Shown piece after piece: positions 1 through 64,000 of a DNA stretch of 64,000 nt. Position numbers and translations under genes: made by a program. Each line of letters begins with the position of its first letter. Position 1 is the stretch's first letter. The notes below the pieces were generated by a model that was given only the letters and a program-made list of their open reading frames with translations, was not told where the DNA came from and did not search any database. Source of the stretch: Chloroflexota bacterium (GTDB lineage Bacteria > Chloroflexota > Anaerolineae > DUEN01); assembly GCA_013152435.1 (NCBI GenBank), contig JAADGJ010000119.1:1-64000 (forward strand). The letters are read 5' to 3'.

Positions 1-720
1 GACATCCCCGTATTCTGCCTCCAAAACGGGGTGCGAAACGAGGAGCTGGCCGCGGAGCACTTCCCGCGCGTGTACGGGGTGATGGTCCGTGTGGGAGGCG
101 TCTACCTGACCGATGGCGAGGTGATCGCCCGCCGCGACCCGCCGGGGTGGCTCATCATCGGACGATACCCCTCCGGCATCGATGAGATCGCGGAGCGCGT
201 GGCCCTGAGCCTGCGATCGGCCGGGTTCTTCACGATGCTCACCCCCGACGTCATGCCCTACAAATGGGGCAAGCTCATGGGCAACCTGGCCAACGCGATC
301 GGCGCCATCACCAACGCACACAGCCCCACGAACCAGCAGATCGCCGAGGCGGCGCGAGCGGAGGCCCGAGAGCTCCTGGCCCAGGCGGGCATCCGCTGGA
401 TCCCCCATGAGGAGCTGGAGCGAGAGTGGCCGGAGATCACTCTGCCCCCGCGCCATCGGCTGGACGTCGAGGCGCAGAGCTCGACCTGGCAGAGCCTGGC
501 CCGACGTCAGGGCTCCGTCGAGACCGACTTTCTGAACGGCGAGATCGTGCGCCTGGCGAAGCGCCTGGGGCGCCAGGCCCCCATCAACGAGGCGCTTCTA
601 CGCATCACCCAGGAGATGGCGGCCCACCAGGAACCGCCGGGCAAGTACAGTCCCGACGAGCTCCGCTCGCTCCTGGGGCTAGAGGGGGATCCGGAGGGAT
701 CAAGACCGTGGAAAGCCTGA
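1..720 (+). CDS. 2-dehydropantoate 2-reductase family protein (5'-truncated)
   Basis: This is the C-terminal part of a ketopantoate-reductase-like (ApbA/PanE) protein. That family reduces 2-dehydropantoate to pantoate with NADPH in pantothenate synthesis, although many members act on other 2-oxoacids. The frame is open from base 1. The first residues read FCLQNGVRNEE, the conserved end of the Rossmann half, so the true start lies upstream of the window and the GTG at 31 is internal. Further on come the all-alpha half with KLMGNLANAIGAITN and the C-terminal SVETDFLNGEIVRLAKR motif, which normally packs on the active site. The stop overlaps the GTG start of the next gene by 13 bases, so the two are probably translated together. 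The family assignment is secure; the substrate is not. Confidence 0.85.
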   Translation, partial: DIPVFCLQNGVRNEELAAEHFPRVYGVMVRVGGVYLTDGEVIARRDPPGWLIIGRYPSGIDEIAERVALSLRSAGFFTMLTPDVMPYKWGKLMGNLANAIGAITNAHSPTNQQIAEAARAEARELLAQAGIRWIPHEELEREWPEITLPPRHRLDVEAQSSTWQSLARRQGSVETDFLNGEIVRLAKRLGRQAPINEALLRITQEMAAHQEPPGKYSPDELRSLLGLEGDPEGSRPWKA

Positions 721-1103
721 CCGTCACCACTCACACCCGAGAGGAGCTTCTGGATATCACCGAGGATGTCCAGGACGTCCTCAGCCGCAGCGACGTTCGC
801 GAGGGGATCTGCTACCTCTTCATCCCCCACACCACCGCGGGGATCACGTTGAACGAGAACTGGGATCCGGACGTACGGGGCGATATCCTGATCTCGCTGG
901 CCGATATGGTGCCGCCCAATCCCCGACATCGCCACGCGGAGGGGAACTCGCCCGCCCACGTGAAAGCCAGCCTATGCGGGTCCAGCGCCGTCGTCTTCAT
1001 CCGCGATGGCCGCCTCCAGCTGGGCTCCTGGCAGGGCATCTATCTGGCCGAGTTCGATGGTCCTCGCCGCCGTCAGGTGTGGATACAGATCATCCCGGCG
1101 TAG
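708..1103 (+). CDS. yjbQ: YjbQ/UPF0047 family protein
   Basis: A 131-residue single-domain protein of the YjbQ (UPF0047) family, a small beta-fold enzyme reported to have low thiamine-phosphate synthase activity; its real role is unsettled. The family hallmarks are all present: HTTAGITLNE near residue 40, GNSPAHVKASLCGSS near 85, and WQGIYLAEFDGPRRRQVW near the end. The conserved histidines and the GxW segment form the putative active site. The start chosen is the GTG at 708, because GGAGGG lies about 9 bases upstream and the protein then has normal family length. A longer frame reaching back to 426 lies inside the preceding gene and adds unrelated residues. The gene overlaps the end of the reductase gene. 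Confidence 0.88.
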   Translation: MESLTVTTHTREELLDITEDVQDVLSRSDVREGICYLFIPHTTAGITLNENWDPDVRGDILISLADMVPPNPRHRHAEGNSPAHVKASLCGSSAVVFIRDGRLQLGSWQGIYLAEFDGPRRRQVWIQIIPA

Positions 1104-1203
1104 CCCACCGTCACACAACCCGCGGCCGATCCCGGCACCTGTTGCTGGTCCTTTACGATCTGCATGCTCCGGATTCCTGGCGGGGCACCGAAGAGGCCCC
1201 ACA

Positions 1204-1460
1204 GAGCGCGTCTGAGAAATGCCGTTGCCTCTGCTATGGGGAGGCCCGGAGGGGCTCCGCCCCACCGGAAAAAGCCTTTCTCCCACCTTCGACCTGCCCG
1301 GCCTCGGCCCAAACCCCTACGGAAAGGGCCGAGAAAGGCAGGTGCAGGCCGGAAAAGTGGGATTTCCGTGGAGGGGATCTCCCCTCCACACCTCCTCCTG
1401 TGGAGCTGGTAGCTGAGGGAGACCCTCAGACACCTTACCGGTAAATTTTCAGATACGCTC
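1204..1460 (+). repeat. Dispersed MITE-like element, family A, copy 1
   Basis: A 257 bp non-coding element with imperfect terminal inverted repeats: GAGCGCGTCTGAGAAAT at the left, and GAGCGTATCTGAAAAT when the right end is read on the other strand. Inside are a hairpin built from CTGCCCGGCCTCGGCCC and its near-complement GGGCCGAGAAAGGCAG, and the perfect palindrome GGAGGGGATCTCCCCTCC. Near-identical elements occur at 5753, 20197, 33384, 37637 and, inverted, at 46076. The flanking trinucleotides are ACA and TCA, so no clean target duplication remains here. It fills most of the gap between yjbQ and galT. Confidence 0.85.
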
Positions 1461-1528
1461 TCAGGAGCGCACGAAGGCGGTCCCCCCGCCAGGAGCCATC
1501 CTCCGGCCACCGCCAGGGAGATGAGACG

Positions 1529-2563
1529 ATGCCCGAGATCCGCCAGAACATGGCCACAAAGGAATGGGTCATCATCGCGACGGAGCGAGCGCACCGACCT
1601 CACGAGTTCACCCAGCAGGAGCGGGAGCTGACGGAATCCCGCCCCGAATGGGATCCCAACTGCCCGTTCTGTCCGGGGAACGAAGAACCCGAACCTATGG
1701 AACAGATGCGCATCCCGGCAGAGGGCCCCTGGCAGCTGCGCGTCGTGCTGAACAAGTACCCCGCGCTCAGCCTGGAAGGCGAGCGCGTGCGAAGCTTCGA
1801 CGGGATCTATCGCAGGCTGACGGGCGTGGGCCGCCATGAGGTGCTCATCGAAACTCCCCGACACAACACCTGCCCCGCGCTGGAAAGCCCCGAGGAGGTC
1901 GCCCGCACCATCTGGGCGTTTCAGGCGCGCGGCCTGGACTTCGCCCAGGACCCTCGCATCGAGCACATCGTCTATTTCAAGAATCATGGCCCCCGGGCAG
2001 GCACCTCACTGGCCCACCCGCACACGCAGATCGTCGGCCTGCCCATGGTGCCCTACTACATCCGTTGCCGCGCCGAGGAGGCCCGCCGCTACTTCGACGA
2101 CACCGGCAACTGCGTCTTCTGCGAGATCTGGCGGGAGGAGCTGGACGCGGGCGAGCGCATCATCACCCAGAACGAGCACTTCATCGCCTTCATCCCGTAT
2201 GCGGCCTTCTCGCCATTCCACACCTGGATCTTCCCCCGACGCCATAATCCCAATTTCCTCGACGCCACCGGGGAGGAGGTCGAGGCGCTGGGGCATATCC
2301 TGCGCGATGTGTTGCGACGGCTCTACATCGGGCTGCACGATCCCGACTACAACTACGTGATCCGATCGGCTCCGTTGTACGACATCGGCCGGGAGTACCT
2401 GCACTGGTACGTCACGATCATCCCCCGGGTAACCCAGACGGCCGGCTTTGAGATGGGGAGCGGCATGTTCATCAACACCGCCCTGCCCGAGGAGAGCGCT
2501 GCCTTCCTGCGCGAGGTGGATCCCGAGGGCGCCACCGCTGTGCAGGACCGCCAGAGATCCTGA
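1529..2563 (+). CDS. galT: Galactose-1-phosphate uridylyltransferase
   Basis: GalT exchanges UMP between UDP-glucose and galactose-1-phosphate in the Leloir pathway. The 344-residue protein has normal family length. Residues 45-52 carry the zinc-site CPFCPGNE, and the catalytic HPHTQ (nucleophilic His of the HxHxQ triad) lies in SLAHPHTQIVGLP near residue 160. A second Cys pair region, NCVFCEIW, starts near 198. The C-terminal half contains the HxH-rich LHWYVTIIPR segment. GGGAGATGAG precedes the ATG at 1529. No galK or galE partner is adjacent, so this may be a stand-alone or broader nucleotidyltransferase. The TGA stop coincides exactly with the 3 bp target duplication of the repeat element that follows. 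Confidence 0.93.
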   Translation: MPEIRQNMATKEWVIIATERAHRPHEFTQQERELTESRPEWDPNCPFCPGNEEPEPMEQMRIPAEGPWQLRVVLNKYPALSLEGERVRSFDGIYRRLTGVGRHEVLIETPRHNTCPALESPEEVARTIWAFQARGLDFAQDPRIEHIVYFKNHGPRAGTSLAHPHTQIVGLPMVPYYIRCRAEEARRYFDDTGNCVFCEIWREELDAGERIITQNEHFIAFIPYAAFSPFHTWIFPRRHNPNFLDATGEEVEALGHILRDVLRRLYIGLHDPDYNYVIRSAPLYDIGREYLHWYVTIIPRVTQTAGFEMGSGMFINTALPEESAAFLREVDPEGATAVQDRQRS

Positions 2564-2727
2564 GAATGTGTCTGCAAAACACACCACGAAGCCATAAAGA
2601 CACCAAGAAGAGCATAAAAAGGAATATATCGAGGCTGCTTTTTACACTCGTGGGCTCTCCATAGTGCACTTCCGCCTTCTCTATCTTAGTGCCTTAGTGG
2701 TTCCCATCGTACTTTTCAGGCACACTC
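2564..2727. repeat. MITE-like element, family B (same ends, different core)
   Basis: A 164 bp element bounded by GAATGTGTCTGCAAAA and, at the right, TTTTCAGGCACACTC. These are the same terminal repeats as the 257 bp family A elements. It is flanked on both sides by the trinucleotide TGA (2561-2563, which is the galT stop, and 2728-2730), a clean 3 bp target duplication. The core is unrelated to family A. It is an imperfect inverted repeat of CCACGAAGCCATAAAGACAC against CTTAGTGCCTTAGTGG, a motif type I recognise as a common dispersed bacterial repeat. Confidence 0.75.
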
Positions 2728-2730
2728 TGA

Positions 2731-2812
2731 AGGCGCATCTGAACAGGCGTCCGAGGGCCTCCCTCAGCTACATGTCCCGCAGGGGAGGCGTGGAGGGGAT
2801 CCCCCTCCAGCG
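2731..2812 (-). repeat. Partial family A element (terminal ~80 bp, inverted)
   Basis: About 80 bp that aligns by eye with one end of the family A elements in inverse orientation, best seen against the copy at 46076. It has GCGCATCTGAACAGG at the outer end, then the CTCCCTCA and GGGGAGGCGTGGAGGGG blocks. It abuts the family B element directly, giving a nested or tandem cluster of element ends between galT and the HerA-like gene. Confidence 0.6.
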
Positions 2813-2874
2813 GCGATGTGGAAACCGTCGCGGGTAGAGCATGGGGGCTCCACCCGATCGGAGGAATGCATCAT

Positions 2875-2902
2875 TTGCCTGTTGATCGAACAAATGTACA
2901 AT
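2875..2902 (+). promoter_or_regulatory. Probable sigma-70 promoter of the HerA/chr operon
   Basis: TTGCCT, a 16-base spacer and TACAAT, ending 65 bases before the chosen ATG at 2968. Its position also argues against the longer reading frame that would start at 2818, upstream of the promoter. Confidence 0.55.
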
Positions 2903-2967
2903 ATGGGAAAGAAAGCGGGACATCATCCGATCCTCTATCCCCGATCATCACAGGGAGGCGCAGGACC

Positions 2968-4623
2968 ATGCAAAAAACCCTAGGCGTCGTCACGGATGGC
3001 GCGTTCAACGCAACGCTCACGGTGCGATTGAACCCAGGGGTGTCCACAGAGGGGTTGCGCATCGGCGATTTCGTCATCATCGAGGGGAGGGATCATCTCT
3101 TCTTCAGCACCATCGCCGATATCCAGCTGCGCGCCACGAACAATGGCGTCCTCAGCCAGCCTCCCGGGGGCACCTCCTCCTTCATCGCCCGGGCGCTGAC
3201 CGGCACGACGACCTACGCGGCCGTCCAGGTCAAACCCATGCTCATGATCGACAAGCCCAAAGAGGGCGAGTTCGTCGACACCACGGTCCGTCCGCAGCCG
3301 GTCCGCACCATCCCCATGCACTTCGCCATCTTGCGTGAGGCCGGGGAGTCAGACTTCCGCGACGTGTTCGGCGAGGACCACGGCCGCTTCTTCGCCATGG
3401 GCTACCCGCTCACCATGGACATCCCCGTCTGCCTGGATCTACGCCGATTGATGGAGCGCTCCAACGGCGTGTTCGGCCAGTCCGGCACGGGGAAGTCCTT
3501 CCTGGTGCGATTGCTCCTGTGCGGCATCATCGACCGCAGGGTGGGCGTCAACCTGATCTTCGACATGCACGATGAGTACGCGTTCGGCAAGCAATCGGAG
3601 GATGGCCAGTGGGTGCGCGGCCTCAAGGACCTGTTCGGGAGCCGCGTGCTCGTCTACTCGCTGGACGACCGGGCCGCCCGCCGCCAGGGCCGTCAGGTGG
3701 ACGTCGTCCTCCGGATCGGGCTGAACCAGATCGAGCCCGAGGATGTGCTGCTCCTGGCGGAGGAGCTGAACCTCCGCGGCACGGCGGAGGCCACCATCGG
3801 CCTGCTGGAGGATCGCTACGGAAGCGAGTGGTTCCCCAGGCTGCTGGAGATGTCGCCGGAGGATCTGAACGGCTTCTGCGAGGAGAGCGGCGCGCACCCG
3901 GCCTCGCTGGCCGCGCTGCAACGCCAGCTCCGGCTGATCGGGCGCCGCCCCTACATCGTGCCCGAGGCGCAGTACGCGGCCATCGACGATATGGTGAACG
4001 CGCTGGATCGCCAGCGACACGTGATCCTGCACTTCGGCCCCAACAGCACCGTGCTCGACCACATGCTGGTGGCCAACATCGTCACGCGCCGGGTCCGCCA
4101 CCTCTACCAGCAGAAGGTGGAGCGCTACGAGGAATCCCGCAACGAGGCCGATCGCCCCCATCCCCTCATGATCACCATCGAGGAGGCGCACAAGTTCCTC
4201 AACCCGGCCATCGCCCGCCAGACGATCTTCGGCACCATCGCCCGGGAACTGCGCAAGTATTATGTCACGTTGATGGTGGTGGATCAGCGGCCGTCGGGCA
4301 TCGACGCCGAGGTGCTCTCCCAGCTGGGGACCCGGATCACGGGCAAGCTGACCGAGGAACGCGACATCGACGCCGTGCTCACCGGCGTCGGCAACCGGTC
4401 CGTCCTGCGCGGCGCGCTGGAGAGCCTGGACACCCGGCAGCAGATCCTGATGATGGGGCACGCGGTCCCCATGCCCATCGTCCTGCGCACCCGGCGGTAC
4501 GACGAGGAGTTCTATCGGTCGCTGGGGGTGGAGGCGGAGCCGGAAGACCCGGTCGCACGGGCGGCCGCCGCCCGGTCCCGGGTGGAGCAGGACATCGCGG
4601 ATCTCTTCGGCGAGGAGCAATGA
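2968..4623 (+). CDS. HerA/VirB4-like ATPase (DUF87 family)
   Basis: A 551-residue RecA-fold ATPase of the HerA/FtsK superfamily, hexameric motors that drive DNA or protein translocation. An N-terminal beta-rich HAS-barrel-like region (about residues 1-110) precedes the motor core. Walker A is GQSGTGKS at residues 170-177, followed by NLIFDMHDEYAFG. Walker B is LMITIEEAHKF near residue 400, and sensor-like VVDQRPSGID lies near 435. The ATG at 2968 is chosen for GGGAGG upstream and the promoter at 2875; an in-frame GTG at 2818 would add 50 residues unlike the family. No NurA nuclease gene is adjacent, so a HerA-NurA end-resection role cannot be claimed. It overlaps the first chromate-transporter gene by ATGA, which suggests co-translation with genes of unrelated function. 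Confidence 0.82.
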   Translation: MQKTLGVVTDGAFNATLTVRLNPGVSTEGLRIGDFVIIEGRDHLFFSTIADIQLRATNNGVLSQPPGGTSSFIARALTGTTTYAAVQVKPMLMIDKPKEGEFVDTTVRPQPVRTIPMHFAILREAGESDFRDVFGEDHGRFFAMGYPLTMDIPVCLDLRRLMERSNGVFGQSGTGKSFLVRLLLCGIIDRRVGVNLIFDMHDEYAFGKQSEDGQWVRGLKDLFGSRVLVYSLDDRAARRQGRQVDVVLRIGLNQIEPEDVLLLAEELNLRGTAEATIGLLEDRYGSEWFPRLLEMSPEDLNGFCEESGAHPASLAALQRQLRLIGRRPYIVPEAQYAAIDDMVNALDRQRHVILHFGPNSTVLDHMLVANIVTRRVRHLYQQKVERYEESRNEADRPHPLMITIEEAHKFLNPAIARQTIFGTIARELRKYYVTLMVVDQRPSGIDAEVLSQLGTRITGKLTEERDIDAVLTGVGNRSVLRGALESLDTRQQILMMGHAVPMPIVLRTRRYDEEFYRSLGVEAEPEDPVARAAAARSRVEQDIADLFGEEQ

Positions 4624-5237
4624 TCGCTACGACGCACGTCTCCCCACCACGGCTGTGGGATATCTTCTTCTCTTGGGCCAGCGTGGGAGTCCAATCCTTC
4701 GGAGGCGGGGCGTCCACGCTCTACCTGATCCACCGGATGTGCATCGCCCGCGGCTGGTTGAGCGAGGCCGAGTTCGCCCGGGCATGGGCGCTCGTGCGGG
4801 TGGCCCCGGGGATCAACCTGATCAAACTGACGATCCTGATCGGCCATCAACTCCGCGGGGCGGCCGGCATCCTGGCGGCGGTGGCAGGGTTGCTGCTTCC
4901 CAGCGCCTCCATCACCGTGCTCATGACGGCGGGGTTCGCCGTCGTGCGCGAATGGCCGCTTGTGCGGACGGCATTACGCGGCGTGATGCCCGCGACCGTG
5001 GGGTTGAGCCTGGCGCTAGGCGTGGAGATGGCGCGCCCGCTTCTGGGGCACGCCCATCGAGAGGGACGGACCAGCCTCCTGATCCATATGGGGATTTTGA
5101 TCGGGGCAACTCTGGCGCTGGCCGTGGGGCAGCTATCCCCGATCGTGGTTCTCGTGCTCTCCGGGGCGCTGGGCGCATGGCTGCTCAGAAGCCCATCCGC
5201 CCACGTCCCCCCCGCATCGGACCGCACACAACGATGA
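4620..5237 (+). CDS. chrA: Chromate transporter, half-size subunit 1
   Basis: A 205-residue membrane protein of the CHR family, which moves chromate or related oxyanions across the membrane. The N-terminal signature FFSWASVGVQSFGGG matches the family F-x(n)-G-x-x-FGGG motif. The RVAPGINLIKLTILIG loop and a series of hydrophobic segments to about residue 180 give roughly half the size of full-length ChrA. Its ATG overlaps the TGA of the ATPase gene, and its own TGA overlaps the ATG of the second half (ATGA both times). Short CHR proteins of this kind work as pairs from tandem genes, and the arrangement here fits that. Actual substrate unknown. Confidence 0.85.
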   Translation: MIATTHVSPPRLWDIFFSWASVGVQSFGGGASTLYLIHRMCIARGWLSEAEFARAWALVRVAPGINLIKLTILIGHQLRGAAGILAAVAGLLLPSASITVLMTAGFAVVREWPLVRTALRGVMPATVGLSLALGVEMARPLLGHAHREGRTSLLIHMGILIGATLALAVGQLSPIVVLVLSGALGAWLLRSPSAHVPPASDRTQR

Positions 5238-5752
5238 ACCCGGCCGTCTACTTCTGGCTGTTCCTCAAGGCGTCCCTGTTCTCAACCAGTGGGCTGGGAA
5301 ACCTGCCCATCTTGCACCAGGACCTGCTGGCCCGCGGGTGGGCCACGGAGGCCGATTTCGTTCAGGCCATCGCGGTGGGACGGCTCAGCCCGGGCCCGTC
5401 CGGGTTGTGGGCGATCAGCCTGGGTTATCTGACCTACGGGTGGCCGGGAGCCCTCCTCGCGCTGATGGCCATCACGTTGCCCCCTCTGCTGATCCTGGGC
5501 GTGGCCGCGCTACATCGCCGATTCGAAGAGAAGCCGGTCGTGCAACACTTCACCCAGGGGCTGGGGATGGGCGTGGTGGGCCTGATCCTGGCCGTCACCT
5601 GGACGCTCCTCAACACCACCGTATCCGACTGGCGCGGCCTGGCCATCGTCGCAGGGGCCTTTGGGCTGACGCTCAGTCGGCGCGTCCCGGTGATCGTGCT
5701 ATTGGGCATAGCCGCCCTGGCCGGTTGGCTCCTGTACGGCCTGCCCGGCTAA
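5234..5752 (+). CDS. chrA: Chromate transporter, half-size subunit 2
   Basis: A 172-residue second half-size CHR-family protein. It starts with YFWLFLKASLFSTSGLGN, equivalent to the FGGG region of its partner but diverged. The GRLSPGPSGLWAISLGYL loop is the counterpart of the APGPN motif of ChrA. Four or five hydrophobic helices follow and the protein ends GWLLYGLPG. It overlaps the preceding gene by four bases (ATGA), so the two subunits are expected in equal amounts as an antiparallel pair. The TAA stop (5750-5752) is also the left copy of the target duplication of the repeat element inserted directly after it. Confidence 0.84.
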   Translation: MNPAVYFWLFLKASLFSTSGLGNLPILHQDLLARGWATEADFVQAIAVGRLSPGPSGLWAISLGYLTYGWPGALLALMAITLPPLLILGVAALHRRFEEKPVVQHFTQGLGMGVVGLILAVTWTLLNTTVSDWRGLAIVAGAFGLTLSRRVPVIVLLGIAALAGWLLYGLPG

Positions 5753-6007
5753 GAGCGCGTCTGAGAAATGCCACGGCATTCGCTATGGGGAGGCCCGGAG
5801 GGGTTCCGCTCCCCAGCAAAAGCCCTTCTCCCGCCTTCGACCTGCGCGGCCTCGGCCCGGATCCTTCGGGAGGGGCCGAGAAAGGCAGGTACAGGCCGGA
5901 AAAGTGGGATCTCCGTGGAGGGGAGACCCCCTCCACACCTCCCCCTGTGGAGCCGGTAGCTGAGGGAGATCCCCAGACACCTTACCGGCAAATTCCCAAA
6001 CACGCTC
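5753..6007 (+). repeat. Dispersed MITE-like element, family A, copy 2 (perfect TAA duplication)
   Basis: A 255 bp family A element between GAGCGCGTCTGAGAAAT and, at the right, AATTCCCAAACACGCTC. It is flanked on both sides by TAA (5750-5752 and 6008-6010), the clearest target duplication of the full-length copies. It separates the convergent chrA and ccmD genes. The internal palindromes GGAGGGGAGACCCCCTCC and GGCCTCGGCCC/GGGGCCGAG could act as a transcription barrier, but no T-run is present. Confidence 0.88.
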
Positions 6008-6011
6008 TAAG

Positions 6012-6158
6012 TTATCCCTGTCCCCGCTGCCGAGACTCCAGCATCTCGCGCAGCATGGCGATGTCCTGCTCCAAACGACGCTGGCGCTGCACCAGCGAGA
6101 GGAGATATGCAAACGTCAACAGCCAGGCGACAGCGAATGCGCCAGCCAGATATGCCAT
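6012..6158 (-). CDS. ccmD: CcmD-like heme exporter small protein
   Basis: A 48-residue protein that fits CcmD, the small membrane component that holds CcmE to the CcmABC heme exporter. It has one membrane helix, AYLAGAFAVAWLLTFAYLLSL (about residues 2-22), followed directly by a basic, coiled-coil-like tail beginning VQRQRRLEQDIAMLREML. That is the usual CcmD plan of a helix plus a charged cytoplasmic tail. GGGGAGGA stands 7 bases before the ATG. It lies 136 bases beyond ccmC on the same strand. In the gap a hairpin, GCTCACCGG/CCGGTGAGC (6236-6278), could tune its expression. Sequence identity in this family is always low, so context and topology carry the call. Confidence 0.7.
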   Translation of the reverse strand: MAYLAGAFAVAWLLTFAYLLSLVQRQRRLEQDIAMLREMLESRQRGQG

Positions 6159-6294
6159 GGATGATTCCTCCCCTGAGGTACGCTCTCGTGTATGCCCCTG
6201 CCAGGCAGCGGGCGATGCATCGCTTCACAGGCCAGGCTCACCGGGCGTCGCCCCAGGAGATCCGGGCAACCGGTGAGCGTAGGGCCGATAGCGC

Positions 6295-7005
6295 CTAAAC
6301 CAGCTGCTCCTTCAACTGCTCCACCTCTTCCGCATCCTGCTCCAGCCGCACCCGGTGCGCCAGGAAGGCCGTGTAGACGATGGCGAAGGCGATCATGGAG
6401 ATGAACATGGCCAGGCGGATACGCGGGCTCAAAGCGAAGGCGCCCTGCCCTCCCGTCTCCCCCCCGCCGATGACCGTCGGGTGGATGGTGCGCCACCAGC
6501 GAATGGACATGAAGGTGAGCGGGACGCTGAGGAAGGCGAAGATCCCATACACGGCCGAGAAGCGAGCCCGCCGGGCGGGATCCTCCAGCGCCCCACGGAG
6601 CATCAGGTAAGCGATATAGATCAGCCAGACGAGGGCCGCCGTCGTCAGGCGGGGATCCCAGGTCCACCACGTGTTCCACGTCGGCCTCGCCCAAAGCGAT
6701 CCCGTCATCAGAACCGCCGTCCCGAAGACCACACCCAGCTCCACCGAGGAAACGGCCACCATATCCCAGAAACGCCGTCGGGTGAGAAGGTAGAGGATGC
6801 TGGCCAGAAAGGTCACCAGGAAGCCCAGGCCGGAGCCGATGTTCATCCCCATATGGAGATAGAAGATGCGCTGCGCCGTCCGCTCAACCGGCGTGACCAG
6901 ATTCGCCGCCTCTGGAGCCCAGATCAAGGAGACATAGATCATCACGAGCACGGCCAGAAGGGCGACCACATCCAGCACCATGATCCCGATATCACGCGCT
7001 TTCAC
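6295..7005 (-). CDS. ccmC: Heme exporter protein CcmC
   Basis: CcmC presents heme outside the membrane and loads it onto CcmE in System I cytochrome c maturation. The 236-residue protein has six hydrophobic segments. It carries the tryptophan-rich heme-binding loop TWNTWWTWDPRLTT near residue 115, and the two expected histidines: HMGMN near residue 55, and TIHPT in the loop before the last helix pair. The GTG at 7005 is chosen because GGGGAGGA lies upstream. An alternative GTG at 7053 overlaps the ccmB stop and would add 16 residues. Fourth gene of the ccmE-ccmA-ccmB-ccmC unit. The C-terminal end is a short acidic coiled coil, an unremarkable extension. Confidence 0.92.
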   Translation of the reverse strand: MKARDIGIMVLDVVALLAVLVMIYVSLIWAPEAANLVTPVERTAQRIFYLHMGMNIGSGLGFLVTFLASILYLLTRRRFWDMVAVSSVELGVVFGTAVLMTGSLWARPTWNTWWTWDPRLTTAALVWLIYIAYLMLRGALEDPARRARFSAVYGIFAFLSVPLTFMSIRWWRTIHPTVIGGGETGGQGAFALSPRIRLAMFISMIAFAIVYTAFLAHRVRLEQDAEEVEQLKEQLV

Positions 7006-7049
7006 TCTCTCATCCTCCCCAGGTAGCTGCGAGCAAGAACCGAGGGTCC

Positions 7050-7805
7050 TCACTCCTCCACGACGTAGTCGAAGGTCATCAAAGCCACAGCTAGAAAGAT
7101 GACGTCGAACCCGACGAGCAACTGAGCCCAGTTGCGCATCTCACTCAACGGCGTGCCGTCCAGGAAGCCAGCAGTCATGCGCACGCCAGCGATGAGCACG
7201 GGGACGACGATGGGGAACAGCAAAATGGGCAACATGACCTCCCGGGCCCGGGTGTTCACCGCCATCGCGGAGAGGAGCGTGCCCACCGCTGAGAACCCCA
7301 GCGTGCCCAGGACGATCACCGCCAGGATCCCGGGATGCCACAAAGGCAGGTTGAACAGGATCATGAAGACGGGCAGCACCGCCGCCTCCATGACCACCAT
7401 GAAGATGACGTTGCCCAGCATCTTCCCGAAGTAGATCGCGCTGCGATCCACGGGGGTCAGGAGAAGCCCCTCCAGACACCCCTTGTCGCTTTCCAGCACA
7501 AAGGAGCGATTCAGGCCGAGAACGCCCGAGAAGGCGATGGTGACCCACAGCACACCGGGGGCGACCACCCGCACATTGTCCACCCGCAGGTCGAACGCGA
7601 ACTGGAAGATCAGGATCGCCAGCAGGGCGAACACGAACATGGAGCTGAAGATGTCCCGGGTCCGAAGCTCACCGACGATGTCCTTCCAGACGATGGCCCA
7701 CACCTTGCCCAGGTAACCACCTGCCGCGGCCATCCAGCCGACCTCAGCGCTCGCTGGCCGAGAGGGCACCGCCACATCCGTCTTGCCTTCCAGTGGCGTG
7801 GTCAC
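7050..7805 (-). CDS. ccmB: Heme exporter permease CcmB
   Basis: A 251-residue ABC-2-type permease, the membrane partner of CcmA in heme handling for cytochrome c maturation. After a 25-30 residue polar N-terminal stretch it has the CcmB pattern: KDIVGELRTRDIFSSM, then FALLAILIFQFAF, APGVLWVTIAFSGVLGLNRSF and the family hallmark ESDKGCLEGLLLTPVD near residue 125. Five or six membrane helices follow. Its start overlaps the ccmA stop by four bases, giving strict coupling. The N-terminal extension is longer than in typical CcmB. Confidence 0.92.
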   Translation of the reverse strand: MTTPLEGKTDVAVPSRPASAEVGWMAAAGGYLGKVWAIVWKDIVGELRTRDIFSSMFVFALLAILIFQFAFDLRVDNVRVVAPGVLWVTIAFSGVLGLNRSFVLESDKGCLEGLLLTPVDRSAIYFGKMLGNVIFMVVMEAAVLPVFMILFNLPLWHPGILAVIVLGTLGFSAVGTLLSAMAVNTRAREVMLPILLFPIVVPVLIAGVRMTAGFLDGTPLSEMRNWAQLLVGFDVIFLAVALMTFDYVVEE

Positions 7806-8533
7806 AGCGCAACCCCCTCCACCTGCTCATGATAGACATCCCGAAGCTCGTCCGCCGTGATGGCGGCGCGAGGCATATCCAACGTGATACGCCCACCGAT
7901 GAGCAGCGCCACCCGATCCGCCCACTCCACTCCCCGCTCCAGGTTGTGCGTGGTGAAGATCACCGTGCGCTGCTCCCCGCCCAGCTGACGGATCAGGCGA
8001 TGTAACATCTCCGCGGCCTGCTGGTCCAGGCCCGTATCCGGCTCGTCCAACAGCAAGACCGGGGGGTCATGCAAGATCGCCCGGGCGATCGCCAGGCGCT
8101 GCACCATCCCACGGGAGTACGTGCGCACCGGATCGTGCCGCCGATGCACCAGCCCAACCCGCTCCAGGACGTGCCTGATGCGCCGATCGGCGTCGCCCAA
8201 ATCATACATCCGGGCGAAGAAGCGCAGATTCTCCTCCCCCGTCAGGCTGTCATACACCAATGGGGCGTGGGAAACCAGCCCGATGTACCGACGCAGCTCG
8301 GAGCCAGCGCGGCTGAGCTCGACCCCGCCAATGCATACCTCGCCGGCGGTGGCCTTGCTCAACGTCGCCAGGATGCGAATGAACGTGGTCTTGCCCGCAC
8401 CGTTGGGCCCGAACAGCGCCAGCGTCTGCCCGGCTGGCATATCCAGATCGATGCCGCGCAGGACCACCTTGCGTCCGAAGGATTTGACCAGCCCCCGCAC
8501 CTGGATCATCGGCCGGTCCCCTGTACCGTTCAT
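7802..8533 (-). CDS. ccmA: Heme exporter ATP-binding protein CcmA
   Basis: A 243-residue ABC ATPase that powers the release of holo-CcmE in System I. Walker A is GPNGAGKTT near residues 40-48. The signature region YSRGMVQRLAIARAI is a CcmA-like variant of LSGGQ, and Walker B is VLLLDEPDTGLD, followed by the His switch in FTTHNLERG. The start overlaps the stop of the upstream cytochrome gene by ATGA, and the end overlaps ccmB in the same way. The long C-terminal part after the switch region ends in a short regulatory tail. Identification rests on both sequence and operon. Confidence 0.92.
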   Translation of the reverse strand: MNGTGDRPMIQVRGLVKSFGRKVVLRGIDLDMPAGQTLALFGPNGAGKTTFIRILATLSKATAGEVCIGGVELSRAGSELRRYIGLVSHAPLVYDSLTGEENLRFFARMYDLGDADRRIRHVLERVGLVHRRHDPVRTYSRGMVQRLAIARAILHDPPVLLLDEPDTGLDQQAAEMLHRLIRQLGGEQRTVIFTTHNLERGVEWADRVALLIGGRITLDMPRAAITADELRDVYHEQVEGVAL

Positions 8534-10398
8534 GCCCCGCCCAACTCCTCGATCTCCTGGATCACCTGCAACAGCTGAGCCTTCCGCCGGGCGCGCTCCT
8601 GCTGATATACGTCCTCGGCGATATTGCCGGCTTCGTACTCATCGTCCAGGCGAGCGATGAGCATGATCAGACGCTCCCGCTCCGTCTCCAGATCCGAGAC
8701 ATCCTTGCGGCGGCGCTTGCGTCGTGGCCTGGGCGGCCGCGGCGCGGCGGGCTGCTCACGCTGCCGGCCCGGGTAGAAGAAGAGGAGGAACACGCCGGCC
8801 AGGATCACCACCACCACGCTCACCACCACCGGCACGGTCAGAGCGGAAGAGGAAGCGCCCGCCCCCTCCCCGCCGAGAGGCAATTTCTTGAAGGAGAGCG
8901 TGATCATCTCCCCGGCGGCCAGGTTGCTGCCGACGAAGTTGAGGTACTGCTGCCCGGACATGCCCTGTCGATCCTGAAAGACGACCTGCGGGCTGGACAC
9001 CTCAACGCCGATATCGCTGATCAACACGTTGAGAAACACCGTCGGGTAGGCCAGGGTGTGCTGCAGATCCAGGCTCTTCTCCTGATAGGGGTAAACATAG
9101 CGGATCAGCACCTGGCGAATGGCCTCTCCGGGCGGGACCGGCAGCGTGTCCACCACGCTGCCCTCCACCTCGAAGAACCGCTGCCCCAACGGCCCGGGCT
9201 CGACGATCAGCCCATGATAGCCCGAGGGCAATGGGAAACGCAACGTCACCCGGCGGCCGGGCGCGACCTCCTCCCCGCCCACGTAGACCCGATCGCCGTC
9301 CATGCTGATGATGTACATTTCCCCCACGATCAGGTTCTGGCCCTCGAAGTCGATGAACCAGTGGGCCCGCTCGATGCGGATGCCGCTGCCGTCCTCCGTG
9401 GGCTCGTAAACCGGGACAGGGAGATCCAGCTCCGTCTCGCCCTCGGGGAATCCCTTGATCTCCGAGGCGTAGGGCACCCCCTTGTAATCCAGGGTGACCC
9501 GATATACCCAATCGCTGGAGGTGGAAAGCTCCTCGAAGCGGAAGACCCCCTGCTCGTCCGTGACGGACTCGAAGTCCCGTACATCATCGAACGTCTCAGC
9601 GTCAAACACGTGGAGCGTCACCGTGATGCCCGCGGGGATCTCACCGGAGGGGGTATTGTTGGACACCGTGCCCGTGATAACACCATCACCGGGCTCGAAC
9701 GTGGGGGGTTGCATCGGGGCAAAGGAAAAGGAGCGCACATACTCCAGCACCGCCCAGCGCTGCTCCTCACTCAGCGTGTCCGCAAATCCCGGCATCGCAT
9801 CCTGCCCGGCCGTCACCAGATCGAACCACTCGGCCAGGCTATGGTTCAACATCTCCGGGATGGTCAAGTCAGGCGTATCGGGCGGGGCCTCCGGGCCGTC
9901 TCCCTTGCCCGCATCGCCGTGGCACTCCGCACACGAGCTCTGGTAGATCTCCGCTCCCCGCTCCAGCTCCCCTTCCTCTAGGTGCAATGTCCAGGCGTAG
10001 GTCACCACATCCCAGATCTCCTGCTCGCTCAGCCGGGAACCCCAGGGCGGCATCATATGCTCCATGCGCCCATCTTTGGCCACCTGGAACCATTGGACCA
10101 GGGACGCCTGCCGGGCAACGGCCGCATCTGCGAACTGGACCGGTGGGACCTCCAGCCCCGCCGCGGACGGGCCCTCCCCCAAACCCTGATCCCCATGACA
10201 GGTGGCGCAATTCGCCTGGTAGATGATCCGCCCCCGTCGAGCGGAGGGCGGCTCCGGGGGGAGGGTGGAAGGCGACGAGCCTTGAGCCACGACGTCGACC
10301 TGCGCCACAACGGCCAGGCCCAACAGGAAGATGACCAGCACCGCCAAAGCCAACAGGGCCCGACGGTATCGCATCCGGACGAATAGATTCAGGTTCAT
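8530..10398 (-). CDS. Di-heme c-type cytochrome fusion with CcmI-like cytoplasmic tail
   Basis: A 622-residue membrane-anchored protein. It has an N-terminal signal/anchor at residues 13-33 and two class I cytochrome c domains: CATCH at 64-68 with candidate axial Met in MMPP near 116, and CAECH at 156-160 with AMPGF near 202. A carboxypeptidase-regulatory/Ig-like beta domain follows (about 235-320), then further beta-rich extracellular sequence and a second membrane helix near 520-545. The cytoplasmic coiled coil DEYEAGNIAEDVYQQERARR resembles the N-terminal region of CcmI. It lies between ccmE and ccmA and overlaps ccmA by four bases. Being encoded with the maturation genes, it may be a substrate, a heme-delivery cofactor or an electron carrier that keeps the pathway in redox balance. 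I do not recognise the whole architecture; the individual domains are clear. Confidence 0.8.
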   Translation of the reverse strand: MNLNLFVRMRYRRALLALAVLVIFLLGLAVVAQVDVVAQGSSPSTLPPEPPSARRGRIIYQANCATCHGDQGLGEGPSAAGLEVPPVQFADAAVARQASLVQWFQVAKDGRMEHMMPPWGSRLSEQEIWDVVTYAWTLHLEEGELERGAEIYQSSCAECHGDAGKGDGPEAPPDTPDLTIPEMLNHSLAEWFDLVTAGQDAMPGFADTLSEEQRWAVLEYVRSFSFAPMQPPTFEPGDGVITGTVSNNTPSGEIPAGITVTLHVFDAETFDDVRDFESVTDEQGVFRFEELSTSSDWVYRVTLDYKGVPYASEIKGFPEGETELDLPVPVYEPTEDGSGIRIERAHWFIDFEGQNLIVGEMYIISMDGDRVYVGGEEVAPGRRVTLRFPLPSGYHGLIVEPGPLGQRFFEVEGSVVDTLPVPPGEAIRQVLIRYVYPYQEKSLDLQHTLAYPTVFLNVLISDIGVEVSSPQVVFQDRQGMSGQQYLNFVGSNLAAGEMITLSFKKLPLGGEGAGASSSALTVPVVVSVVVVILAGVFLLFFYPGRQREQPAAPRPPRPRRKRRRKDVSDLETERERLIMLIARLDDEYEAGNIAEDVYQQERARRKAQLLQVIQEIEELGGA

Positions 10399-10433
10399 GC
10401 GCGACCGCTCTCCAGATTCGACCTGTGGGACAT

Positions 10434-10463
10434 GAAAACGGCCGCCCGTCGCCGCGGGCGACC
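10434..10463 (-). terminator. Intrinsic terminator-like hairpin after ccmE
   Basis: On the minus strand, GGTCGCCCG-CGGCGA-CGGGCGGCC is followed by GTTTTC. The 9 bp stem allows one G-T pair. It lies between ccmE and the cytochrome fusion gene and may attenuate, rather than end, transcription of the ccm operon, so that ccmE is made in excess. Confidence 0.55.
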
Positions 10464-10499
10464 GTCACGCAATCGCAGACGGGCCAAGGGTCAAGCGGA

Positions 10500-10976
10500 T
10501 CATTCCACCGCCTGAACCTTGGTCTCCTCGGGCGCCTCCTCATATCGTGAAGGGCACTTCAGCAGAAGCGTTTTGGCCTCAAACACGCCATCCTCTCGCA
10601 GCTTGCCCTCCAGAATCGCCGTGGAGCCCGGACGGGTGAAGTTGTCGGGCATCACGCCGTGGAAGTGAACGGGCAGTGTGTCGCCCGTGCCCGTCTGATC
10701 CAAAATCGAGAAGGACAGGGAGAGGTTTGGGGCATCCCAATCCACCGACTCCTGAACGATTTCTCCGCTGATCCGGAGCTGTTTGCCTACCAGCTCCGCC
10801 TCGCGGCCGCGGACCTCGTGCACTTCCATATAGTACGCGCCCGTGGTCTGCACCGCATTCACGATCAGGTAAACGATGACGGCGAAGATCACCACTCCGC
10901 CGATGATGAACTTCAGTCGCTTGTTAGCCGTCGCCGACCGACCCACGGTTCGGGGAATCGCCGTTGATGAATCCAT
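10500..10976 (-). CDS. ccmE: Heme chaperone CcmE, CxxxY variant
   Basis: CcmE takes heme from CcmABCD and carries it to the CcmFH lyase. The 158-residue protein has a membrane anchor (residues 21-42) and the OB-fold with LRISGEIVQESVDW near 67-80, VHFHGVMPDNF near 103 and AILEGKLREDGVFEAK near 120. The heme-binding motif is CPSRY (Cys141, Tyr145), the CxxxY form, in place of the usual HxxxY. CxxxY CcmE proteins are known from archaea and some bacteria and were described with systems lacking CcmH. Here a CcmH-like gene exists at 32340. First gene of the heme-export unit, behind a near-consensus promoter at 11069. Confidence 0.9.
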   Translation of the reverse strand: MDSSTAIPRTVGRSATANKRLKFIIGGVVIFAVIVYLIVNAVQTTGAYYMEVHEVRGREAELVGKQLRISGEIVQESVDWDAPNLSLSFSILDQTGTGDTLPVHFHGVMPDNFTRPGSTAILEGKLREDGVFEAKTLLLKCPSRYEEAPEETKVQAVE

Positions 10977-11068
10977 GCGTCAATCTCCTACGGATGCTAC
11001 ACCACTCTGTTTACTCCAGTAAGGAGGGGTCGCTCCTCCGCCGATTCATTACTTATGAAAGCGATGAG

Positions 11069-11097
11069 AGTATAACATTTCTCAGAAAGGCTGTCAA
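11069..11097 (-). promoter_or_regulatory. Strong sigma-70 promoter of the ccmE operon
   Basis: TTGACA, a 17-base spacer and TATACT on the minus strand, about 95 bases before the ccmE ATG. This is one of the best consensus matches in the window. The rest of 10977-11251 shows no gene. Confidence 0.75.
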
Positions 11098-11251
11098 CGG
11101 AATCGACTTACACTTTGCTTTCGTGAGCATTTTATCACATTTCCCTCTATCCACAAGTAGTACCTGGTAGCGATCCAAAATGGCGGGAATCCAGCGAGAC
11201 GACCCACGACGCCCAGCGCAAGCCCTCAGGGACCGTACGGTTGGAAACGCG

Positions 11252-12946
11252 CTAGGGCCGCAACAGCCGCCAATACCCCTCCGAGGGTGGCAGGGGCAAC
11301 CCCTTCATCACTGCATAGAACGGGTCCACCCCGTGAGCGATTGCATCCTCCCACGTGAAGCGATTCTCCGTCTGGCTGGGGTCCAGGACCTGACGCATCA
11401 ACGGGTACCACTGCTGCCCATCACGGCGCTCGTAGTGCCAGTACTCGACCGCCTTGAAATTCGTACGCCAGTTGAACCCGTCCTCCTCATAGCTCCCGAT
11501 GCGTCGCCAGCCGTATTCCCGCGCCAACGCGGTGAAGTCCACGAAATACTCGCCGTACAGCCTTCCCGGGAGCCCCCCTCGCCCCCAACCCTCGTTGGCC
11601 CTCGCCTCATAACTCAAGTCCCAGGTCCGATCCGTCAGGGGGCGCCCACATGAGCCATCCTGCTCCCTGCAACGAAGATACAACCGCCAAAACGTCTCGC
11701 CCCCCATGCTCTCCCGCACCCGCTCCAATACCCGCCGGCCGTCCTCATCGTAGAAATCGAGGAGCAGATCGACCGCCCGCCCCGTCTTGTGCCAGCTCAG
11801 ATAATCCGAGGCCTCGCTATAGAACGATGGGGACCGCCAGGCCTCGCTGAGCTCGCCCAGGAAATCATACCCCACCTCCTCCCGGACGCGCTCCCGCAGG
11901 CGCAAAAAGCTATCCGCCACGCGGCTGGAGAGGGAGGCGGGCCCTCCCTGGACCTCCACCCCCGGCAGCTGGACGAATCGTGCCGCCCCCTCCGCCCCAT
12001 CGGGTATGGGGGCGTCATCCAGCGCGGCAGCGGCCACCGCCTCGCCTACCGTCAGCGGCGCAGGATGAAAGGCCAATCGCCCCGTCAGCGGCGCCCTCCA
12101 CACCGGATACAAGGGCAGTCCATCATCGTCGGGTAGCCACAAGAGCCCCTCGCCGTCCGCCCTGCGGTAGATGACGGCCAGACCATCCCCCGCCTCAACC
12201 GCCGCCTGCACCCGCGTGAGCCAGGTGCGTCGGCGGGGCCTCGCCCCAGGGTCTCCGAGATCCAGCGACCAGACCTCCCGGCGATCGTCCTCATCTCGGA
12301 AGAAGTAGATGGTGCGACCGTCGGCCGACCAGCCCGCCAGCTCCTCATCCGCCTCGTCGTGGGTGATCTGCCGGATCTCCCCGGTCTCTGGATGGAGGAG
12401 GAACACGTCCTTGTCGGCGAAGCGCCAGGATGTAAAGGCCAGCCAGCCGCGATAAGGCCCGTCCGGCGCCCAAGCGGGGCCGAAGTCGCCCGCGGGGCTG
12501 TCCTCCGTCAGATTGATCCTCTCCCCATCCGTGGAGGAAATCAGCCACACGTCCAGGTCGCCCGCCGCCATGGACTCATAGGCGATCCACCGGCCGTCCG
12601 GCGACCACGCGGGCGCGCCATCGTAGGCCGGGTCCGCCGTGACCTGCCGCTCCCGGCCCGTAGCCAGATCCAGCACATAGATGTCCCACTGCCGATCGCG
12701 CCGGGCGCTGTAGGCCAGCGATCGGCCGTCCGGCGACCACGCGGGGTCCTGCTCCCGGCCTGGATCCGAGGTGACGCGACGAAGCTCCCCGCTGCTCAGG
12801 TCAACGATGTAGATATCCCAGTTTCTGCCCTGTCGAGCGGAAAACGCCAAGGTCCCGGACGCCTCATCCTGAGCGAGCGCCGGGCGCGCGGGCCACAGGC
12901 CGGCGAGCAACAGGACGCAGGCGAGGAGCCAGGAGCCAAGCCTCAC
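11252..12946 (-). CDS. Secreted TolB-like beta-propeller with C-terminal M15-type peptidase domain
   Basis: A 564-residue exported protein. A signal peptide ends ARPALA-QDE (residues 1-25). At least five PD40/WD40-like blades follow, each with the DPAWSPDGR or GPAWAPDG motif and a D-I/V-Y/W strand (about 30-270). The C-terminal third (about 330-540) carries SWHKTGRAVDLL and EYWHYE, the zinc-ligand pattern SxHxxGxAxD...ExxH of peptidase family M15 (VanY/D-Ala-D-Ala carboxypeptidase). It is therefore probably a cell-wall peptidase with a propeller for binding or docking. Its ATG overlaps the DUF2007 gene stop (ATGA), making it the last gene of the mazG unit. The pairing of propeller and M15 is uncommon; activity is inferred. 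Confidence 0.75.
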   Translation of the reverse strand: MRLGSWLLACVLLLAGLWPARPALAQDEASGTLAFSARQGRNWDIYIVDLSSGELRRVTSDPGREQDPAWSPDGRSLAYSARRDRQWDIYVLDLATGRERQVTADPAYDGAPAWSPDGRWIAYESMAAGDLDVWLISSTDGERINLTEDSPAGDFGPAWAPDGPYRGWLAFTSWRFADKDVFLLHPETGEIRQITHDEADEELAGWSADGRTIYFFRDEDDRREVWSLDLGDPGARPRRRTWLTRVQAAVEAGDGLAVIYRRADGEGLLWLPDDDGLPLYPVWRAPLTGRLAFHPAPLTVGEAVAAAALDDAPIPDGAEGAARFVQLPGVEVQGGPASLSSRVADSFLRLRERVREEVGYDFLGELSEAWRSPSFYSEASDYLSWHKTGRAVDLLLDFYDEDGRRVLERVRESMGGETFWRLYLRCREQDGSCGRPLTDRTWDLSYEARANEGWGRGGLPGRLYGEYFVDFTALAREYGWRRIGSYEEDGFNWRTNFKAVEYWHYERRDGQQWYPLMRQVLDPSQTENRFTWEDAIAHGVDPFYAVMKGLPLPPSEGYWRLLRP

Positions 12947-13254
12947 GGCTGCTCATCCTCCGCCTCGTCCAGGATGCGACGCGCCTGCTCGGCCAGCAGG
13001 GCCGGCACCAGCACGCGCACCTCGGCCAGGGCGCCCACGGCCAGGCCGAACACGGGGCCGGCCGCCTCGTAGCGCAGCATCACCGGGATGCCCTCGCTCT
13101 CCAGGCGTCCCTTGACCACCTGTGCCTCCATCTCGTTCGCGGCGCGATACACCTCAACCGGAGGCATGGGGACCCGCCGCCCTCCAGTGCGCGTGGCGAC
13201 ATGGGCGATCCCCCGACGCAGCGTCCCTAGCAGACCCAATACCAATGCGCTCAT
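12943..13254 (-). CDS. DUF2007 family protein
   Basis: A 103-residue protein with a DUF2007 core: VEVYRAANEMEAQVVKGRLE, then SEGIPVMLRYE, and the end strand-helix VRVLVPALLAEQARRILDEA. In this family a small ferredoxin-like fold is thought to bind ligands or act as a signalling module; no firm function is known. The start overlaps the mazG stop and the stop overlaps the propeller gene start, each by four bases, so the three are co-translated. The 30-residue N-terminal segment before VEVYRA is unusual and could be a short hydrophobic anchor (ALVLGLLGTL). Confidence 0.72.
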   Translation of the reverse strand: MSALVLGLLGTLRRGIAHVATRTGGRRVPMPPVEVYRAANEMEAQVVKGRLESEGIPVMLRYEAAGPVFGLAVGALAEVRVLVPALLAEQARRILDEAEDEQP

Positions 13255-14618
13255 GATCCCTCACTTCGCGACGAGGCGTAAGCCCTCTCAACGGCCGCCG
13301 CCAGCCGGGCGTTGGCAGACCGCAAAGCGCTCTCCGCGTCCAGGCCATGCCGCCGCGCCCAATCCACCAACATCATCAGGACTTTCCCCAGCTGCTCCTC
13401 CGGGTCAGACGACTCCTCCAATTCCATAAGCGCCTCCCGGATAGCGGGCAGATCGGCCGGCTGCTCGATCCCCACCCGCTCTGAGCGATCCAGGTAAGCC
13501 CGGGCCTGGGTCAGGGCGGGCAGGCCCCGAGGCAGGCCGGCCAGCGGGCCGTTGTCGCCCGGCTTCCCCCGACGCTCCGCCTCCTTGATGGCCTCCCAGT
13601 TACGGATCACATCTCCCACCCCGCTGATGGCCACATCGCCGAAGACGTGCGGATGGCGTCGCCACAGCTTCGTCACGATCCCCCGGGCCACATCGGTCAT
13701 GCGAAACTCGCCTTCCTCCGTCGCGATCTGGGTGTGGAAGACGATCTGCATCAACAGATCCCCCAGCTCCTCCCGCAGCTCCTCGATGTCCTCGCGATCC
13801 AACGCGTCCAGGACCTCGTAGGTCTCCTCCAGCAAGTTGGTGCGCAAACTCGCGTGCGTCTGCTGGCGGTCCCAGGGGCAGCCATCAGGGGCCCGCAGGC
13901 GGGCGATCACCTCCAACAGCTCGGTCACAGACCCGCCCGGGGCGACGGGCGGCACATACAACGTCGTCAGGTAATCGAAGCGCGAATCCCGATCAAGCTC
14001 CATCAGCGGGACCTCCCGAACGAAGGCCGCCTCGGTCCCCGCGCCGGAGAGCACGACCACGGGGTGATCGTCGGGATAGGCACTCAGCAGCGTCAGCTTC
14101 ACATCACTGGCCACAAAGCGATTATAGCACTGGGCGATCAGCGCGGGCACGGCGGGGTCCAGGGGGGGATAATGCCTCTGGGCGACGATCATGGCGTCCA
14201 CGATCTGCAATCCGGACTCCTCCAGGGGATCCAGACGCAGGAGATCGAACACCACCTCCAGGAAGCTCACGCCGGCCACCAGGCGCACCTCCACGCCGGC
14301 CTCGCCCGCCATCCTCTCAACGAGCGGCGTCGTCCGTTCGCCCACGCGGGGATGGCCGGGCACGGCGTAAACGACCCCCTCTGGGCGCTGTCCCAGCTCC
14401 ACCACGCGCCGGGCGATCGCCTCGTAGACGGCCGCGAACTCCTCCTCGCGGGCGTATATCGCATCAAAGGAGCGCACTCGATCGGCCGGCAGCGCCTCCA
14501 CGGTGGGATGCTCCCGGGTGCGCACGTAGATCTCGGGCGCCCGCTCCAGGACGTCCCAGGCCTCCCGGGTAAGATGACCCGGATCCCCCGGCCCCAACCC
14601 CACAATGACGATCGTCAT
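13251..14618 (-). CDS. mazG: MazG nucleoside triphosphate pyrophosphohydrolase fused to tetrapyrrole-methylase-like domain
   Basis: A 455-residue two-domain protein like B. subtilis YabN. Residues 1-215 form a SAM-dependent tetrapyrrole methylase fold, with MTIVIVGLGPGDPGHLTREAW at the start and VVYAVPGHPRVGERTT near 105. Residues 225-370 form a MazG domain with RLRAPDGCPWDRQQTHASL, LLEETYEVLDAL and LREELGDLLMQIVFH (the metal-binding ExxE...ExxD set). MazG hydrolyses abnormal or excess NTPs. It leads the operon with the DUF2007 and propeller/M15 genes. Its 5' leader runs through a repeat element fragment, and the Shine-Dalgarno GGAGAGGGGATGAGG lies at the inner break of that fragment. Confidence 0.92.
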   Translation of the reverse strand: MTIVIVGLGPGDPGHLTREAWDVLERAPEIYVRTREHPTVEALPADRVRSFDAIYAREEEFAAVYEAIARRVVELGQRPEGVVYAVPGHPRVGERTTPLVERMAGEAGVEVRLVAGVSFLEVVFDLLRLDPLEESGLQIVDAMIVAQRHYPPLDPAVPALIAQCYNRFVASDVKLTLLSAYPDDHPVVVLSGAGTEAAFVREVPLMELDRDSRFDYLTTLYVPPVAPGGSVTELLEVIARLRAPDGCPWDRQQTHASLRTNLLEETYEVLDALDREDIEELREELGDLLMQIVFHTQIATEEGEFRMTDVARGIVTKLWRRHPHVFGDVAISGVGDVIRNWEAIKEAERRGKPGDNGPLAGLPRGLPALTQARAYLDRSERVGIEQPADLPAIREALMELEESSDPEEQLGKVLMMLVDWARRHGLDAESALRSANARLAAAVERAYASSRSEGS

Positions 14619-14621
14619 CCC

Positions 14622-14788
14622 TCATCCCCTCTCCATAGAATCCCCGCTTTTCCAGCCTGCACCCGCCTTTCCCGGCCCTTTCGGGGGATCTGAGCCGAGG
14701 CCCGGCAGGTCGAAGGCGAAGGAATGGCAACTCCCAGCCCCTCCGAGTCTCCCCACAACAGGAGCAACGGCATCTCTCAGACACACTC
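14622..14788 (-). repeat. Family A element fragment forming the mazG leader
   Basis: About 167 bp of a family A element in minus orientation. The outer end CTCTCAGACACACTC and the paired blocks GCCGAGGCCCGGCAGGTCGA and TGCACCCGCCTTTCCCGGCC are intact. The other end is lost where the sequence runs into the mazG ribosome-binding site. A second terminal-repeat sequence, CAGACACGCGTC, follows directly after the outer end (14791-14802), as if two element ends were stacked. Confidence 0.7.
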
Positions 14789-14822
14789 TCAGACACGCGT
14801 CAAGGTCATGCGCGACCACTGG

Positions 14823-14851
14823 ATTATACGACCGGGGGTCAGAAATACAAA
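14823..14851 (-). promoter_or_regulatory. Probable mazG promoter with perfect -10
   Basis: TATAAT on the minus strand at 14823-14828. The -35 region 17 bases away (TTTGTA) is weak. Transcription from here would give a leader of about 195 bases containing the repeat fragment. Confidence 0.45.
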
Positions 14852-14872
14852 AAGGGAGGCTGTACGCCTCCC
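14848..14872 (-). terminator. Intrinsic terminator downstream of the IS630-like gene
   Basis: GGGAGGC-loop-GCCTCCC followed on the minus strand by TTTTTG. It ends transcripts coming from the gene at 15010-15564, and its T-run overlaps the -35 region proposed for mazG. Confidence 0.75.
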
Positions 14873-15009
14873 TTGTGGGTTGTGGAGGGAGATAGCCCAT
14901 ATCCTCTGGTAACACGCCTTCTTCCACGTGCCACCGATTCAGATCACCGTCCGGCTATCTCGCTATCGCCCCAAAATCTATGCGGGAATTTCCCTTGTCC
15001 GCCCAGGTT

Positions 15010-15564
15010 TTACGCAGCCTGGCTTTCCCGCTCCCGATCGAGAACCTCTACCTCCCTATGCTCCGGGCGCTGCTCTGTCTCAAGCGGCAGCAGTTCGTCC
15101 CCGCTAACCGCTTCCGTCACCCGGCTCTCGTACTCGCTGACGCCGGACCGGAGGATCTGCCGAATCGTCTCGGCGCTGATGCTGTCCACGACGCCCGTCG
15201 CCATCACATACTTTCGCAAGCGCTGCAACGACCAACGCTTGAAAGGCAGACCAAGATCCTGGGGATTGGCCTGGGCCAGCTTGATGATCGCCAGGCGTTG
15301 CTCCTCCGTGAAGCGAGGCGGCCGTCCGGGGGATTTACCGGATTGAAGGCCGGACACTCCATGTGCGTTGAATCGGTGGATCCACTTGCGTACGTTGATC
15401 GGATGGAGTCCAACCCGGGCGCTGATCTGCGGCACCGTGTAGCCTTGTGCGGAGAGTAGGATAATGCGAGCACGCTTGCTCATATGAATGTCGTCACGAC
15501 GCTGCGCCAACTCTCGCAAACGCTTCTGTTCGTTGTCTCGCAGAAGGCGTACATAGATGGCCAT
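15010..15564 (-). CDS. IS630-type helix-turn-helix protein lacking the DDE domain
   Basis: A 184-residue protein that matches the N-terminal DNA-binding half of IS630/Tc1-type transposases. It has LRELAQRRDDIHMSKRARII, the helix-turn-helix QGYTVPQISARVGLHPINVRKW, the linker SGLQSGKSPGRPPRF, and a second winged-helix part with GLPFKRWSLQRLRKYV and SISAETIRQILRSG. In a whole transposase a DDE catalytic domain of about 180 residues would follow; here the frame ends after a charged tail. No catalytic half is visible downstream, where there is a terminator and mazG. It is either an IS remnant or a domesticated DNA-binding protein. No inverted repeats of an IS could be delimited. Confidence 0.65.
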   Translation of the reverse strand: MAIYVRLLRDNEQKRLRELAQRRDDIHMSKRARIILLSAQGYTVPQISARVGLHPINVRKWIHRFNAHGVSGLQSGKSPGRPPRFTEEQRLAIIKLAQANPQDLGLPFKRWSLQRLRKYVMATGVVDSISAETIRQILRSGVSEYESRVTEAVSGDELLPLETEQRPEHREVEVLDRERESQAA

Positions 15565-16008
15565 ATTCTATCCCCTCCACGATATGCAGTGATGGTCTGA
15601 GCTTCCTGCTGTGGGCCCACTCCCGGCAAAGGGTTCTGTGATGAACCCGGCTTCCTCACCGGGATGGGGCACACTGCCCACTTGGTCTGTTTGGTAATGT
15701 AGACGTCGAAGCCCCCAAAAGGACGCGCTCAATTTTGGAAAAAACGCCAAAATCAGCGCTTCCTTGAACGGCCCGACGCTACACCCGGGCATGACGCATG
15801 CCTTCAGGAAGCGTCAGACATGAAATGCAATTAGCAGGGAAACGCTCGCTGCCGTGGTGGGGATGGGTAGCAGCGCGTGAGCGGATCAAGCTGTGCGGAG
15901 AAAAGCCAAGAAGCAGGTCAGAATCGTACGAGTGCTCCGTCGGCTGGGAAGCATGGACGCGATCAGCGATGTTCGTCCGTCCCTCGGCCCCAAGTGGGCA
16001 CGAACCCC
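15565..16008. other. Gene-free stretch with one long hairpin
   Basis: No reading frame here looks coding on either strand. The only clear structure is the hairpin at 15725-15759, GCGCT-CA-ATTTTGG, an 8-base loop, CCAAAAT-C-AGCGC. It could be a terminator lacking a T-run or an old element end. Confidence 0.4.
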
Positions 16009-16530
16009 CTACTCGGAAGGTCGAGCCGCACCGGCTACATCAGGCTGATTTCCGGACCATCCCGCTGCCCGACGCACCAAAGCCTCAGCGCGTACCAAAA
16101 GCTCTCGCATGTTAAACGGCTCTACGACATATGCATCCGCTCCCTTATCCAGTCCCTGGACGATGTCCTTTCTGGCCGCATTGGATACAAGCAGCAGCAG
16201 AGGGATCCGAGAGCGGCGACGCAATTCCTCACACAGGGCATATCCTCCGGGACCAGGATGGGTGATCTCCATGATGACCAGATCATAGGCCTGTCTTTCC
16301 AATGAGGTTAATGATTCCTCACAGGGTGCCAGAATGGAGACATCCCATCCACGCTCACGAAAGGCAGGAACCACCCCTTCCGAGCCCGTGGTCTCGTTCC
16401 TGGAGAGGAAAAGCAATCGCCGTCGCATCCCTAGGGTGTCTCCCAAAGCCGCTGCTGTAGCCCTACGGCTTTCCGCATCATGCTCTATCCCCACCCTAGA
16501 GCAGACGTGTACATGCGGACTGACTGTCAT
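16009..16530 (-). CDS. Stand-alone receiver-like protein with degenerate phosphoacceptor site
   Basis: A 173-residue protein whose residues 36-155 have the CheY fold pattern: RRLLFLSRNE, AYDLVIMEITHPGPGGYALC, IPLLLLVSN, GADAYVVEPFNMRELLVRAEAL. Key positions are changed. The phosphoacceptor Asp is Glu88, the switch Lys is Glu137 (VEPF instead of TKPF), and the acidic pair after strand 1 is reduced to one acidic residue. It has no output domain. It is therefore a pseudo-receiver, probably locked in one state and acting through protein contacts. The ATG at 16530 has GGAAGTGGA upstream; an internal ATG at 16428 would start just before the domain. A clear promoter lies at 16599. Confidence 0.72.
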   Translation of the reverse strand: MTVSPHVHVCSRVGIEHDAESRRATAAALGDTLGMRRRLLFLSRNETTGSEGVVPAFRERGWDVSILAPCEESLTSLERQAYDLVIMEITHPGPGGYALCEELRRRSRIPLLLLVSNAARKDIVQGLDKGADAYVVEPFNMRELLVRAEALVRRAAGWSGNQPDVAGAARPSE

Positions 16531-16598
16531 CTGAGATCCACTTCCAACATATTACACCGCCCGAAAGTCCCTGCTTGTACGGATTCACATCCGCCGTC

Positions 16599-16627
16599 AT
16601 TATACCCCTCGCCCCTCTGGGTTCCAA
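16599..16627 (-). promoter_or_regulatory. Sigma-70 promoter of the receiver-like gene
   Basis: TTGGAA, a 17-base spacer and TATAAT on the minus strand, about 70 bases before the ATG at 16530. Confidence 0.65.
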
Positions 16628-17106
16628 TAGACAATGCTTACGAGAAGCTTACAATATTGTTACATCACTTACTGGATGGGAGCGGTGTGCAACCCGGCGT
16701 TTCCCCAGTCAGCAGACACGATTCCGCGCGGCGCTATCATATATATAGAAAACGATGGCGGACTGCGGAAAGATACGCCACACAGGCTGCATTCGGCCGG
16801 GCCTCCCCCCGCCTCAGCCACAATCTCCTTCTGCCGGTCGAGGCCCATCCTCCGCCCACATCCTCCCGGCCCTTTCATGCTATCGCGGAACCACCATTCC
16901 GCAATAGCGCCGCCGGACTATCGTCCGGCGCCCCGTCCCAGCCCTCATCGCCAACCACAGCAACCCAATCAAGAAACCGCCCAGCTTCAGTCCCTGACCT
17001 GCCCCGCCCAACCCCGCCCACCCGAATCAGGCCGGGAAGGGGTGGGGCCAGGATTGAAAAGGGGCTATTGGGACGAAGGGAGGCCCCTCCGTACCATCCC
17101 CTCGCT
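16628..17106. other. Intergenic stretch without recognisable genes
   Basis: I see no convincing coding frame here. Small frames on both strands have no family pattern. A perfect hairpin, CGCCGGAC-TATC-GTCCGGCG (about 16911-16930), stands in a C-rich tract. It is not followed by a T-run. Confidence 0.4.
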
Positions 17107-17134
17107 TTGTCATTTCCCCGCCCTTGCGTATAAT
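17107..17134 (+). promoter_or_regulatory. Sigma-70 promoter of the FmdB-like gene
   Basis: TTGTCA, a 16-base spacer and TATAAT, about 40 bases before the ATG at 17176. Confidence 0.7.
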
Positions 17135-17175
17135 GACAAGTGCGCCGACGAGGATCTCGCGCGGAGGTGAGGCAG

Positions 17176-17448
17176 ATGCCGTTATATGAATATGAGTGTG
17201 AGGCCTGTGGAGTGCGATTCGAGCGAGTACAGCATTTCTCCGATCCCCCACTGAGCGTCTGCCCGGATTGCGGGGGCAAGGTGCACCGGGTGATCCATCC
17301 GGTGGGCATCATCTTCAAGGGATCAGGCTTCTATGTGACGGATAACCGAAGCAAGTCGCCTACGCTGAGCAGCAACGGGGGAGGGAAAGAGGAGAAGAAG
17401 AGCGAGGGATCGAAGGAGTCGTCTTCCACTGATAAGCAGTCCGACTGA
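17176..17448 (+). CDS. FmdB family zinc-ribbon protein
   Basis: A 90-residue protein of the FmdB/CxxC-CxxC family. It has MPLYEYECEACGVRFERVQ (first CxxC at residues 8-11), VCPDCGGKVHRVI (second CxxC near residue 34), then the family GIIFKGSGFYVTDN motif. These are small zinc-binding proteins, first noted near amide-uptake genes, proposed to regulate transcription; the real function is unclear. The Ser/Lys/Glu-rich tail is typical. A strong GGAGGTGAGG precedes the ATG; longer frames starting at 17140 lack support. It is monocistronic, with its own promoter and an intrinsic terminator at 17480. Confidence 0.88.
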   Translation: MPLYEYECEACGVRFERVQHFSDPPLSVCPDCGGKVHRVIHPVGIIFKGSGFYVTDNRSKSPTLSSNGGGKEEKKSEGSKESSSTDKQSD

Positions 17449-17479
17449 GCGGAACTCGTATGAAGGTCTAGGGATGCAA

Positions 17480-17511
17480 AACCCCATGGTTTGACCATGG
17501 GGTTCTTGTTT
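17480..17511 (+). terminator. Intrinsic terminator of the FmdB-like gene
   Basis: AACCCCATGG-TTTGA-CCATGGGGTT followed by CTTGTTT. It is also usable in reverse for the convergent gene ending at 17546. Confidence 0.85.
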
Positions 17512-17545
17512 CGCCGATCTTTGGCAGACGGCCTGCGATGATCCG

Positions 17546-17845
17546 TTATAATTGAAAGCCGCGGCCGGCCGGCACCACCTTCTGCTTGTAATTCGTCACG
17601 TACGTCATCAGCTTGGCGTGGAGCTCCTTCCACTCCTCGCTGGCCAGGATCTGGCGCATCGTCTCCAGATCCTCTGTGACGGCGCCCGTCAACATCTGGG
17701 GCCCATCGCCAAAGAGGGTGTACCATTGCTCTGTCGGCTGCAGTCCTAAGCGCATCAGGCCCGGGGCGAATTCTCGGACCACGAATTCGAAATAAGACTG
17801 TTCGCGGCCAGGTTTAATATCCCAGCTCATGAGCAACTTCATCAT
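17546..17845 (-). CDS. Small conserved protein, probable dimeric alpha/beta-barrel fold
   Basis: A 99-residue protein beginning MMKLLMSWDIKPGREQSYFE and ending KVVPAGRGFQL. The opening strand, the helix EFVVREFAPGLMRLGL, the strand QWYTLFGDGPQMLTG and a second helix ETMRQILASEEWKELHAKL match the arrangement of small dimeric ferredoxin-like (Dabb/NIPSNAP-like) proteins. I cannot assign a substrate; this type is usually an accessory monooxygenase-like or ligand-binding protein. It converges on the FmdB-like gene and shares its terminator region. No operon partner. Confidence 0.55.
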   Translation of the reverse strand: MMKLLMSWDIKPGREQSYFEFVVREFAPGLMRLGLQPTEQWYTLFGDGPQMLTGAVTEDLETMRQILASEEWKELHAKLMTYVTNYKQKVVPAGRGFQL

Positions 17846-18005
17846 ATGAAGTGCAACCTCCCATGGGCCTCGCTCTCATACATCTCCCGCACGCATTCCC
17901 AATATATCCACCCATTTGCAAAATCGCTTGTAATCCGTTATGAAGTCGCTGACAGGTCAATGACACACCACGAGATAGGATACCAGAAGCAACGCTTTTG
18001 TGCAA

Positions 18006-19895
18006 ATGCTTAAAAGAGTCCCTTACCGATCCTTGGTCCTTTTCTGGCTGCTTTGCGCCCTTTTGGGGCTGTATCTGCCCATCCCGGCGCGGGCGCAATC
18101 CCCGCGCCCGGAAGGCGAGCTGACTATCATTCCGGCGGAGAGGTCCCCCGCGCAGCTGCGCACCCAGATCGTCGACGTCCGGATGGAGCAGACGGGAGCG
18201 GAGATCATCGCCTATGTGGACGTCCGCCTCACCCTCCAAAATCCGGAGAGGAGCCAGCTCTCCATCGGCCTCCTGATCCAGGGTTCAGATGCCATCCCGG
18301 CCGAGGCGATCCAACTGTTCGCGAACGACAGCCCCCTATCGTTGAAGCCGACGGAGCCCCCGGCGCGTTTCTTCTCCAGGGTGCTCCTGCCCCCCAACCG
18401 CCGGGTGGAGCTGAGCCTGCAATACGCCTACTCCCTGGGCACGGGCCCCCTGGTCTCCTTCTCCTATCCCCTGCACGCCGCCTGGCCCTCCCCGGACGGC
18501 AGCACCCGGGTCCGACTGCAACTGCCCCCGGGTACCCCGCGTGAGGCATGGGTATCCACCATCCCCGCCCCCACATCGTTCGATGGCCAAGCGATCGAGT
18601 GGCACTTTGAAGAGGCGGCACCGGACATCCGGCTGCAGATGCAATTCGTCCATCCCCACGCTTGGGCTCAGATCAGCCCGGCAGGCCAGGACGCGACGGA
18701 TCTCCAGGACATGACCGCCCGGATGGAGACGCTGGTGGCCCTGGCCTCCGCGGACGCCCCCGACGGCCCCGCTTTCGAGCGCTTCTACCCGATGGCCCTG
18801 GCCCAGATCGACCGCTTGCTCCGAGCTGATCCGGATTACCCTCAGGCGCACCTGGCGTTGGCCCGGCTGTACGCGCTCCATCAGGACGAGAGCGGACAGC
18901 TCTCCCTCGCCTACGCGGCGCTGGTGGCCGCGGAGGCCCAGACGGCGGCTCAGGCCGGCGCCCCGGCCGAACAGGTCACCCCGCTGCTCCGGCGTGCCTA
19001 CCAACGCCTGCTGGATGACGCCCGCGCGGCCGGCCGCTGGGAGGAGGCCCTCGCCTACCTCGACAAGCTGGCCTCCCTGGGCGACCGCACCGAGCCAGCG
19101 GACGAGACGAGGGAAAGATTGCTCATCGACGTGGCGCGCAAACACCTCCAGGACGGCAACTGGGCGGAGGCTGCCAGGATCGTACGCGACACCTGGGACA
19201 TCCCCGAGGTCGATCGCATGGCGCCGCCCTGGCTGCAATCGATGGTCATCACGGTGGAGACGGATCCGATGCAACGGGTGATCACCGCCTGGTTCTTCCC
19301 CGCGCCCGGCCGCCAACAGGAGGCTGCTCCCCAGATACGCCGCGCCATGGAGTCCCTGCAGGCCATCACGGAGGCGCAGGCCACCGCCTCCACGACCGAG
19401 GAGCGGATCGAGCTACGACTCGTCATCCCGCGAGGAAACGATACCTACTTCGTGACACTGAACCGGGCGCTGGCGAACACCCTGCCCCCCTACCCGGAGT
19501 GGGCCTTCCTGGCCCAGCTCCTGCGCCCCGAGACGTTCCGCTGGCGGCAAACCGAGAATTGGTGGCGTCAGCGCGTCTCCTACGAGGAGGTCATCAACCT
19601 GCGCCCTCCCGGTGATGTGTGGCGCTCCTACGCCAGCCAGGTTGAGCAGACGGCGGAGCGCATCGCGGCGGAACAGCCAGAGCCCGTCGCCAACCTCATC
19701 CGGGAGATGGGACGGTTCAGCGCGTCCTCCTGGCGCGCCCTGAACCTCCACGCCCAGGCCCGCTATCAGGTTTACCTCGTTCCAGGGGACCACGCCGAGC
19801 CCCGGCAGTGGCTGCTGCTGCCCGACGAGCGGCGCCACCTGTCGGCATCGGCGGAGAGGCTCCTGCCCTGGCTGCCGCACAGGCTGCGGCCTTAG
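18006..19895 (+). CDS. Exported TPR-like repeat protein of unknown function
   Basis: A 629-residue protein with a signal peptide (VLFWLLCALLGLYLPIPARA, cleaved near residue 32). A beta-sandwich-like domain follows (about 33-215) containing LTLQNPERSQLSIGLLIQGSD and LLPPNRRVELSLQYAY. The middle is helical and TPR-like: FYPMALAQIDRLLRADPDYP, AHLALARLYALHQDESGQ and WEEALAYLDKLASLGD. The C-terminal domain is beta-rich and Trp-rich. No catalytic motif is visible. The ATG at 18006 is preferred over the GTG at 18000; neither has a strong ribosome-binding site. The exported location is well supported by the signal; a role in envelope assembly or as a scaffold is a guess. Confidence 0.65.
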   Translation: MLKRVPYRSLVLFWLLCALLGLYLPIPARAQSPRPEGELTIIPAERSPAQLRTQIVDVRMEQTGAEIIAYVDVRLTLQNPERSQLSIGLLIQGSDAIPAEAIQLFANDSPLSLKPTEPPARFFSRVLLPPNRRVELSLQYAYSLGTGPLVSFSYPLHAAWPSPDGSTRVRLQLPPGTPREAWVSTIPAPTSFDGQAIEWHFEEAAPDIRLQMQFVHPHAWAQISPAGQDATDLQDMTARMETLVALASADAPDGPAFERFYPMALAQIDRLLRADPDYPQAHLALARLYALHQDESGQLSLAYAALVAAEAQTAAQAGAPAEQVTPLLRRAYQRLLDDARAAGRWEEALAYLDKLASLGDRTEPADETRERLLIDVARKHLQDGNWAEAARIVRDTWDIPEVDRMAPPWLQSMVITVETDPMQRVITAWFFPAPGRQQEAAPQIRRAMESLQAITEAQATASTTEERIELRLVIPRGNDTYFVTLNRALANTLPPYPEWAFLAQLLRPETFRWRQTENWWRQRVSYEEVINLRPPGDVWRSYASQVEQTAERIAAEQPEPVANLIREMGRFSASSWRALNLHAQARYQVYLVPGDHAEPRQWLLLPDERRHLSASAERLLPWLPHRLRP

Positions 19896-20196
19896 CCTCC
19901 GGTGGAGCACGGCAGCGCGCTACCCAACATAGGGTTGTACCTCACGAGAAGGCAATCTCTAAGCGGTCCTCATCCCCAGCCGTGCTCTCTACCCTCCGCC
20001 CATTCTGGCAAGGCAAGACATGCTTTGCCCCCACGGGCGTCACGTATGCCCATTATGAGCGTTGGACCTTGCAAACGCCCTGGAGGGGAGGCAAGGCTTT
20101 TCAAAGCTCAAACACCTGCCCCTGAAATCTTACTATAGGGGCGCCCCCCGTGGGCGCCTGAGGCAGCCACAAGGGCTGCCTCTACAAGATTCGTTA
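19896..20196. other. Intergenic stretch with palindromic GC repeats
   Basis: No gene is seen. It contains GC-rich hairpins of the kind scattered in such genomes: GCAAGGCAAGACATGCTTTGC near 20010, and the pair GGGGCGCCCCCCGTGGGCGCC plus GGCAGCCACAAGGGCTGCC at about 20140-20182. A family A element follows directly. Confidence 0.45.
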
Positions 20197-20452
20197 GAGT
20201 GTATCTGAAAAATGTCGTTGCTTCTGCTGTGGGGAGGCTCGGAGGAACGGAGCCACCCCGGAAAAAGCCCTTCTTTTGCCTTCGACCTGCCTGGCCTCGG
20301 CCTGAGTCCTTCGGGAAGGGCCGAGAAAGGCAGGTATAGGCCGGAAAAGTGGGATTTCCGTGGAGGGGAGGGTCCCTCCACACCTCCCCCTGTGGAGCTG
20401 GTCGTTGAGGGAGACCCGCACGCACATTGCCGATAAATTTTCAGACACATTC
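20197..20452 (+). repeat. Dispersed MITE-like element, family A, copy 3
   Basis: A 256 bp family A element from GAGTGTATCTGAAAAAT to AAATTTTCAGACACATTC. The flanking trinucleotides are TTA and ATA, both of TNA form but not identical. Internal blocks match the other copies closely, including GGCCTCGGCC, GGGCCGAGAAAGGCAGG and CTCCACACCTCCCCCTGTGG. Confidence 0.85.
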
Positions 20453-20491
20453 ATAGAACGCTGAAAAGCCCGGGAGGGGAGGCGGGCTTAC

Positions 20492-20520
20492 TTGACCCAC
20501 AGGACCCCCGGCCGTACAAT
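20492..20520 (+). promoter_or_regulatory. Sigma-70 promoter of the transglutaminase-like gene
   Basis: TTGACC, a 17-base spacer and TACAAT, 78 bases before the ATG at 20598. Confidence 0.65.
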
Positions 20521-20597
20521 CCCCTTGGGACGATGACACCCGCTCCTGACCCCATGCCCATGGACGTGCGAGGTCAGGCCGACCAAGGACGTGAAAA

Positions 20598-22934
20598 ATG
20601 ACCAGCGAGCTGACGGAGAGGTGGAGGAGATACAGGATCTCATCGGCGGGGATCGCGCAAATCCAGGCCGAAGACGTGGGGGGATGGGCGACCGCGATCA
20701 TCCTGAGCCTGCTGCTATTAAGCCTGGGGTGGTCCCTGAGCGCAGCTCGCTGGGCGGAGGGGCTGGACATCCTGCAGGTCATCATCTTGGGCGGCGTCAC
20801 CGTGGGCATCCTCATGGCCCGCAGCCGATTCGATGGCCTGTTCCCCGTGCTCCACAGCCTGATCACCGGAAGCGCCTGGATATTCTATTGGGTCAGCACA
20901 CTGATCGAGGGCGACTTCACGTCGCGAGAACGGGTGTACGAGCTGTTCATCCGATGGTACACCTGGTTCCAACAGGCCATCAGCGGCGGCTCCTCCAATG
21001 ATAACCTGATCTTCATCCTGGAGCTGGCCTTCCTGGCATGGTGGCTCTCCTTTTTGGCCGGGTGGGCGGTCTTCCGTGAACAGCGGGTGTGGCGAGTCAT
21101 CGTCCCCGTGGGCATCGCCCTGATCATCAACGCCTACTACGCCGGCGGGCTCACCGGATACCTGCTCTTCTACTTCCTCATGGCCCTGCTCCTGCTGATC
21201 CGCGTCAACCTCGGCCGGTACGAGGCATGGTGGCGTGCGGCGGACATCCGCTACGCCCCGGACGTTCACTTCGACTTCATGCGCAACGGGTTCATCTTCG
21301 CCGTCCTCGTCATCGCCCTGGCCTGGGGGCTGCCCAACGTCCACGCCAACCGATGGATCGAGCAACTGCTACGCCCGCTGGAAGGCCCCTGGAGCTCCGT
21401 ACAGGAGGAGTGGCGCCGGCTGTTCACCTCCCTGAACTACCAGCCCACAACGGCGGTCGGGGGGTTCAGCAAGACGCTGACGCTCTCCGGATACCGCAAC
21501 GTGGGGGATCGGGTCGTCATGGAGGTGCAGGCCCAGGGAGCCGACCGCTGGTACTGGCGAGGGATCGGCTATGACACCTACACCGGCCGGGGGTGGGTGA
21601 ACACCGACGAGGAGCTCATCGTCCTGCCGCCATCCCGCCTGCCGGATCTCCCCTCATACGGGATGCGCCGGACCGTCACGCAGACGATCACCATCCTCGT
21701 GCCGGAGGGGAACATGCTGTTCGCCGCCCCGCTGCCCGCGGGGGCCTCCATCCCCGCCCGAGCCGAGGTGAGCCTGCTCCCACCCGAGACGTACAATCCC
21801 GGCCTCCCCCCGGAGGAGGTCCAGGGTGCGGAGAACGTGCGGCCGGTGGACATCTCCATCATGCTCAGCCGGGAGCCGCTATACGAGGGGGACAGCTACA
21901 CCACGCGCTCCTACATCAGCGTGGTGGACATCGAGAGCCTGCGCAACGCGGGCGACGCGTACCCGACCTACATCGCGGAGCGCTACCTCCAGCTCCCGGA
22001 TACGCTGCCCGAGCGCGTGCGGGCGCTGGCGGAGGAGATCACCGCCGGATACGACAACGCATACGACAAGGCGACCGCCCTGGAGTCCTACCTGCGGCAG
22101 ATCGAGTACAACGACGATATCCCGCCCCCGCCCCCGGGCATGGATGGCGTGGACTACTTCCTGTTCGACATCCGGGCGGGGTACTGCGATTATTACGCCT
22201 CCGCTATGGCGGTCATGGCCCGAGCGGTGGGGATCCCGGCCCGGGTAGCCTCCGGCTACGCCCAGGGGGAATGGGACGAGGAGGCACAGGTCTATCGCGT
22301 GCGAGAGCTGGACGCGCACACGTGGGTGGAGGTCTACTTCCCGGGGTACGGCTGGATCGAGTTCGAGCCGACGGCATCACAGCCCCCGATCGAGCGACCG
22401 GAGCGCCCCCCGGAGGCGCCCTACGCGAACTACACGGCGCCGCCGGATAACTCAGTGGACCAGGAGCCGCCGCCCGACGACCTGGGGCTCCCACGAGACG
22501 AAAATCAGGGGCCCATCAACGCCCCCCTATCCTCGAGGATGGCTCCACCCTGGCTCGGCGCGATCCTCGCCGCGATCGTGCTCCTGGTGGCCGCGATCGC
22601 GGGCGTCGGGCTGCGCGCTCGATCGCAAGCCCGGGGGCCGCGCATGGCCGGTCGCCTGTACGCGAGCCTGCTGCGGTGGGCCGCACGGCTGGGCATCGCC
22701 TTATCGCCCGCATACACCCCCTACGAGCAGGCTTCCGTGATCGAGGCCTCGCTACCCGGAAGTCGCCCGCACGCCTCCCGCATCACCGACGCGTACGTGC
22801 GGGATCAGTTCAGCCCCCATCCGCTGCCGCCTGAGGAACAGCACGACGTGTGGCAGAGCTGGAAGACGCTGCGGCCACTGCTGTGGAAGCGCTGGATCAG
22901 ACGACGGCTGGGGCTCCACCAGCCCGAGGCATAA
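20598..22934 (+). CDS. Membrane transglutaminase-like protein (TgpA/DUF3488 type)
   Basis: A 778-residue membrane protein. About six N-terminal helices (residues 25-245) form the DUF3488/TgpA region. A large extracytoplasmic part carries the transglutaminase core: catalytic Cys in RAGYCDYYASAMAVMARAVG near residue 535, and His in ELDAHTWVEVYF near 575 with the Asp-equivalent region YGWIEFEPTAS. A final membrane helix (LGAILAAIVLLVAAIAGVG) is followed by a DUF4129-like cytoplasmic tail (YTPYEQASVIEASLPGS). Proteins of this build act as proteases or cross-linking enzymes at the cell surface. They are often next to MoxR ATPase and DUF58 genes; neither is present here. All three active-site regions look intact. 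Confidence 0.85.
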   Translation: MTSELTERWRRYRISSAGIAQIQAEDVGGWATAIILSLLLLSLGWSLSAARWAEGLDILQVIILGGVTVGILMARSRFDGLFPVLHSLITGSAWIFYWVSTLIEGDFTSRERVYELFIRWYTWFQQAISGGSSNDNLIFILELAFLAWWLSFLAGWAVFREQRVWRVIVPVGIALIINAYYAGGLTGYLLFYFLMALLLLIRVNLGRYEAWWRAADIRYAPDVHFDFMRNGFIFAVLVIALAWGLPNVHANRWIEQLLRPLEGPWSSVQEEWRRLFTSLNYQPTTAVGGFSKTLTLSGYRNVGDRVVMEVQAQGADRWYWRGIGYDTYTGRGWVNTDEELIVLPPSRLPDLPSYGMRRTVTQTITILVPEGNMLFAAPLPAGASIPARAEVSLLPPETYNPGLPPEEVQGAENVRPVDISIMLSREPLYEGDSYTTRSYISVVDIESLRNAGDAYPTYIAERYLQLPDTLPERVRALAEEITAGYDNAYDKATALESYLRQIEYNDDIPPPPPGMDGVDYFLFDIRAGYCDYYASAMAVMARAVGIPARVASGYAQGEWDEEAQVYRVRELDAHTWVEVYFPGYGWIEFEPTASQPPIERPERPPEAPYANYTAPPDNSVDQEPPPDDLGLPRDENQGPINAPLSSRMAPPWLGAILAAIVLLVAAIAGVGLRARSQARGPRMAGRLYASLLRWAARLGIALSPAYTPYEQASVIEASLPGSRPHASRITDAYVRDQFSPHPLPPEEQHDVWQSWKTLRPLLWKRWIRRRLGLHQPEA

Positions 22935-22954
22935 ACCTGTCAGCCCGGAAAACG

Positions 22955-23003
22955 AATCCCCCCGCAGCCCGATCCCTCACGGCTGATGGGGGGATTTCCA
23001 TTT
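22955..23003 (+). terminator. Intrinsic terminator after the transglutaminase-like gene
   Basis: AATCCCCCC-GCAGCC ... GGCTG-GGGGGGATT followed by TCCATTTCG. It lies between convergent genes and can serve both. Confidence 0.7.
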
Positions 23004-23058
23004 CGCTCCCGATCGGGAAGCACCCGTCCCATACCCTCGTTCTATGGAGGAAGGACCC

Positions 23059-23634
23059 TCACCGCTCCGATGGACGCTCCGCGATGATCCAGGAACGAAA
23101 GGCCTCATCCGCCTCATACCACGCCCGGACCCCCAATCCCGAGAAGAGGTCCACGAGGGCGGCGGGAGGCAGGAACCGGCTGCGCATGAGCATCAACCGC
23201 TCCGCCAGCGCGACGAGCTTCACCGGCCAGCGCCGGATGTCCGGCTCCTCGATGACCAGACGTCCCCCCGGGGCGAGCACGCGCACCAGCTCGCGGGCGG
23301 CGGCCTGCTGATCCCCCAGGTGATGGAAGGCATCCACCACCAGAACCCGGGCGAATGTCCCATCGGGAAAGGGCAGGCGCTCCACGTTCGTGTTCACCAG
23401 GGCCAGTCCCGGCTTCCCACGCGCCTGCCGCAACATCCCCCAGGACAGGTCTATGACCACGACTCCATCGGCGCCATCGCGCAACGCCTGGGCCACGCGG
23501 CCGGTTCCCCCCGCCGCGTCCAGAATCCACCCCGAGGTCGGCAACTGCAGGAGCTCTCGCAGCCGGGACGCCCCCTGTCCCTGGAACACCCGATCGTACA
23601 AAGGGGCAATGAGGTCGAAATGATCCAACGGCAT
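23059..23634 (-). CDS. Class I SAM-dependent methyltransferase
   Basis: A 191-residue UbiE/type-11 methyltransferase. Motif I is WILDAAGGTGRVAQAL near residue 35. The acidic strand end is VVVIDLSWGML, post-I is NVERLPFPDGTFARVLVVDAFHH, and motif III is LVRVLAPGGRLVIEEPD. The C-terminal MRSRFLPPAALVDLFSGLGV completes the fold. The substrate cannot be told from sequence; relatives act on quinones or small lipids. The ATG at 23634 is chosen because GGAGAGGGTGGG precedes it. The longer frame from 23682 would begin inside a perfect GC palindrome that ends the upstream gene. Confidence 0.82.
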   Translation of the reverse strand: MPLDHFDLIAPLYDRVFQGQGASRLRELLQLPTSGWILDAAGGTGRVAQALRDGADGVVVIDLSWGMLRQARGKPGLALVNTNVERLPFPDGTFARVLVVDAFHHLGDQQAAARELVRVLAPGGRLVIEEPDIRRWPVKLVALAERLMLMRSRFLPPAALVDLFSGLGVRAWYEADEAFRSWIIAERPSER

Positions 23635-23655
23635 CCCACCCTCTCCAGAAAGCAC

Positions 23656-23681
23656 TGCGCCGGACCGCGCGGTCCGGCGCA
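23656..23681 (-). terminator. Perfect GC palindrome between Trx-VKOR and methyltransferase genes
   Basis: TGCGCCGGACC-GCGC-GGTCCGGCGCA, an 11 bp perfect stem just beyond the Trx-VKOR stop. No T-run follows, so it may pause transcription or protect the 3' end rather than fully terminate. Confidence 0.5.
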
Positions 23682-23715
23682 AGAGATCACAAACTCTTGA
23701 AACCCCGACCGTACC

Positions 23716-24777
23716 CTATCGGGCACGAGCCCGACGACGACGGGGCACTCGCTTCCTGCGAACCGGGCTCAGGGCCAACCACGCGGCCAGGCCCGGCTGC
23801 CACACCAACCATAACAGCGCCGTCATGATGATCGCCGACGCCAGGCACCACACGCATGTGGCCCCGATGACGAAGGGCTCCAGAAAGGTCAGATAGATGG
23901 AGAACAGAACGCCCAACGCCGTGAAGGCCAGCAGGGCCACCCTCCCTCGCTCCGCCATCCGCCCTTGCCCCCAACGGCTCACCCCCCAGGCGGCAAGGAT
24001 CGCCGCGTAGCCGGCCACCCCCAAAATCCCGATGGGGATCACGCCGAACAGATGGGCATAGGGGCTCTGCTGCACGGTGTTGCAGTTGCCGACGGGGCCG
24101 CAGACGGCGGATGCGTGGGCGATCTCCACATAGCTGAGGTAGAGGGCGATGGCCAGCCCGGCGATCGACAGAGCCGGCACCACCCACTCACGTTCGCCCG
24201 CGCTCGCCACAGGGTGCCACTGGCCCCGTCGTCCCCGACCAACCTGGACGCCCACCCACACGAAGACGAGCACCATGGCCACCAGGACCACGATGGCGAT
24301 CGCGTTGGCGGGCATGTCCTGGCCGATCCGCTCCGCTAAGGAGACCTTCCCGCCCGACGAGCCCACGAACTTCTCAGGAACGAAGCCGGGGATATCCGGC
24401 CAATCGATCCCCCCAGCCGCCAGCCCCTCCTCGATGATCCGTGGGAACCGCTCCGGGATCTCCATGGACCCCACGAGCACCTGATCTCCCACGATCAGGG
24501 TGGGCACGCCGCGACGATTGGGAGGGATGCCGAAGCGGTGAATGGCGGCGTTGTACAGCTCCTGCCCCTCGCTCTCCAACACGTTCACCTCGGCGATCTG
24601 CAACTGATCGCCGAACCGCTCCTGCAGCGGCGGCAGATCCTCCGTCATCACCTTGTGGCAGTGTGGGCACGTCGGGGAGAAGAACAGCACCGCGCGCACC
24701 ACCGGCTCCGCCGCAGCGCCGGGGATCACAGCCCACAGGCTCAACCATATCGCGAATACCAGACCCATCACCCGCAT
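23716..24777 (-). CDS. Thioredoxin-like / VKOR fusion (disulfide-forming membrane protein)
   Basis: A 353-residue protein that can both make and pass on disulfides outside the membrane, replacing DsbA plus DsbB. After a signal/anchor (GLVFAIWLSLWAVIPGAAA) comes a thioredoxin-like domain with CPHC near residue 36 and cis-Pro in GVPTLIVG. A linker and membrane helix follow, then the VKOR domain (about 210-340): the loop pair CGPVGNCNTV, the conserved ECxxS-like region and the membrane-embedded CVWC redox pair near residue 327. VKOR regenerates the thioredoxin-like part at the expense of quinone. The ATG at 24777 has GGGAGGGG upstream. It would supply oxidised thiols to secreted proteins and, indirectly, apocytochromes. 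The basic C-terminal tail (RRKRVPRRRRARAR) fits a cytoplasmic end. Confidence 0.88.
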   Translation of the reverse strand: MRVMGLVFAIWLSLWAVIPGAAAEPVVRAVLFFSPTCPHCHKVMTEDLPPLQERFGDQLQIAEVNVLESEGQELYNAAIHRFGIPPNRRGVPTLIVGDQVLVGSMEIPERFPRIIEEGLAAGGIDWPDIPGFVPEKFVGSSGGKVSLAERIGQDMPANAIAIVVLVAMVLVFVWVGVQVGRGRRGQWHPVASAGEREWVVPALSIAGLAIALYLSYVEIAHASAVCGPVGNCNTVQQSPYAHLFGVIPIGILGVAGYAAILAAWGVSRWGQGRMAERGRVALLAFTALGVLFSIYLTFLEPFVIGATCVWCLASAIIMTALLWLVWQPGLAAWLALSPVRRKRVPRRRRARAR

Positions 24778-24878
24778 AACCGAGCGTCCCCTCCCTGGGC
24801 CGTTGAAAGGCCCGAGGGTTAAGATTCGCAGCATCCCCGTGCACACGCGCCGCCTCCCAGGCGGCCGTGATCTTCACC

Positions 24879-25625
24879 CTACTGAGCGCCCAGCTCCTGC
24901 AGCAGCTGCCTCGCCTTATCCATGGCCCGCTCGTCCTGCCCCGGGCCGATCTCCAGGAAATGCTGGAAGTTGGCGATGGCCTCCTCGCGCCGTCCCTCCA
25001 GCTTATCCACCATCCCCAGCCCAAAGTAGACCTCGGGCAGGTCGGGATCCAGGGCCTTGGCCTTTTCAAACGACGCCCGGGCCGACACCAGGTCCCCCTG
25101 TTGCACCTGGGCCGCCCCCAATAGATAGTGAAGCGCCGCATCCCCCGGAGCGATGGCCAAGCCCGCCTGGAACTGGGCGATCGCCTCGTCTATGCGTCCC
25201 AACTGGTAGTAGACCACCCCCAGGTTCGAGTGTGCGCCCACATCGTCCGGAGCCAACTCCAGGACCTTCCGGTACGCCGTCATCGCCTGTTCCAGCTTGC
25301 CCGCACGCGTGTACGCGTTGCCCAACAGGAAGTGGGCATCTCGATTATCGGGGGCGATCTCGACGGCCTTCTCCAACTGCTCGATCGCCTTGGCGACATC
25401 GCCCGTCTGCAACGCCTCACGGCCGGCCGTGATATACGCCTGGGGATCGCCAGCCGGGGCCGACTCCTCGTCGGAACATCCCACAGCGATCGCCAGGACC
25501 AGGAGCAGGCTCAGCCCCACCATCGCCAGGACAAAGGCCCCCCTCCACCGCATGCGGACGGGAGCGGCAGCCGGCGGAAGGCCTTCGCGATCATAGACTC
25601 CAGACATGGGATCCGCCTTTGCCAA
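24879..25625 (-). CDS. TPR-repeat lipoprotein
   Basis: A 248-residue protein with a 28-residue polar lead, a membrane signal and lipobox LAIAVGC-SDEE (Cys about residue 50), then five tetratricopeptide repeats. Repeat signatures are DVAKAIEQLEKAVEIAPDN, GKLEQAMTAYRKVLELAPDD, GRIDEAIAQFQAGLAIAPGD, LVSARASFEKAKALDPDLP and GRREEAIANFQHFLEIGP. It is probably a surface scaffold for protein complexes. It lies just upstream of the Trx-VKOR gene on the same strand (about 100 bp gap), perhaps in one unit. The N-terminal lead before the lipoprotein signal is longer than normal; an internal start (MRWRGAFVL) would shorten it. Confidence 0.75.
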   Translation of the reverse strand: MAKADPMSGVYDREGLPPAAAPVRMRWRGAFVLAMVGLSLLLVLAIAVGCSDEESAPAGDPQAYITAGREALQTGDVAKAIEQLEKAVEIAPDNRDAHFLLGNAYTRAGKLEQAMTAYRKVLELAPDDVGAHSNLGVVYYQLGRIDEAIAQFQAGLAIAPGDAALHYLLGAAQVQQGDLVSARASFEKAKALDPDLPEVYFGLGMVDKLEGRREEAIANFQHFLEIGPGQDERAMDKARQLLQELGAQ

Positions 25626-25631
25626 TAGCTC

Positions 25632-26270
25632 TTATTGCTTGTAATCCAAGAGGACCACCTGCGTCTCATCGGGGAGGCTGGAGGAGGAGATCTTGAGCAC
25701 CTCCTGGGGCTCCACGCTGCTCACCCCCATCGCCCGCAGGAATTTGTCGATCTTGTCCAGATTCCGAGTGCAGGCAGGCGTCTTATAGTGCATGGGGATG
25801 ACGATGCGCGGCTCCAGCTGGCTCACCACCTCGGCCGCCCGGCTGGCGTCCAGCGTGCGCCCGCCGCCGACGGGGATCAACAAGATCCCCACCTCGCCGA
25901 TCGCCTCGGCCTGCTCCTCGGAAAGCAGGTGCCCCAGGTCGCCCAGATGACACACGCTGATGCCGTTGAAGTCGAACAGGAAGACCGTGTTCCGCTCATC
26001 GGGCTGCCCACGCTTGCGAGCATGCCAGGTGGGAATCCCGGTGATGAACACGCCACGGATCTCGTACTCGCCCGGACCGCTCAGCACCTTGGGATCGCCT
26101 TTGATGGCACGAACATGGGAGTGACCGGGCGCCGCGTGACTGCTCGTCACCACATCCGCCCGTAGCCGCGGGAGCGTATACCCCAGATCCTTATCATAAG
26201 GGTCCGTTACGATGGAAATTCCCCTCTCTCGCAGGCGGAAACAGGCATGCCCATACCAGGTGATCTCCAA
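25632..26270 (-). CDS. MBL-fold metallo-hydrolase (UlaG-like)
   Basis: A 212-residue metallo-beta-lactamase-fold protein similar to the UlaG/UPF0173 group. It opens with ITWYGHACFRL and has IVTDPYD, then TSSHAAPGHSHV, a modified HxHxDH metal site. GVFITGIPTWHA, VCHLGDLGHLL (Asp ligand) and VIPMHYKT (final His) complete the set. The substrate is unknown. The start is TTG at 26270, supported by AAAGGAGG five bases upstream. It has its own promoter at 26301 and lies a few bases ahead of the TPR lipoprotein gene, so the two are probably co-transcribed. Confidence 0.8.
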   Translation of the reverse strand: MEITWYGHACFRLRERGISIVTDPYDKDLGYTLPRLRADVVTSSHAAPGHSHVRAIKGDPKVLSGPGEYEIRGVFITGIPTWHARKRGQPDERNTVFLFDFNGISVCHLGDLGHLLSEEQAEAIGEVGILLIPVGGGRTLDASRAAEVVSQLEPRIVIPMHYKTPACTRNLDKIDKFLRAMGVSSVEPQEVLKISSSSLPDETQVVLLDYKQ

Positions 26271-26300
26271 TGAAGCCTCCTTTCCACCATAATCGAGCGC

Positions 26301-26329
26301 ATTATACTCGAAAGAAAAAGGCGGGGCAA
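26301..26329 (-). promoter_or_regulatory. Sigma-70 promoter of the MBL-fold/TPR unit
   Basis: TTGCCC, a 17-base spacer and TATAAT on the minus strand, about 30 bases before the TTG start. Confidence 0.65.
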
Positions 26330-26402
26330 CCTTCTTCGCCCCGCTCCGGCATATATATCCTGCTCTGATCTTCCACAGCTTCCCACTATTATCCGCGCCC
26401 GC

Positions 26403-26780
26403 CTACCTCCTGCGAGCACCCGCAAGCGCTCGTCCGCGCTGCTTGCCGAAAAGTTCCACCCGCCAACGCAGCTCGGCATCTCGGGTCAGCTTGTACGCCT
26501 GTCCCCCGTCATGTCCCTCGGCTTCCAACAACCCCAGCAGCACCAGGTCATCCAACTCAGCACGCACAGCCTGAGGGCGATATCCCGTCTCGTGCGCGAC
26601 CTCCGCCGCGGTCACCGGGATATCCATGCGCCGAGCGAAGAAGGCGATGATGTCTCGTCGGATCGGGTTGTTGGCGAAGTAGCGAATGAACGCCATCAAA
26701 GCCATATCCAGAGACGATCGGCCATCATCCTCGGCCGTTGGGAAGGAGGACCGTGACTGCAAAGCTGAAACTCCCAACAT
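26403..26780 (-). CDS. Winged helix-turn-helix transcriptional regulator
   Basis: A 125-residue protein with a single winged-helix domain. It has ALMAFIRYFANNPIRRDIIAFF, the helix-turn-helix PVTAAEVAHETGYRPQAVRAELDDLVLLGLLEAE, and a wing with AYKLTRDAELRWRVELF. This is an ArsR/MarR-like layout without metal or ligand motifs, so the signal is unknown. It lies between the MBL-fold unit and the PLP-enzyme gene on the same strand, with gaps on both sides. An internal ATG at about residue 26 is a possible alternative start. A local target is likely but not visible. Confidence 0.7.
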   Translation of the reverse strand: MLGVSALQSRSSFPTAEDDGRSSLDMALMAFIRYFANNPIRRDIIAFFARRMDIPVTAAEVAHETGYRPQAVRAELDDLVLLGLLEAEGHDGGQAYKLTRDAELRWRVELFGKQRGRALAGARRR

Positions 26781-26890
26781 CTATGCCATCCCCTTTGCAC
26801 AGAGTGATGCCGATTGGCAATGCCACCGAGAATACCTTAAGCCATGATACCGCCTCCGAACAATAGTACCCGCCAGCCAAGCCCCCTCTT

Positions 26891-27877
26891 CTACAACAGT
26901 ACCTTGGTATGAGCGAACAGGGACGGGAAGCCCCCCGTGTGCCAGAACAGCACCCCTTCATCCCGATGGATCTCGCCGCGCCGCACCATATCCACCAGCG
27001 CGCTCATCACCCGAGCGGTGTAGACGGGATCCAGCAGTATCCCCTCCGTGCGGGCCACCAGCCGGATGGCCCGCACATCCTCCTCGGTCACAACGCCATA
27101 TCCCTCCCCCAGATACTCGTCATGCACGACGAAGTCCTGGGATTGGAACGCATGGGGCACCCCCAGGCGCTGGAGGGCCTGGGTCGCGATCTCCGCCAGA
27201 CACGGACGCAACGTGTTCGCCGAACGATCGTTGCTGATCCCGTGAATGACCCCATCAAAGCCGGTCAGGTACGCGCCGGCCATCAGACCCGCGTGCGTGC
27301 CTCCCGAGCTCGAGGAGACGAAGATATGCCGGATCGGCGCATCCAGGGCGCTGAGCTGGTCCTGCAACTCCCACATCGCCAGGGCATACCCCACCGCCCC
27401 CACCGCGTTCGATCCGCCGATGGGGATCACGTACGGACGATGTCCTTGCTCCCGTAGCTCCTCCGCGACATCCGCCATGACCTCCTCGCGCGAGCGGTCG
27501 CCCGCCCATCGGATCTGAGCCCCCAGCAGGTGATCCAACAGCAGATTGCCGGTCACCTCCGGCGGGGGGGATCCTCGCAGGACCAGCGTGCACTTGAGCC
27601 CGTTGCGAACGGCCGCGGCCGCCGTCTGCCGGCAGTGATTGGACTGCGCCGCGCCCGCCGTGATCAGCCAGTCCGCGCCCTGCTCCAGCGCCTCACCCAC
27701 CAAGAACTCCAGTTTGCGGGCCTTGTTGCCACCACCCGCCAGCCCGGTCTGGTCATCCCGCTTCACCCACAACGATGGGCCGCCCAGCATCTGAGCGAGC
27801 CGGGGCATCTCCTCCAGCGGCGTCGGGAGATGCGCCAGATCCACGCGCGGTAACCGATCCCATCGATCCGTCGACAT
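26891..27877 (-). CDS. PLP-dependent D-cysteine desulfhydrase / ACC deaminase family enzyme
   Basis: A 328-residue fold-type II PLP enzyme. The Schiff-base Lys lies in GGGNKARKLEFLVGEAL near residue 50. Next come TAGAAQSNHCRQTAAAA, the phosphate-binding SSSSGGTHAGLMAG near 195 and the end motif VLFWHTGGFPSLFA. These match D-cysteine desulfhydrase and 1-aminocyclopropane-1-carboxylate deaminase; the two cannot be separated by eye. Either makes ammonia and a 2-oxoacid. GAGGAGG precedes the ATG at 27877. The frame happens to stay open for 110 codons upstream, but that part looks non-coding and is crossed by the divergent promoter at 28092. Confidence 0.88.
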   Translation of the reverse strand: MSTDRWDRLPRVDLAHLPTPLEEMPRLAQMLGGPSLWVKRDDQTGLAGGGNKARKLEFLVGEALEQGADWLITAGAAQSNHCRQTAAAAVRNGLKCTLVLRGSPPPEVTGNLLLDHLLGAQIRWAGDRSREEVMADVAEELREQGHRPYVIPIGGSNAVGAVGYALAMWELQDQLSALDAPIRHIFVSSSSGGTHAGLMAGAYLTGFDGVIHGISNDRSANTLRPCLAEIATQALQRLGVPHAFQSQDFVVHDEYLGEGYGVVTEEDVRAIRLVARTEGILLDPVYTARVMSALVDMVRRGEIHRDEGVLFWHTGGFPSLFAHTKVLL

Positions 27878-28091
27878 GCCAACCTCCTCATCCGTGGACA
27901 TCCGCAGCAGCGATCCCAGCTCCCCCATCATAAGGCGCTTTGTCCTCCCAGACCATCCGGATCGAAAGCGTTCCGAATGCGGATCGACGCCTGATAGGCG
28001 ACGGCATCCGGGCTCTCCCCCACCCGGGGGAGGCATCCATCGCGGCCCGTTTTCCCCACACAGAGGATATACAATCAAATGGCATAGCAAT

Positions 28092-28120
28092 TTGACGTGC
28101 CACCGGGCCCCGTTTATACT
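28092..28120 (+). promoter_or_regulatory. Sigma-70 promoter of the SDR epimerase gene
   Basis: TTGACG, a 17-base spacer and TATACT, 105 bases before the ATG at 28225. Confidence 0.7.
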
Positions 28121-28224
28121 GAGGTCGAGTCCTGATTCCCCTCTTTCGCAATACAAGTGTGAGCCGCGTCGATCTCGCAATCGGCCGAGCTGGCACGACT
28201 CTGGCAATTGGAGATCGGAAATAC

Positions 28225-29172
28225 ATGCGTGTACTGATCACCGGTGGCGCTGGATTTCTCGGCTCTGCACTGGCACGACGCCTGGTCGCCGATGGACATC
28301 AGGTGCGCGTGCTGGACGACCTCAGCGCCGGCGATTCGACTCGACTTCCCCCTGAGGTGCTCTTCACCCGCGGCGACGTCCGCGATCGCCCGAAGCTTTG
28401 GACCGTGCTCCAGGGTGTGCAATGCGTGTTCCATCTGGCCGCGCGGGTCTCCGTGGCGGAATCGGTCGCGTACCCCCGCGAGTACAACGACGTGAACGTG
28501 GGCGGGACCGTGGCCCTGATGGAGGCCATGCGTGACGTGGGAGTACGCCGGGTGGTCCTGGCCTCATCGGGGACCGTCTACGGCGATCAGCCCCGCCAGC
28601 CCGTAGACGAGGACATGCGCCCCAATCCGCTGGCGCCTTACGCGGTGAGCAAGATCGCGGCGGAATATTACGTGTTCACGCTGGGGGCGCTCTACGGGAT
28701 CGAGACCGTCGCCCTGCGGATCTTCAACGCGTATGGCCCCGGCCAACCCCTGCCGCCGGTCCACGCCCCGGTCATCCCGCAGTTCCTCAAGCAAACCCTG
28801 AACGGGGGCTCCCTGGTGATCTTCGGGGATGGGATGCAGACGCGAGATTTCGTCTACGTGGACGACGTCGTGGAGGCGCTCGTGGCGGCGGCGACGGCCC
28901 CGGGTGTCGATCGGCAGATCATCAACGTGGGCTCCGGGGAAGAGGTGAGCATCAACACCCTGGTACGCACCATCGCGGAGATCACCCATCGCCGTCCATC
29001 GGTGTTATACAATGAGAAGCAGTCAGGGGGCGTGTCCCGACTGGTGGCCAGCCTGGAGAAGGCACGAGCCCTGTTGAACTACCGCCCGCGGGTCGATCTG
29101 CGCACCGGTCTACAGCGATTCCTGGCGGAGGACGATCGCCTTCGCGCCTACATGGTCGAGTCCACCCAGTGA
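28225..29172 (+). CDS. NAD-dependent nucleotide-sugar epimerase/dehydratase (extended SDR)
   Basis: A 315-residue extended short-chain dehydrogenase of the UDP-glucose 4-epimerase type. The NAD-binding VLITGGAGFLGSALARRL is at the N-terminus. FHLAARVSVAESV, the catalytic Ser in LASSGTVYGD and YAVSK with the YxxxK pair near residue 150 follow. The sugar-binding region has RIFNAYGPGQ and GDGMQTRDFVYVDDVVEAL. GGAGATCGG precedes the ATG, and a frame starting at 28159 is rejected for lack of support. It could act on UDP-glucose/galactose, which would complement GalT, or on another NDP-sugar for surface polysaccharide; sequence alone does not decide. Confidence 0.88.
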   Translation: MRVLITGGAGFLGSALARRLVADGHQVRVLDDLSAGDSTRLPPEVLFTRGDVRDRPKLWTVLQGVQCVFHLAARVSVAESVAYPREYNDVNVGGTVALMEAMRDVGVRRVVLASSGTVYGDQPRQPVDEDMRPNPLAPYAVSKIAAEYYVFTLGALYGIETVALRIFNAYGPGQPLPPVHAPVIPQFLKQTLNGGSLVIFGDGMQTRDFVYVDDVVEALVAAATAPGVDRQIINVGSGEEVSINTLVRTIAEITHRRPSVLYNEKQSGGVSRLVASLEKARALLNYRPRVDLRTGLQRFLAEDDRLRAYMVESTQ

Positions 29173-29246
29173 GGCCTCCTCCACCGGAAGGATCCCGCTT
29201 GGACTTTCCCCCCGCATCATCCCTCCCACGCCCATACGGACGAAGA

Positions 29247-29269
29247 AGCGCCCGGTTGCCCCGGGCGCT
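29247..29269 (-). terminator. Intrinsic terminator between epimerase and LysM-transpeptidase genes
   Basis: AGCGCCCGG-TTGCC-CCGGGCGCT. On the minus strand it is followed by TCTTCG. It serves the convergent gene ends at 29172 and 29300. Confidence 0.65.
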
Positions 29270-29299
29270 CCCAATTTCCGGACGGTTTGACGTTCGCGT

Positions 29300-30673
29300 C
29301 TAGCGATGCACCACGACCGGCGTGCCCAACGGCGCCCACTCATAGAGCCATTTCGCCTCCGAGGTGCGCATGTTCACACATCCGTGGCTCATCGGCTGCC
29401 CGAAGTTGTTGTGCCAGTACGTCCCATGAAGCGCATAGCCCGCATAGAAGTACATCACATAAGGGACATTGGGCAGGTAATAGCCGGGGCCGGACATCGT
29501 CTGGGCCCGGAGCTTCTGACGGATCCGGAAGCGTCCCAGGACCGTGGGCGTTGCGGGCAGTCCCGTGCTCACCTGGGTGGAGAAGATGAGCCGATCCCCC
29601 TCATACGCGTTGAGCGTCTGGGTCGTCACGTTGACCTCGATCCATTTCCCCTCTATGGATGTCTCGAATCTACTATCCGGGGGATGCCGGTCGGTCCACT
29701 GCGAGGGCCGCATCGTGGGCACAGGCCTGGCCTCCGAAGGTGCCTGGCCGTTCGGTATGACCAGCCGCTGTCCGGCGTATAGGAGATTGGGGTTTCTCAC
29801 CCGGTTGGCGGACAGGATCGCCTGAACCGTCACGCCGTACTTCTGAGCGATGCTGGCCAGGAACTCCCCCCTTTGCACCACATGCACAATCGGCGTGGGC
29901 GAGGCGGGTGGGGAGGCGGGCTCCGCCGTCGAGGACGCGATAGGCGCCGCCGTGGTAGGAGGAGGTGTTGGCGTCGCCGTGGGCGTGGGTGACGAGGTCG
30001 GCGTCGGAGGTATGGGCGTAGGGGTCGGCGTCGGAGGCACCTGCGTTGGGGGCGGCGCGGGGGTCGGCGGTGCGGGCGTCGACGTGGATGCCGCCATCGC
30101 CACAACCATGGTCTCCGACACCGGGGGCAGCAGCTCCGGGTGAATGGGGTCCGGCAGCATCAGAGGGGTCGGCGTAGGGGATGGGGTGACCTGCGTGGCC
30201 ACACTCACCGAGCCGGGGATCACGAGCCGCTGTCCCACGTAGAGCACGTTGCCGTTCGCCAGCCGGTTCGCTCGCATCAAAGCCTGGACCGTCGTTCCAT
30301 ACCGCTGCGCGATCAGGGCTAGGTATTCCCCCCGGCGCACGATGTGGATCCGCCTGTCGCCAGGCGGCGCGACGGAGAGCCCCGCGGCGGCCGAGCGCCC
30401 CGCGGTCGTCGAGACCGGGATGCGCAGCCGCTGTCCCACATACACGAAATTCGGGTTCCGCAGTCCGTTATAAGCAGCGATCTGAGCGACCGTGGTATGA
30501 TAGCGGGCCGCGATGGTAGCCAGCGTCTCCCCGCGACGCACCCGGTGGACCACCTCATCCGCGTGCGGGGCGGGCGCCGGCTGCGCCCACACGACGGCCG
30601 GGGACATGAAGATCAAGAGGGAGATGAAGGCCACACAAAACCTGTACAGGATCGATCGATACCTACCAGTCAT
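29300..30673 (-). CDS. LysM-repeat L,D-transpeptidase (YkuD domain)
   Basis: A 457-residue secreted cell-wall enzyme that makes 3-3 cross-links in peptidoglycan or anchors proteins to it. A signal peptide (residues 1-30, ending VWAQ) is followed by two LysM domains (HRVRRGETLATIAARYHTT and HIVRRGEYLALIAQRYGTT). A Pro/Thr-rich linker of about 90 residues, a third LysM (HVVQRGEFLASIAQKYGVT) and a YkuD catalytic domain follow. The active site is HGTYWHNNFGQPMSHGC with VNM, containing the nucleophilic Cys. AAGGAG precedes the ATG at 30673. The promoter at 30905 gives a leader of about 220 bases. All catalytic residues are present. Confidence 0.93.
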   Translation of the reverse strand: MTGRYRSILYRFCVAFISLLIFMSPAVVWAQPAPAPHADEVVHRVRRGETLATIAARYHTTVAQIAAYNGLRNPNFVYVGQRLRIPVSTTAGRSAAAGLSVAPPGDRRIHIVRRGEYLALIAQRYGTTVQALMRANRLANGNVLYVGQRLVIPGSVSVATQVTPSPTPTPLMLPDPIHPELLPPVSETMVVAMAASTSTPAPPTPAPPPTQVPPTPTPTPIPPTPTSSPTPTATPTPPPTTAAPIASSTAEPASPPASPTPIVHVVQRGEFLASIAQKYGVTVQAILSANRVRNPNLLYAGQRLVIPNGQAPSEARPVPTMRPSQWTDRHPPDSRFETSIEGKWIEVNVTTQTLNAYEGDRLIFSTQVSTGLPATPTVLGRFRIRQKLRAQTMSGPGYYLPNVPYVMYFYAGYALHGTYWHNNFGQPMSHGCVNMRTSEAKWLYEWAPLGTPVVVHR

Positions 30674-30904
30674 CCTCTGCTCCTTGTGACCAAGCGATGT
30701 TCGGGGGTTCTTACGGGCGCCTGTGCGTTGCGAGTGATGGTGCAACACGCCCAGAACGCAAGGAGTACAGGGGGATTCGGAAGCCCTACATCAGGGACAG
30801 GACGACCATGGATCATCGACACCTCCATTGCAGGTTCGCCCCACCCGTCATGCAGGCCGCCCCCAAGAGGTGGCCTTCAGGAAAATCCGTATGAAATCGT
30901 GGTT

Positions 30905-30933
30905 AGTATAGCAAAAATTTCGGACAATGGCAA
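30905..30933 (-). promoter_or_regulatory. Sigma-70 promoter of the LysM-transpeptidase gene
   Basis: TTGCCA, a 17-base spacer and TATACT on the minus strand. The rest of the 30674-31231 gap holds no gene. Confidence 0.65.
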
Positions 30934-31011
30934 TAGGCAATATTGGAAGCTGGCGAGAGGTGGCCCTCAGCCGTGGGGGGCATGTTGCAATCTACTATTC
31001 CTATCCCCCTT

Positions 31012-31041
31012 TTGTGAAGGGACCACTATATGTGCTATAAT
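31012..31041 (+). promoter_or_regulatory. Probable promoter of the cyclase-ccmHGFI unit
   Basis: TTGTGA, an 18-base spacer and TATAAT, 190 bases before the ATG at 31232. The leader shows no clear structured motif. Confidence 0.5.
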
Positions 31042-31231
31042 TCATATAACACAGGTCTCCCAAGGGAATTTCACATAGTTCTTATGAACGTGAGACAGGC
31101 ATGTAGGGAACTTTTACAAGGGGCTCCAGAGGGCTCATGCACGCCCGCTGACAATCAAGGGGGATCGAGGGTCTCGTTGCTGTCCCAGGACGACAACGAT
31201 CCGCTCCGCTACCCCGAATCGGTGGAAGGGG

Positions 31232-32329
31232 ATGTCAGAACAACCTAAAGTCCTTCTGGTCGACGACGAGCCCGACACACTTCACTTAGTGCAACGCTTC
31301 CTGTTGGCTGAAGGGTTTCGGGTGATTGAGGCCATCGACGGCAAGCAGGCCCTCGAACTATACGAACGAGAGCAGCCGGACCTGATCCTTCTTGACATCA
31401 TCCTGCCGCACATTGACGGCGTGCGGGTGCTGAAGCAGATTCGCGAACAGGACCGCGTAACGGGCATCATCATGGTCAGCGCGTTGAGCTCGGAGCGGCT
31501 GACCATCGAGTGCATGCAGGCCGGCGCGGATGACTACGTCAGCAAGCCTTTTCCTCTAAAGGAGATTCGCTCCCGCGTCCAACAGGTGCTGGAGAAAACC
31601 CGGCTCCGCCGCAAGAACGCGGAGCTCCAGCAGCAAATCGATGAACTCAACGCGAAGATGAGCATCCTGATCCGGCGATATATACCCCGCCGGGTCGCGG
31701 AGCGCCTCCTGCAAGAGCCCGGCTTCCCCAGCCTGGGAGGCACGCGCCAGGAGGTCACCATCCTGTTCGTCGACCTGCGCGACTTCTCCCCGCTCGCGAC
31801 ATCGCTACCGCCCGACCGGCTGATCCACATCCTGAACACCTACCTGTCCGCGATCGCGGACGTGGTGCTGGCGCATGAGGGCACGCTGGACAAATTCATG
31901 GGCGACGGCGCGATGATCCTCTTCAACGCTCCCATGCCCCAGGAGGATCACATTGAGCGCGCCATCCGGACCGCGCTGGAGCTGAAGCGAGTGGTGGAAA
32001 AGCTCGACGTCCCCCTGGAGGACCATCGGCTCTCTATCAGCATGGGGATCCACACCGGCGATGCGGTGGTGGGCAACATAGGCAGCCAACATCTCATGAA
32101 CTACACCGCCATCGGCGACGCGGTGGTCCTGGCCAAGCGCCTGCAGGAGATCGCGGAGACGGGCCAGATCCTGGTCAGCAAGGAGATCTACCAGCAGGTT
32201 CGCGACATCGCGATCGTGGAGGAGATCGGCATGGTCTCCGTGAAGGGCAGGACGGAGCCCGTCCAGGCGTACAACATCGTGGGGCTGAAGACGGAAACGG
32301 ACGAGAGGCTTCCATTATCAGAGGAGTGA
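31232..32329 (+). CDS. Response regulator with class III adenylate/guanylate cyclase output
   Basis: A 365-residue two-domain signalling protein. The receiver (residues 1-125) has the acidic pair in VLLVDDEPD, phosphoacceptor Asp55 in LILLDIILP and Lys105 in SKPF, all intact. A coiled-coil linker ([22 protein letters not shown]) leads to a class III cyclase domain. Its metal ligands are Asp181 (FVDLRDF) and Asp225 (KFMGDGAM), and transition-state residues lie in NYTAIGDAV. It makes cAMP or cGMP when phosphorylated. GGAAGGGG precedes the ATG. It lies ten bases before ccmH, so a cyclic-nucleotide signal may be produced together with cytochrome maturation proteins. The partner kinase is not in the window. 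Confidence 0.92.
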
Positions 32330-32339
32330 GGGAAATCCT

Positions 32340-32834
32340 ATGCGCATCAGAGGATGGGTTGTATGGGCAGCACGCTGCCTTCTCATATCGATCATTCTGG
32401 GGAGTAGTGTGCTCGGAGCCGTGGCCCAGACGCCCACGCCGGAAGAGATCAACGCCATCGCGAAGGAGCTGTGGTGCCCGCTCTGTTCCGGCGTTCGTCT
32501 GGATGTCTGTGAACTGAAGGCATGCATACAGATGCGAGAGGTCATCGCCCTTAAACTGGCGGAAGGGGCCACTCCCGAGGAGATCAAAGCCTACTTCGTG
32601 GAACAGTACGGGCCACAGGTGCTGGGTGAGCCCCCTCGCAAGGGATTCTCCCTGTTCGCCTGGATCCTGCCGTTTGCGGCACTGGCCGGAGGCGCCGGCT
32701 GGCTCATCTATCAGGGTCGGCGCTGGTCCGCGCACAGGCGCATCGCACGCACCGCCGAGGTCACGCGCTCCCCCGACTTGTCCCAGGATGAGTATGCGAG
32801 AAGACTAGAGGAGGAGTTGAGGAACCTTGACTGA
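32340..32834 (+). CDS. ccmH: CcmH-like cytochrome c maturation thiol-reductase
   Basis: A 164-residue protein. CcmH keeps the apocytochrome CxxCH thiols reduced and forms the heme lyase with CcmF. A signal peptide (residues 1-29) is followed by the helical domain with the redox motif LWCPLCSG (Cys46/Cys49) and then [31 protein letters not shown], as in the family. A membrane helix, [22 protein letters not shown], follows (about 103-124), and a short tail. Two extra cysteines (57 and 62, in DVCELKAC) stand where most CcmH proteins have none. It overlaps ccmG by eight bases. Confidence 0.9.
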
Positions 32835-33384
32835 AACGATTGCAGAGGGGACAACCCAAGGCACTCAACGGCGGTCCAGCCTGGGCATGGGACTGATCCT
32901 GGTCATCATACTCGCCTTCCTGGCGCTTCTCACCTATGGGCAGATCCGGAAGGGGATCAGCCAACCCAAGAGCGGCCCCGCCCCGGATTTCACCCTTACG
33001 CTGTTCGACGGAGGGGAGATCACCCTGAGCGATCTGCGCGGCCGCCCCGTGATCCTAAACTTCTGGGCCAGCTGGTGCGATCCATGTAAGGACGAGGCGC
33101 CGCTGTTGGAAGCCGCCTGGCGTCGCTACAAGGACCAGGGACTGATGGTCATCGGCGTGGATTACCTGGACCAGGAGCCCCAGGCGCGAGCGTATCTGGA
33201 GGAGTTCCAGATCACATATCCTAATGGCCCCGATCTGGGCAGCAGGATCGCTCGCCGCTATTTCATCCGCGGCGTGCCGGAAACGTTCTTCATCGATCCT
33301 AACGGCGAGATCCGCAGCTTCAAGGAAGGGCCGTTCGTCGACATGGCCGAGCTGGAGGCCCGGATCCAGGAGATCATGCCCTAG
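32827..33384 (+). CDS. ccmG: Thiol-disulfide oxidoreductase CcmG/ResA-like
   Basis: A 185-residue membrane-anchored thioredoxin-fold protein that reduces the CcmH or apocytochrome disulfide. One anchor helix (residues 21-40) is followed by [22 protein letters not shown], the active site WCDPC near residue 80 and cis-Pro in GVPETFFID. The start is TTG at 32827, overlapping the ccmH stop by eight bases, with GAGGAG upstream. The stop codon TAG is made of the host bases TA plus the first G of the repeat element inserted directly behind it. The central Asp in CDPC is unusual; CEPC or CPPC is more common. Confidence 0.9.
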
Positions 33385-33640
33385 TGCGTGTTTGAGAAAC
33401 CCCGCTGCCCCCGCTACGGGGAGGCCCAGAGGGGCAGGGCTCCTCCGAAGGAACCTATGCTTCCGCCTCTGACCCGCCCGCTCTCGATCCAGAGCCTTGT
33501 GAAAAGGGCCGAGAAAGGCGGGTACAGGCCAGGAAGATGGGATCTCCTGCGGAGGGGAATCCCCTCCACACCCTCCCCTGTGGAACATACCGTTGGGGGA
33601 CGGCCTCAGACGCCTGGCCGGTGAATTTTCAGACACGCGC
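33384..33640 (+). repeat. Dispersed MITE-like element, family A, copy 4 (within the ccm operon)
   Basis: A 257 bp family A element from GTGCGTGTTTGAGAAA to TTTTCAGACACGCGC, more diverged internally than the others but with the same blocks (GGCCCAGAGGGGCAGGG, GGGCCGAGAAAGGCGGG). The left flank is CTA and the right is TGA. It lies between ccmG and ccmF, genes normally read as one transcript. Confidence 0.82.
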
Positions 33641-33729
33641 TGAATAACGTGAGGATACGTGCTCCCCGATCAAGCGTGCAGGTGTCTTGAGCACGAAAGA
33701 ACTCCAAGAGTTGGACAAAGGAACCGACT

Positions 33730-35724
33730 ATGATACCGGATGTAGGATACATAGCGCTGGCGGTGGCGTTCGTGATCGCGCTGTTGGGGACCATCACCTC
33801 CGTGGTCGGAGCGCAGCGCCGCCGCCCGGAATGGGTGGAAAGCGGTCGAAACGCCGTCTTCGTGGTAGGAGGCCTCGTCATCATCGCCTCCCTGGCGCTG
33901 TGGTACGCGCTGATGACGGGAGACTTCAGTATCGAGTACGTCGCGGCACACACCGAGCGCAGCCTCCCGCCCTTCTACAAGTTCTCCAGCTTCTGGGGAG
34001 GGCAGGCCGGCTCGCTGCTCTTCTGGGCCCTCATCCTGAGCATCTACTCGATAGCCGCCGCGATCAGCTTCCGCGGACAACACCAACGCATGATGCCCTA
34101 CGTGCACGCGACGCTGCTGGTGGTCAGCCTGCTCTTCCTGTCGCTTCTGCTGTTCGCCTCCAACCCCTTCAAGCGACTCTCCTTCGTCCCGCCCGACGGC
34201 TCAGGGCTGAACCCACTTCTGCAGAACTATTGGATGGTCTTGCACCCGGTCGGCCTGTACCTGGGATTCGTGGGATTCACCGTCCCGTTCGCGTTCGCCG
34301 TGGCGGCCCTGGTGACCAAGCAGCTGGGGAACACCTGGGTGCGCACGATCCGACGCTGGACGTTGATCTCGTGGCTGTTCCTCTCCATCGGCATCCTGAT
34401 GGGCTCGCAATGGGCCTACGCCGAACTGGGCTGGGGCGGATATTGGGCCTGGGACCCCGTGGAGAACGCCTCCTTCCTGCCCTGGCTGACCGCCACCGCC
34501 TTTCTGCACTCGATCATGATCCAGGAACGCCGCGGGATGCTGAAGATCTGGAACATGACCCTGATCCTGCTCACGTTCGAGCTGACCCTGATCGGCACCT
34601 TCATCACCCGCAGCGGCATCATCGAGTCCGTACACGCCTTCGCGCTGTCCAACATCGGCCCCATCTTCCTGTCCTTCATCGCGGTCTCCACCATCGGCTT
34701 CCTGGCGCTGATGCGGGATCGCCTTCCCCTGCTGCGCGACGAACATGAGCTGGACGGGATGCTCTCACGAGAGGCGGGCTTCCTGCTGAACAACCTGGTC
34801 CTGGTGGGGATCATGTTCGCGACGCTGCTGGGTACCCTGTTCCCGATCATCACGGAGGCCGTGAGCAACACCAAGATCTCGGTCAGCGCGCCGTTCTTCA
34901 ACAAGGTGAACGGGCCGATCTTCCTGGGGCTGCTCATCCTGATGGGGGTCTGTCCGCTGCTGGGTTGGCGCATCTCCACCTGGGACACGATCCGACGCCA
35001 GTTCACGTGGCCGGCGATCGCCACCCTCATCGGGGTGGCCATCCTGATCCTCGTCGGCGTGCGGAAGCCGCTTCCCCTCGCCGGGCTAGGGGTCTGCCTT
35101 CTGATCGTCTCCACCATCGGACAGGAGTTCATCTACGGGGTCATGGCCCGCCGCAGCGCGACCGGGGAAGGCTGGCTGCGAGCCATGGGGAACCTGATCC
35201 GTCGCAACCAGCGGCGCTACGGCGGCTACATCGTGCACCTGGGCGTCGTCCTCATGGCCGTCGGCATCATCGGGAACTCGTTCTACCAATCCGAGGCGCA
35301 GGCCAATCTGGCCGTGGGTGAGAGCCTCTCCATTCAGAATTACACGCTGGTTTACCGCGGCCTGGGACAGCGCACCACGGCAAACCACGAGGCGATCTTC
35401 GCCAACCTGGATATCTATCGCGACGGCAAGTATATCGGCACGCTCCGCCCACAGAAGAACCTCTACTTCAAGACGCCGGAGCAGCCCACCACCGAGGTGG
35501 GAATCCGCATCGGGCTGTGGGAGGACCTTTACACCGTGTTGGCTGGCTGGGAGGACGGCGGCGCGCGAGCATCGCTGAAGGTCTACGTGAACCCGATGAT
35601 GAGCTGGCTATGGCTCGGCGGAGCGGTGTTGATGTTGGGGACCGTCATCGCCATGTGGCCCAACCGTCGCCAGCCGGCCCGGGTCTCCGCCCGCATGCCA
35701 GCGGGAGCCGCGCCCACGGCGTGA
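33730..35724 (+). CDS. ccmF: Cytochrome c heme lyase subunit CcmF
   Basis: A 664-residue polytopic membrane protein that joins heme from CcmE to apocytochrome c. The tryptophan-rich heme loop reads WAYAELGWGGYWAWDPVENAS near residue 235 (the WWD motif). SFWGGQAGSLLFWALI and LITRSG-like FITRSGIIESVHAF are conserved. The last third has a soluble beta domain (FYQSEAQANLAVGES) and a final helix. An AAGGA precedes the ATG. It is separated from ccmG by a repeat element, so the operon may be partly uncoupled at this point. Confidence 0.95.
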   Translation: MIPDVGYIALAVAFVIALLGTITSVVGAQRRRPEWVESGRNAVFVVGGLVIIASLALWYALMTGDFSIEYVAAHTERSLPPFYKFSSFWGGQAGSLLFWALILSIYSIAAAISFRGQHQRMMPYVHATLLVVSLLFLSLLLFASNPFKRLSFVPPDGSGLNPLLQNYWMVLHPVGLYLGFVGFTVPFAFAVAALVTKQLGNTWVRTIRRWTLISWLFLSIGILMGSQWAYAELGWGGYWAWDPVENASFLPWLTATAFLHSIMIQERRGMLKIWNMTLILLTFELTLIGTFITRSGIIESVHAFALSNIGPIFLSFIAVSTIGFLALMRDRLPLLRDEHELDGMLSREAGFLLNNLVLVGIMFATLLGTLFPIITEAVSNTKISVSAPFFNKVNGPIFLGLLILMGVCPLLGWRISTWDTIRRQFTWPAIATLIGVAILILVGVRKPLPLAGLGVCLLIVSTIGQEFIYGVMARRSATGEGWLRAMGNLIRRNQRRYGGYIVHLGVVLMAVGIIGNSFYQSEAQANLAVGESLSIQNYTLVYRGLGQRTTANHEAIFANLDIYRDGKYIGTLRPQKNLYFKTPEQPTTEVGIRIGLWEDLYTVLAGWEDGGARASLKVYVNPMMSWLWLGGAVLMLGTVIAMWPNRRQPARVSARMPAGAAPTA

Positions 35725-35799
35725 CCTCGGCTCCCGTAACGGGCGGCGGGGACCATCGTCTTCTTTCAAAGATCAAGGGGGAGGCAGGATTCAGACATC

Positions 35800-36330
35800 A
35801 TGATCATCGTGATAGCCATTCTCATGGCCGCCATCTCCGTCGCCATCGTCGCCTGGCCTATCGTGCAACAGAGGCGATCGAACCATGTGGATACCGAGGG
35901 ATCCGACGCCCTCGCCGAGCTGATGGAGCGCCGGGACAGCCTGCTGGCCGCGATCAAGGATCTGGAGTTCGATTACGCGATGGGCAAGATGGCGGAAGAG
36001 GATTTTCAAGTCCTGAATGCCCAATTACGGTCGGAGGCGATCGAAGTCCTCAAGCAGATCGATCAGCGCCAGGGCGTCAAGCCTGGCAAAGCGGCAGCCC
36101 GCCTGGAGCGCGAGATCTCACGCCGACGACGCAAGGCCGCGGCCCCGGCCGAGGACCTCGAAGCCCAAATAGAGGCTGAGATCGCAGCGCTCCGCCGACG
36201 ATCCGCCCGGCGGGCGCCCGCCTCCGATCAGGCAGCCGGATTCTGTACCCGGTGCGGGGCGCCGCTCGAGGAGGGGGACCGTTTCTGCGGGCGCTGTGGC
36301 ACGCCCGTCGCCTCTCCGGACGCGGCATGA
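35800..36330 (+). CDS. CcmI-like membrane protein with C-terminal zinc ribbon
   Basis: A 176-residue protein with an N-terminal membrane helix (residues 1-20) and a CcmI/CycH-type helical hairpin: ELMERRDSLLAAIKDLEFDYAMGKMAEEDF, then a long basic coiled coil. It ends in a zinc ribbon with two CxxC pairs, FCTRCGAPLEEGD and FCGRCGTPV. CcmI normally chaperones apocytochrome c with periplasmic TPR repeats; these are absent and a zinc ribbon replaces them. GGGGGAGG precedes the ATG. It is the last gene of the cyclase-ccmHGF unit, and a terminator palindrome follows. The cytochrome fusion at 8530 has a similar helical tail. Confidence 0.75.
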   Translation: MIIVIAILMAAISVAIVAWPIVQQRRSNHVDTEGSDALAELMERRDSLLAAIKDLEFDYAMGKMAEEDFQVLNAQLRSEAIEVLKQIDQRQGVKPGKAAARLEREISRRRRKAAAPAEDLEAQIEAEIAALRRRSARRAPASDQAAGFCTRCGAPLEEGDRFCGRCGTPVASPDAA

Positions 36331-36354
36331 AGCTTCCGTCTGAACGACAAACGA

Positions 36355-36378
36355 AGCCCCGACCCATGGGTCGGGGCT
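36355..36378. terminator. Palindromic terminator shared by the ccm operon and the candidate ncRNA
   Basis: AGCCCCGACCC-AT-GGGTCGGGGCT, perfectly symmetric. On the plus strand CCTCATGTTTC follows; on the minus strand TCGTTTGTC follows. It can end both the ccmHGFI transcript and a minus-strand RNA. Confidence 0.75.
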
Positions 36379-36399
36379 CCTCATGTTTCACGCTCAGTC

Positions 36400-36569
36400 A
36401 CGGAAGGGTCCCAAGCAACCTACTGAGCCGCCCTCGGTCGGGTTGGCCGAACCCAGCCCCCTCAGGGCCGACCGACATCGGTCGAGGATGCTGCCCCGAC
36501 CGTGTCCCCAAAATGGACCCTCACCACGACCAGCGCTCTGCCGTTCAATTGCTCGGGACTCGCTTCCGT
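36400..36569 (-). ncRNA. Candidate structured non-coding RNA (about 170-215 nt)
   Basis: A minus-strand RNA is predicted from four coinciding signs. A TTGACA-type promoter (36574-36602) would start it at about 36569. Its first 19 bases, ACGGAAGCGAGTCCCGAGC, pair with GCTTGGGACCCTTCCGT at its 3' side, so the ends close in a long helix. The interior folds into several hairpins: GGTCGGGG-CAGCAT-CCTCGACC, GGGTT-CGGCC-AACCC and GTCC-ATTTTGG-GGAC. The terminator palindrome at 36355 follows. There is no reading frame worth the name. A closed-end RNA of this size recalls 6S RNA, but the branched interior is unlike it. Family unknown. Confidence 0.5.
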
Positions 36570-36573
36570 ATAT

Positions 36574-36602
36574 AATTTAGCACGTCGGATGGACGGTGTC
36601 AA
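36574..36602 (-). promoter_or_regulatory. Promoter of the candidate ncRNA
   Basis: TTGACA, a 17-base spacer and TAAATT on the minus strand. No protein gene lies downstream on this strand before the terminator. Confidence 0.55.
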
Positions 36603-36695
36603 TAGGGCCAAGCTTACCAATCGTGTTCCCCGGGGCCTTCCCCGCCCTCCCTACGTTTTTGCAACTCAGAGCACAGCCCCGCCCGGTCGCCGCGC

Positions 36696-37469
36696 TCAAA
36701 CGAGAGGCCAGGGGTGACTACGCCCGGGGCCCGGCCCGGGGAAACGCGGAACCCGCAACACCCGCTCCACACGCAGGACGAACGCGCGGATCTCCTCCTC
36801 TGAGAGAAGGTGTCCCAACGCCTCTCGCAACTCGCCGGACTCCATCAGATGCTGACGCAACTCCCTCAGATCGTCCAGATATCGACGGGGAACCGGCTTG
36901 CCCTGAAAATCCCAGATCACCGTGCGCAGCTTGCGCTGGACGTGAAAGGTCAGCCCATGGTCCACCGCCCAGATCCGCCCATCGCGCCCCAGCAGGCAGT
37001 GCCCTCCTTTGCGATCCGCGTTGTTGGTGATGAGATCGAAGAGGGCGATGGGAAGCAGATCCCGCAGGCGCTCCTCACGAAAGGTGAAATAGTGAACCTC
37101 TGGGTCGTGATCGATGTAAAGCTGGAGCGATCCCAACCCATGCGGCCCCTCACGCAACACCGTGGGAGGAATCCACGGCCATCCCAACGCCTGGCTGACC
37201 AGATACGACGCCATCTCCCGCAGGCACAACGTCCCCGCCGGGAAATCCCATAACGGCGTCTCACCCCGCTGGGGCTTGTAGACGGCCAGCGCAGCCAGCG
37301 TATCATCCCGGACCGTAACCAGGAAGGTATAGTTGGAGCTCCACGGGATCAGCCCTTGCGGCTCGATCTCGCCCTCGCTCAGCAGCTTCAGGATCCGACC
37401 GACATCAACCGCTACCGCCTGTTCCAGGTCAACCTGCGATCTCTCCTCAGCTGACTCGTCCCGCGCCAT
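36696..37469 (-). CDS. SCO1664 family protein (PI3/PI4-kinase-like fold)
   Basis: A 257-residue protein of the SCO1664 family, which has a kinase-like fold and unknown substrate. It has the family motifs EGEIEPQGLIPWSSNYTFLV, AVYKPQRGETPLWDFPAGTL, PPTVLREGPHGLGSLQLYID and the catalytic-loop-like ALFDLITNNADRKGGHCLLG, followed by IWAVDHGLTFH (DxG-like metal site). These suggest ATP binding with Lys in VYKP and acidic residues in NNADR and VDHG. The ATG at 37469 is chosen over a longer frame from 37541. It has its own promoter at 37573. Its substrate, protein or small molecule, is not known. Confidence 0.82.
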   Translation of the reverse strand: MARDESAEERSQVDLEQAVAVDVGRILKLLSEGEIEPQGLIPWSSNYTFLVTVRDDTLAALAVYKPQRGETPLWDFPAGTLCLREMASYLVSQALGWPWIPPTVLREGPHGLGSLQLYIDHDPEVHYFTFREERLRDLLPIALFDLITNNADRKGGHCLLGRDGRIWAVDHGLTFHVQRKLRTVIWDFQGKPVPRRYLDDLRELRQHLMESGELREALGHLLSEEEIRAFVLRVERVLRVPRFPGPGPGRSHPWPLV

Positions 37470-37572
37470 CTCGCACCCTGCACCCGATCTCTTGATACCT
37501 GCCCTTCCGCTCATACCACAAAGAGCCGTCGACCGACTCAATAAGCGAGCCCGCCACCCCGGCCCGCCGCCT

Positions 37573-37602
37573 AGTATAGCATGAAAGCATCGCCCGCGAC
37601 AA
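37573..37602 (-). promoter_or_regulatory. Promoter of the SCO1664 family gene
   Basis: TTGTCG, an 18-base spacer and TATACT on the minus strand, about 100 bases before the ATG. Confidence 0.55.
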
Positions 37603-37636
37603 CGATCGCATCAACAGATCAGGAAGCTTCTTCTGA

Positions 37637-37894
37637 GAATGTGCCTGAAAAATGCCGTTGCTTCTGCTATGGGGAGGCCCAGAGGGGCTCCGCCCCTCCG
37701 GAAAAAGCCCTTCTTTTGCCTTCGACCTGCCTGGCCTCGGCCTGGGTCCTGCGGGAAGGGCCGAGAAAGGCAGATGCAGGCCGAAAAAGTGGGGTTTTCC
37801 GTGGAGGGGAGGCCCCCTCCACACCTCCCCCTGTGGAGCTAGTCGTTGAGGGAGATCCCTCGGACATCTTGCCGGTAAATTTTCAGACACGCTC
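37637..37894 (+). repeat. Dispersed MITE-like element, family A, copy 5 (perfect TGA duplication)
   Basis: A 258 bp family A element from GAATGTGCCTGAAAAAT to AAATTTTCAGACACGCTC, flanked on both sides by TGA (37634-37636 and 37895-37897). It lies between the divergent SCO1664 and MFS genes. It is the copy closest by eye to the one at 1204. Confidence 0.88.
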
Positions 37895-38135
37895 TGAGCC
37901 CCCTCGAGCTCCCCGCCGCATTTCCATACGAAACAGATATCCCCCCCCTCAATAGAGGTAGCGCGTTCTTTTCATGGAGGCCATCCCGCCAGATGCAAAC
38001 TTCCTTGCGCGTTCTGGCGATGCAGCCCCTTCCATGCTATCATAGCCCGGCCGAAGGGCTCCGCCTCTACGATCAAGCGGCGAGAGCCTCTCACGACACC
38101 GGGGGAATCCGCCGGACAGAGCATAGAGGGAAACG

Positions 38136-39326
38136 GTGACGCATACAGAGAAACGGAAGCTGGTGGGACTGACGTACGCCGCAATGGCGCAGCACGGCAT
38201 CGCCCTGGTGCTGATGGGCCCCGTACTGCCATCGATCATGGAGACGTTCAAGGTTCATGAGTCCGCGGCCGGGCTCATGCTGGGCCTCGGCTCTTTGGGA
38301 TTCGCTTTGGGCCCGATGGTCGCCGGGACGATCACCGATCGAGCCGGGGTCAAGCGGGCGCTGCTCCTGGGGCTGTGGATCGAGGCGCTCATGCTCGGCC
38401 TGTTGGGATTCGCCCCGGCCTTCCGCTGGATCATCATCACCAACATGCTGTTGCACTTCTTCGCCGCCTTCGTGGAGACGTCCGTGAACGTGATGCCGAC
38501 GCTCATCGAGCGCCGCAACGCCGGCTCCCTGATGAACATCGTGCACCTCTTCTTCAGCGTGGGAGCACTGGTCTCCCCGATCCTGGCCGGGATGATCCTG
38601 AAGACCACGGGAAGCTGGAGGCTGGTCTTCTGGTTCGTCGCCCTGCCCACGATCCTGCTGGCTCTGATCGCCTGGCGTACCCCCTTCCCGGACCAGCGCG
38701 CGGGGGCGGCCAAGACGAAGCGCCCTGTGCCCCTGGGGACCCTTCTGCGCGATCGCTCGATCTTGCTGGGAGCGCTGGCTCTCTTCCTCTACGTCGGCGC
38801 CGAGGTGGGCGTCTCCAACTGGATCGTCCTCTACCTGAAGCGCCGGCTGGGATTCGCTACCCTGGCCTCGACCTCCGGGCTATCCGTGCTGTGGGTGGGG
38901 ATCATGGTGGGCCGGTATCTGAACTCCCGGCTGGCCCGAACCCGCTCCAGCCGAGAGCTGGTGCTGTGGGCGGGCGTAGGCGGGCTGTTCACCGGCCTCG
39001 GGCTGCTCACGGCCCGCACCCCGCTGATGGCGTACGTCTGGCTGGGGGCGATCGGCTTGTGCATGTCCGGCGTGTTCCCCAACATCATGGCCGAACTGAA
39101 CGGACGAGATCCGGCGCGAGCGGGCGCCGTGACGGGCATCCTGACGGTGGGGGCAGCCGCCGGCGCCATGGTCTCACAGCCGCTGCTGGGCGTGGTCGCC
39201 GAGCGAATGGGGCTGCCAGTGGCCATGGCGCTGCCAGGGATCATGATGGGTCTTTTGACCGTCGCGTACCTGGGGGCGGTCGACATCAAGCCCGGGGAAC
39301 GGGAGATGGAGGCGGCCAATCCGTGA
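38136..39326 (+). CDS. MFS transporter
   Basis: A 396-residue transporter with twelve predicted membrane helices in two halves. It has the loop 2-3 motif GTITDRAGVKRALLLG near residue 70 and the equivalent GRYLNSRLARTRSSRELVL in the second half. Helix 5 has FFSVGALVSPILAG. It resembles sugar or drug proton symporters of the FucP/YfkF type; the substrate is unclear. The start is GTG at 38136 with AGAGGG upstream. The loop between halves (about 190-205) is short and basic. No neighbouring gene gives a hint of cargo. Confidence 0.85.
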   Translation: MTHTEKRKLVGLTYAAMAQHGIALVLMGPVLPSIMETFKVHESAAGLMLGLGSLGFALGPMVAGTITDRAGVKRALLLGLWIEALMLGLLGFAPAFRWIIITNMLLHFFAAFVETSVNVMPTLIERRNAGSLMNIVHLFFSVGALVSPILAGMILKTTGSWRLVFWFVALPTILLALIAWRTPFPDQRAGAAKTKRPVPLGTLLRDRSILLGALALFLYVGAEVGVSNWIVLYLKRRLGFATLASTSGLSVLWVGIMVGRYLNSRLARTRSSRELVLWAGVGGLFTGLGLLTARTPLMAYVWLGAIGLCMSGVFPNIMAELNGRDPARAGAVTGILTVGAAAGAMVSQPLLGVVAERMGLPVAMALPGIMMGLLTVAYLGAVDIKPGEREMEAANP

Positions 39327-39395
39327 ACTGTCCTCAGCCGGTGGGCAAAAACAATCGCCCGGCCGATTTCCGGTCGGGCGACGTCTTTGTGAGAA

Positions 39396-39471
39396 TGGTA
39401 CCCTCGGCAGGATTTGAACCTGCGGCCTCAGCGTCCGCAGCGCTGCGCTCTATCCCCTGAGCTACGAGGGC
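39396..39471 (-). tRNA. tRNA-Arg (anticodon GCG)
   Basis: A 76 nt cloverleaf with encoded CCA. The acceptor stem is GCCCTCG/CGAGGGT (one G-U pair) and the D arm is GCTC...GAGC. The anticodon stem is CAGCG/CGCTG with loop CTGCGGA, giving anticodon GCG. The T arm is GCAGG-TTCAAAT-CCTGC. Reading CGY arginine codons with G34 instead of an inosine-modified ACG is unusual for a bacterium. Confidence 0.88.
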
Positions 39472-39510
39472 ACATGCACGCCAGACGGCGATTCACCGTC
39501 CAGCATCAGG

Positions 39511-39601
39511 CGGGGAGGAAGGGATTCGAACCCTTGGTGGAGGTTTTAGCCCCCACAACCGCTTAGCAGGCGGCCCCAATCGTCCACTCTGGCACCTCCC
39601 C
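39511..39601 (-). tRNA. tRNA-Ser (anticodon GCU)
   Basis: A 91 nt class II tRNA with a long variable arm. The acceptor stem is GGGGAGG/CCTCCCC with discriminator G, the anticodon loop is CTGCTAA, and the T arm is AAGGG-TTCGAAT-CCCTT. It reads AGC/AGU. CCA is not encoded. Confidence 0.93.
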
Positions 39602-39626
39602 AGACTGACGCTATAAGGTTGTTCAT

Positions 39627-39718
<92 letters not shown>

Positions 39719-39751
39719 TCGAGGTTGGGGCCCTCCCCCTATGACGGTGCC

Positions 39752-39780
39752 AGTATACACAAGAGGGGACGAATTGTCAA
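39752..39780 (-). promoter_or_regulatory. Strong promoter of the tRNA-Ser/tRNA-Ser/tRNA-Arg cluster
   Basis: TTGACA, a 17-base spacer and TATACT on the minus strand, about 35 bases before the first tRNA. Matches the consensus closely, as expected for stable RNA. Confidence 0.8.
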
Positions 39781-39818
39781 AAGCGAGCGTTTTTGGAACC
39801 ATCCCCTGGATAAGCCAA

Positions 39819-39845
39819 ATGCCGGGGCCGCGGGGACCCCGGCAT
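39819..39845 (-). terminator. Hairpin terminator after serS
   Basis: ATGCCGGGG-CCGCGGGGA-CCCCGGCAT, 9 bp stem, followed on the minus strand by TTGG. It separates serS from the tRNA cluster promoter; the short T-run suggests partial read-through. Confidence 0.55.
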
Positions 39846-39886
39846 CCGGCAGAAGGGCTCAGAACGATCCCGTCGGGCGGCCGGGA

Positions 39887-41167
39887 TCACCGGATCACCT
39901 CCACGCCGCCCATGTAAGGCCGCAACACCTCCGGCACGATCACGGAGCCATCCTTCTGCTGATAGTTCTCCAGGATGGCGATCATCACTCGCGGCAGCGC
40001 CAGCCCCGACCCGTTCAACGTGTGCACGAACTCCGGCCTGGCACCCGGCTCCGGCCGATATCGGATGTTCGCCCGCCGCGCCTGGAAATCCATGAAGTTC
40101 GAGCAGGAGCTGACCTCCAGCCACTCCCGGCAGCCCGGCGCCCACATCTCCACATCGTACTTGATGGCCGCCGTGAAGCTCAGGTCACCCGTGCACATCT
40201 GCACCACGCGATGCGGGATGCCCAAGCGGCGGCACACCTCCTCTGCGTTGTCCACCAGCTTCTCCAGCTCCTCGTCCGAGGTGTGCGGCTCCACGAACTT
40301 CACCATCTCCACCTTGTCGAACTGATGCCCCCGCTTGATGCCGCGCACATCCCGCCCGGCCGACATCTTCTCACGCCGCCAACAGGGCGTGTATGCCACG
40401 TGATAGATGGGCAGGCTGCCGGGCGGCAGGATCTCGTCCCGATAGAGGTTCGTGACCGGGACCTCCGCCGTGGGGACCCACCAGAGATCGTCCTCCACGT
40501 CGTGATAGAGATTGTCCTCGAACTTGGGGAGCTGGCCCGTCCCCACCAGGCACTCCCGCTTGACCACGAAGGGCGGATAGACCTCCGTGTAGCCATGCTC
40601 GCTGACGTGCAGGTCGATCATCCAGGTGATCAGAGCGCGCTGCAGGCGGGCGCCCAGCCCCCTGAGCACGTAAAACCGGCTGCCGGAGATCTTCACGCCC
40701 CGCTCAAAGTCGATGATCCCCAGGGCCGGCCCCAGGTCCCAGTGAGGGAGGGGCTCAAAGTCGAAGTCCCTCGGCTCCCCCTCCGTGCGGACCACCACGT
40801 TGTCGCGCTCGTCCCTGCCCACGGGCACCTTGGGATGTGGCAGGTTGGGGATCTGCAACATGGCATCGTGCAGCTCAGCCTCCACCTGTCGCAGGCGCTG
40901 ATCCAACTCATTGATCCGCTGGCCGATCTCGCTCATCTCCGCCTTGATGGCCTCGGCCTCCTCCCGCTTTCCCTCTCGCATCAACTGCCCAATCCGCTTG
41001 CTGCCGGCGTTACGACGCGCGCGCAGCTCCTCCACCTCCGCCAGCAGGGACCGACGCTCCGCATCCAGCTCCAACACTCGATCGATCGGCGCGTCCTCCG
41101 CGCCCAGCTTGCGCATGGCATCTCGAACCATATCCGTCTGTTCCCGGATGATGCGGATGTCCAACAT
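39887..41167 (-). CDS. serS: Seryl-tRNA synthetase
   Basis: SerS charges tRNA-Ser with serine. The 426-residue class II synthetase starts [20 protein letters not shown], with the long antiparallel coiled-coil arm (residues 28-100) that grips the variable arm of tRNA-Ser. Motif 2 region residues include [15 protein letters not shown] and [27 protein letters not shown]. Motif 3 is [17 protein letters not shown] near residue 385. The ATG at 41167 has GAGGAGG upstream; a frame reaching 41209 would start within the T-box terminator region. The upstream T-box and the two tRNA-Ser genes immediately downstream tie it to serine charging. Confidence 0.96.
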
Positions 41168-41194
41168 ATCGAGACCTCCTCTGCCCTCCGAATG

Positions 41195-41475
41195 AAAAGC
41201 GCCCCTCATCCGACCAGGACGAGAGGCGCTCTCGTGGTGCCACCTGGATTCGCCCCGCGCTCACGCCACGGGACCTCCGCGGGTCTATCCGACCCCATCC
41301 GCTAACGGGGATGAACCGGCTCACCATACTGAGCACGCCGCCGTTCCGGTGAGCGACTCGGGAGGGGATTCGAGACGCCTGTGCTACCGCCTTGCACCAC
41401 CCGGCGGCTCTCTGAAAGCACTACGACGCCCTACTCGTCTCCGTCGTCGTCGTTCTATACTATCCCTTTCTTACG
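41195..41475 (-). promoter_or_regulatory. T-box riboswitch upstream of serS
   Basis: The minus strand carries a typical T-box leader. Stem I elements include GAGTAGG, CAGAGAGC and GGGTGGTGCAAGGCGGT. The T-box sequence TGGCACCACG lies at 41233-41242 in the antiterminator, and the competing terminator AGCGCCTCTCGTCC/GGATGAGGGGCGCT with TTTT lies at 41195-41230. Uncharged tRNA-Ser would pair its 3' end with the T-box and let transcription continue into serS. The specifier may be UCC in CTCGAATCCCC; this reading is tentative. Confidence 0.92.
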
Positions 41476-41481
41476 AGCTTC

Positions 41482-41510
41482 AGTATAGCACGGCGCCGTA
41501 GCCATGTCAA
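41482..41510 (-). promoter_or_regulatory. Promoter of the T-box/serS transcript
   Basis: TTGACA, a 17-base spacer and TATACT on the minus strand, immediately before the T-box leader. Confidence 0.8.
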
Positions 41511-41529
41511 TCTCGCATCGGCCCTACGG

Positions 41530-41559
41530 TTGGGAGTATCCATCCCGTTATGTTATAAT
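41530..41559 (+). promoter_or_regulatory. Probable promoter of the LysM lipoprotein/plsC/sortase unit
   Basis: TTGGGA, an 18-base spacer and TATAAT, 45 bases before the ATG at 41604. It faces away from the serS promoter. Confidence 0.55.
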
Positions 41560-41603
41560 TTGGTCGGTTTCGCGTTCACCGACACGCACATCAGGTCCTG
41601 AGT

Positions 41604-42620
41604 ATGATTCAGACCGGACACGGGTCTTCCACACATCCTATCTGGGGCGTTCTTCTCTGGCTCGTAGTCGGCTGGCTGCTCGCCGGCTGCGGCCAGGTCA
41701 TCACCCGACCCACCCCCACGCCGACGCCGAAGGTCGCGGTGCCACCGCGAGCCACCCCCCGGCCGACGGCCACCCCGGCTCCTTACACGCCGGAGCCCAC
41801 CCCCACACCGACGGTCACCCCTACGCCGGTGATCTACGTCGTGCAGCGGGGGGACAACCTGCTTCGCATCGCCGGGCTCTACGGGATCAGCGTGGAGGCC
41901 TTACAGGAGGCCAACGGCATCACCGACCCGCGACGACTGCAGATCGGGCAAGAACTGATCATCCCCCAGGAGGAGATCGCGTCGGGCGAGGCCACCCCCA
42001 CCCCCACACCCACCCCGATGCCCATCGAGATCGAAAACCTGACCTTCCACCGGGCCCCCACAGGGGAGTTGTGGTGTCTGGGTGAGGTGCGCAACATCAA
42101 TCAGGTGCCTCTGGAGCAGGTGCAGATCGAGATCGTCCTGGTGGATGAGGCGCAGAAGGAGCTGGCGCGGGCCACGACCTTCGTGCAGGCGGACCTGATC
42201 GAAGCGGGCAAGCGGGCCCCCTTCGTGGTCCAGTTCGATGGCACCCCGCCGCCGTTCGCCAGCTATCGGATCGGGCCGCTCAGCGCGGTGCCCGCCTACA
42301 TCGGAAGCTACTACCGCGATCTGGAGGTGCGAGACACGAACGGCCAGGGGGAGCGCTACGCGGCCTATCGGGTGACCGGACGCATCGTCAACGTGGGGCC
42401 GGAGGAGGCGGTCGGGGTCAACGTGGTCGTCACCGTTTACGACGCATTGGGGCGCGTGATCGGCGTGCGTCGGGGCGTCCCCAAGCACAACGTGATCCCT
42501 CGCGGCGGGGACACCACATTCCGGATCGAGGTCGTGCCCATCGGTGGGCCGGTCGCCACCTATACGGTGCTGGCCCAGGGGCGCCGGCTTCCCACACCAA
42601 CTCCCATCCTCGGAGACTGA
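41604..42620 (+). CDS. LysM-domain lipoprotein
   Basis: A 338-residue lipoprotein. The lipobox is LLAGC (Cys near residue 29). A Pro/Thr linker (TPTPTPK and similar), one LysM domain (VIYVVQRGDNLLRIAGLYGIS, about 75-120) and a second Pro/Thr linker follow. A C-terminal beta domain has two FxLYD-like repeats (TGELWCLGEVRNINQVPLEQV and YRVTGRIVNVGPEEAVGVNV). It is likely to hold the lipid-anchored protein to peptidoglycan. It leads a tight unit with plsC (3 bp gap) and the sortase gene. Confidence 0.82.
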   Translation: MIQTGHGSSTHPIWGVLLWLVVGWLLAGCGQVITRPTPTPTPKVAVPPRATPRPTATPAPYTPEPTPTPTVTPTPVIYVVQRGDNLLRIAGLYGISVEALQEANGITDPRRLQIGQELIIPQEEIASGEATPTPTPTPMPIEIENLTFHRAPTGELWCLGEVRNINQVPLEQVQIEIVLVDEAQKELARATTFVQADLIEAGKRAPFVVQFDGTPPPFASYRIGPLSAVPAYIGSYYRDLEVRDTNGQGERYAAYRVTGRIVNVGPEEAVGVNVVVTVYDALGRVIGVRRGVPKHNVIPRGGDTTFRIEVVPIGGPVATYTVLAQGRRLPTPTPILGD

Positions 42621-42623
42621 GTG

Positions 42624-43325
42624 ATGGCCATACAGCTCGTTCGTCTGCCGGATACGACGGAGGCGGTGGCCGCGCGGGCGCTGGAGACCCCGTGGCTTTA
42701 CCGCTTCCTGCGCAAAGTGATCCGCGTGCTCCTGACGCTGCTCTTTCGCGTCGAGATCATCGGGGCCGAACACCTCAACCAGCCGGGGGGGCCGCTGCTG
42801 GTCGTCACCAACCATCTGCACTGGCTGGACCCACCCATCGTCTTCGCCATCTTCCCCCTGCGCACCACGGTGTTCGCCGCGGAGAAGTGGAGCACGCATC
42901 CCATCATCGGCGACCTATTCCGGCTGGTCGGGAACGCGATCTTCGTCCAGCGGGGCGAGGTGGATCGCCGGGCGCTCGGGAAGGCGCTGGCCGTGCTGAA
43001 GGCGGGCGGGGTTCTGGGCATCGCGCCGGAGGGGACCCGCAGCAGAACGGGGAAGCTGCAACGCGGGAAAGGCGGGGCCGCGTATCTGGCCTCCCGGACC
43101 GGCGCGCCGATCCTTCCCATCGGCCTCAGCGGCCAGGAGAAGGCGTTTCGAACGCTCCTGTGCCGTCTGCGCCGCCCTACCATCCGAGTCGTCGTGGGAG
43201 AGCCCTTCACACTGCCCGGCACGCCCAACCGGGCCAAAGGAGACGAGCTGGACGCGTACACGGACATGATCATGCGCCGCCTGGCGGCGCTTCTCCCCCC
43301 GGAGTACCGCGGGGTTTATGGATAG
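42624..43325 (+). CDS. plsC: 1-acylglycerol-3-phosphate acyltransferase (PlsC family)
   Basis: A 233-residue acyltransferase of phospholipid synthesis, adding the second acyl chain to lysophosphatidate. The catalytic HX4D motif is in TNHLHWLDPPIVF near residue 55, the second block has GNAIFVQRGEVDRR, and the third is IAPEGTRSRTGKLQRGKGGAA with the substrate-binding EGTR. A short hydrophobic helix precedes the catalytic part. The ATG at 42624 is preferred to the GTG at 42621. The stop overlaps the start of the sortase gene by eight bases. Confidence 0.9.
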   Translation: MAIQLVRLPDTTEAVAARALETPWLYRFLRKVIRVLLTLLFRVEIIGAEHLNQPGGPLLVVTNHLHWLDPPIVFAIFPLRTTVFAAEKWSTHPIIGDLFRLVGNAIFVQRGEVDRRALGKALAVLKAGGVLGIAPEGTRSRTGKLQRGKGGAAYLASRTGAPILPIGLSGQEKAFRTLLCRLRRPTIRVVVGEPFTLPGTPNRAKGDELDAYTDMIMRRLAALLPPEYRGVYG

Positions 43326-44652
43326 GGACGCCATGCACCCTCGCGTCTGTCCCCTATTGAGGGGGAAAAACCGGCGAAGTGCGCCATTGCTCCGCCCCCA
43401 TCCCTTCAACCGCTGCCTGATGATGCAGGCGAGGATGGCGCCGCGCCAGGACACCCAGACCCGTTACTGTCTGGGCGGGCGACACGCGCTCTGCCCCCTA
43501 TACGTCGCCCATGCCCATGGCTCAGCGCCCTCCCCACCCACGCGATCGTGGCCACACCGGATCCTGGCAGCGATCCTCGTCACCATCCTCGTCCTCAGCT
43601 CGCTCGCCTGGTATGGATGGAGCCACATGGGAGTGCCTTCCTTCCCCACCCCGGGCACGACGTCCGCGCACCGCATGGCGCTCGCCACCGCCATCGCGCC
43701 GATCGCGCTGGCGGCGCCCCCGCGGGTGACCATCCTGCCCGCCTCGTCCCAAACGCCCCCTCCCCAGCGCACACCCTGGCTGACGCCGACGCCTCAGAGG
43801 GCGGAGGAGACGGGCGAAGCAGACGCCCTCCCCCCATTTCACCCGGAGACGGCCGAAACCTCAGGGCCTCTCACGGACACACCGCCCACGGACCCGCCCT
43901 CCGCAGCACGCGGGACTCCGACCGGCACCCTCACCCCCACCTATACCCCAACGCCAACTCCCCGGGGGCCGGAGCAGGAGGCCACGCCGGTGGCGACGGC
44001 GGAGATCAGCTTCATCGCCTTGAATCCCTCGGCCACGCCGACCTCCGTCCACCTCCCCAACGGGGCCGCGCTCCAGCCGGAGGCCACCGCGACGGCCTCT
44101 CCCTCTCGCCTTCAGCCCACGGCCTCTCGCCGAGTTCAGGTCGCCACGCCGACGCCTCTGCCGCCTGATCGGATCGTCGCCACGAGCATCGGGCTGGACG
44201 CGCCGGTGGTGCCGGTCGGCCAGAGGATGGTGCAGGTGGGCGGGCAAACGGCGGTAATCTGGGACGTGGCCGACTACGCGGCGGGCTGGCACAAGGATTC
44301 GGCCCGGCCGGGGCAGCGCGGCAACATCGTCATCTCCGGGCATCACAACATTAAGGGGGAGGTCTTCCGTTACGTGGTGCAGCTGGAGGAGGGCGACGAG
44401 ATCGTGCTATACGCAGGGGGCCGCCCTTACCGATACGTCGTCCAGCGCAAGATGATCCTGAAGGAGAAGGGAGAGCCCCTGGAGGTGAGGCAGAGGAACG
44501 CCCGCTGGATCGCCCCCTCCTCCGACGAGCGGCTGACGCTGGTGACCTGTTGGCCCTACACCAGCAACACCCATCGCGTCATCGTGGTCGCCAAGCCCGT
44601 GAGGACCCCGGCGGCCCACCCAACGTCCTCGCTCGACCACCTGACGCCATGA
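43318..44652 (+). CDS. Sortase with long Pro/Thr linker (class D/E-like)
   Basis: A 444-residue membrane-anchored transpeptidase. A cytoplasmic N-terminus (about 80 residues), one membrane helix (ILAAILVTILVLSSLAWYGW) and a Pro/Thr-rich stalk (about 115-280) lead to the sortase domain. The catalytic His is in ISGHHNIKGEVF near residue 342, Cys in LTLVTCWPYTSNTHRVIVV near 409, and Arg within the same segment. It would attach surface proteins to the wall. The ATG at 43318 overlaps the plsC stop by eight bases, but the first 60 residues are unusual and a later ATG (about 43435) is possible. No sorting-signal substrate gene is seen nearby. Confidence 0.82.
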   Translation: MDRDAMHPRVCPLLRGKNRRSAPLLRPHPFNRCLMMQARMAPRQDTQTRYCLGGRHALCPLYVAHAHGSAPSPPTRSWPHRILAAILVTILVLSSLAWYGWSHMGVPSFPTPGTTSAHRMALATAIAPIALAAPPRVTILPASSQTPPPQRTPWLTPTPQRAEETGEADALPPFHPETAETSGPLTDTPPTDPPSAARGTPTGTLTPTYTPTPTPRGPEQEATPVATAEISFIALNPSATPTSVHLPNGAALQPEATATASPSRLQPTASRRVQVATPTPLPPDRIVATSIGLDAPVVPVGQRMVQVGGQTAVIWDVADYAAGWHKDSARPGQRGNIVISGHHNIKGEVFRYVVQLEEGDEIVLYAGGRPYRYVVQRKMILKEKGEPLEVRQRNARWIAPSSDERLTLVTCWPYTSNTHRVIVVAKPVRTPAAHPTSSLDHLTP

Positions 44653-44736
44653 GCACATGACGGGAAACATCCCGCGAGTTTCCCAACGCGGTGGCCCTTT
44701 CTCTGGCCCCATAGCGAAGCGCGAGGCTGCCCGCGA

Positions 44737-46029
44737 TCACATCTCCCCGCTGCGATCGCCCGGACGCACCGTCAGCGCCCAGCCGGCGGCGACGAGCCCG
44801 AGCAAGATCCAGAGGAACAGCCCGGGCTTGGCTCCCAGGGCGACCGCGTCCGTGAGGCCGTACACGTCATGGGCTACCAACCCCGCCAACGCGCCGGCGG
44901 CTGTCCAGCGCATCACCGGCGAGCCCGCGGTGCGGAAGGTCTGGTAAGCCAGCACGATCCCCAGGATCTGAATCGCCAGGAACGCGACCAGGCCGGGTAT
45001 GCCCAGATCCACCCCCGTCTGCAGAAGCTCATTATGCGCATGGCCGATGTCCTGATCCGGCGGGACCAGGAAAAGCGGATATAAAATGGGAACCACGTAT
45101 CGGAAGGTCCCCATCCCCATCCCCGTGAACGCGAAATCCTGGATCCCGTAGAGCGCCCGTGACCAGATCTCCACGCGCCCCTTCAAACTGATGCTGGTCA
45201 CCGTTCCCAACTCAAGGGCATCCTCCCCGCCGCCATCCAGGAGCGCCGTCAGCTCATGGGGACGAACCACGAGGAAGAGGGATAGGATGGCCACACCTCC
45301 CAGAACCAGTGCCAGCCTTCCCCACCGCCCGGAGGCCGCGAACAGGAGCGTCCCCACGCCGACCGCGACGCCTATCCACGCGCTGCGGGACTGGGTGAGC
45401 AGCAGCACCAGAGCCATGGCCGCCGTCAATGCGGCGAGCAGCAGGCCGGCTGCCACGGTCGAGGGCGCACGGCGACGAGACCACAGCCCTATGGCGACCA
45501 TCGGCGGGAGGAAGAAGACCCATGTCAGCGCGCCGCCGACCTCGTTCGGGTGAAACCCGCCCTCAGCGCCGGGAAGGCTGTGGATCAGCCGAGGAATCCT
45601 GCTCCCGATCTGCTGGAGGGCCGGGACCTTACTCCCCCACTGCGTGCCCACCAACACGAGCCCGGTGAACGCCGCGATCACGGCCAGCAGCCCGAACACG
45701 GTGATCTGGAACCGCCCGGAGGTATAGGCGAACCCGACCACGACGTAGAGAGCGGTCACCCCCAGCAGCACGCCGGAGATCTTGGGCAGGCTGACCGTGA
45801 TATCATACGTGGCGTACAGGCTGACCAACACCATCAGCAGGAGCAGGGCGATGGCGACATCATAGGGGGTACGGCGGAAGAACCGCCCGGTGAACCACCG
45901 ATTCCCCAGCAGGATAAGGGGCAAAACCAGCAGGGCAAGCGTTCGCCACCCCCCCGGGAACAGGAGGCACGGGGCCGCCAGCCCCAGCAGGAATACAGCA
46001 ACCCAGGTCCACCAACGCTCACGTCGCAT
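44737..46029 (-). CDS. O-antigen ligase/polymerase-like membrane protein
   Basis: A 430-residue protein with about eleven membrane helices and the Wzy_C (O-antigen ligase) pattern. The periplasmic loop starts near residue 145, TQSRSAWIGVAVGVG lies near 210, and the long loop before the last helices carries GRVEIWSRALYGIQDFAFTGMGMGTF and HAHNELLQTGVDLGIPGLV with the conserved His. These proteins polymerise or attach surface glycans. The start at 46029 is preferred because the longer frame begins inside the repeat element. No glycosyltransferase genes are adjacent, so it may act on an exopolysaccharide made elsewhere. Confidence 0.8.
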   Translation of the reverse strand: MRRERWWTWVAVFLLGLAAPCLLFPGGWRTLALLVLPLILLGNRWFTGRFFRRTPYDVAIALLLLMVLVSLYATYDITVSLPKISGVLLGVTALYVVVGFAYTSGRFQITVFGLLAVIAAFTGLVLVGTQWGSKVPALQQIGSRIPRLIHSLPGAEGGFHPNEVGGALTWVFFLPPMVAIGLWSRRRAPSTVAAGLLLAALTAAMALVLLLTQSRSAWIGVAVGVGTLLFAASGRWGRLALVLGGVAILSLFLVVRPHELTALLDGGGEDALELGTVTSISLKGRVEIWSRALYGIQDFAFTGMGMGTFRYVVPILYPLFLVPPDQDIGHAHNELLQTGVDLGIPGLVAFLAIQILGIVLAYQTFRTAGSPVMRWTAAGALAGLVAHDVYGLTDAVALGAKPGLFLWILLGLVAAGWALTVRPGDRSGEM

Positions 46030-46075
46030 ATGACCGCCTGTCTCGCATCGCCCACTCCGGGAGGGGATCCCCCTA

Positions 46076-46332
46076 GAGCGCGTCTGAAAAACCACCGGTA
46101 AGGCGCCTGGAGGGCTCCCTCAACGACCAGCTCCACAGGGGGAGGTGTGAAGGAGGCCTCCCCTCCACGGAAACCCCACTTTTCCGGCCAGCACCTGCCT
46201 AGCCTCGACCCATTCCGAAGGACCCAGGCCGAGGCCAGGCAGGTCGAAGGCAGAAGAAGAGCTTTTTCCGGAGAGGCAAATCCCCTCCGGGCCTCCCCAT
46301 AGCAGAAGCAACGGCGTCTCTCAGACCCGCTC
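46076..46332 (-). repeat. Dispersed MITE-like element, family A, copy 6 (inverted)
   Basis: A 257 bp family A element in minus orientation, from GAGCGCGTCTGAAAAAC at the left to CAGACCCGCTC at the right. The flanks are CTA and TCA. The internal blocks GGAGGCCTCCCCTCC and GGCCGAGGCCAGGCAGGTCGA are present. It separates divergent genes. Confidence 0.86.
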
Positions 46333-46460
46333 TCAGGCCAAAACCTCTATCGCCGCTTCAACGAACGCTGTGCTATAATTTAAGCGGAGGCCATCTTTTC
46401 GTCAACATCCCGTTCACCCAGACCCATCAGACACCCGGGAGGCCACTTTGCGGAGACGTC

Positions 46461-47312
46461 ATGGGTAAAGGCCAGATCGTATTGTCCCACCTCCAGGCGG
46501 AGCGAATCCTGCAGGCCAGAGAAAAGGGCCTGCAAGAGATCGAGGTCTCCCCTGACCTGGGCTTGAGCACGGTAACCGCCGTCCTCACCTCCGACGGCGC
46601 ACGATTCCCACAAGGCGTCCTCCTCACCTGGGACGCGCTCCGGAAGATCCGGAAGACCCCGCAAAGCTGCTTCCAGATCGAGAGCGATGGGATCCGCAAG
46701 ATCCAGGCCTTCTCCGAGATGACCAACCGTTTCTACAGCCTGATGCCCACCTCAGGCGCGCCCACGCTGCTGATCTCCGGGACCCCCATGCACCGCATCA
46801 AAGGGACGGATCCTCACAGGGACACGCTCGCGAAGATCCGGACGATCGCGCCCATCACCGGCCGCGTCCTGGACACGGCCACCGGGCTCGGCTACACGGC
46901 CATCGAGGCGGCCAAGACGGCCGAGCACGTCATCACCATCGAGCTCGACCCGACCGTCCTGGAGATCGCCCGGCAGAATCCCTGGTCTCAGGCGCTCTTC
47001 GACCATCCCCGGATCACGCAGATCATCGGCGACAGCTTCCAGGAGGTCCAACGATTTGAGGATGCGACGTTCACCCGGATCATCCATGATCCCCCGATGT
47101 TCAGCCTGGCCGGGGATCTCTACTCCGCGGAGTTCTATCGACAGCTCTTCCGGATACTCAGACCCGGTGGGCGCCTGTTCCATTACATCGGGGATCTGAA
47201 CAGCCGTTCGGGGCGCAACGTAGCCAGAGGCGTCATCCGGCGGCTACAAGAGGCCGGATTCCGGCGCGTCACGCGTCGCCCCGAGGCGTTCGGCGTGGTC
47301 GCCTATCGGTGA
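46461..47312 (+). CDS. SAM-dependent methyltransferase (COG2521-like)
   Basis: A 283-residue protein similar to the predicted archaeal-type methyltransferases of COG2521. An N-terminal beta-rich part (residues 1-110) includes [21 protein letters not shown]. The Rossmann part starts with motif [18 protein letters not shown] near residue 137, followed by [27 protein letters not shown] and [16 protein letters not shown], where a DPP motif stands in place of NPPY. A TATAAT is visible about 90 bases upstream (46371-46376). The substrate is unknown; the DPP motif would fit nucleic-acid or amine methylation. A homologue shared with archaea is compatible with old transfer. Confidence 0.75.
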
Positions 47313-47451
47313 CCCGCCGCCAGCGCCGACGACGCCGGACACGGGGCCACCGGAGGCTCCGCACGGGAGGCGGCGGGAAGGGCCGCTCCCCCGCAGCCCT
47401 CATGAGGTCAAGCCGTCCGGCAGCCAGGACGCAATACAGGAGGAGAACCAG

Positions 47452-48468
47452 ATGATCATCCACACACGTACACCTGCCCGAGCCGGACTGATCGGCAACC
47501 CATCAGACGGGTTCAACGGGGTCACCATCTCCTTCACCTTCGACGCCTTCTGGGCCGAGGTCGCGCTCTGGGAGTCGCCGGAGCTGGAGATCCGCCCCTC
47601 GCCCCGCGATGCTACCTGCTTCGCGTCCGTAGAGGACCTGGTACGCAACGTGACCAATTACGGGTACTATGGCGGCATCCGCCTGATCAAGGCGATCATC
47701 AAGGTCTTTGTCGACTACTGCCAGTCGCTGGGCATCGACCTGGACAACAAGAACTTCACCATCAGCTATCGATCCAACATCCCCCTGCGCGTGGGGCTGG
47801 CGGGCTCCAGCGCCATCATCGCTTCCACGCTCAGGGCGCTCATGCGCTTCTACGGCGTCTCCATCCCCAAGCAGATCATGCCCAACCTGATCCTCAGGGC
47901 GGAGACGGAGGAGCTCAAGATCGGGGCCGGCCTCCAGGACCGGGTGGTGCAAACGTACGGCGGCGTCGTCTACATGGACTTCGATCGGGAGCTGATGAGC
48001 CGGGGCTTCGGCCACTACGAGAACCTGGACCCGGCACTGCTGCCGCCGCTGTTCATCGCCTATGATGACTCCGCCACCGAGGGGACCGAGGTGTTCCATA
48101 ACGATGTGCGGGAGCGATACGCCCGGGGCGAGAAGCTGGTGGTGGAGACCATGGAGGCCATCGCGGAGGGGGCGCGACGCTTCCGGGAGGCCATGGAGGC
48201 GGGCGATCTCGACGAGATGGAGCGCCTCATCGACCGCAATTTCGCCCTGCGCTCGCAGATCTACCGCATCAGCGAGCTCAATCAGCGGCTCATCCAGGCG
48301 GCCCGGGACGCGGGGGCCCGTGCGAAGTTCTGCGGCTCCGGCGGGGCGGTCATCGGCATCTGCCGGGACGATGAGATGTTTCGCCGGTTGCAGAAGAACT
48401 ACCAGGCCATCGGCGCCACCGTGCTGCGCCCCCGGGTGGTGACCTACGACGAGGAGCCGTGCTGCTGA
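47452..48468 (+). CDS. GHMP kinase, glucuronokinase-like
   Basis: A 338-residue GHMP-superfamily kinase. The N-terminal ARAGLIGNPSDGFNGVTISFTF is the sugar-binding strand seen in plant-type glucuronokinase. The phosphate loop PLRVGLAGSSAIIASTLRAL is near residues 111-130, and the third motif AKFCGSGGAVIGIC is near 285. It would make a sugar-1-phosphate, glucuronate-1-phosphate being the leading idea by similarity. AGGAGGAG precedes the ATG. Its likely link to the beta-glucuronidase at 52044 is an inference only. The extreme C-terminal end CC is odd but the frame is clean. Confidence 0.78.
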   Translation: MIIHTRTPARAGLIGNPSDGFNGVTISFTFDAFWAEVALWESPELEIRPSPRDATCFASVEDLVRNVTNYGYYGGIRLIKAIIKVFVDYCQSLGIDLDNKNFTISYRSNIPLRVGLAGSSAIIASTLRALMRFYGVSIPKQIMPNLILRAETEELKIGAGLQDRVVQTYGGVVYMDFDRELMSRGFGHYENLDPALLPPLFIAYDDSATEGTEVFHNDVRERYARGEKLVVETMEAIAEGARRFREAMEAGDLDEMERLIDRNFALRSQIYRISELNQRLIQAARDAGARAKFCGSGGAVIGICRDDEMFRRLQKNYQAIGATVLRPRVVTYDEEPCC

Positions 48469-48491
48469 TCTTCTCGCCCACGCCCGAGCGT

Positions 48492-48520
48492 TTGTCACCC
48501 CTTCATCACTGTGCTAGAAT
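48492..48520 (+). promoter_or_regulatory. Sigma-70 promoter of the S41 protease genes
   Basis: TTGTCA, a 17-base spacer and TAGAAT, about 310 bases before the ATG at 48831. Confidence 0.6.
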
Positions 48521-48830
48521 ATTTTGCTGCTCTCACGCAAAGCGCCGTGTGCAAGGCGCCAGCGAGAGAGGCGGACCTGTCCTACCGCCCCGATCGCGAC
48601 GTCCATCCCCCATCTTTCGGAGAGGAACCAGGGGCGGGATCATGCGAAGGACGGGCCCGGCGGATCATGGAGCATCCGACGAGGCACAGGCGCACCGGGT
48701 TTCCCCGGCGCAGGCGGACCCCGCCTGGGGCATGCCACGGCAGGACGAGAGGCGGATCTCACCCCAGGGTGTACATCCATGGCCCGCAGCCTGGTAACCC
48801 ATATATCCGAAGGGACGGTCTTTCATCTTC
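48521..48830 (+). other. Long untranslated leader before the first S41 protease gene
   Basis: About 300 bases between promoter and start codon without a credible gene. It includes the GC-rich pairs GGCGG-ACCTGTCCTA-CCGCC (48571-48590) and GCGCACCGGGTTTCCCCGGCGC (near 48690). No known riboswitch class was recognised. Confidence 0.4.
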
Positions 48831-50024
48831 ATGCGAGCGCTGAGGTACATAGCCAGCATCATCATCGTTGCGCTCATCCCGTTGCTCACCTTCGCGGCCG
48901 GGTTCGGCGCTCATTGGTACCTGACGCGGGATCGAAGCCCAGAGGCGACCGAGGACTTTCAGGTCTTCTGGGAGGCCTGGCACATCCTGGAACAGTCCTA
49001 TCTGGGTGAGGACCCGCCGGTCAAGCAGCGCGTCTACGGCGCCATCCGCGGCCTGGTGGACGCCTATCAAGACCCTTACACGGTCTTCGTCGAGCCACAG
49101 CCCCGCCAGAGGGAACGAGAGGAGCTGCGGGGCGAGTTCGGGGGCATTGGCGCCTGGATCATCCGGGAGGACGACGGCACATACACGCTGCGCCCCATGC
49201 AGGACAAGCCGGCCCAGCGCGCCGGGATCCAAGAGGGGGACGTCCTCGTCGCCGTGGACGGGCACGAGATCACCCCCGATATGTCCCTGGACGACGTGGT
49301 CAGCCTGATCCGTGGGCCGGTCGGAACCATCGTGCGCATCCAGGTGCGCCGCGCCGGGGTGGACGACGTGCTCACGTTCGAGGTCGAACGGGCCCGCATT
49401 GAAACGCCCAGCGTGGAGTGGCGCATCTTGGACGCGCCGCCCCACACGGGGTATATCCGGCTCTCCATCTTCAGCGAGCGCACGGCCGATGAGCTGACCG
49501 ACGCCCTGGAGGATCTGACAGGACAGGGCGTCACCCAACTGGTGCTGGATCTGCGACACAACAGCGGTGGCCTGCTGGATGCCGCGATCGACGTCGCCAG
49601 CACGTTCCTGCGAGATGGCGTAGTGCTCTACGAGCAACGCGCCGGGAACGAGGAGAAGACGTACGAGGTGCGCAGCCGACCGATCGTATTCGACGGCCCG
49701 ATGGTCGTCCTGGTGAACGGGGCCACCGCCAGCGCGTCGGAGATCGTGGCCGGAGCGCTGCAAGATCACGGCCGGGCGAAGCTGTTTGGAGAGAAGACAT
49801 TCGGGAAGGGATCGGTACAGCTGGTGCACGATCTATCGGACGGCTCCTCGCTGCATGTGACCTCGGCCCGGTGGCTGACGCCCAAGCGGCGCCAGATCGA
49901 TGGGCAGGGGTTGGAGCCGGACTTCCCGGTGGAGATCACGGAGGAGGATCAACAGGCAGGACGTGACCCCGTGCTGCAACGAGCGCTCAAGTGGTTAAGC
50001 GCTCTCCCTCAGGCGCAAAAGTAA
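48831..50024 (+). CDS. S41 family C-terminal processing protease (CtpA-like) 1
   Basis: A 397-residue membrane-anchored serine protease that trims or degrades exported proteins. The anchor helix is at residues 7-27. A PDZ domain (about 95-190) has GGIGAWIIREDDGTY and AGIQEGDVLVAVDG. The S41 core has LDLRHNSGGLLDAAIDVAS, the catalytic Ser in ATASASEIVAGALQ (about 301-303) and Lys in GEKTFGKGSVQLV near 329, a Ser-Lys dyad. The paralogue that follows starts 49 bases downstream and shares the whole layout, so the pair arose by tandem duplication. Confidence 0.9.
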   Translation: MRALRYIASIIIVALIPLLTFAAGFGAHWYLTRDRSPEATEDFQVFWEAWHILEQSYLGEDPPVKQRVYGAIRGLVDAYQDPYTVFVEPQPRQREREELRGEFGGIGAWIIREDDGTYTLRPMQDKPAQRAGIQEGDVLVAVDGHEITPDMSLDDVVSLIRGPVGTIVRIQVRRAGVDDVLTFEVERARIETPSVEWRILDAPPHTGYIRLSIFSERTADELTDALEDLTGQGVTQLVLDLRHNSGGLLDAAIDVASTFLRDGVVLYEQRAGNEEKTYEVRSRPIVFDGPMVVLVNGATASASEIVAGALQDHGRAKLFGEKTFGKGSVQLVHDLSDGSSLHVTSARWLTPKRRQIDGQGLEPDFPVEITEEDQQAGRDPVLQRALKWLSALPQAQK

Positions 50025-50073
50025 GCGGAAGGCAGGGACACGGCCGCTATATCTTGATATGAGAGGATACGAG

Positions 50074-51420
50074 ATGGACGCTTCTGGATCAAATCGCATA
50101 CTGAAATGGCTGATCGCATCCGTCCTGGCGCTCAGCCTGACGGGCTCCGCCTTTATCGTGGGCTTTGGCGTGGGATTTGGCACGGGACGGTGGACAGCCC
50201 CCGCCCCTGCGGAGGCCAGCGTCTCATTGGCCACGCCGGTCTGGCACGTGACGCCGCTGCCCACGGCGACCCCGCGCCCACAGGTCAAGGAACCGGATAC
50301 GGAAGGGTTGTGTCCATCCCCCGACGGGGAAGAGGGAAGGCTGGATCGCCTGCCCGAAGAGCCGAAGGAGTTTCGGGTCTTCTGGGAGGCTATGCAGGCG
50401 CTTCAAGAGGATTACTACGGCGAGCTGCCGGACAATCAGGAGATGACCTACGGCGCTATCCGCGGGGTGCTGGAGCTCCTGGATGACGAGAACACCTCTC
50501 TGCTCGATCCCCAATCGGCTCAGTTCTTCAGCTCGGACCTGTCCGGCAGCTTCGAGGGGATCGGGGCCCGGGTCGACCTGGCCCCCGGGGGCGGCGTGCG
50601 CGTCGTGGAGCCATTCGAGGGCCAACCCGCCTACAAGGCCGGCATCCGGCGGGGAGACATCATCATCAAGGTGGATGGCAAGGACGTGACCAACATGTCG
50701 CTCAGCGACGCCATCCAGCTCATTCGCGGCCCCAAGGGCACGACGGTTCGGCTGCTCATCAAACGGCCGGGCGAGCCGGACCTCATCGAGGTGAAGGTGG
50801 TCCGTGATCGCATCGAGATCCCCGTCATCGAGTATAAGATGCGGGACGATGGGATCGCCTACCTGAAGCTGAGCGAGTTCAACAGCCGGGCCCCGGATCT
50901 GGTACGCCAGGCGTTGCGGGAGCTGTTGCGGCAAAAACCCAAGGGGCTGATCCTGGATCTGCGCGGCAACCCGGGCGGCCTGCTGGATTCCGCCGTGGAG
51001 ATCGGCAGCCAGTTCGTCGGCGAGGGTGACATCCTCATCGAGCGCTTCAAGGACGGACGCGAGCGCGCCTACCCGGCCCGCCGGGGCGGCCTGGCGACCG
51101 AGATCCCGCTGGTCGTGCTGGTGAACGACGGCAGCGCCAGCGCGTCGGAGATCGTGGCGGGCGCCATCCAGGACGCCGGCCGCGGGCCTCTGATCGGCGT
51201 CACCACCTTTGGGAAGGGGTCGGTGCAGGTGCCCCACTACCTGAGCGATGGCTCGCTGCTCCGCGTGACCACGGCCCGCTGGTTCACCCCTAAGGGACGC
51301 GGCATCGACGGCAAGGGGCTGAAGCCGGACATCGAGGTGGAGCGCACGCTGGAGGATCGGGCGGCCGGGCGTGACCCCCAGCTCGACCGGGCTGTGGAAT
51401 ACCTGCTCACGGGCAAGTGA
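50074..51420 (+). CDS. S41 family C-terminal processing protease (CtpA-like) 2
   Basis: A 448-residue paralogue of the preceding protease. It has an anchor helix at residues 11-35 and an extra acidic/Pro stretch (residues 45-95). The PDZ domain has FEGIGARVDLAPGGG and AGIRRGDIIIKVDG, and the S41 core has LILDLRGNPGGLLDSAVEIGS. The Ser is in GSASASEIVAGAIQDAG and the Lys in GVTTFGKGSVQVP. The ATG at 50074 has GAGAGGA upstream; an in-frame ATG lies 15 bases earlier. It has the more usual FxExFGGIG-like sequence, so it may be the ancestral form. It is followed closely by smpB. Confidence 0.9.
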   Translation: MDASGSNRILKWLIASVLALSLTGSAFIVGFGVGFGTGRWTAPAPAEASVSLATPVWHVTPLPTATPRPQVKEPDTEGLCPSPDGEEGRLDRLPEEPKEFRVFWEAMQALQEDYYGELPDNQEMTYGAIRGVLELLDDENTSLLDPQSAQFFSSDLSGSFEGIGARVDLAPGGGVRVVEPFEGQPAYKAGIRRGDIIIKVDGKDVTNMSLSDAIQLIRGPKGTTVRLLIKRPGEPDLIEVKVVRDRIEIPVIEYKMRDDGIAYLKLSEFNSRAPDLVRQALRELLRQKPKGLILDLRGNPGGLLDSAVEIGSQFVGEGDILIERFKDGRERAYPARRGGLATEIPLVVLVNDGSASASEIVAGAIQDAGRGPLIGVTTFGKGSVQVPHYLSDGSLLRVTTARWFTPKGRGIDGKGLKPDIEVERTLEDRAAGRDPQLDRAVEYLLTGK

Positions 51421-51444
51421 GGAAACCGCCCTACCGGAGAAACG

Positions 51445-51909
51445 ATGGCAGCGATTAAGACGATCGCCACGAACCGCAAAGCCTATCACGATTACCACAT
51501 CGAGGAGACCATCGAGGCGGGCATCGTGCTCACCGGCACGGAGATCAAATCCATCCGCCAGGGGAAGGTGAACCTGCGCGATGGGTTCGCCATCATCCGT
51601 GACGGCGAGGTATGGCTGCTCAACGTGCACATCGCGCCCTACGAGGGTGGCAACCGGATGAATCACGAGCCCCGGCGGGAGCGAAAGCTGCTCCTGCATC
51701 GGCGGGAGATCAACCGGCTGGCCAGTCGCGTGCAGGAGAGGGGGTGGACGCTGGTGCCGCTGCGGCTATACCTGAAGGACAACATCGCCAAGGTGGAGCT
51801 GGCGTTGGTGCGTGGGAAGCGACAATACGATAAGCGCCAGGCCATCGCCAAGCGGGAGGCGGAGCGCGAGATACGCCGAACGGCGAAGCAGATGGCTCGC
51901 GAATACTGA
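51445..51909 (+). CDS. smpB: SsrA-binding protein SmpB
   Basis: SmpB binds tmRNA and brings it to stalled ribosomes for trans-translation. The 154-residue protein is standard length and complete: [39 protein letters not shown], the [20 protein letters not shown] loop and the basic C-terminal tail [16 protein letters not shown] that occupies the decoding site. CGGAGAAACG lies before the ATG. The tmRNA gene (ssrA), often next to smpB, is not seen in the following 150 bases. It is last in the S41 unit and is followed by a strong terminator. Confidence 0.96.
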
Positions 51910-51948
51910 CCGGCGCGTGAGCGCAGATCGCAACGATCGTGAACGGGA

Positions 51949-51977
51949 AAGGCCGGGCTCGTCGCCCGGCCTTTTCG
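51949..51977 (+). terminator. Intrinsic terminator after smpB
   Basis: AAGGCCGGGC-TCGTC-GCCCGGCCTT followed by TTCGCG, between the convergent smpB and beta-glucuronidase genes. Confidence 0.85.
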
Positions 51978-52043
51978 CGTCCATATCCCCGGCCCATCAC
52001 CCATCGGGGAGTCGATTCTCCTGAGCGATGCGCCCGGGTCCGC

Positions 52044-53939
<1,896 letters not shown>

Positions 53940-55217
53940 CTACGCCTGGACAGCCGATCGCTCCACCTCCTCCGCGGCGATCCTCGCCCACTCCCACAAC
54001 CGCTGCGGCTCGTACCGCACGGTGGAGATGTCCTTCATGATCACCTCCACGGCACAGCCGCGCATTTTCTCCAGCGCCTGGCGCAACTCCCGGCGGGCCA
54101 GATCGGGATCCCACACGTCCGAGGCCAGCACCGCGGGGTTCGGTTTGTAGGACAGGACGTAATCACGGCCGATCTCTCGCACGGCCGTCTCCACATCGGC
54201 CCAAGGGCTGATGGAGATCTTGCGCAGGTTCGGGATGCTCCTGAGGATGTGGATCTTGTGGTGCAGTGGCTCGCAACAGCCGTAGTAGGCCAGGCCGAAC
54301 CGCTCTAGCCAGCGCCGCTCGTACCTGAGGGCGAACTCCTCATGCATCTCCGGCGAGACGCCCACGAAGATCTGCGCCGTGGCGCACCCCCAAAGGTCTG
54401 CGGCCCGCACGTGTCCCGGATCGAAGTCGGCCTGGGGCAGCTCGGCCGTATACCCGTACCCTCCGGAGCCGACGCGAACGTTCGTGTTGTTCAACGACAG
54501 GAGCCCCTGCCGCTCCAACTGCTCCAGCCGCTCGAGATGTGCGCTGACCAGGCGGTCCATCGCCGCATGAACGAGCTCCGGCCGCTCGACCAGGTCCATG
54601 AGCGCCTCGTGCACGCCCCACCAGGTGACCAACTGATCCCACGGGGCGAACCACATCCCGGGCACGCCACGCTTCTCCACCTCCAGGATCCCATCGAAGA
54701 TATCCATCATCGCCTGGTAGCGGCATTCGCTGGCCTCGGCATCGTGCGTGACCACAGGCGCCTGGATCTTCTCCAGATCCCCCTCGTCTCGGATCTGGGG
54801 ATGGAATCGACGGGAGGCGACCCCCTCAGCGTCCGCATAGATCCGGTCGGACTCCTCTTGGATCCCAAAGCCGCTCTCGTGGATGACAAGGGGAGCGTAG
54901 AGCTTTCGCTCGACGACCATATCGCCGGGCATGTGCTCCCACTGGTAGATCGTCCGACGGAGCTGAACCTCCAGCTCCCGCGCCCAGGGATGGCTCGTCT
55001 CCGGCCGCAGCTCCCCGTCCACATCCATCTCGTGCCATGGGATCTCGTTGATCCAGACCACGGGCCTGACCGGATCCAGATCGTTGACGCGACGCCACAG
55101 CTCCACCCGCTCCTGCTGAACGGGCAGCTCGGCGATCTCGGCGATCCGCCCCGCGAGCCGACGCAAGACCGCTCTATCCGTTTCCGGAACGTCTAGGGCA
55201 TACATGTGTCCCCCCAT
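53940..55217 (-). CDS. URO-D-like (uroporphyrinogen decarboxylase fold) protein of unknown role
   Basis: A 425-residue TIM-barrel protein of the uroporphyrinogen-decarboxylase-like superfamily. It has PGMWFAPWDQLVTWWGVHEALMDL near residue 185, LNNTNVRVGSGGYGY near 245 and YYGCCEPLHHKIHILRSIPNLRKISISPWAD near 310, a region with Cys-Cys and His. VLSYKPNPAVLASD follows near 360. The Cys/His set resembles the methyltransferase branch (MtaA/CmuA-like) rather than heme-pathway HemE, which it does not match well enough. The start is ATG at 55217; ATG at 55205 is equally possible. Its partners are beta-glucuronidase and an ABC exporter. No substrate can be named. Confidence 0.68.
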   Translation of the reverse strand: MGGHMYALDVPETDRAVLRRLAGRIAEIAELPVQQERVELWRRVNDLDPVRPVVWINEIPWHEMDVDGELRPETSHPWARELEVQLRRTIYQWEHMPGDMVVERKLYAPLVIHESGFGIQEESDRIYADAEGVASRRFHPQIRDEGDLEKIQAPVVTHDAEASECRYQAMMDIFDGILEVEKRGVPGMWFAPWDQLVTWWGVHEALMDLVERPELVHAAMDRLVSAHLERLEQLERQGLLSLNNTNVRVGSGGYGYTAELPQADFDPGHVRAADLWGCATAQIFVGVSPEMHEEFALRYERRWLERFGLAYYGCCEPLHHKIHILRSIPNLRKISISPWADVETAVREIGRDYVLSYKPNPAVLASDVWDPDLARRELRQALEKMRGCAVEVIMKDISTVRYEPQRLWEWARIAAEEVERSAVQA

Positions 55218-55288
55218 CTCCAGCTCCCCTCACCCTCGATCAGCCAAGGGCCCAGCCCACCGAGCCCACACATGATGTCCATTTCGCC

Positions 55289-57580
55289 TCACCGCCGGAC
55301 GGGGTCAGAACGCCCCTCAGGAGACGTCTCGGCCATCCCTTTTGGCTCCCCCGCCCCATCCAGGCGATCCACGCGCCCGGCCCCGCAGATCCTCCGCGTG
55401 ACCCGGGGATCGCCATAGTAGGCGACGTTCCCCCCACCGGACACGAGCACGTCCATCTCCTCACGCGCCCGGACGACCGCCCGCCCCGGGCCGTGCACCC
55501 GGACCTCGGCGACCCGGCTGTCCAACCCGGCCCCATCGCAGCGGCCCGCCCCGCTGACGCGCACCTCCAGGCGATCGACCCGGCCCGAGAGGCGCGCCAC
55601 CCCCGGCCCGTTCACCCGCACCACCAGGCGCTCCACGTCGATGCCCTCCAGGTCCACCGTCTCCGCCCCGTTGACCACGATTTCCAGCCGCGCCTCATCG
55701 GCATCCGGGGCCTCGCCCGCCGCCGAACGGCCCCCATCGGCAGGTTCATCCGAGGCCAGGGCGGGCACGGCCGCGGCGGGACGCGCCACCTCCGGGATCT
55801 CCTCGTCCGGGAACTGCTTGCGATACATCTCGTAATAGGCGCCGCGACGCGCCAGCAGCTCCTCATGCGTGCCGCGCTCCACGATGCGGCCGTCCACGAT
55901 CATCAGCACCTGGTCGGCGTTGCGAATGGTGCTCAGCCGGTGGGCGATGACGAAGCTGGTCCGCCCGCGCAACAGGCGGTCCAACGCCCGCTGGATCAGC
56001 ATCTCCGTGCGGGTGTCCACGTTGGAAGTCGCCTCGTCCAGGATGAGGATACGGGGGTCGGCCAGTACCGCGCGAGCGAAAGCGATGAGCTGTCGCTGTC
56101 CCTGGGAGAAGTTGGAGCCCCGCTCCTGCACGCGAGTCTGATACCCATCCGGCAGCCGGGAGATGAAGTCGTGGGCGTTGACCAGCCGGGCGGCCGCCTC
56201 CACCTCCTCATCCGTCGCGTCCAGCCGCCCATAGCGGATATTATCCGCCACCGTGCCCGAGAAGAGGAACGTATCCTGGAGGACGATCCCCATCTGGCGA
56301 CGCATGCTGGCCTGCCTCACCCGACGTACATCCATGCCATCGATGAGCACCGCGCCGTCCCACACGTCATAGAAGCGCATGAGCAGGTTGACGATGCTGG
56401 TCTTGCCCGCGCCCGTCGGCCCGACCAACGCCAACGTCTGCCCGGGCCTGGCCTCCAGGCAGATATCGTGCAGCACCTCCTCGCCGGGCTTGTAGCCGAA
56501 GTACACGTGATCGAACACCACATGCCCTCGGATCGGGGGCATCTCGATGGCATCCGGCGCGTCCTGGATCTCGGGACGCTCATCCAGCAGGTGGAAGATG
56601 CGCTCCGCCCCGGCCAGGGCCGACTGCATCGTGGTGTAAAGCTGGGAGATCGATCGGATCGGCATGAAGAAGCGCTGCACGTATCCCAGAAAGGCCACGA
56701 TCAGGCCGACGGAAGCCTGCCCCTGCACGGCCAGATAGCCCCCATATCCGGCCACGATGGCCATCGCGATGGCGCTCAGCAGGTCCACCGCGGGCGTGAA
56801 GGCGGCCGTGATGGTCCGGGCGTAGATGTTGGCATCCCGGTTGGCCGCGTTCAGCTCGTAGAACCGCCGGAGGTTGGCCTGCTCCCGGGCGAACGCCTGC
56901 ACCTCCCGCACGCCGGAGATGTTCTCCTCCAGCTCCGCGGAGACGGCCCCGATCCTCTCCCGCGTGCGACGAAACGCCACCCGCGCCCGGCGGGCGAAGT
57001 AGAGTGTCGTCACGACCATGAAGGGGATGACCGAAAAGGAGACCAGGGCCAGCCGGGTCTGCATGCGCAACATCACCACGATGATCCCCACCAGGGACAG
57101 CGAGTTGATCACCGTGCGGTTCAGCCCATTGCTCAGGAACTGGTTGATGGTGTCCGTATCATTGACCAAACGGCTCATCAGATCGCCGGCGTCATGGGTG
57201 TCGAAGTAGCGGATCGAGAGCCGCTGAATCTGCTCGAAGATATCATCCCGCAGACGCTGCAGGGTGCGCTGGGCCACCACCGCCATGGTGTAGTTGCTCA
57301 ACGCGTTGAAGACATACCCGGCCAGGATCGTCCCGGCGAGCATCCCCATGGTCACCGCCAGCCCGTGGCGATCCCCCCGGGCGATGAACTGATCGATAGC
57401 CCTGCCGACCAGATAGGGGGCGGCCAGAGGCGTTAACGAGGCGCCTACCGTGGCGATGGTCACCAGCAGCAACGTCAGCCGATGCGGCCACAGATAAGCG
57501 AAAAGCCGCCGCGCCGCCTGGCGACGATTCCTGGCCTTCTCCGGCGTGCGGGCCAGCCCCCGCAAACCACCATGAAACAT
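55289..57580 (-). CDS. ABC exporter half-transporter fused to C-terminal DUF2807 (GIN) domain
   Basis: A 763-residue ABC exporter subunit. Six helices form the transmembrane domain (about 25-310). The ATPase (about 345-580) has Walker A GPTGAGKTS, Q-loop GIVLQDTFLFSG, signature NFSQGQRQLIAFARAV, Walker B LILDEATSNVD and switch IAHRLSTI. It then carries about 150 extra residues containing five short beta repeats (VVNGAETVDLEGIDVERLVV and MDVLVSGGGNVAYYGD). This is the DUF2807/head-GIN pattern of right-handed beta-helices normally found as exported proteins. Here it would be cytoplasmic. It overlaps the upstream ABC gene (TGATG). Its catalytic Glu is intact. Confidence 0.85.
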   Translation of the reverse strand: MFHGGLRGLARTPEKARNRRQAARRLFAYLWPHRLTLLLVTIATVGASLTPLAAPYLVGRAIDQFIARGDRHGLAVTMGMLAGTILAGYVFNALSNYTMAVVAQRTLQRLRDDIFEQIQRLSIRYFDTHDAGDLMSRLVNDTDTINQFLSNGLNRTVINSLSLVGIIVVMLRMQTRLALVSFSVIPFMVVTTLYFARRARVAFRRTRERIGAVSAELEENISGVREVQAFAREQANLRRFYELNAANRDANIYARTITAAFTPAVDLLSAIAMAIVAGYGGYLAVQGQASVGLIVAFLGYVQRFFMPIRSISQLYTTMQSALAGAERIFHLLDERPEIQDAPDAIEMPPIRGHVVFDHVYFGYKPGEEVLHDICLEARPGQTLALVGPTGAGKTSIVNLLMRFYDVWDGAVLIDGMDVRRVRQASMRRQMGIVLQDTFLFSGTVADNIRYGRLDATDEEVEAAARLVNAHDFISRLPDGYQTRVQERGSNFSQGQRQLIAFARAVLADPRILILDEATSNVDTRTEMLIQRALDRLLRGRTSFVIAHRLSTIRNADQVLMIVDGRIVERGTHEELLARRGAYYEMYRKQFPDEEIPEVARPAAAVPALASDEPADGGRSAAGEAPDADEARLEIVVNGAETVDLEGIDVERLVVRVNGPGVARLSGRVDRLEVRVSGAGRCDGAGLDSRVAEVRVHGPGRAVVRAREEMDVLVSGGGNVAYYGDPRVTRRICGAGRVDRLDGAGEPKGMAETSPEGRSDPVRR

Positions 57581-59439
57581 CAATCCACCCCTCTGAACCG
57601 CGCTGCATCGGCCGCGGTCTGGGCCTCCCGAAGGGCGCCGTTGCCATCCCCGGGAACGGTCACCCCGGTGAACCACCTGGACCGCTGACCGCCCAGTTGC
57701 AGATAATAGATCTCCGCGTAGATGGGGCTGATCTCCAACAGCTCCTCATGCCGTCCCTGAGCCACCAGCCGCCCGCGATCCAACACCAGGATGCGGTCCG
57801 CCCGCCGGACGGTGCTCACCCGCTGCGCGATGATGAAGGAGGTGCGCCCCTCCATGAGGCGCTCCAACGCCCGCTGGATGCGCGCCTCCGTCTCCACATC
57901 GACGCTGGAGGTGTAGTCATCCAGGATCAGGATGCGCGGGTTCGTCAGCAGCGCCCGGGCGATGGCGATCCGCTGCTTCTGCCCACCCGAGAGCCCCACG
58001 CCTCGCTCGCCCACGCGGGTCTCATATCCATCCGGGAAGCCCACGATGAACTCGTGCGCCTCGGCTGCCCGGGCGGCGGCGATGATCTCGTCCATGCTGG
58101 CATCCGGCCGACCGAACGCGATATTCTCCCGGATGGTGCCCGTGAACAGGTTCGTCTCCTGCAACACGATGCCGATCTGCGAGCGCAGGCTGTGCAACGT
58201 CACATCGCGCACGTCGTAACCGTCGATGCGGACCGCGCCGGACTTGACATCATAGAAGCGCGGGATCAGGTTGATGATCGTCGTCTTGCCCGAGCCCGTC
58301 TCGCCCAGCAAGGCCACCGTCTCGCCCGGCTCGACCACGAAGGAGACATCCTTCAGGGCATCCTCGCTGGCGCCAATGTAGCGGAAGTACACGTGATCGA
58401 ACTCCACGCGCCCCCGGACGGGAGGCAACTCGATGGCATCCGGGCGCTCCTTCACCTCCGTCTCCGCATCCAGGATCTCGAAGATGCGTCGGGCCGAAGC
58501 CCCCGCCCGGGTCATCATGCCCAGGATCATGCCCAGGAAGAAGAGCGGCAGGGTGAGCATGGCCAGATAGGTGTTGAAGGCCACCAGCTCGCCCAGGGTA
58601 AGCCGATTGTCGATGACGCGCAGCCCGCCCACCCAGATCACGATCAGGGTACCGATACCGCCCAGGGTGAAGATGAGCGGGATGCTGAACCCCATAATAC
58701 GCGCCACATACAGGTTCTCCTCCAGCAGATCCAGGTTGGCCGCCTTGAACCGCTGGATCTCATACGGCTCCCGGGCGAACGCCCGCACCACCCGGGCCCC
58801 GGCCAGATTCTCCTGCAAGATGGTGTTGAGGTTCCCCAGCTTCTGCTGGATGATCATGAAGTGCGGCATGACCTTGCGCAGCACGATCACCATGATCACG
58901 AGCGCGATGGGAACGATGGTGAGGGACATCAGGGCGAGCCGCCAGTCCAGCAGGATCAGCAGTGTCATCGTGCCCATGAACATGATCAGCGTGTTCAGAA
59001 GCTGCGGGAATCCCATGCCGACGAACATGCGCACGATGTCCACATCATTGGTCGCTCGCGTCATCAACTGGCCCGTCTGCGCCCGATCGTGGTAGCTAAA
59101 GGAGAGGGACTGGAGCTTGGTGTAGATCTCCTGCCGCAGGTCGAAGGCCACGCCCTGGGACGCCCTCTCGGCCAGGTACCCCTGGAGGAAGGTGAAGAGG
59201 CCGCGCACGACCGCCAGGCCCACCAGCCCCATGGCCATGCCGTAGATGAGTCGCAGGTCCCCGGCCTTGATGCCTCGATCGACCAGGATCTGTAGCAGGC
59301 GAGGCATGGCCAGGTTTCCGACGGTGGCCAGCAACAGGCTGAGCCACGCCCCCAACGCCGTCAACCAGTACGGCCGTAAATAGCCGAGCGACCGCCAGAT
59401 ATCTCGCGTCATGCCCGGCCGGCCGGATCCATGCTCCAT
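57580..59439 (-). CDS. ABC exporter half-transporter with degenerate Walker B
   Basis: A 619-residue ABC exporter subunit. Six helices (about 10-310) are followed by an ATPase with Walker A GETGSGKTT, Q-loop IGIVLQETNLFTG, the canonical signature GVGLSGGQKQRIAIARALL, Walker B ILILDDYTSSVD and switch IIAQRVSTV. The catalytic Glu after Walker B is replaced by Asp and the switch His by Gln, as in the degenerate site of heterodimeric exporters such as BmrCD or TM287/288. It should therefore pair with the subunit encoded next, whose site is complete. It follows the TetR gene by four bases, with GGAGGT. Drug or lipid export is the usual role of this pair. Confidence 0.9.
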   Translation of the reverse strand: MEHGSGRPGMTRDIWRSLGYLRPYWLTALGAWLSLLLATVGNLAMPRLLQILVDRGIKAGDLRLIYGMAMGLVGLAVVRGLFTFLQGYLAERASQGVAFDLRQEIYTKLQSLSFSYHDRAQTGQLMTRATNDVDIVRMFVGMGFPQLLNTLIMFMGTMTLLILLDWRLALMSLTIVPIALVIMVIVLRKVMPHFMIIQQKLGNLNTILQENLAGARVVRAFAREPYEIQRFKAANLDLLEENLYVARIMGFSIPLIFTLGGIGTLIVIWVGGLRVIDNRLTLGELVAFNTYLAMLTLPLFFLGMILGMMTRAGASARRIFEILDAETEVKERPDAIELPPVRGRVEFDHVYFRYIGASEDALKDVSFVVEPGETVALLGETGSGKTTIINLIPRFYDVKSGAVRIDGYDVRDVTLHSLRSQIGIVLQETNLFTGTIRENIAFGRPDASMDEIIAAARAAEAHEFIVGFPDGYETRVGERGVGLSGGQKQRIAIARALLTNPRILILDDYTSSVDVETEARIQRALERLMEGRTSFIIAQRVSTVRRADRILVLDRGRLVAQGRHEELLEISPIYAEIYYLQLGGQRSRWFTGVTVPGDGNGALREAQTAADAARFRGVD

Positions 59440-59443
59440 GCCG

Positions 59444-60037
59444 CTACCTCCGCGCCATCATGCCGTGCAGGAAGAGATCGACCAACTGCTCCACCTGCTG
59501 CTCGGTGAAGCGCTCCTGCTGATCATGAAAGCGCAGCGTGCCCAGCAGGCCGATGAACGCCCGAGCGGCCAGCTCCGGATCCACAGAGCGCAACACGCCG
59601 CGCTCCTGCCCCGTGCGGATCACACTGACTACAGCCCCCAGCACGTTCTGGTGGAAGTAATCGCGCAGCGCGTGGGCCCGCTCCTTCCCGAGCTGGCGCA
59701 TCGCCTCGGCGAAGACGTGAGCCGTATCCTGCCGAAACCGGAGGTGTTCGGCGTAGACGCGCGCCACCGCCGCCAATTGATTCAGAGGATCATCGCCGGC
59801 CGCGGCCGCCTCCTCGCGCATGGTCTGCGCCAGGCGCTCCGAGTGACGAATGGCCACCTGGTAGAACAGGTCCGCCTTATTGCTGAAGTGATAGTACAGG
59901 GCGGCATTGGTCATGCCGCATGCCCTGGCCAGCTCCCGAATGGAAACGCCCCGATACCCGCGCTCCCCAAACAGGCGCTCCGCCTCCCGGATAATCCGCT
60001 CCCTTCCGTCAAGCGTCTCCGATGTCGCTTCCGCCAA
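59444..60037 (-). CDS. TetR family transcriptional repressor
   Basis: A 197-residue TetR-type regulator. The N-terminal helix-turn-helix is ERIIREAERLFGERGYRGVSIRELARACGMTNAALYYHFSNKADLFYQ (residues about 12-60); the C-terminal ligand domain is all-helical with HDQQERFTEQQVEQLVDLFLHGM at the end. It starts with TTG at 60037, supported by GGGGGAGGTG. It is first in the array with the ABC exporter genes four bases behind, so it probably represses its own operon and is released by an export substrate. A TetR-like palindrome lies at 60380, some 340 bases upstream. Confidence 0.87.
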   Translation of the reverse strand: MAEATSETLDGRERIIREAERLFGERGYRGVSIRELARACGMTNAALYYHFSNKADLFYQVAIRHSERLAQTMREEAAAAGDDPLNQLAAVARVYAEHLRFRQDTAHVFAEAMRQLGKERAHALRDYFHQNVLGAVVSVIRTGQERGVLRSVDPELAARAFIGLLGTLRFHDQQERFTEQQVEQLVDLFLHGMMARR

Positions 60038-60130
60038 CCGACACCTCCCCCGCTATTCACGGTAGGGCGGGTTTCTTACCCGCCATCTTGCGGCCGGTAT
60101 GGAAACCGGTCCTGCTTTGAGGGACAGCAC

Positions 60131-60345
60131 TACGGTCACCATCGATCCGCCTCCTGGGGAGGCCTGGAGGGGCAAGCCCCTCCAGAGAACATTCTTCTTT
60201 TTGCCTCTTGCCTGCCTGGGCCCGGCCTGAATTCCCATCGGGGCCGGGAATGGCAGGCCAAGGGCAGGAAAAGGGTCTCTTTTGGCGGAGGGAGGGCCCT
60301 CCGCACCTCCCCGGTTTCCGGAGCGAAAGCTCTTTCCCTATGACC
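60131..60345 (+). repeat. Diverged relative of the family A element
   Basis: About 215 bp with the same block order as family A but clearly diverged: GGGGAGGCCTGGAGGGGCAA-GCCCCTCC, TTGCCTGCCTGGGCCCGGCC paired with GGCCGGGAATGGCAGGC, and GGCGGAGGGAGGGCCCTCCGC. The terminal repeats are not recognisable. It separates tetR from the candidate operator. Confidence 0.5.
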
Positions 60346-60379
60346 ACGGTTAAGTGCAGCGCTACCGATACACCATCCT

Positions 60380-60401
60380 ATTCACTGAACGTTCGGTAAG
60401 T
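60380..60401. promoter_or_regulatory. Candidate TetR-type operator
   Basis: The 22-base imperfect palindrome ATTCACTGAAC-GTTCGGTAAGT has 8 of 11 matching positions between half-sites and an AACGTT centre. It is the kind of site TetR proteins use. It lies 340 bases from the tetR start, beyond a repeat element. Confidence 0.4.
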
Positions 60402-60484
60402 GCGCCCATAGGATAACCGAACCTCACCGAATGCGCAAGGGGAAACGCCCGTTGTAGTAAGCAGAGGAGCTCCCTTGCATCGAA

Positions 60485-60680
60485 ATGCCAATCGCTTCTG
60501 CTATGGGGAGGCCCGGAGGCGCTTCGCCCTCCCGGAAAAAGCCCTTCTCCCGCCTTCGACCTGCCTGGCCTCGGCCCAGATCCCCGCGGAAAGGGCCGAG
60601 AAAGGCAGGTGCAGGCCGGAAAAGGAGGATTTCCGTGGAGGGGATCTCCCCTCCACACCTCCCCTTGTGGAGCTGGTAAA
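60485..60680 (+). repeat. Family A element, core only (both ends lost)
   Basis: About 195 bp that match family A from ATGCCAATCGCTTCTGC to CCCCTTGTGGAGCTGGTA, including GGGCCGAGAAAGGCAGGTGC and GTGGAGGGGATCTCCCCTCC. The left terminal repeat is missing. The right side passes into TCAGTGCCTTAGTGGTTCC, which is the right core of the family B element at 2564, so the sequence is a composite. Confidence 0.72.
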
Positions 60681-60804
60681 TATCTTAGGGTCTCAGTGCC
60701 TTAGTGGTTCCTGAAGAAGGACTTTTCCCAGAGAAACTGGCCGTCCCTCCGAGCCATCCCGGGGAGGGGGAACAAAGCGGTTCGGCGCCTCGTCTGATAT
60801 GTGT

Positions 60805-60823
60805 CTCATTGTGGTACAATGAG
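60805..60823. promoter_or_regulatory. Perfect inverted repeat over a -10 box
   Basis: CTCATTGT-GGT-ACAATGAG, with 8-base arms. The sequence TACAAT inside it (60815-60820) fits a -10 box 150 bases before the macroglobulin-like gene; the -35 region is weak. A repressor or activator site is the simplest reading. Confidence 0.5.
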
Positions 60824-60968
60824 AGGCCGTGCGGAGAGCTACGGTCTTCGCGCCGTCCGCGTCGGCAGGTGGTGATCCCCGCGTGATCGCACCATCGAGG
60901 ATGCGCGGCCGGGCGTGAGGGTTCGGTCCGCTCACGGTCTGTCCCGCAAGATAAAGGAGCGTGATCCG

Positions 60969-63900
60969 ATGAGATCTGTCTATCCTCTACTCCTCCTGCT
61001 GCTCGGCCTGGGCCTGATCGCCGGGTGCTCACAGCAGACCGGCCCGGTTCGATCCTTGGAAGGAGCTGCGATGACCCACACGGAGATCCGTATCCAGACG
61101 GAGCCGGACGACCAAGGCGACGGAGGAGGGCTTCAGATTCGCCTGAGCGAGGGCGGTGAGCCCTCCGGCGAGATCCCCTCCATCCCATCGGCGGTGGCCA
61201 CGCCGTTACCGGAGCCGGAGATCCAGCAGATCCTGGATCGCCTGCCGCCCCTGCCGGTGGAGGCGGAGGACGAACAGCCCTTCGCCCTCCCGGAGGAATC
61301 GCTGCCGCCTCCTCGCGTGGGAGAGACCATCCAGGAGCCATTCCCCCCGCCCGTGACGGCCGAGGGGCCGGAGCAGCCGGCCGTGGGCCCGCTGGAGGTC
61401 GTCCGCTACGCGCCGGAGGGCGAGGTCCCACTGGCCCCCTACCTCAGCGTCACCTTCTCCCAGCCCATGGTCGCGCTGAGCTCCTACGAGGACCTGGCTC
61501 GCGAGGGCGTGCCCGTTAAGCTCAGCCCGCAACCGCCGGGGACATGGCGATGGGTGGGCACGAAGACGCTGGTGTTCCAGCCCGATGGCCGCTTCCCCAT
61601 GGCCACCCGCTACACCGTCGAGATCCCGGCCGGAACGAAATCGGCTATCGGCGGCGTGCTGGAACAGGCGGTGAGGTGGACCTTCACGACGCCTCCGCCC
61701 AACGTGCGGACGTTCTACCCCACGACCGGCCCCCAACGGCGTGACGTGCTCATGTTCGCCGCCTTTGATCAGCACATCGACCCGGATGCGGTCCTCCCCA
61801 CCATCACGGTGACGGCGGACAAGCAAGCGTACGCTTTGCGCCTCGCCACGGCCGAGGAGGTGGCCAAGGATGACACCGTGAGCCGGCTGGCGAAGGAGGC
61901 CGGAGAGGGACGATGGCTGGCCTTCCGGGCCAACACCCTGTTCCCCGCCGACACCACCATCACGGTGACCATCGGGCCGGACACACCGTCGGCCGAGGGC
62001 CCCCTGCGCACGGAAAAGCCCCAGCAGTTCACCTTCTACACCTACGCCCCTCTCCGAGTCGTCGACCACGGCTGCACCTGGGACGAGGACTGTTCCCCGA
62101 TGACGCCCTGGTACATCCAATTCAACAATCCCATCGACGAAGCCCGCTTCGAGCCCTCGATGATCCAGGTGACGCCAGATGTCCCGGGGCTCAAGGTTGA
62201 GATCTTCGGCGACACGCTCACGCTACGCGGGCGCACCCGTGGCCGCACGACCTATCAGGTCACCCTGAGCGCGGCCATCCCCGATCGATTCGGACAGACG
62301 CTGGGGGAGGACCAAACGCTGACCTTCACCGTCGGATCGGCAGCCCCTGCCATTCTGCGATCCGGCGGCAACCTGGTCGTTCTGGCCCCCTATGGCAAGC
62401 CCTCCTATTCCGTCTTCACCGTCAACTACGGGGAGCTGGATGTACAGATATACGCCGTACAACCCGAGGACTGGCCCGCTTATCAGAAGTACCTGCAAGA
62501 GCTCCACCGTACGGATTCGCCGCCGTCGCCGCCCGGCCAGCTGGTCCTCTCCAGGACGATCCCGGTCGATGCCCGGCCGGATGAGTGGACGGAGACGGCC
62601 ATCGACCTGAGCCCGATACTGGAAGACGGCTTCGGCCAGTTCGTCCTGGTGATCCAGCCCCAACCCGGGGCGCTCGACGTCCTCTCCCGTCTCCTGCGCT
62701 CCAAGCCGCCGGAGTCGATCCAGGCCTGGGTGCAGGTCACCCACATCGGACTGGACGCCTTCGTCGATGACGACGAGATGATCGCCTGGGTGAACGACCT
62801 GCGAGACGGCGCGCCCCTGGAGGGAGTCCAGGTGACCCTGTTCCCGTCGGGCGAGAGCGCCGTCACCGATGAGGAGGGACTGGCGAGGTTGAGACTGCCC
62901 AAGGGGGCTGAGGCGAGCCTGCTGATCGCCCGAAAGGGCCAGGACGTGGCTTTCCTGCCGGAAAACCTGTACTGGTGGGGGGACGGATGGCAGCAGCGCT
63001 CGCGGCGGGACTGGCTGCGCTGGTACGTCTTCGACGATCGCCAGATCTACCGCCCGGGAGAGGAGGTTCACGTCAAGGGATGGATCCGGCGCATCGAGGA
63101 TGGGCCGGATGGGGATGTGAACCTGGTACGAGACGCCGTCCGAAAGGTCCGCTACCGGGTGGTGGATCCCCGAGGGAACGAGATCCACGACGGCTGGCTG
63201 GATGTCAACGCACTGGGCGGGTTCGACCTGGCCTTCACGTTGCCGGAGGCGGTGAACCTGGGCTATGCATCGCTCCATCTCACCGCGGAGGGCGTCGGCG
63301 ATCTCGGCGGCCGCAACTACGAGCACTCCTTCCAGATCCAGGAGTTCCGTCGACCGGAATTCGAGGTCACGGTCGACGCCAGCGAGGGTCCCCACTTCGT
63401 CGGCGACTATGCCATCGCCTCCGTTGAAGCGAAGTACTACGCCGGCGGTCCCCTCCCCAACGCCGAGGTGACCTGGCAGGTCACCTCAACCCCGGGCCAC
63501 TACACGCCGCCCGGATGGGATGACTTCGTCTTCGGCAAATGGGTTCCCTGGTGGATCGAAGCGCGCACGATGGCCGCCGAGACGTCCTTCGGCCCGTGGC
63601 CACCTTATCGCCCGATCCAGGTCGAGACATACCAGGGGCGAACGGATGCTTCCGGCGTTCACCGCCTGCGCATCGACTTCGAATCTATGGACCCGCCCCA
63701 GCCCACCGTGGTGCGAGCCGAGGCGACCGTCATGGATGTGAACCGTCAGGCGTGGACCGCGGCGACCGACCTGCTGGTCCACCCAGCGGAGCTCTACGTC
63801 GGGCTGCGCACGGAGCGCATCTTCGTCCGGCTAGGCCAGCCGCTGGAAGTGAAGGCCATCGTCGTAGATGTGGACGGCAACCCGGTCCCGGGCCGCACCA

Positions 63901-64000
63901 TCCGCATGCAGGCCGCGCGCCTCGACTGGACGTATCGGTACGGCGCGTGGCAGCAAGAAGAGGTCGATGTCCAGGAGTGCACGGTGCAATCGGCGAAGGA
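60969..64000 (+). CDS. Alpha-2-macroglobulin-like lipoprotein (3'-truncated)
   Basis: The first 1010 codons of a large bacterial alpha-2-macroglobulin homologue, open to the end of the window. These proteins trap proteases or support envelope repair, often with penicillin-binding protein 1C. The lipobox is LIAGC (Cys20). An acidic Pro-rich stretch (60-130) is followed by MG1-like beta domains with VTFSQPMVALSS and TRYTVEIPAGTKS, then the MG2/MG3 region carrying the family hallmark DRQIYRPGEEVHVKGWIR near residue 690. A thioester CxEQ motif would lie beyond the window, so its presence is unknown. AAGGAG lies upstream of the ATG. No pbpC is visible here. Confidence 0.88.
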   Translation, partial: MRSVYPLLLLLLGLGLIAGCSQQTGPVRSLEGAAMTHTEIRIQTEPDDQGDGGGLQIRLSEGGEPSGEIPSIPSAVATPLPEPEIQQILDRLPPLPVEAEDEQPFALPEESLPPPRVGETIQEPFPPPVTAEGPEQPAVGPLEVVRYAPEGEVPLAPYLSVTFSQPMVALSSYEDLAREGVPVKLSPQPPGTWRWVGTKTLVFQPDGRFPMATRYTVEIPAGTKSAIGGVLEQAVRWTFTTPPPNVRTFYPTTGPQRRDVLMFAAFDQHIDPDAVLPTITVTADKQAYALRLATAEEVAKDDTVSRLAKEAGEGRWLAFRANTLFPADTTITVTIGPDTPSAEGPLRTEKPQQFTFYTYAPLRVVDHGCTWDEDCSPMTPWYIQFNNPIDEARFEPSMIQVTPDVPGLKVEIFGDTLTLRGRTRGRTTYQVTLSAAIPDRFGQTLGEDQTLTFTVGSAAPAILRSGGNLVVLAPYGKPSYSVFTVNYGELDVQIYAVQPEDWPAYQKYLQELHRTDSPPSPPGQLVLSRTIPVDARPDEWTETAIDLSPILEDGFGQFVLVIQPQPGALDVLSRLLRSKPPESIQAWVQVTHIGLDAFVDDDEMIAWVNDLRDGAPLEGVQVTLFPSGESAVTDEEGLARLRLPKGAEASLLIARKGQDVAFLPENLYWWGDGWQQRSRRDWLRWYVFDDRQIYRPGEEVHVKGWIRRIEDGPDGDVNLVRDAVRKVRYRVVDPRGNEIHDGWLDVNALGGFDLAFTLPEAVNLGYASLHLTAEGVGDLGGRNYEHSFQIQEFRRPEFEVTVDASEGPHFVGDYAIASVEAKYYAGGPLPNAEVTWQVTSTPGHYTPPGWDDFVFGKWVPWWIEARTMAAETSFGPWPPYRPIQVETYQGRTDASGVHRLRIDFESMDPPQPTVVRAEATVMDVNRQAWTAATDLLVHPAELYVGLRTERIFVRLGQPLEVKAIVVDVDGNPVPGRTIRMQAARLDWTYRYGAWQQEEVDVQECTVQSAK

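What the first reader, a model, noticed from the sequence alone, without database searches (positions are those of the whole stretch)
36355..36602. Candidate structured RNA with its own promoter and terminator
Minus-strand TTGACA promoter, predicted 5' end exactly at the start of a long closing helix (ACGGAAG...CTTCCGT), several internal hairpins and a terminator palindrome, with no gene on that strand. The size is near that of 6S RNA but the branched interior fits no family I know.
Basis: partly seen in the sequence, partly recalled or inferred. Interest (0 to 1): 0.65.

Follow-up and report, generated by a model that had tools for sequence, protein, structure and literature searches.

The report
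Orphan intergenic structured small RNA gene
Between two ordinary genes of an uncultured bacterium lies what looks like a stand-alone gene for a small, strongly folded RNA with its own start and stop signals, but no relative of it was found in several hundred related genomes, so its function is unknown and it is probably one of the many fast-changing small RNAs of bacteria.

Summary
On the minus strand there is a TTGACA-N17-TAAATT promoter with an extended -10. It is followed 5-6 bases later by a ~21-bp closing helix, a branched interior and a perfect-palindrome terminator, all in a 365-bp gap with no gene of its own. Promoters this good number 13 distinct sites in the window against 0.5 expected by shuffling, and every other one listed precedes an ORF or the tRNA cluster, so a real transcript is likely. 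Folding is well below shuffles (z about -4 for the core, -5.4 to -5.8 with the terminator) and stronger on the minus strand. It is not 6S RNA: the genome has one canonical 6S elsewhere (82 bits), and no Rfam family fits the candidate. No homologue was found by BLAST in 396 same-class genomes or with a single-sequence covariance model in 249. The same-genus relative keeps the flanking gene pair but has only a ~110-bp gap with a plain terminator and no RNA. Covariation therefore cannot be tested, and function is unproven. Best reading: a lineage-restricted intergenic sRNA gene, a new member of a known kind. Main rival: a transcribed but non-functional promoter/terminator pair.

The parts
36574..36602 (-). 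sigma-70-type promoter TTGACA-17-TAAATT with extended -10 (TGC)
   Evidence: every other listed site of >=10/12 in the window precedes an ORF or tRNA cluster
36400..36571 (-). structured RNA core; predicted +1 about 36567-36569
   Evidence: single-sequence fold only, no covariation available
36547..36569 (-). 5' strand of closing helix P1 (ACGGAAGcGaGTCCCGAGCAATT)
   Evidence: pair probabilities mostly 0.9-1.0
36400..36420 (-). 3' strand of closing helix P1 (GGTTGCTTGGGACCCTTCCGT)
36474..36506 (-). internal hairpin GACACGGTCGGGG-loop-CCTCGACCGATGTC
   Evidence: pair probabilities 0.9-1.0
36453..36471 (-). second internal hairpin, less certain
   Evidence: pair probabilities about 0.6-0.8
36507..36522 (-). 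longest exposed stretch, GAGGGUCCAUUUUGGG; possible seed (inference)
   Evidence: unpaired, or paired with p at most 0.34
36345..36380 (-). intrinsic terminator, perfect 24-nt palindrome core 36355-36378 plus moderately U-rich tail; probably serves the convergent ccm genes (+) too
36333..36406 (.). imperfect extension of the terminator palindrome; its outer CTTCCGT/ACGGAAG arms compete with P1
   Evidence: 75% over 80 columns; outer arms, p 0.003
36696..37541 (-). upstream same-strand neighbour, SCO1664 family protein (TIGR03843); not part of the RNA
   Evidence: 279 bits against cut-off 172
35800..36330 (+). convergent neighbour, zinc-ribbon protein at the end of the CcmH/thioredoxin-like/CcmF cluster; not part of the RNA

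Best explanation
A stand-alone, lineage-restricted small RNA gene. RNA polymerase starts at about 36568 on the minus strand and makes a transcript of about 225 nt that stops at the palindromic terminator near 36345. The 5' end is locked into a ~21-bp closing helix around a branched interior. The closing helix would shield the 5' end and make the RNA stable. The RNA would then act in trans, most simply as a base-pairing regulator through an exposed internal stretch (GAGGGUCCAUUUUGGG, 36522-36507). Shown by computation: promoter-like site, terminator-like site, unusual folding energy, absence of a coding gene, absence of detected homologues. Inferred: transcription, stability, trans action, seed. 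The target is unknown.
For: The promoter is far above chance and of the class that precedes genes elsewhere in the window. The genome's own 6S gene shows a similar upstream arrangement, TTGCCA-17-TATTTT with TG (read by eye from the sequence). Folding is below all 200 shuffles in the tool runs and stronger on the minus strand, with 13 G-U pairs that would be lost on the plus strand. The fold survives inclusion of upstream sequence, 75 of 78 pairs kept. No Pfam match in overlapping ORFs. [quoted passage not shown]
Against: No homologue in the same genus, family or class, so there is no covariation and no sign of purifying selection. The terminator tail is only moderately U-rich. Plus-strand folding is also better than most shuffles, so part of the signal is palindromic DNA. 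No expression data.
Confidence: 0.5

Rival explanations
1. A real or weak transcript without function: a strong promoter that arose by drift behind SCO1664, running into the terminator needed anyway between convergent genes, with a fold that is G+C-rich but not selected.
For: Absent from the same-genus genome, which keeps the gene pair with a ~110-bp gap and a plain terminator; no homologue anywhere searched; about 1% of random window segments have a closing helix of >=18 pairs.
Against: The conjunction of a top-class promoter, helix start at the predicted +1, low folding energy and terminator is hard to get by drift; no other listed site of this strength in the window lacks a downstream ORF or tRNA.
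Confidence: 0.3
2. The 3' untranslated region of the SCO1664 mRNA, possibly processed into a 3'-UTR-derived sRNA, rather than an independent gene.
For: SCO1664 lies on the same strand and ends about 94 nt before the -35; no terminator-like site was listed between its stop and the candidate.
Against: A strong promoter stands directly before the structure. Its presence does not exclude that both transcripts exist.
Confidence: 0.1
3. Remnant of a small mobile element or palindromic repeat inserted between the genes.
For: Gap is about 255 bp longer than in the same-genus relative; an 8-bp direct repeat GCTTCCGT flanks 222 bp (36332-36339 and 36562-36569); the genome carries another abundant ~255-bp repeat.
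Against: Single copy in the genome; no similarity to the abundant repeat; about one 8-bp repeat is expected by chance in a region this size (own estimate); no terminal inverted repeats seen; no homology of the flanking intergenic DNA with the relative that would prove an empty site (p 0.54).
Confidence: 0.08
4. A second 6S RNA (6S-2-like).
For: Size, closing helix at the 5' end, own promoter.
Against: RF00013 does not list the candidate even at E 10; one match per positive genome in the relatives searched, and in this genome it lies on contig C70; the interior is branched with no obvious large central bubble.
Confidence: 0.02

Closest known systems
Classical intergenic bacterial sRNA gene (as described in PMC9438474)
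   Same: Own sigma-70-type promoter, intrinsic terminator, intergenic position, about 100-225 nt, strong secondary structure
   Different: No detected relatives, no expression evidence, no identified target; unusually compact folding with the 5' end closed in a helix
6S RNA (RF00013)
   Same: Size range, long closing helix at the 5' end, own promoter
   Different: No covariance-model match; canonical 6S present elsewhere in the genome; branched interior, no obvious central bubble
3'-UTR-derived sRNAs
   Same: Lies directly behind a same-strand gene and ends at a terminator that may be shared
   Different: Has its own strong promoter after the stop codon

Membership tests
Intergenic sRNA gene (generic) | Own promoter | tested here: met
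   TTGACA-17-TAAATT with TG; sites of this class 13 seen vs 0.5 expected; consensus evidence only
Intergenic sRNA gene (generic) | Intrinsic terminator | tested here: met
   12-bp stem, tail GTTTGTCGTT; U-tract moderate
Intergenic sRNA gene (generic) | No protein-coding gene in the transcript | tested here: met
   No Pfam match in the ORFs overlapping it; no ORF >=120 aa starts within 900 bases downstream of the promoter
Intergenic sRNA gene (generic) | Transcript detected | not testable with these tools
   Needs RNA-seq or Northern blot
Intergenic sRNA gene (generic) | Conservation or covariation in relatives (supporting, not strictly defining) | tested here: inconclusive
   No homologue in same genus, family or class sample, so helices could not be compared; the closest genome held is already distant (neighbour protein 83% identical)
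6S RNA (RF00013) | Covariance-model match | tested here: not met
   Not listed at E <= 10; the genome's 6S is at C70:22006-22182, 82 bits
6S RNA (RF00013) | Large central bubble in an unbranched rod | tested here: not met
   Predicted fold is branched, with two hairpins on the apical stem; prediction from one sequence
6S RNA (RF00013) | Binds RNA polymerase and templates pRNA | not testable with these tools
   Biochemistry needed
Any Rfam 15 family | Score above gathering threshold | tested here: not met
   Only the T-box and three tRNAs in the window reach it; best weak match is a terminator-like fit to rnk_pseudo, 25.2 bits against 55

The most novel reading that the evidence does not exclude
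The RNA founds a new structured-RNA class, with the 5' end sealed in a closing helix that competes with the terminator's outer arm for one CTTCCGT strand, so that folding could tune termination and stability; its relatives lie in genomes not yet sampled.
Probability: 0.07. Interest if true: 0.55.

Novelty: new member of a known kind. Interest (0 to 1): 0.3.

Why it matters
If transcribed, it would be a well-delimited sRNA gene in a bacterial group for which two literature searches here found little on small RNAs, and an example of an RNA gene gained or lost between species of one genus. Without relatives it tests no general question yet.

Tried and rejected
Rfam at gathering and at E 10: no family. 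6S: genome's 6S found elsewhere. DNA BLAST in 60 relatives and in 396 same-class genomes: only the self-match and short 23-35-nt alignments at E 0.002-0.01 per genome, a number close to chance for that many genomes. Single-sequence covariance model in 31 genomes at E 1 and 249 at E 0.01: self only, plus one 86-nt match at E 0.005 in G030 that looks like chance. Plasmids and phages and one 20-nt exact pattern in viral contigs: nothing. The genome-contig scan with the neighbouring SCO1664 protein returned two distant loci, not useful. Transposon hypothesis: single copy, no terminal repeats, empty site not demonstrable. Cis-regulatory leader: no plausible gene downstream on the minus strand, and the next plausible plus-strand gene rightwards starts at 38136. 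Protein gene or pseudogene: no Pfam match. Retron-type ncRNA was considered because of the terminal helix; no reverse transcriptase was recognised among the immediate neighbours examined, and no genome-wide search was made. Literature searches found nothing on sRNAs in this group.

Full report
What is there. The 365-bp gap between a plus-strand zinc-ribbon protein gene (35800-36330, last of a CcmH / thioredoxin-like / CcmF cluster) and a minus-strand SCO1664-family gene (ends 36696; TIGR03843) contains, on the minus strand, a TTGACA-17-TAAATT promoter with an extended -10, a 172-nt strongly folded stretch and a palindromic terminator. The genes converge, so the terminator, which is a perfect palindrome at its core, probably serves both strands.

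Is it more than chance? Promoter: with the same rule (at least 10 of 12 consensus bases, spacing 16-18), the window has 13 distinct start sites on both strands against a mean of 0.5 in dinucleotide shuffles, and 7 with TG against 0.025; one extra row in the list comes from a -35 variant not starting with TT. All the other listed sites have an ORF of at least 120 aa or the tRNA cluster within 900 bases downstream; only 36602 has none. So the site is probably a real promoter and its product is probably non-coding. Fold: z is -4.3, -3.2 and -4.1 for the core in three runs with different end points or shuffles, and -5.8 and -5.4 with the terminator. Among 744 tile-strands of the window 6 reach z < -4, and at least two of those tiles lie in copies of a dispersed repeat. 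The closing helix has 21 pairs; at least 18 such pairs are seen in about 1% of random segments. The minus strand folds 17-26 kcal/mol better than the plus strand; 13 of its 86 pairs are G-U, which favours RNA on that strand. The fold is stable to added upstream sequence.

What it is not. No Rfam family reaches its threshold here, and the weak matches at E up to 10 are fits to the terminator hairpin or chance. The genome has one 6S RNA on another contig at 82 bits; 10 of 11 genomes searched have exactly one 6S match. Overlapping ORFs have no Pfam match.

Relatives. BLAST with the whole unit finds only itself in its own genome, and nothing beyond short chance-level matches in the one same-genus and two same-family genomes held and in the 396 genomes of the class sample. 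A covariance model made from the single sequence and its predicted structure finds only itself in 31 genomes at E up to 1 (apart from one chance-like 86-nt match in G030) and in 249 genomes at E 0.01. That model has little power for diverged relatives. In the same-genus genome G001 the gene pair is kept (83% and 61% identical proteins), but the gap is about 110 bp and holds only a different terminator. The unit was therefore gained in this lineage or lost in that one. The flanking gap DNA shows no homology (p 0.54), so an insertion with an empty site cannot be shown.

How it most likely works (inference unless stated). Transcription starts at about 36568. The first 20 or so nucleotides pair with 36420-36400, closing a branched domain with two hairpins and one exposed 16-nt stretch (36522-36507), and polymerase stops at the terminator. 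An RNA with its 5' end in a helix and its 3' end in a terminator hairpin should be stable. A trans-acting sRNA is the simplest role; the target is unknown and could not be tested. A detail that may or may not matter: the strand CTTCCGT (36406-36400) can pair either with the 5' ACGGAAG or with a third ACGGAAG beyond the terminator (36339-36333), which extends the terminator hairpin (outer-arm similarity p 0.003). Since the 5' partner is made first, the closing helix should win.

Verdict. The layout fits the textbook definition of an intergenic sRNA gene (PMC9438474). Without expression data or relatives, function is unproven, and a non-functional transcript remains a serious rival.

Noticed in passing
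window 37640-37900; also 1212-1464, 5761-6011, 14639-14785, 20205-20448, 33393-33643, 46075-46324, 60483-60677: A dispersed G+C-rich repeat of about 255 bp: 8 copies at 72-100% identity in this window; at least 43 matches in the whole genome, mostly 86-94% identical, with only 40 of 331 candidates scored; one copy (83%) in the same-genus genome G001 and only a 36-bp match in G003. The query copy overlaps the strongest-folding tile of the window (37669, z -5.1). Looks like a recently amplified non-coding element.
   Followed up: partly
window 41212-41456 (-): T-box leader (RF00230, 101 bits) directly before a minus-strand ORF at 39887-41209 whose translation reads as seryl-tRNA synthetase, with two tRNA-Ser genes and one tRNA-Arg just downstream (39396-39718).
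   Followed up: no
window 36333-36406: The terminator between the convergent genes is the core of a ~75-nt imperfect palindrome whose outer arms (CTTCCGT/ACGGAAG) duplicate the closing-helix sequence of the RNA.
   Followed up: partly
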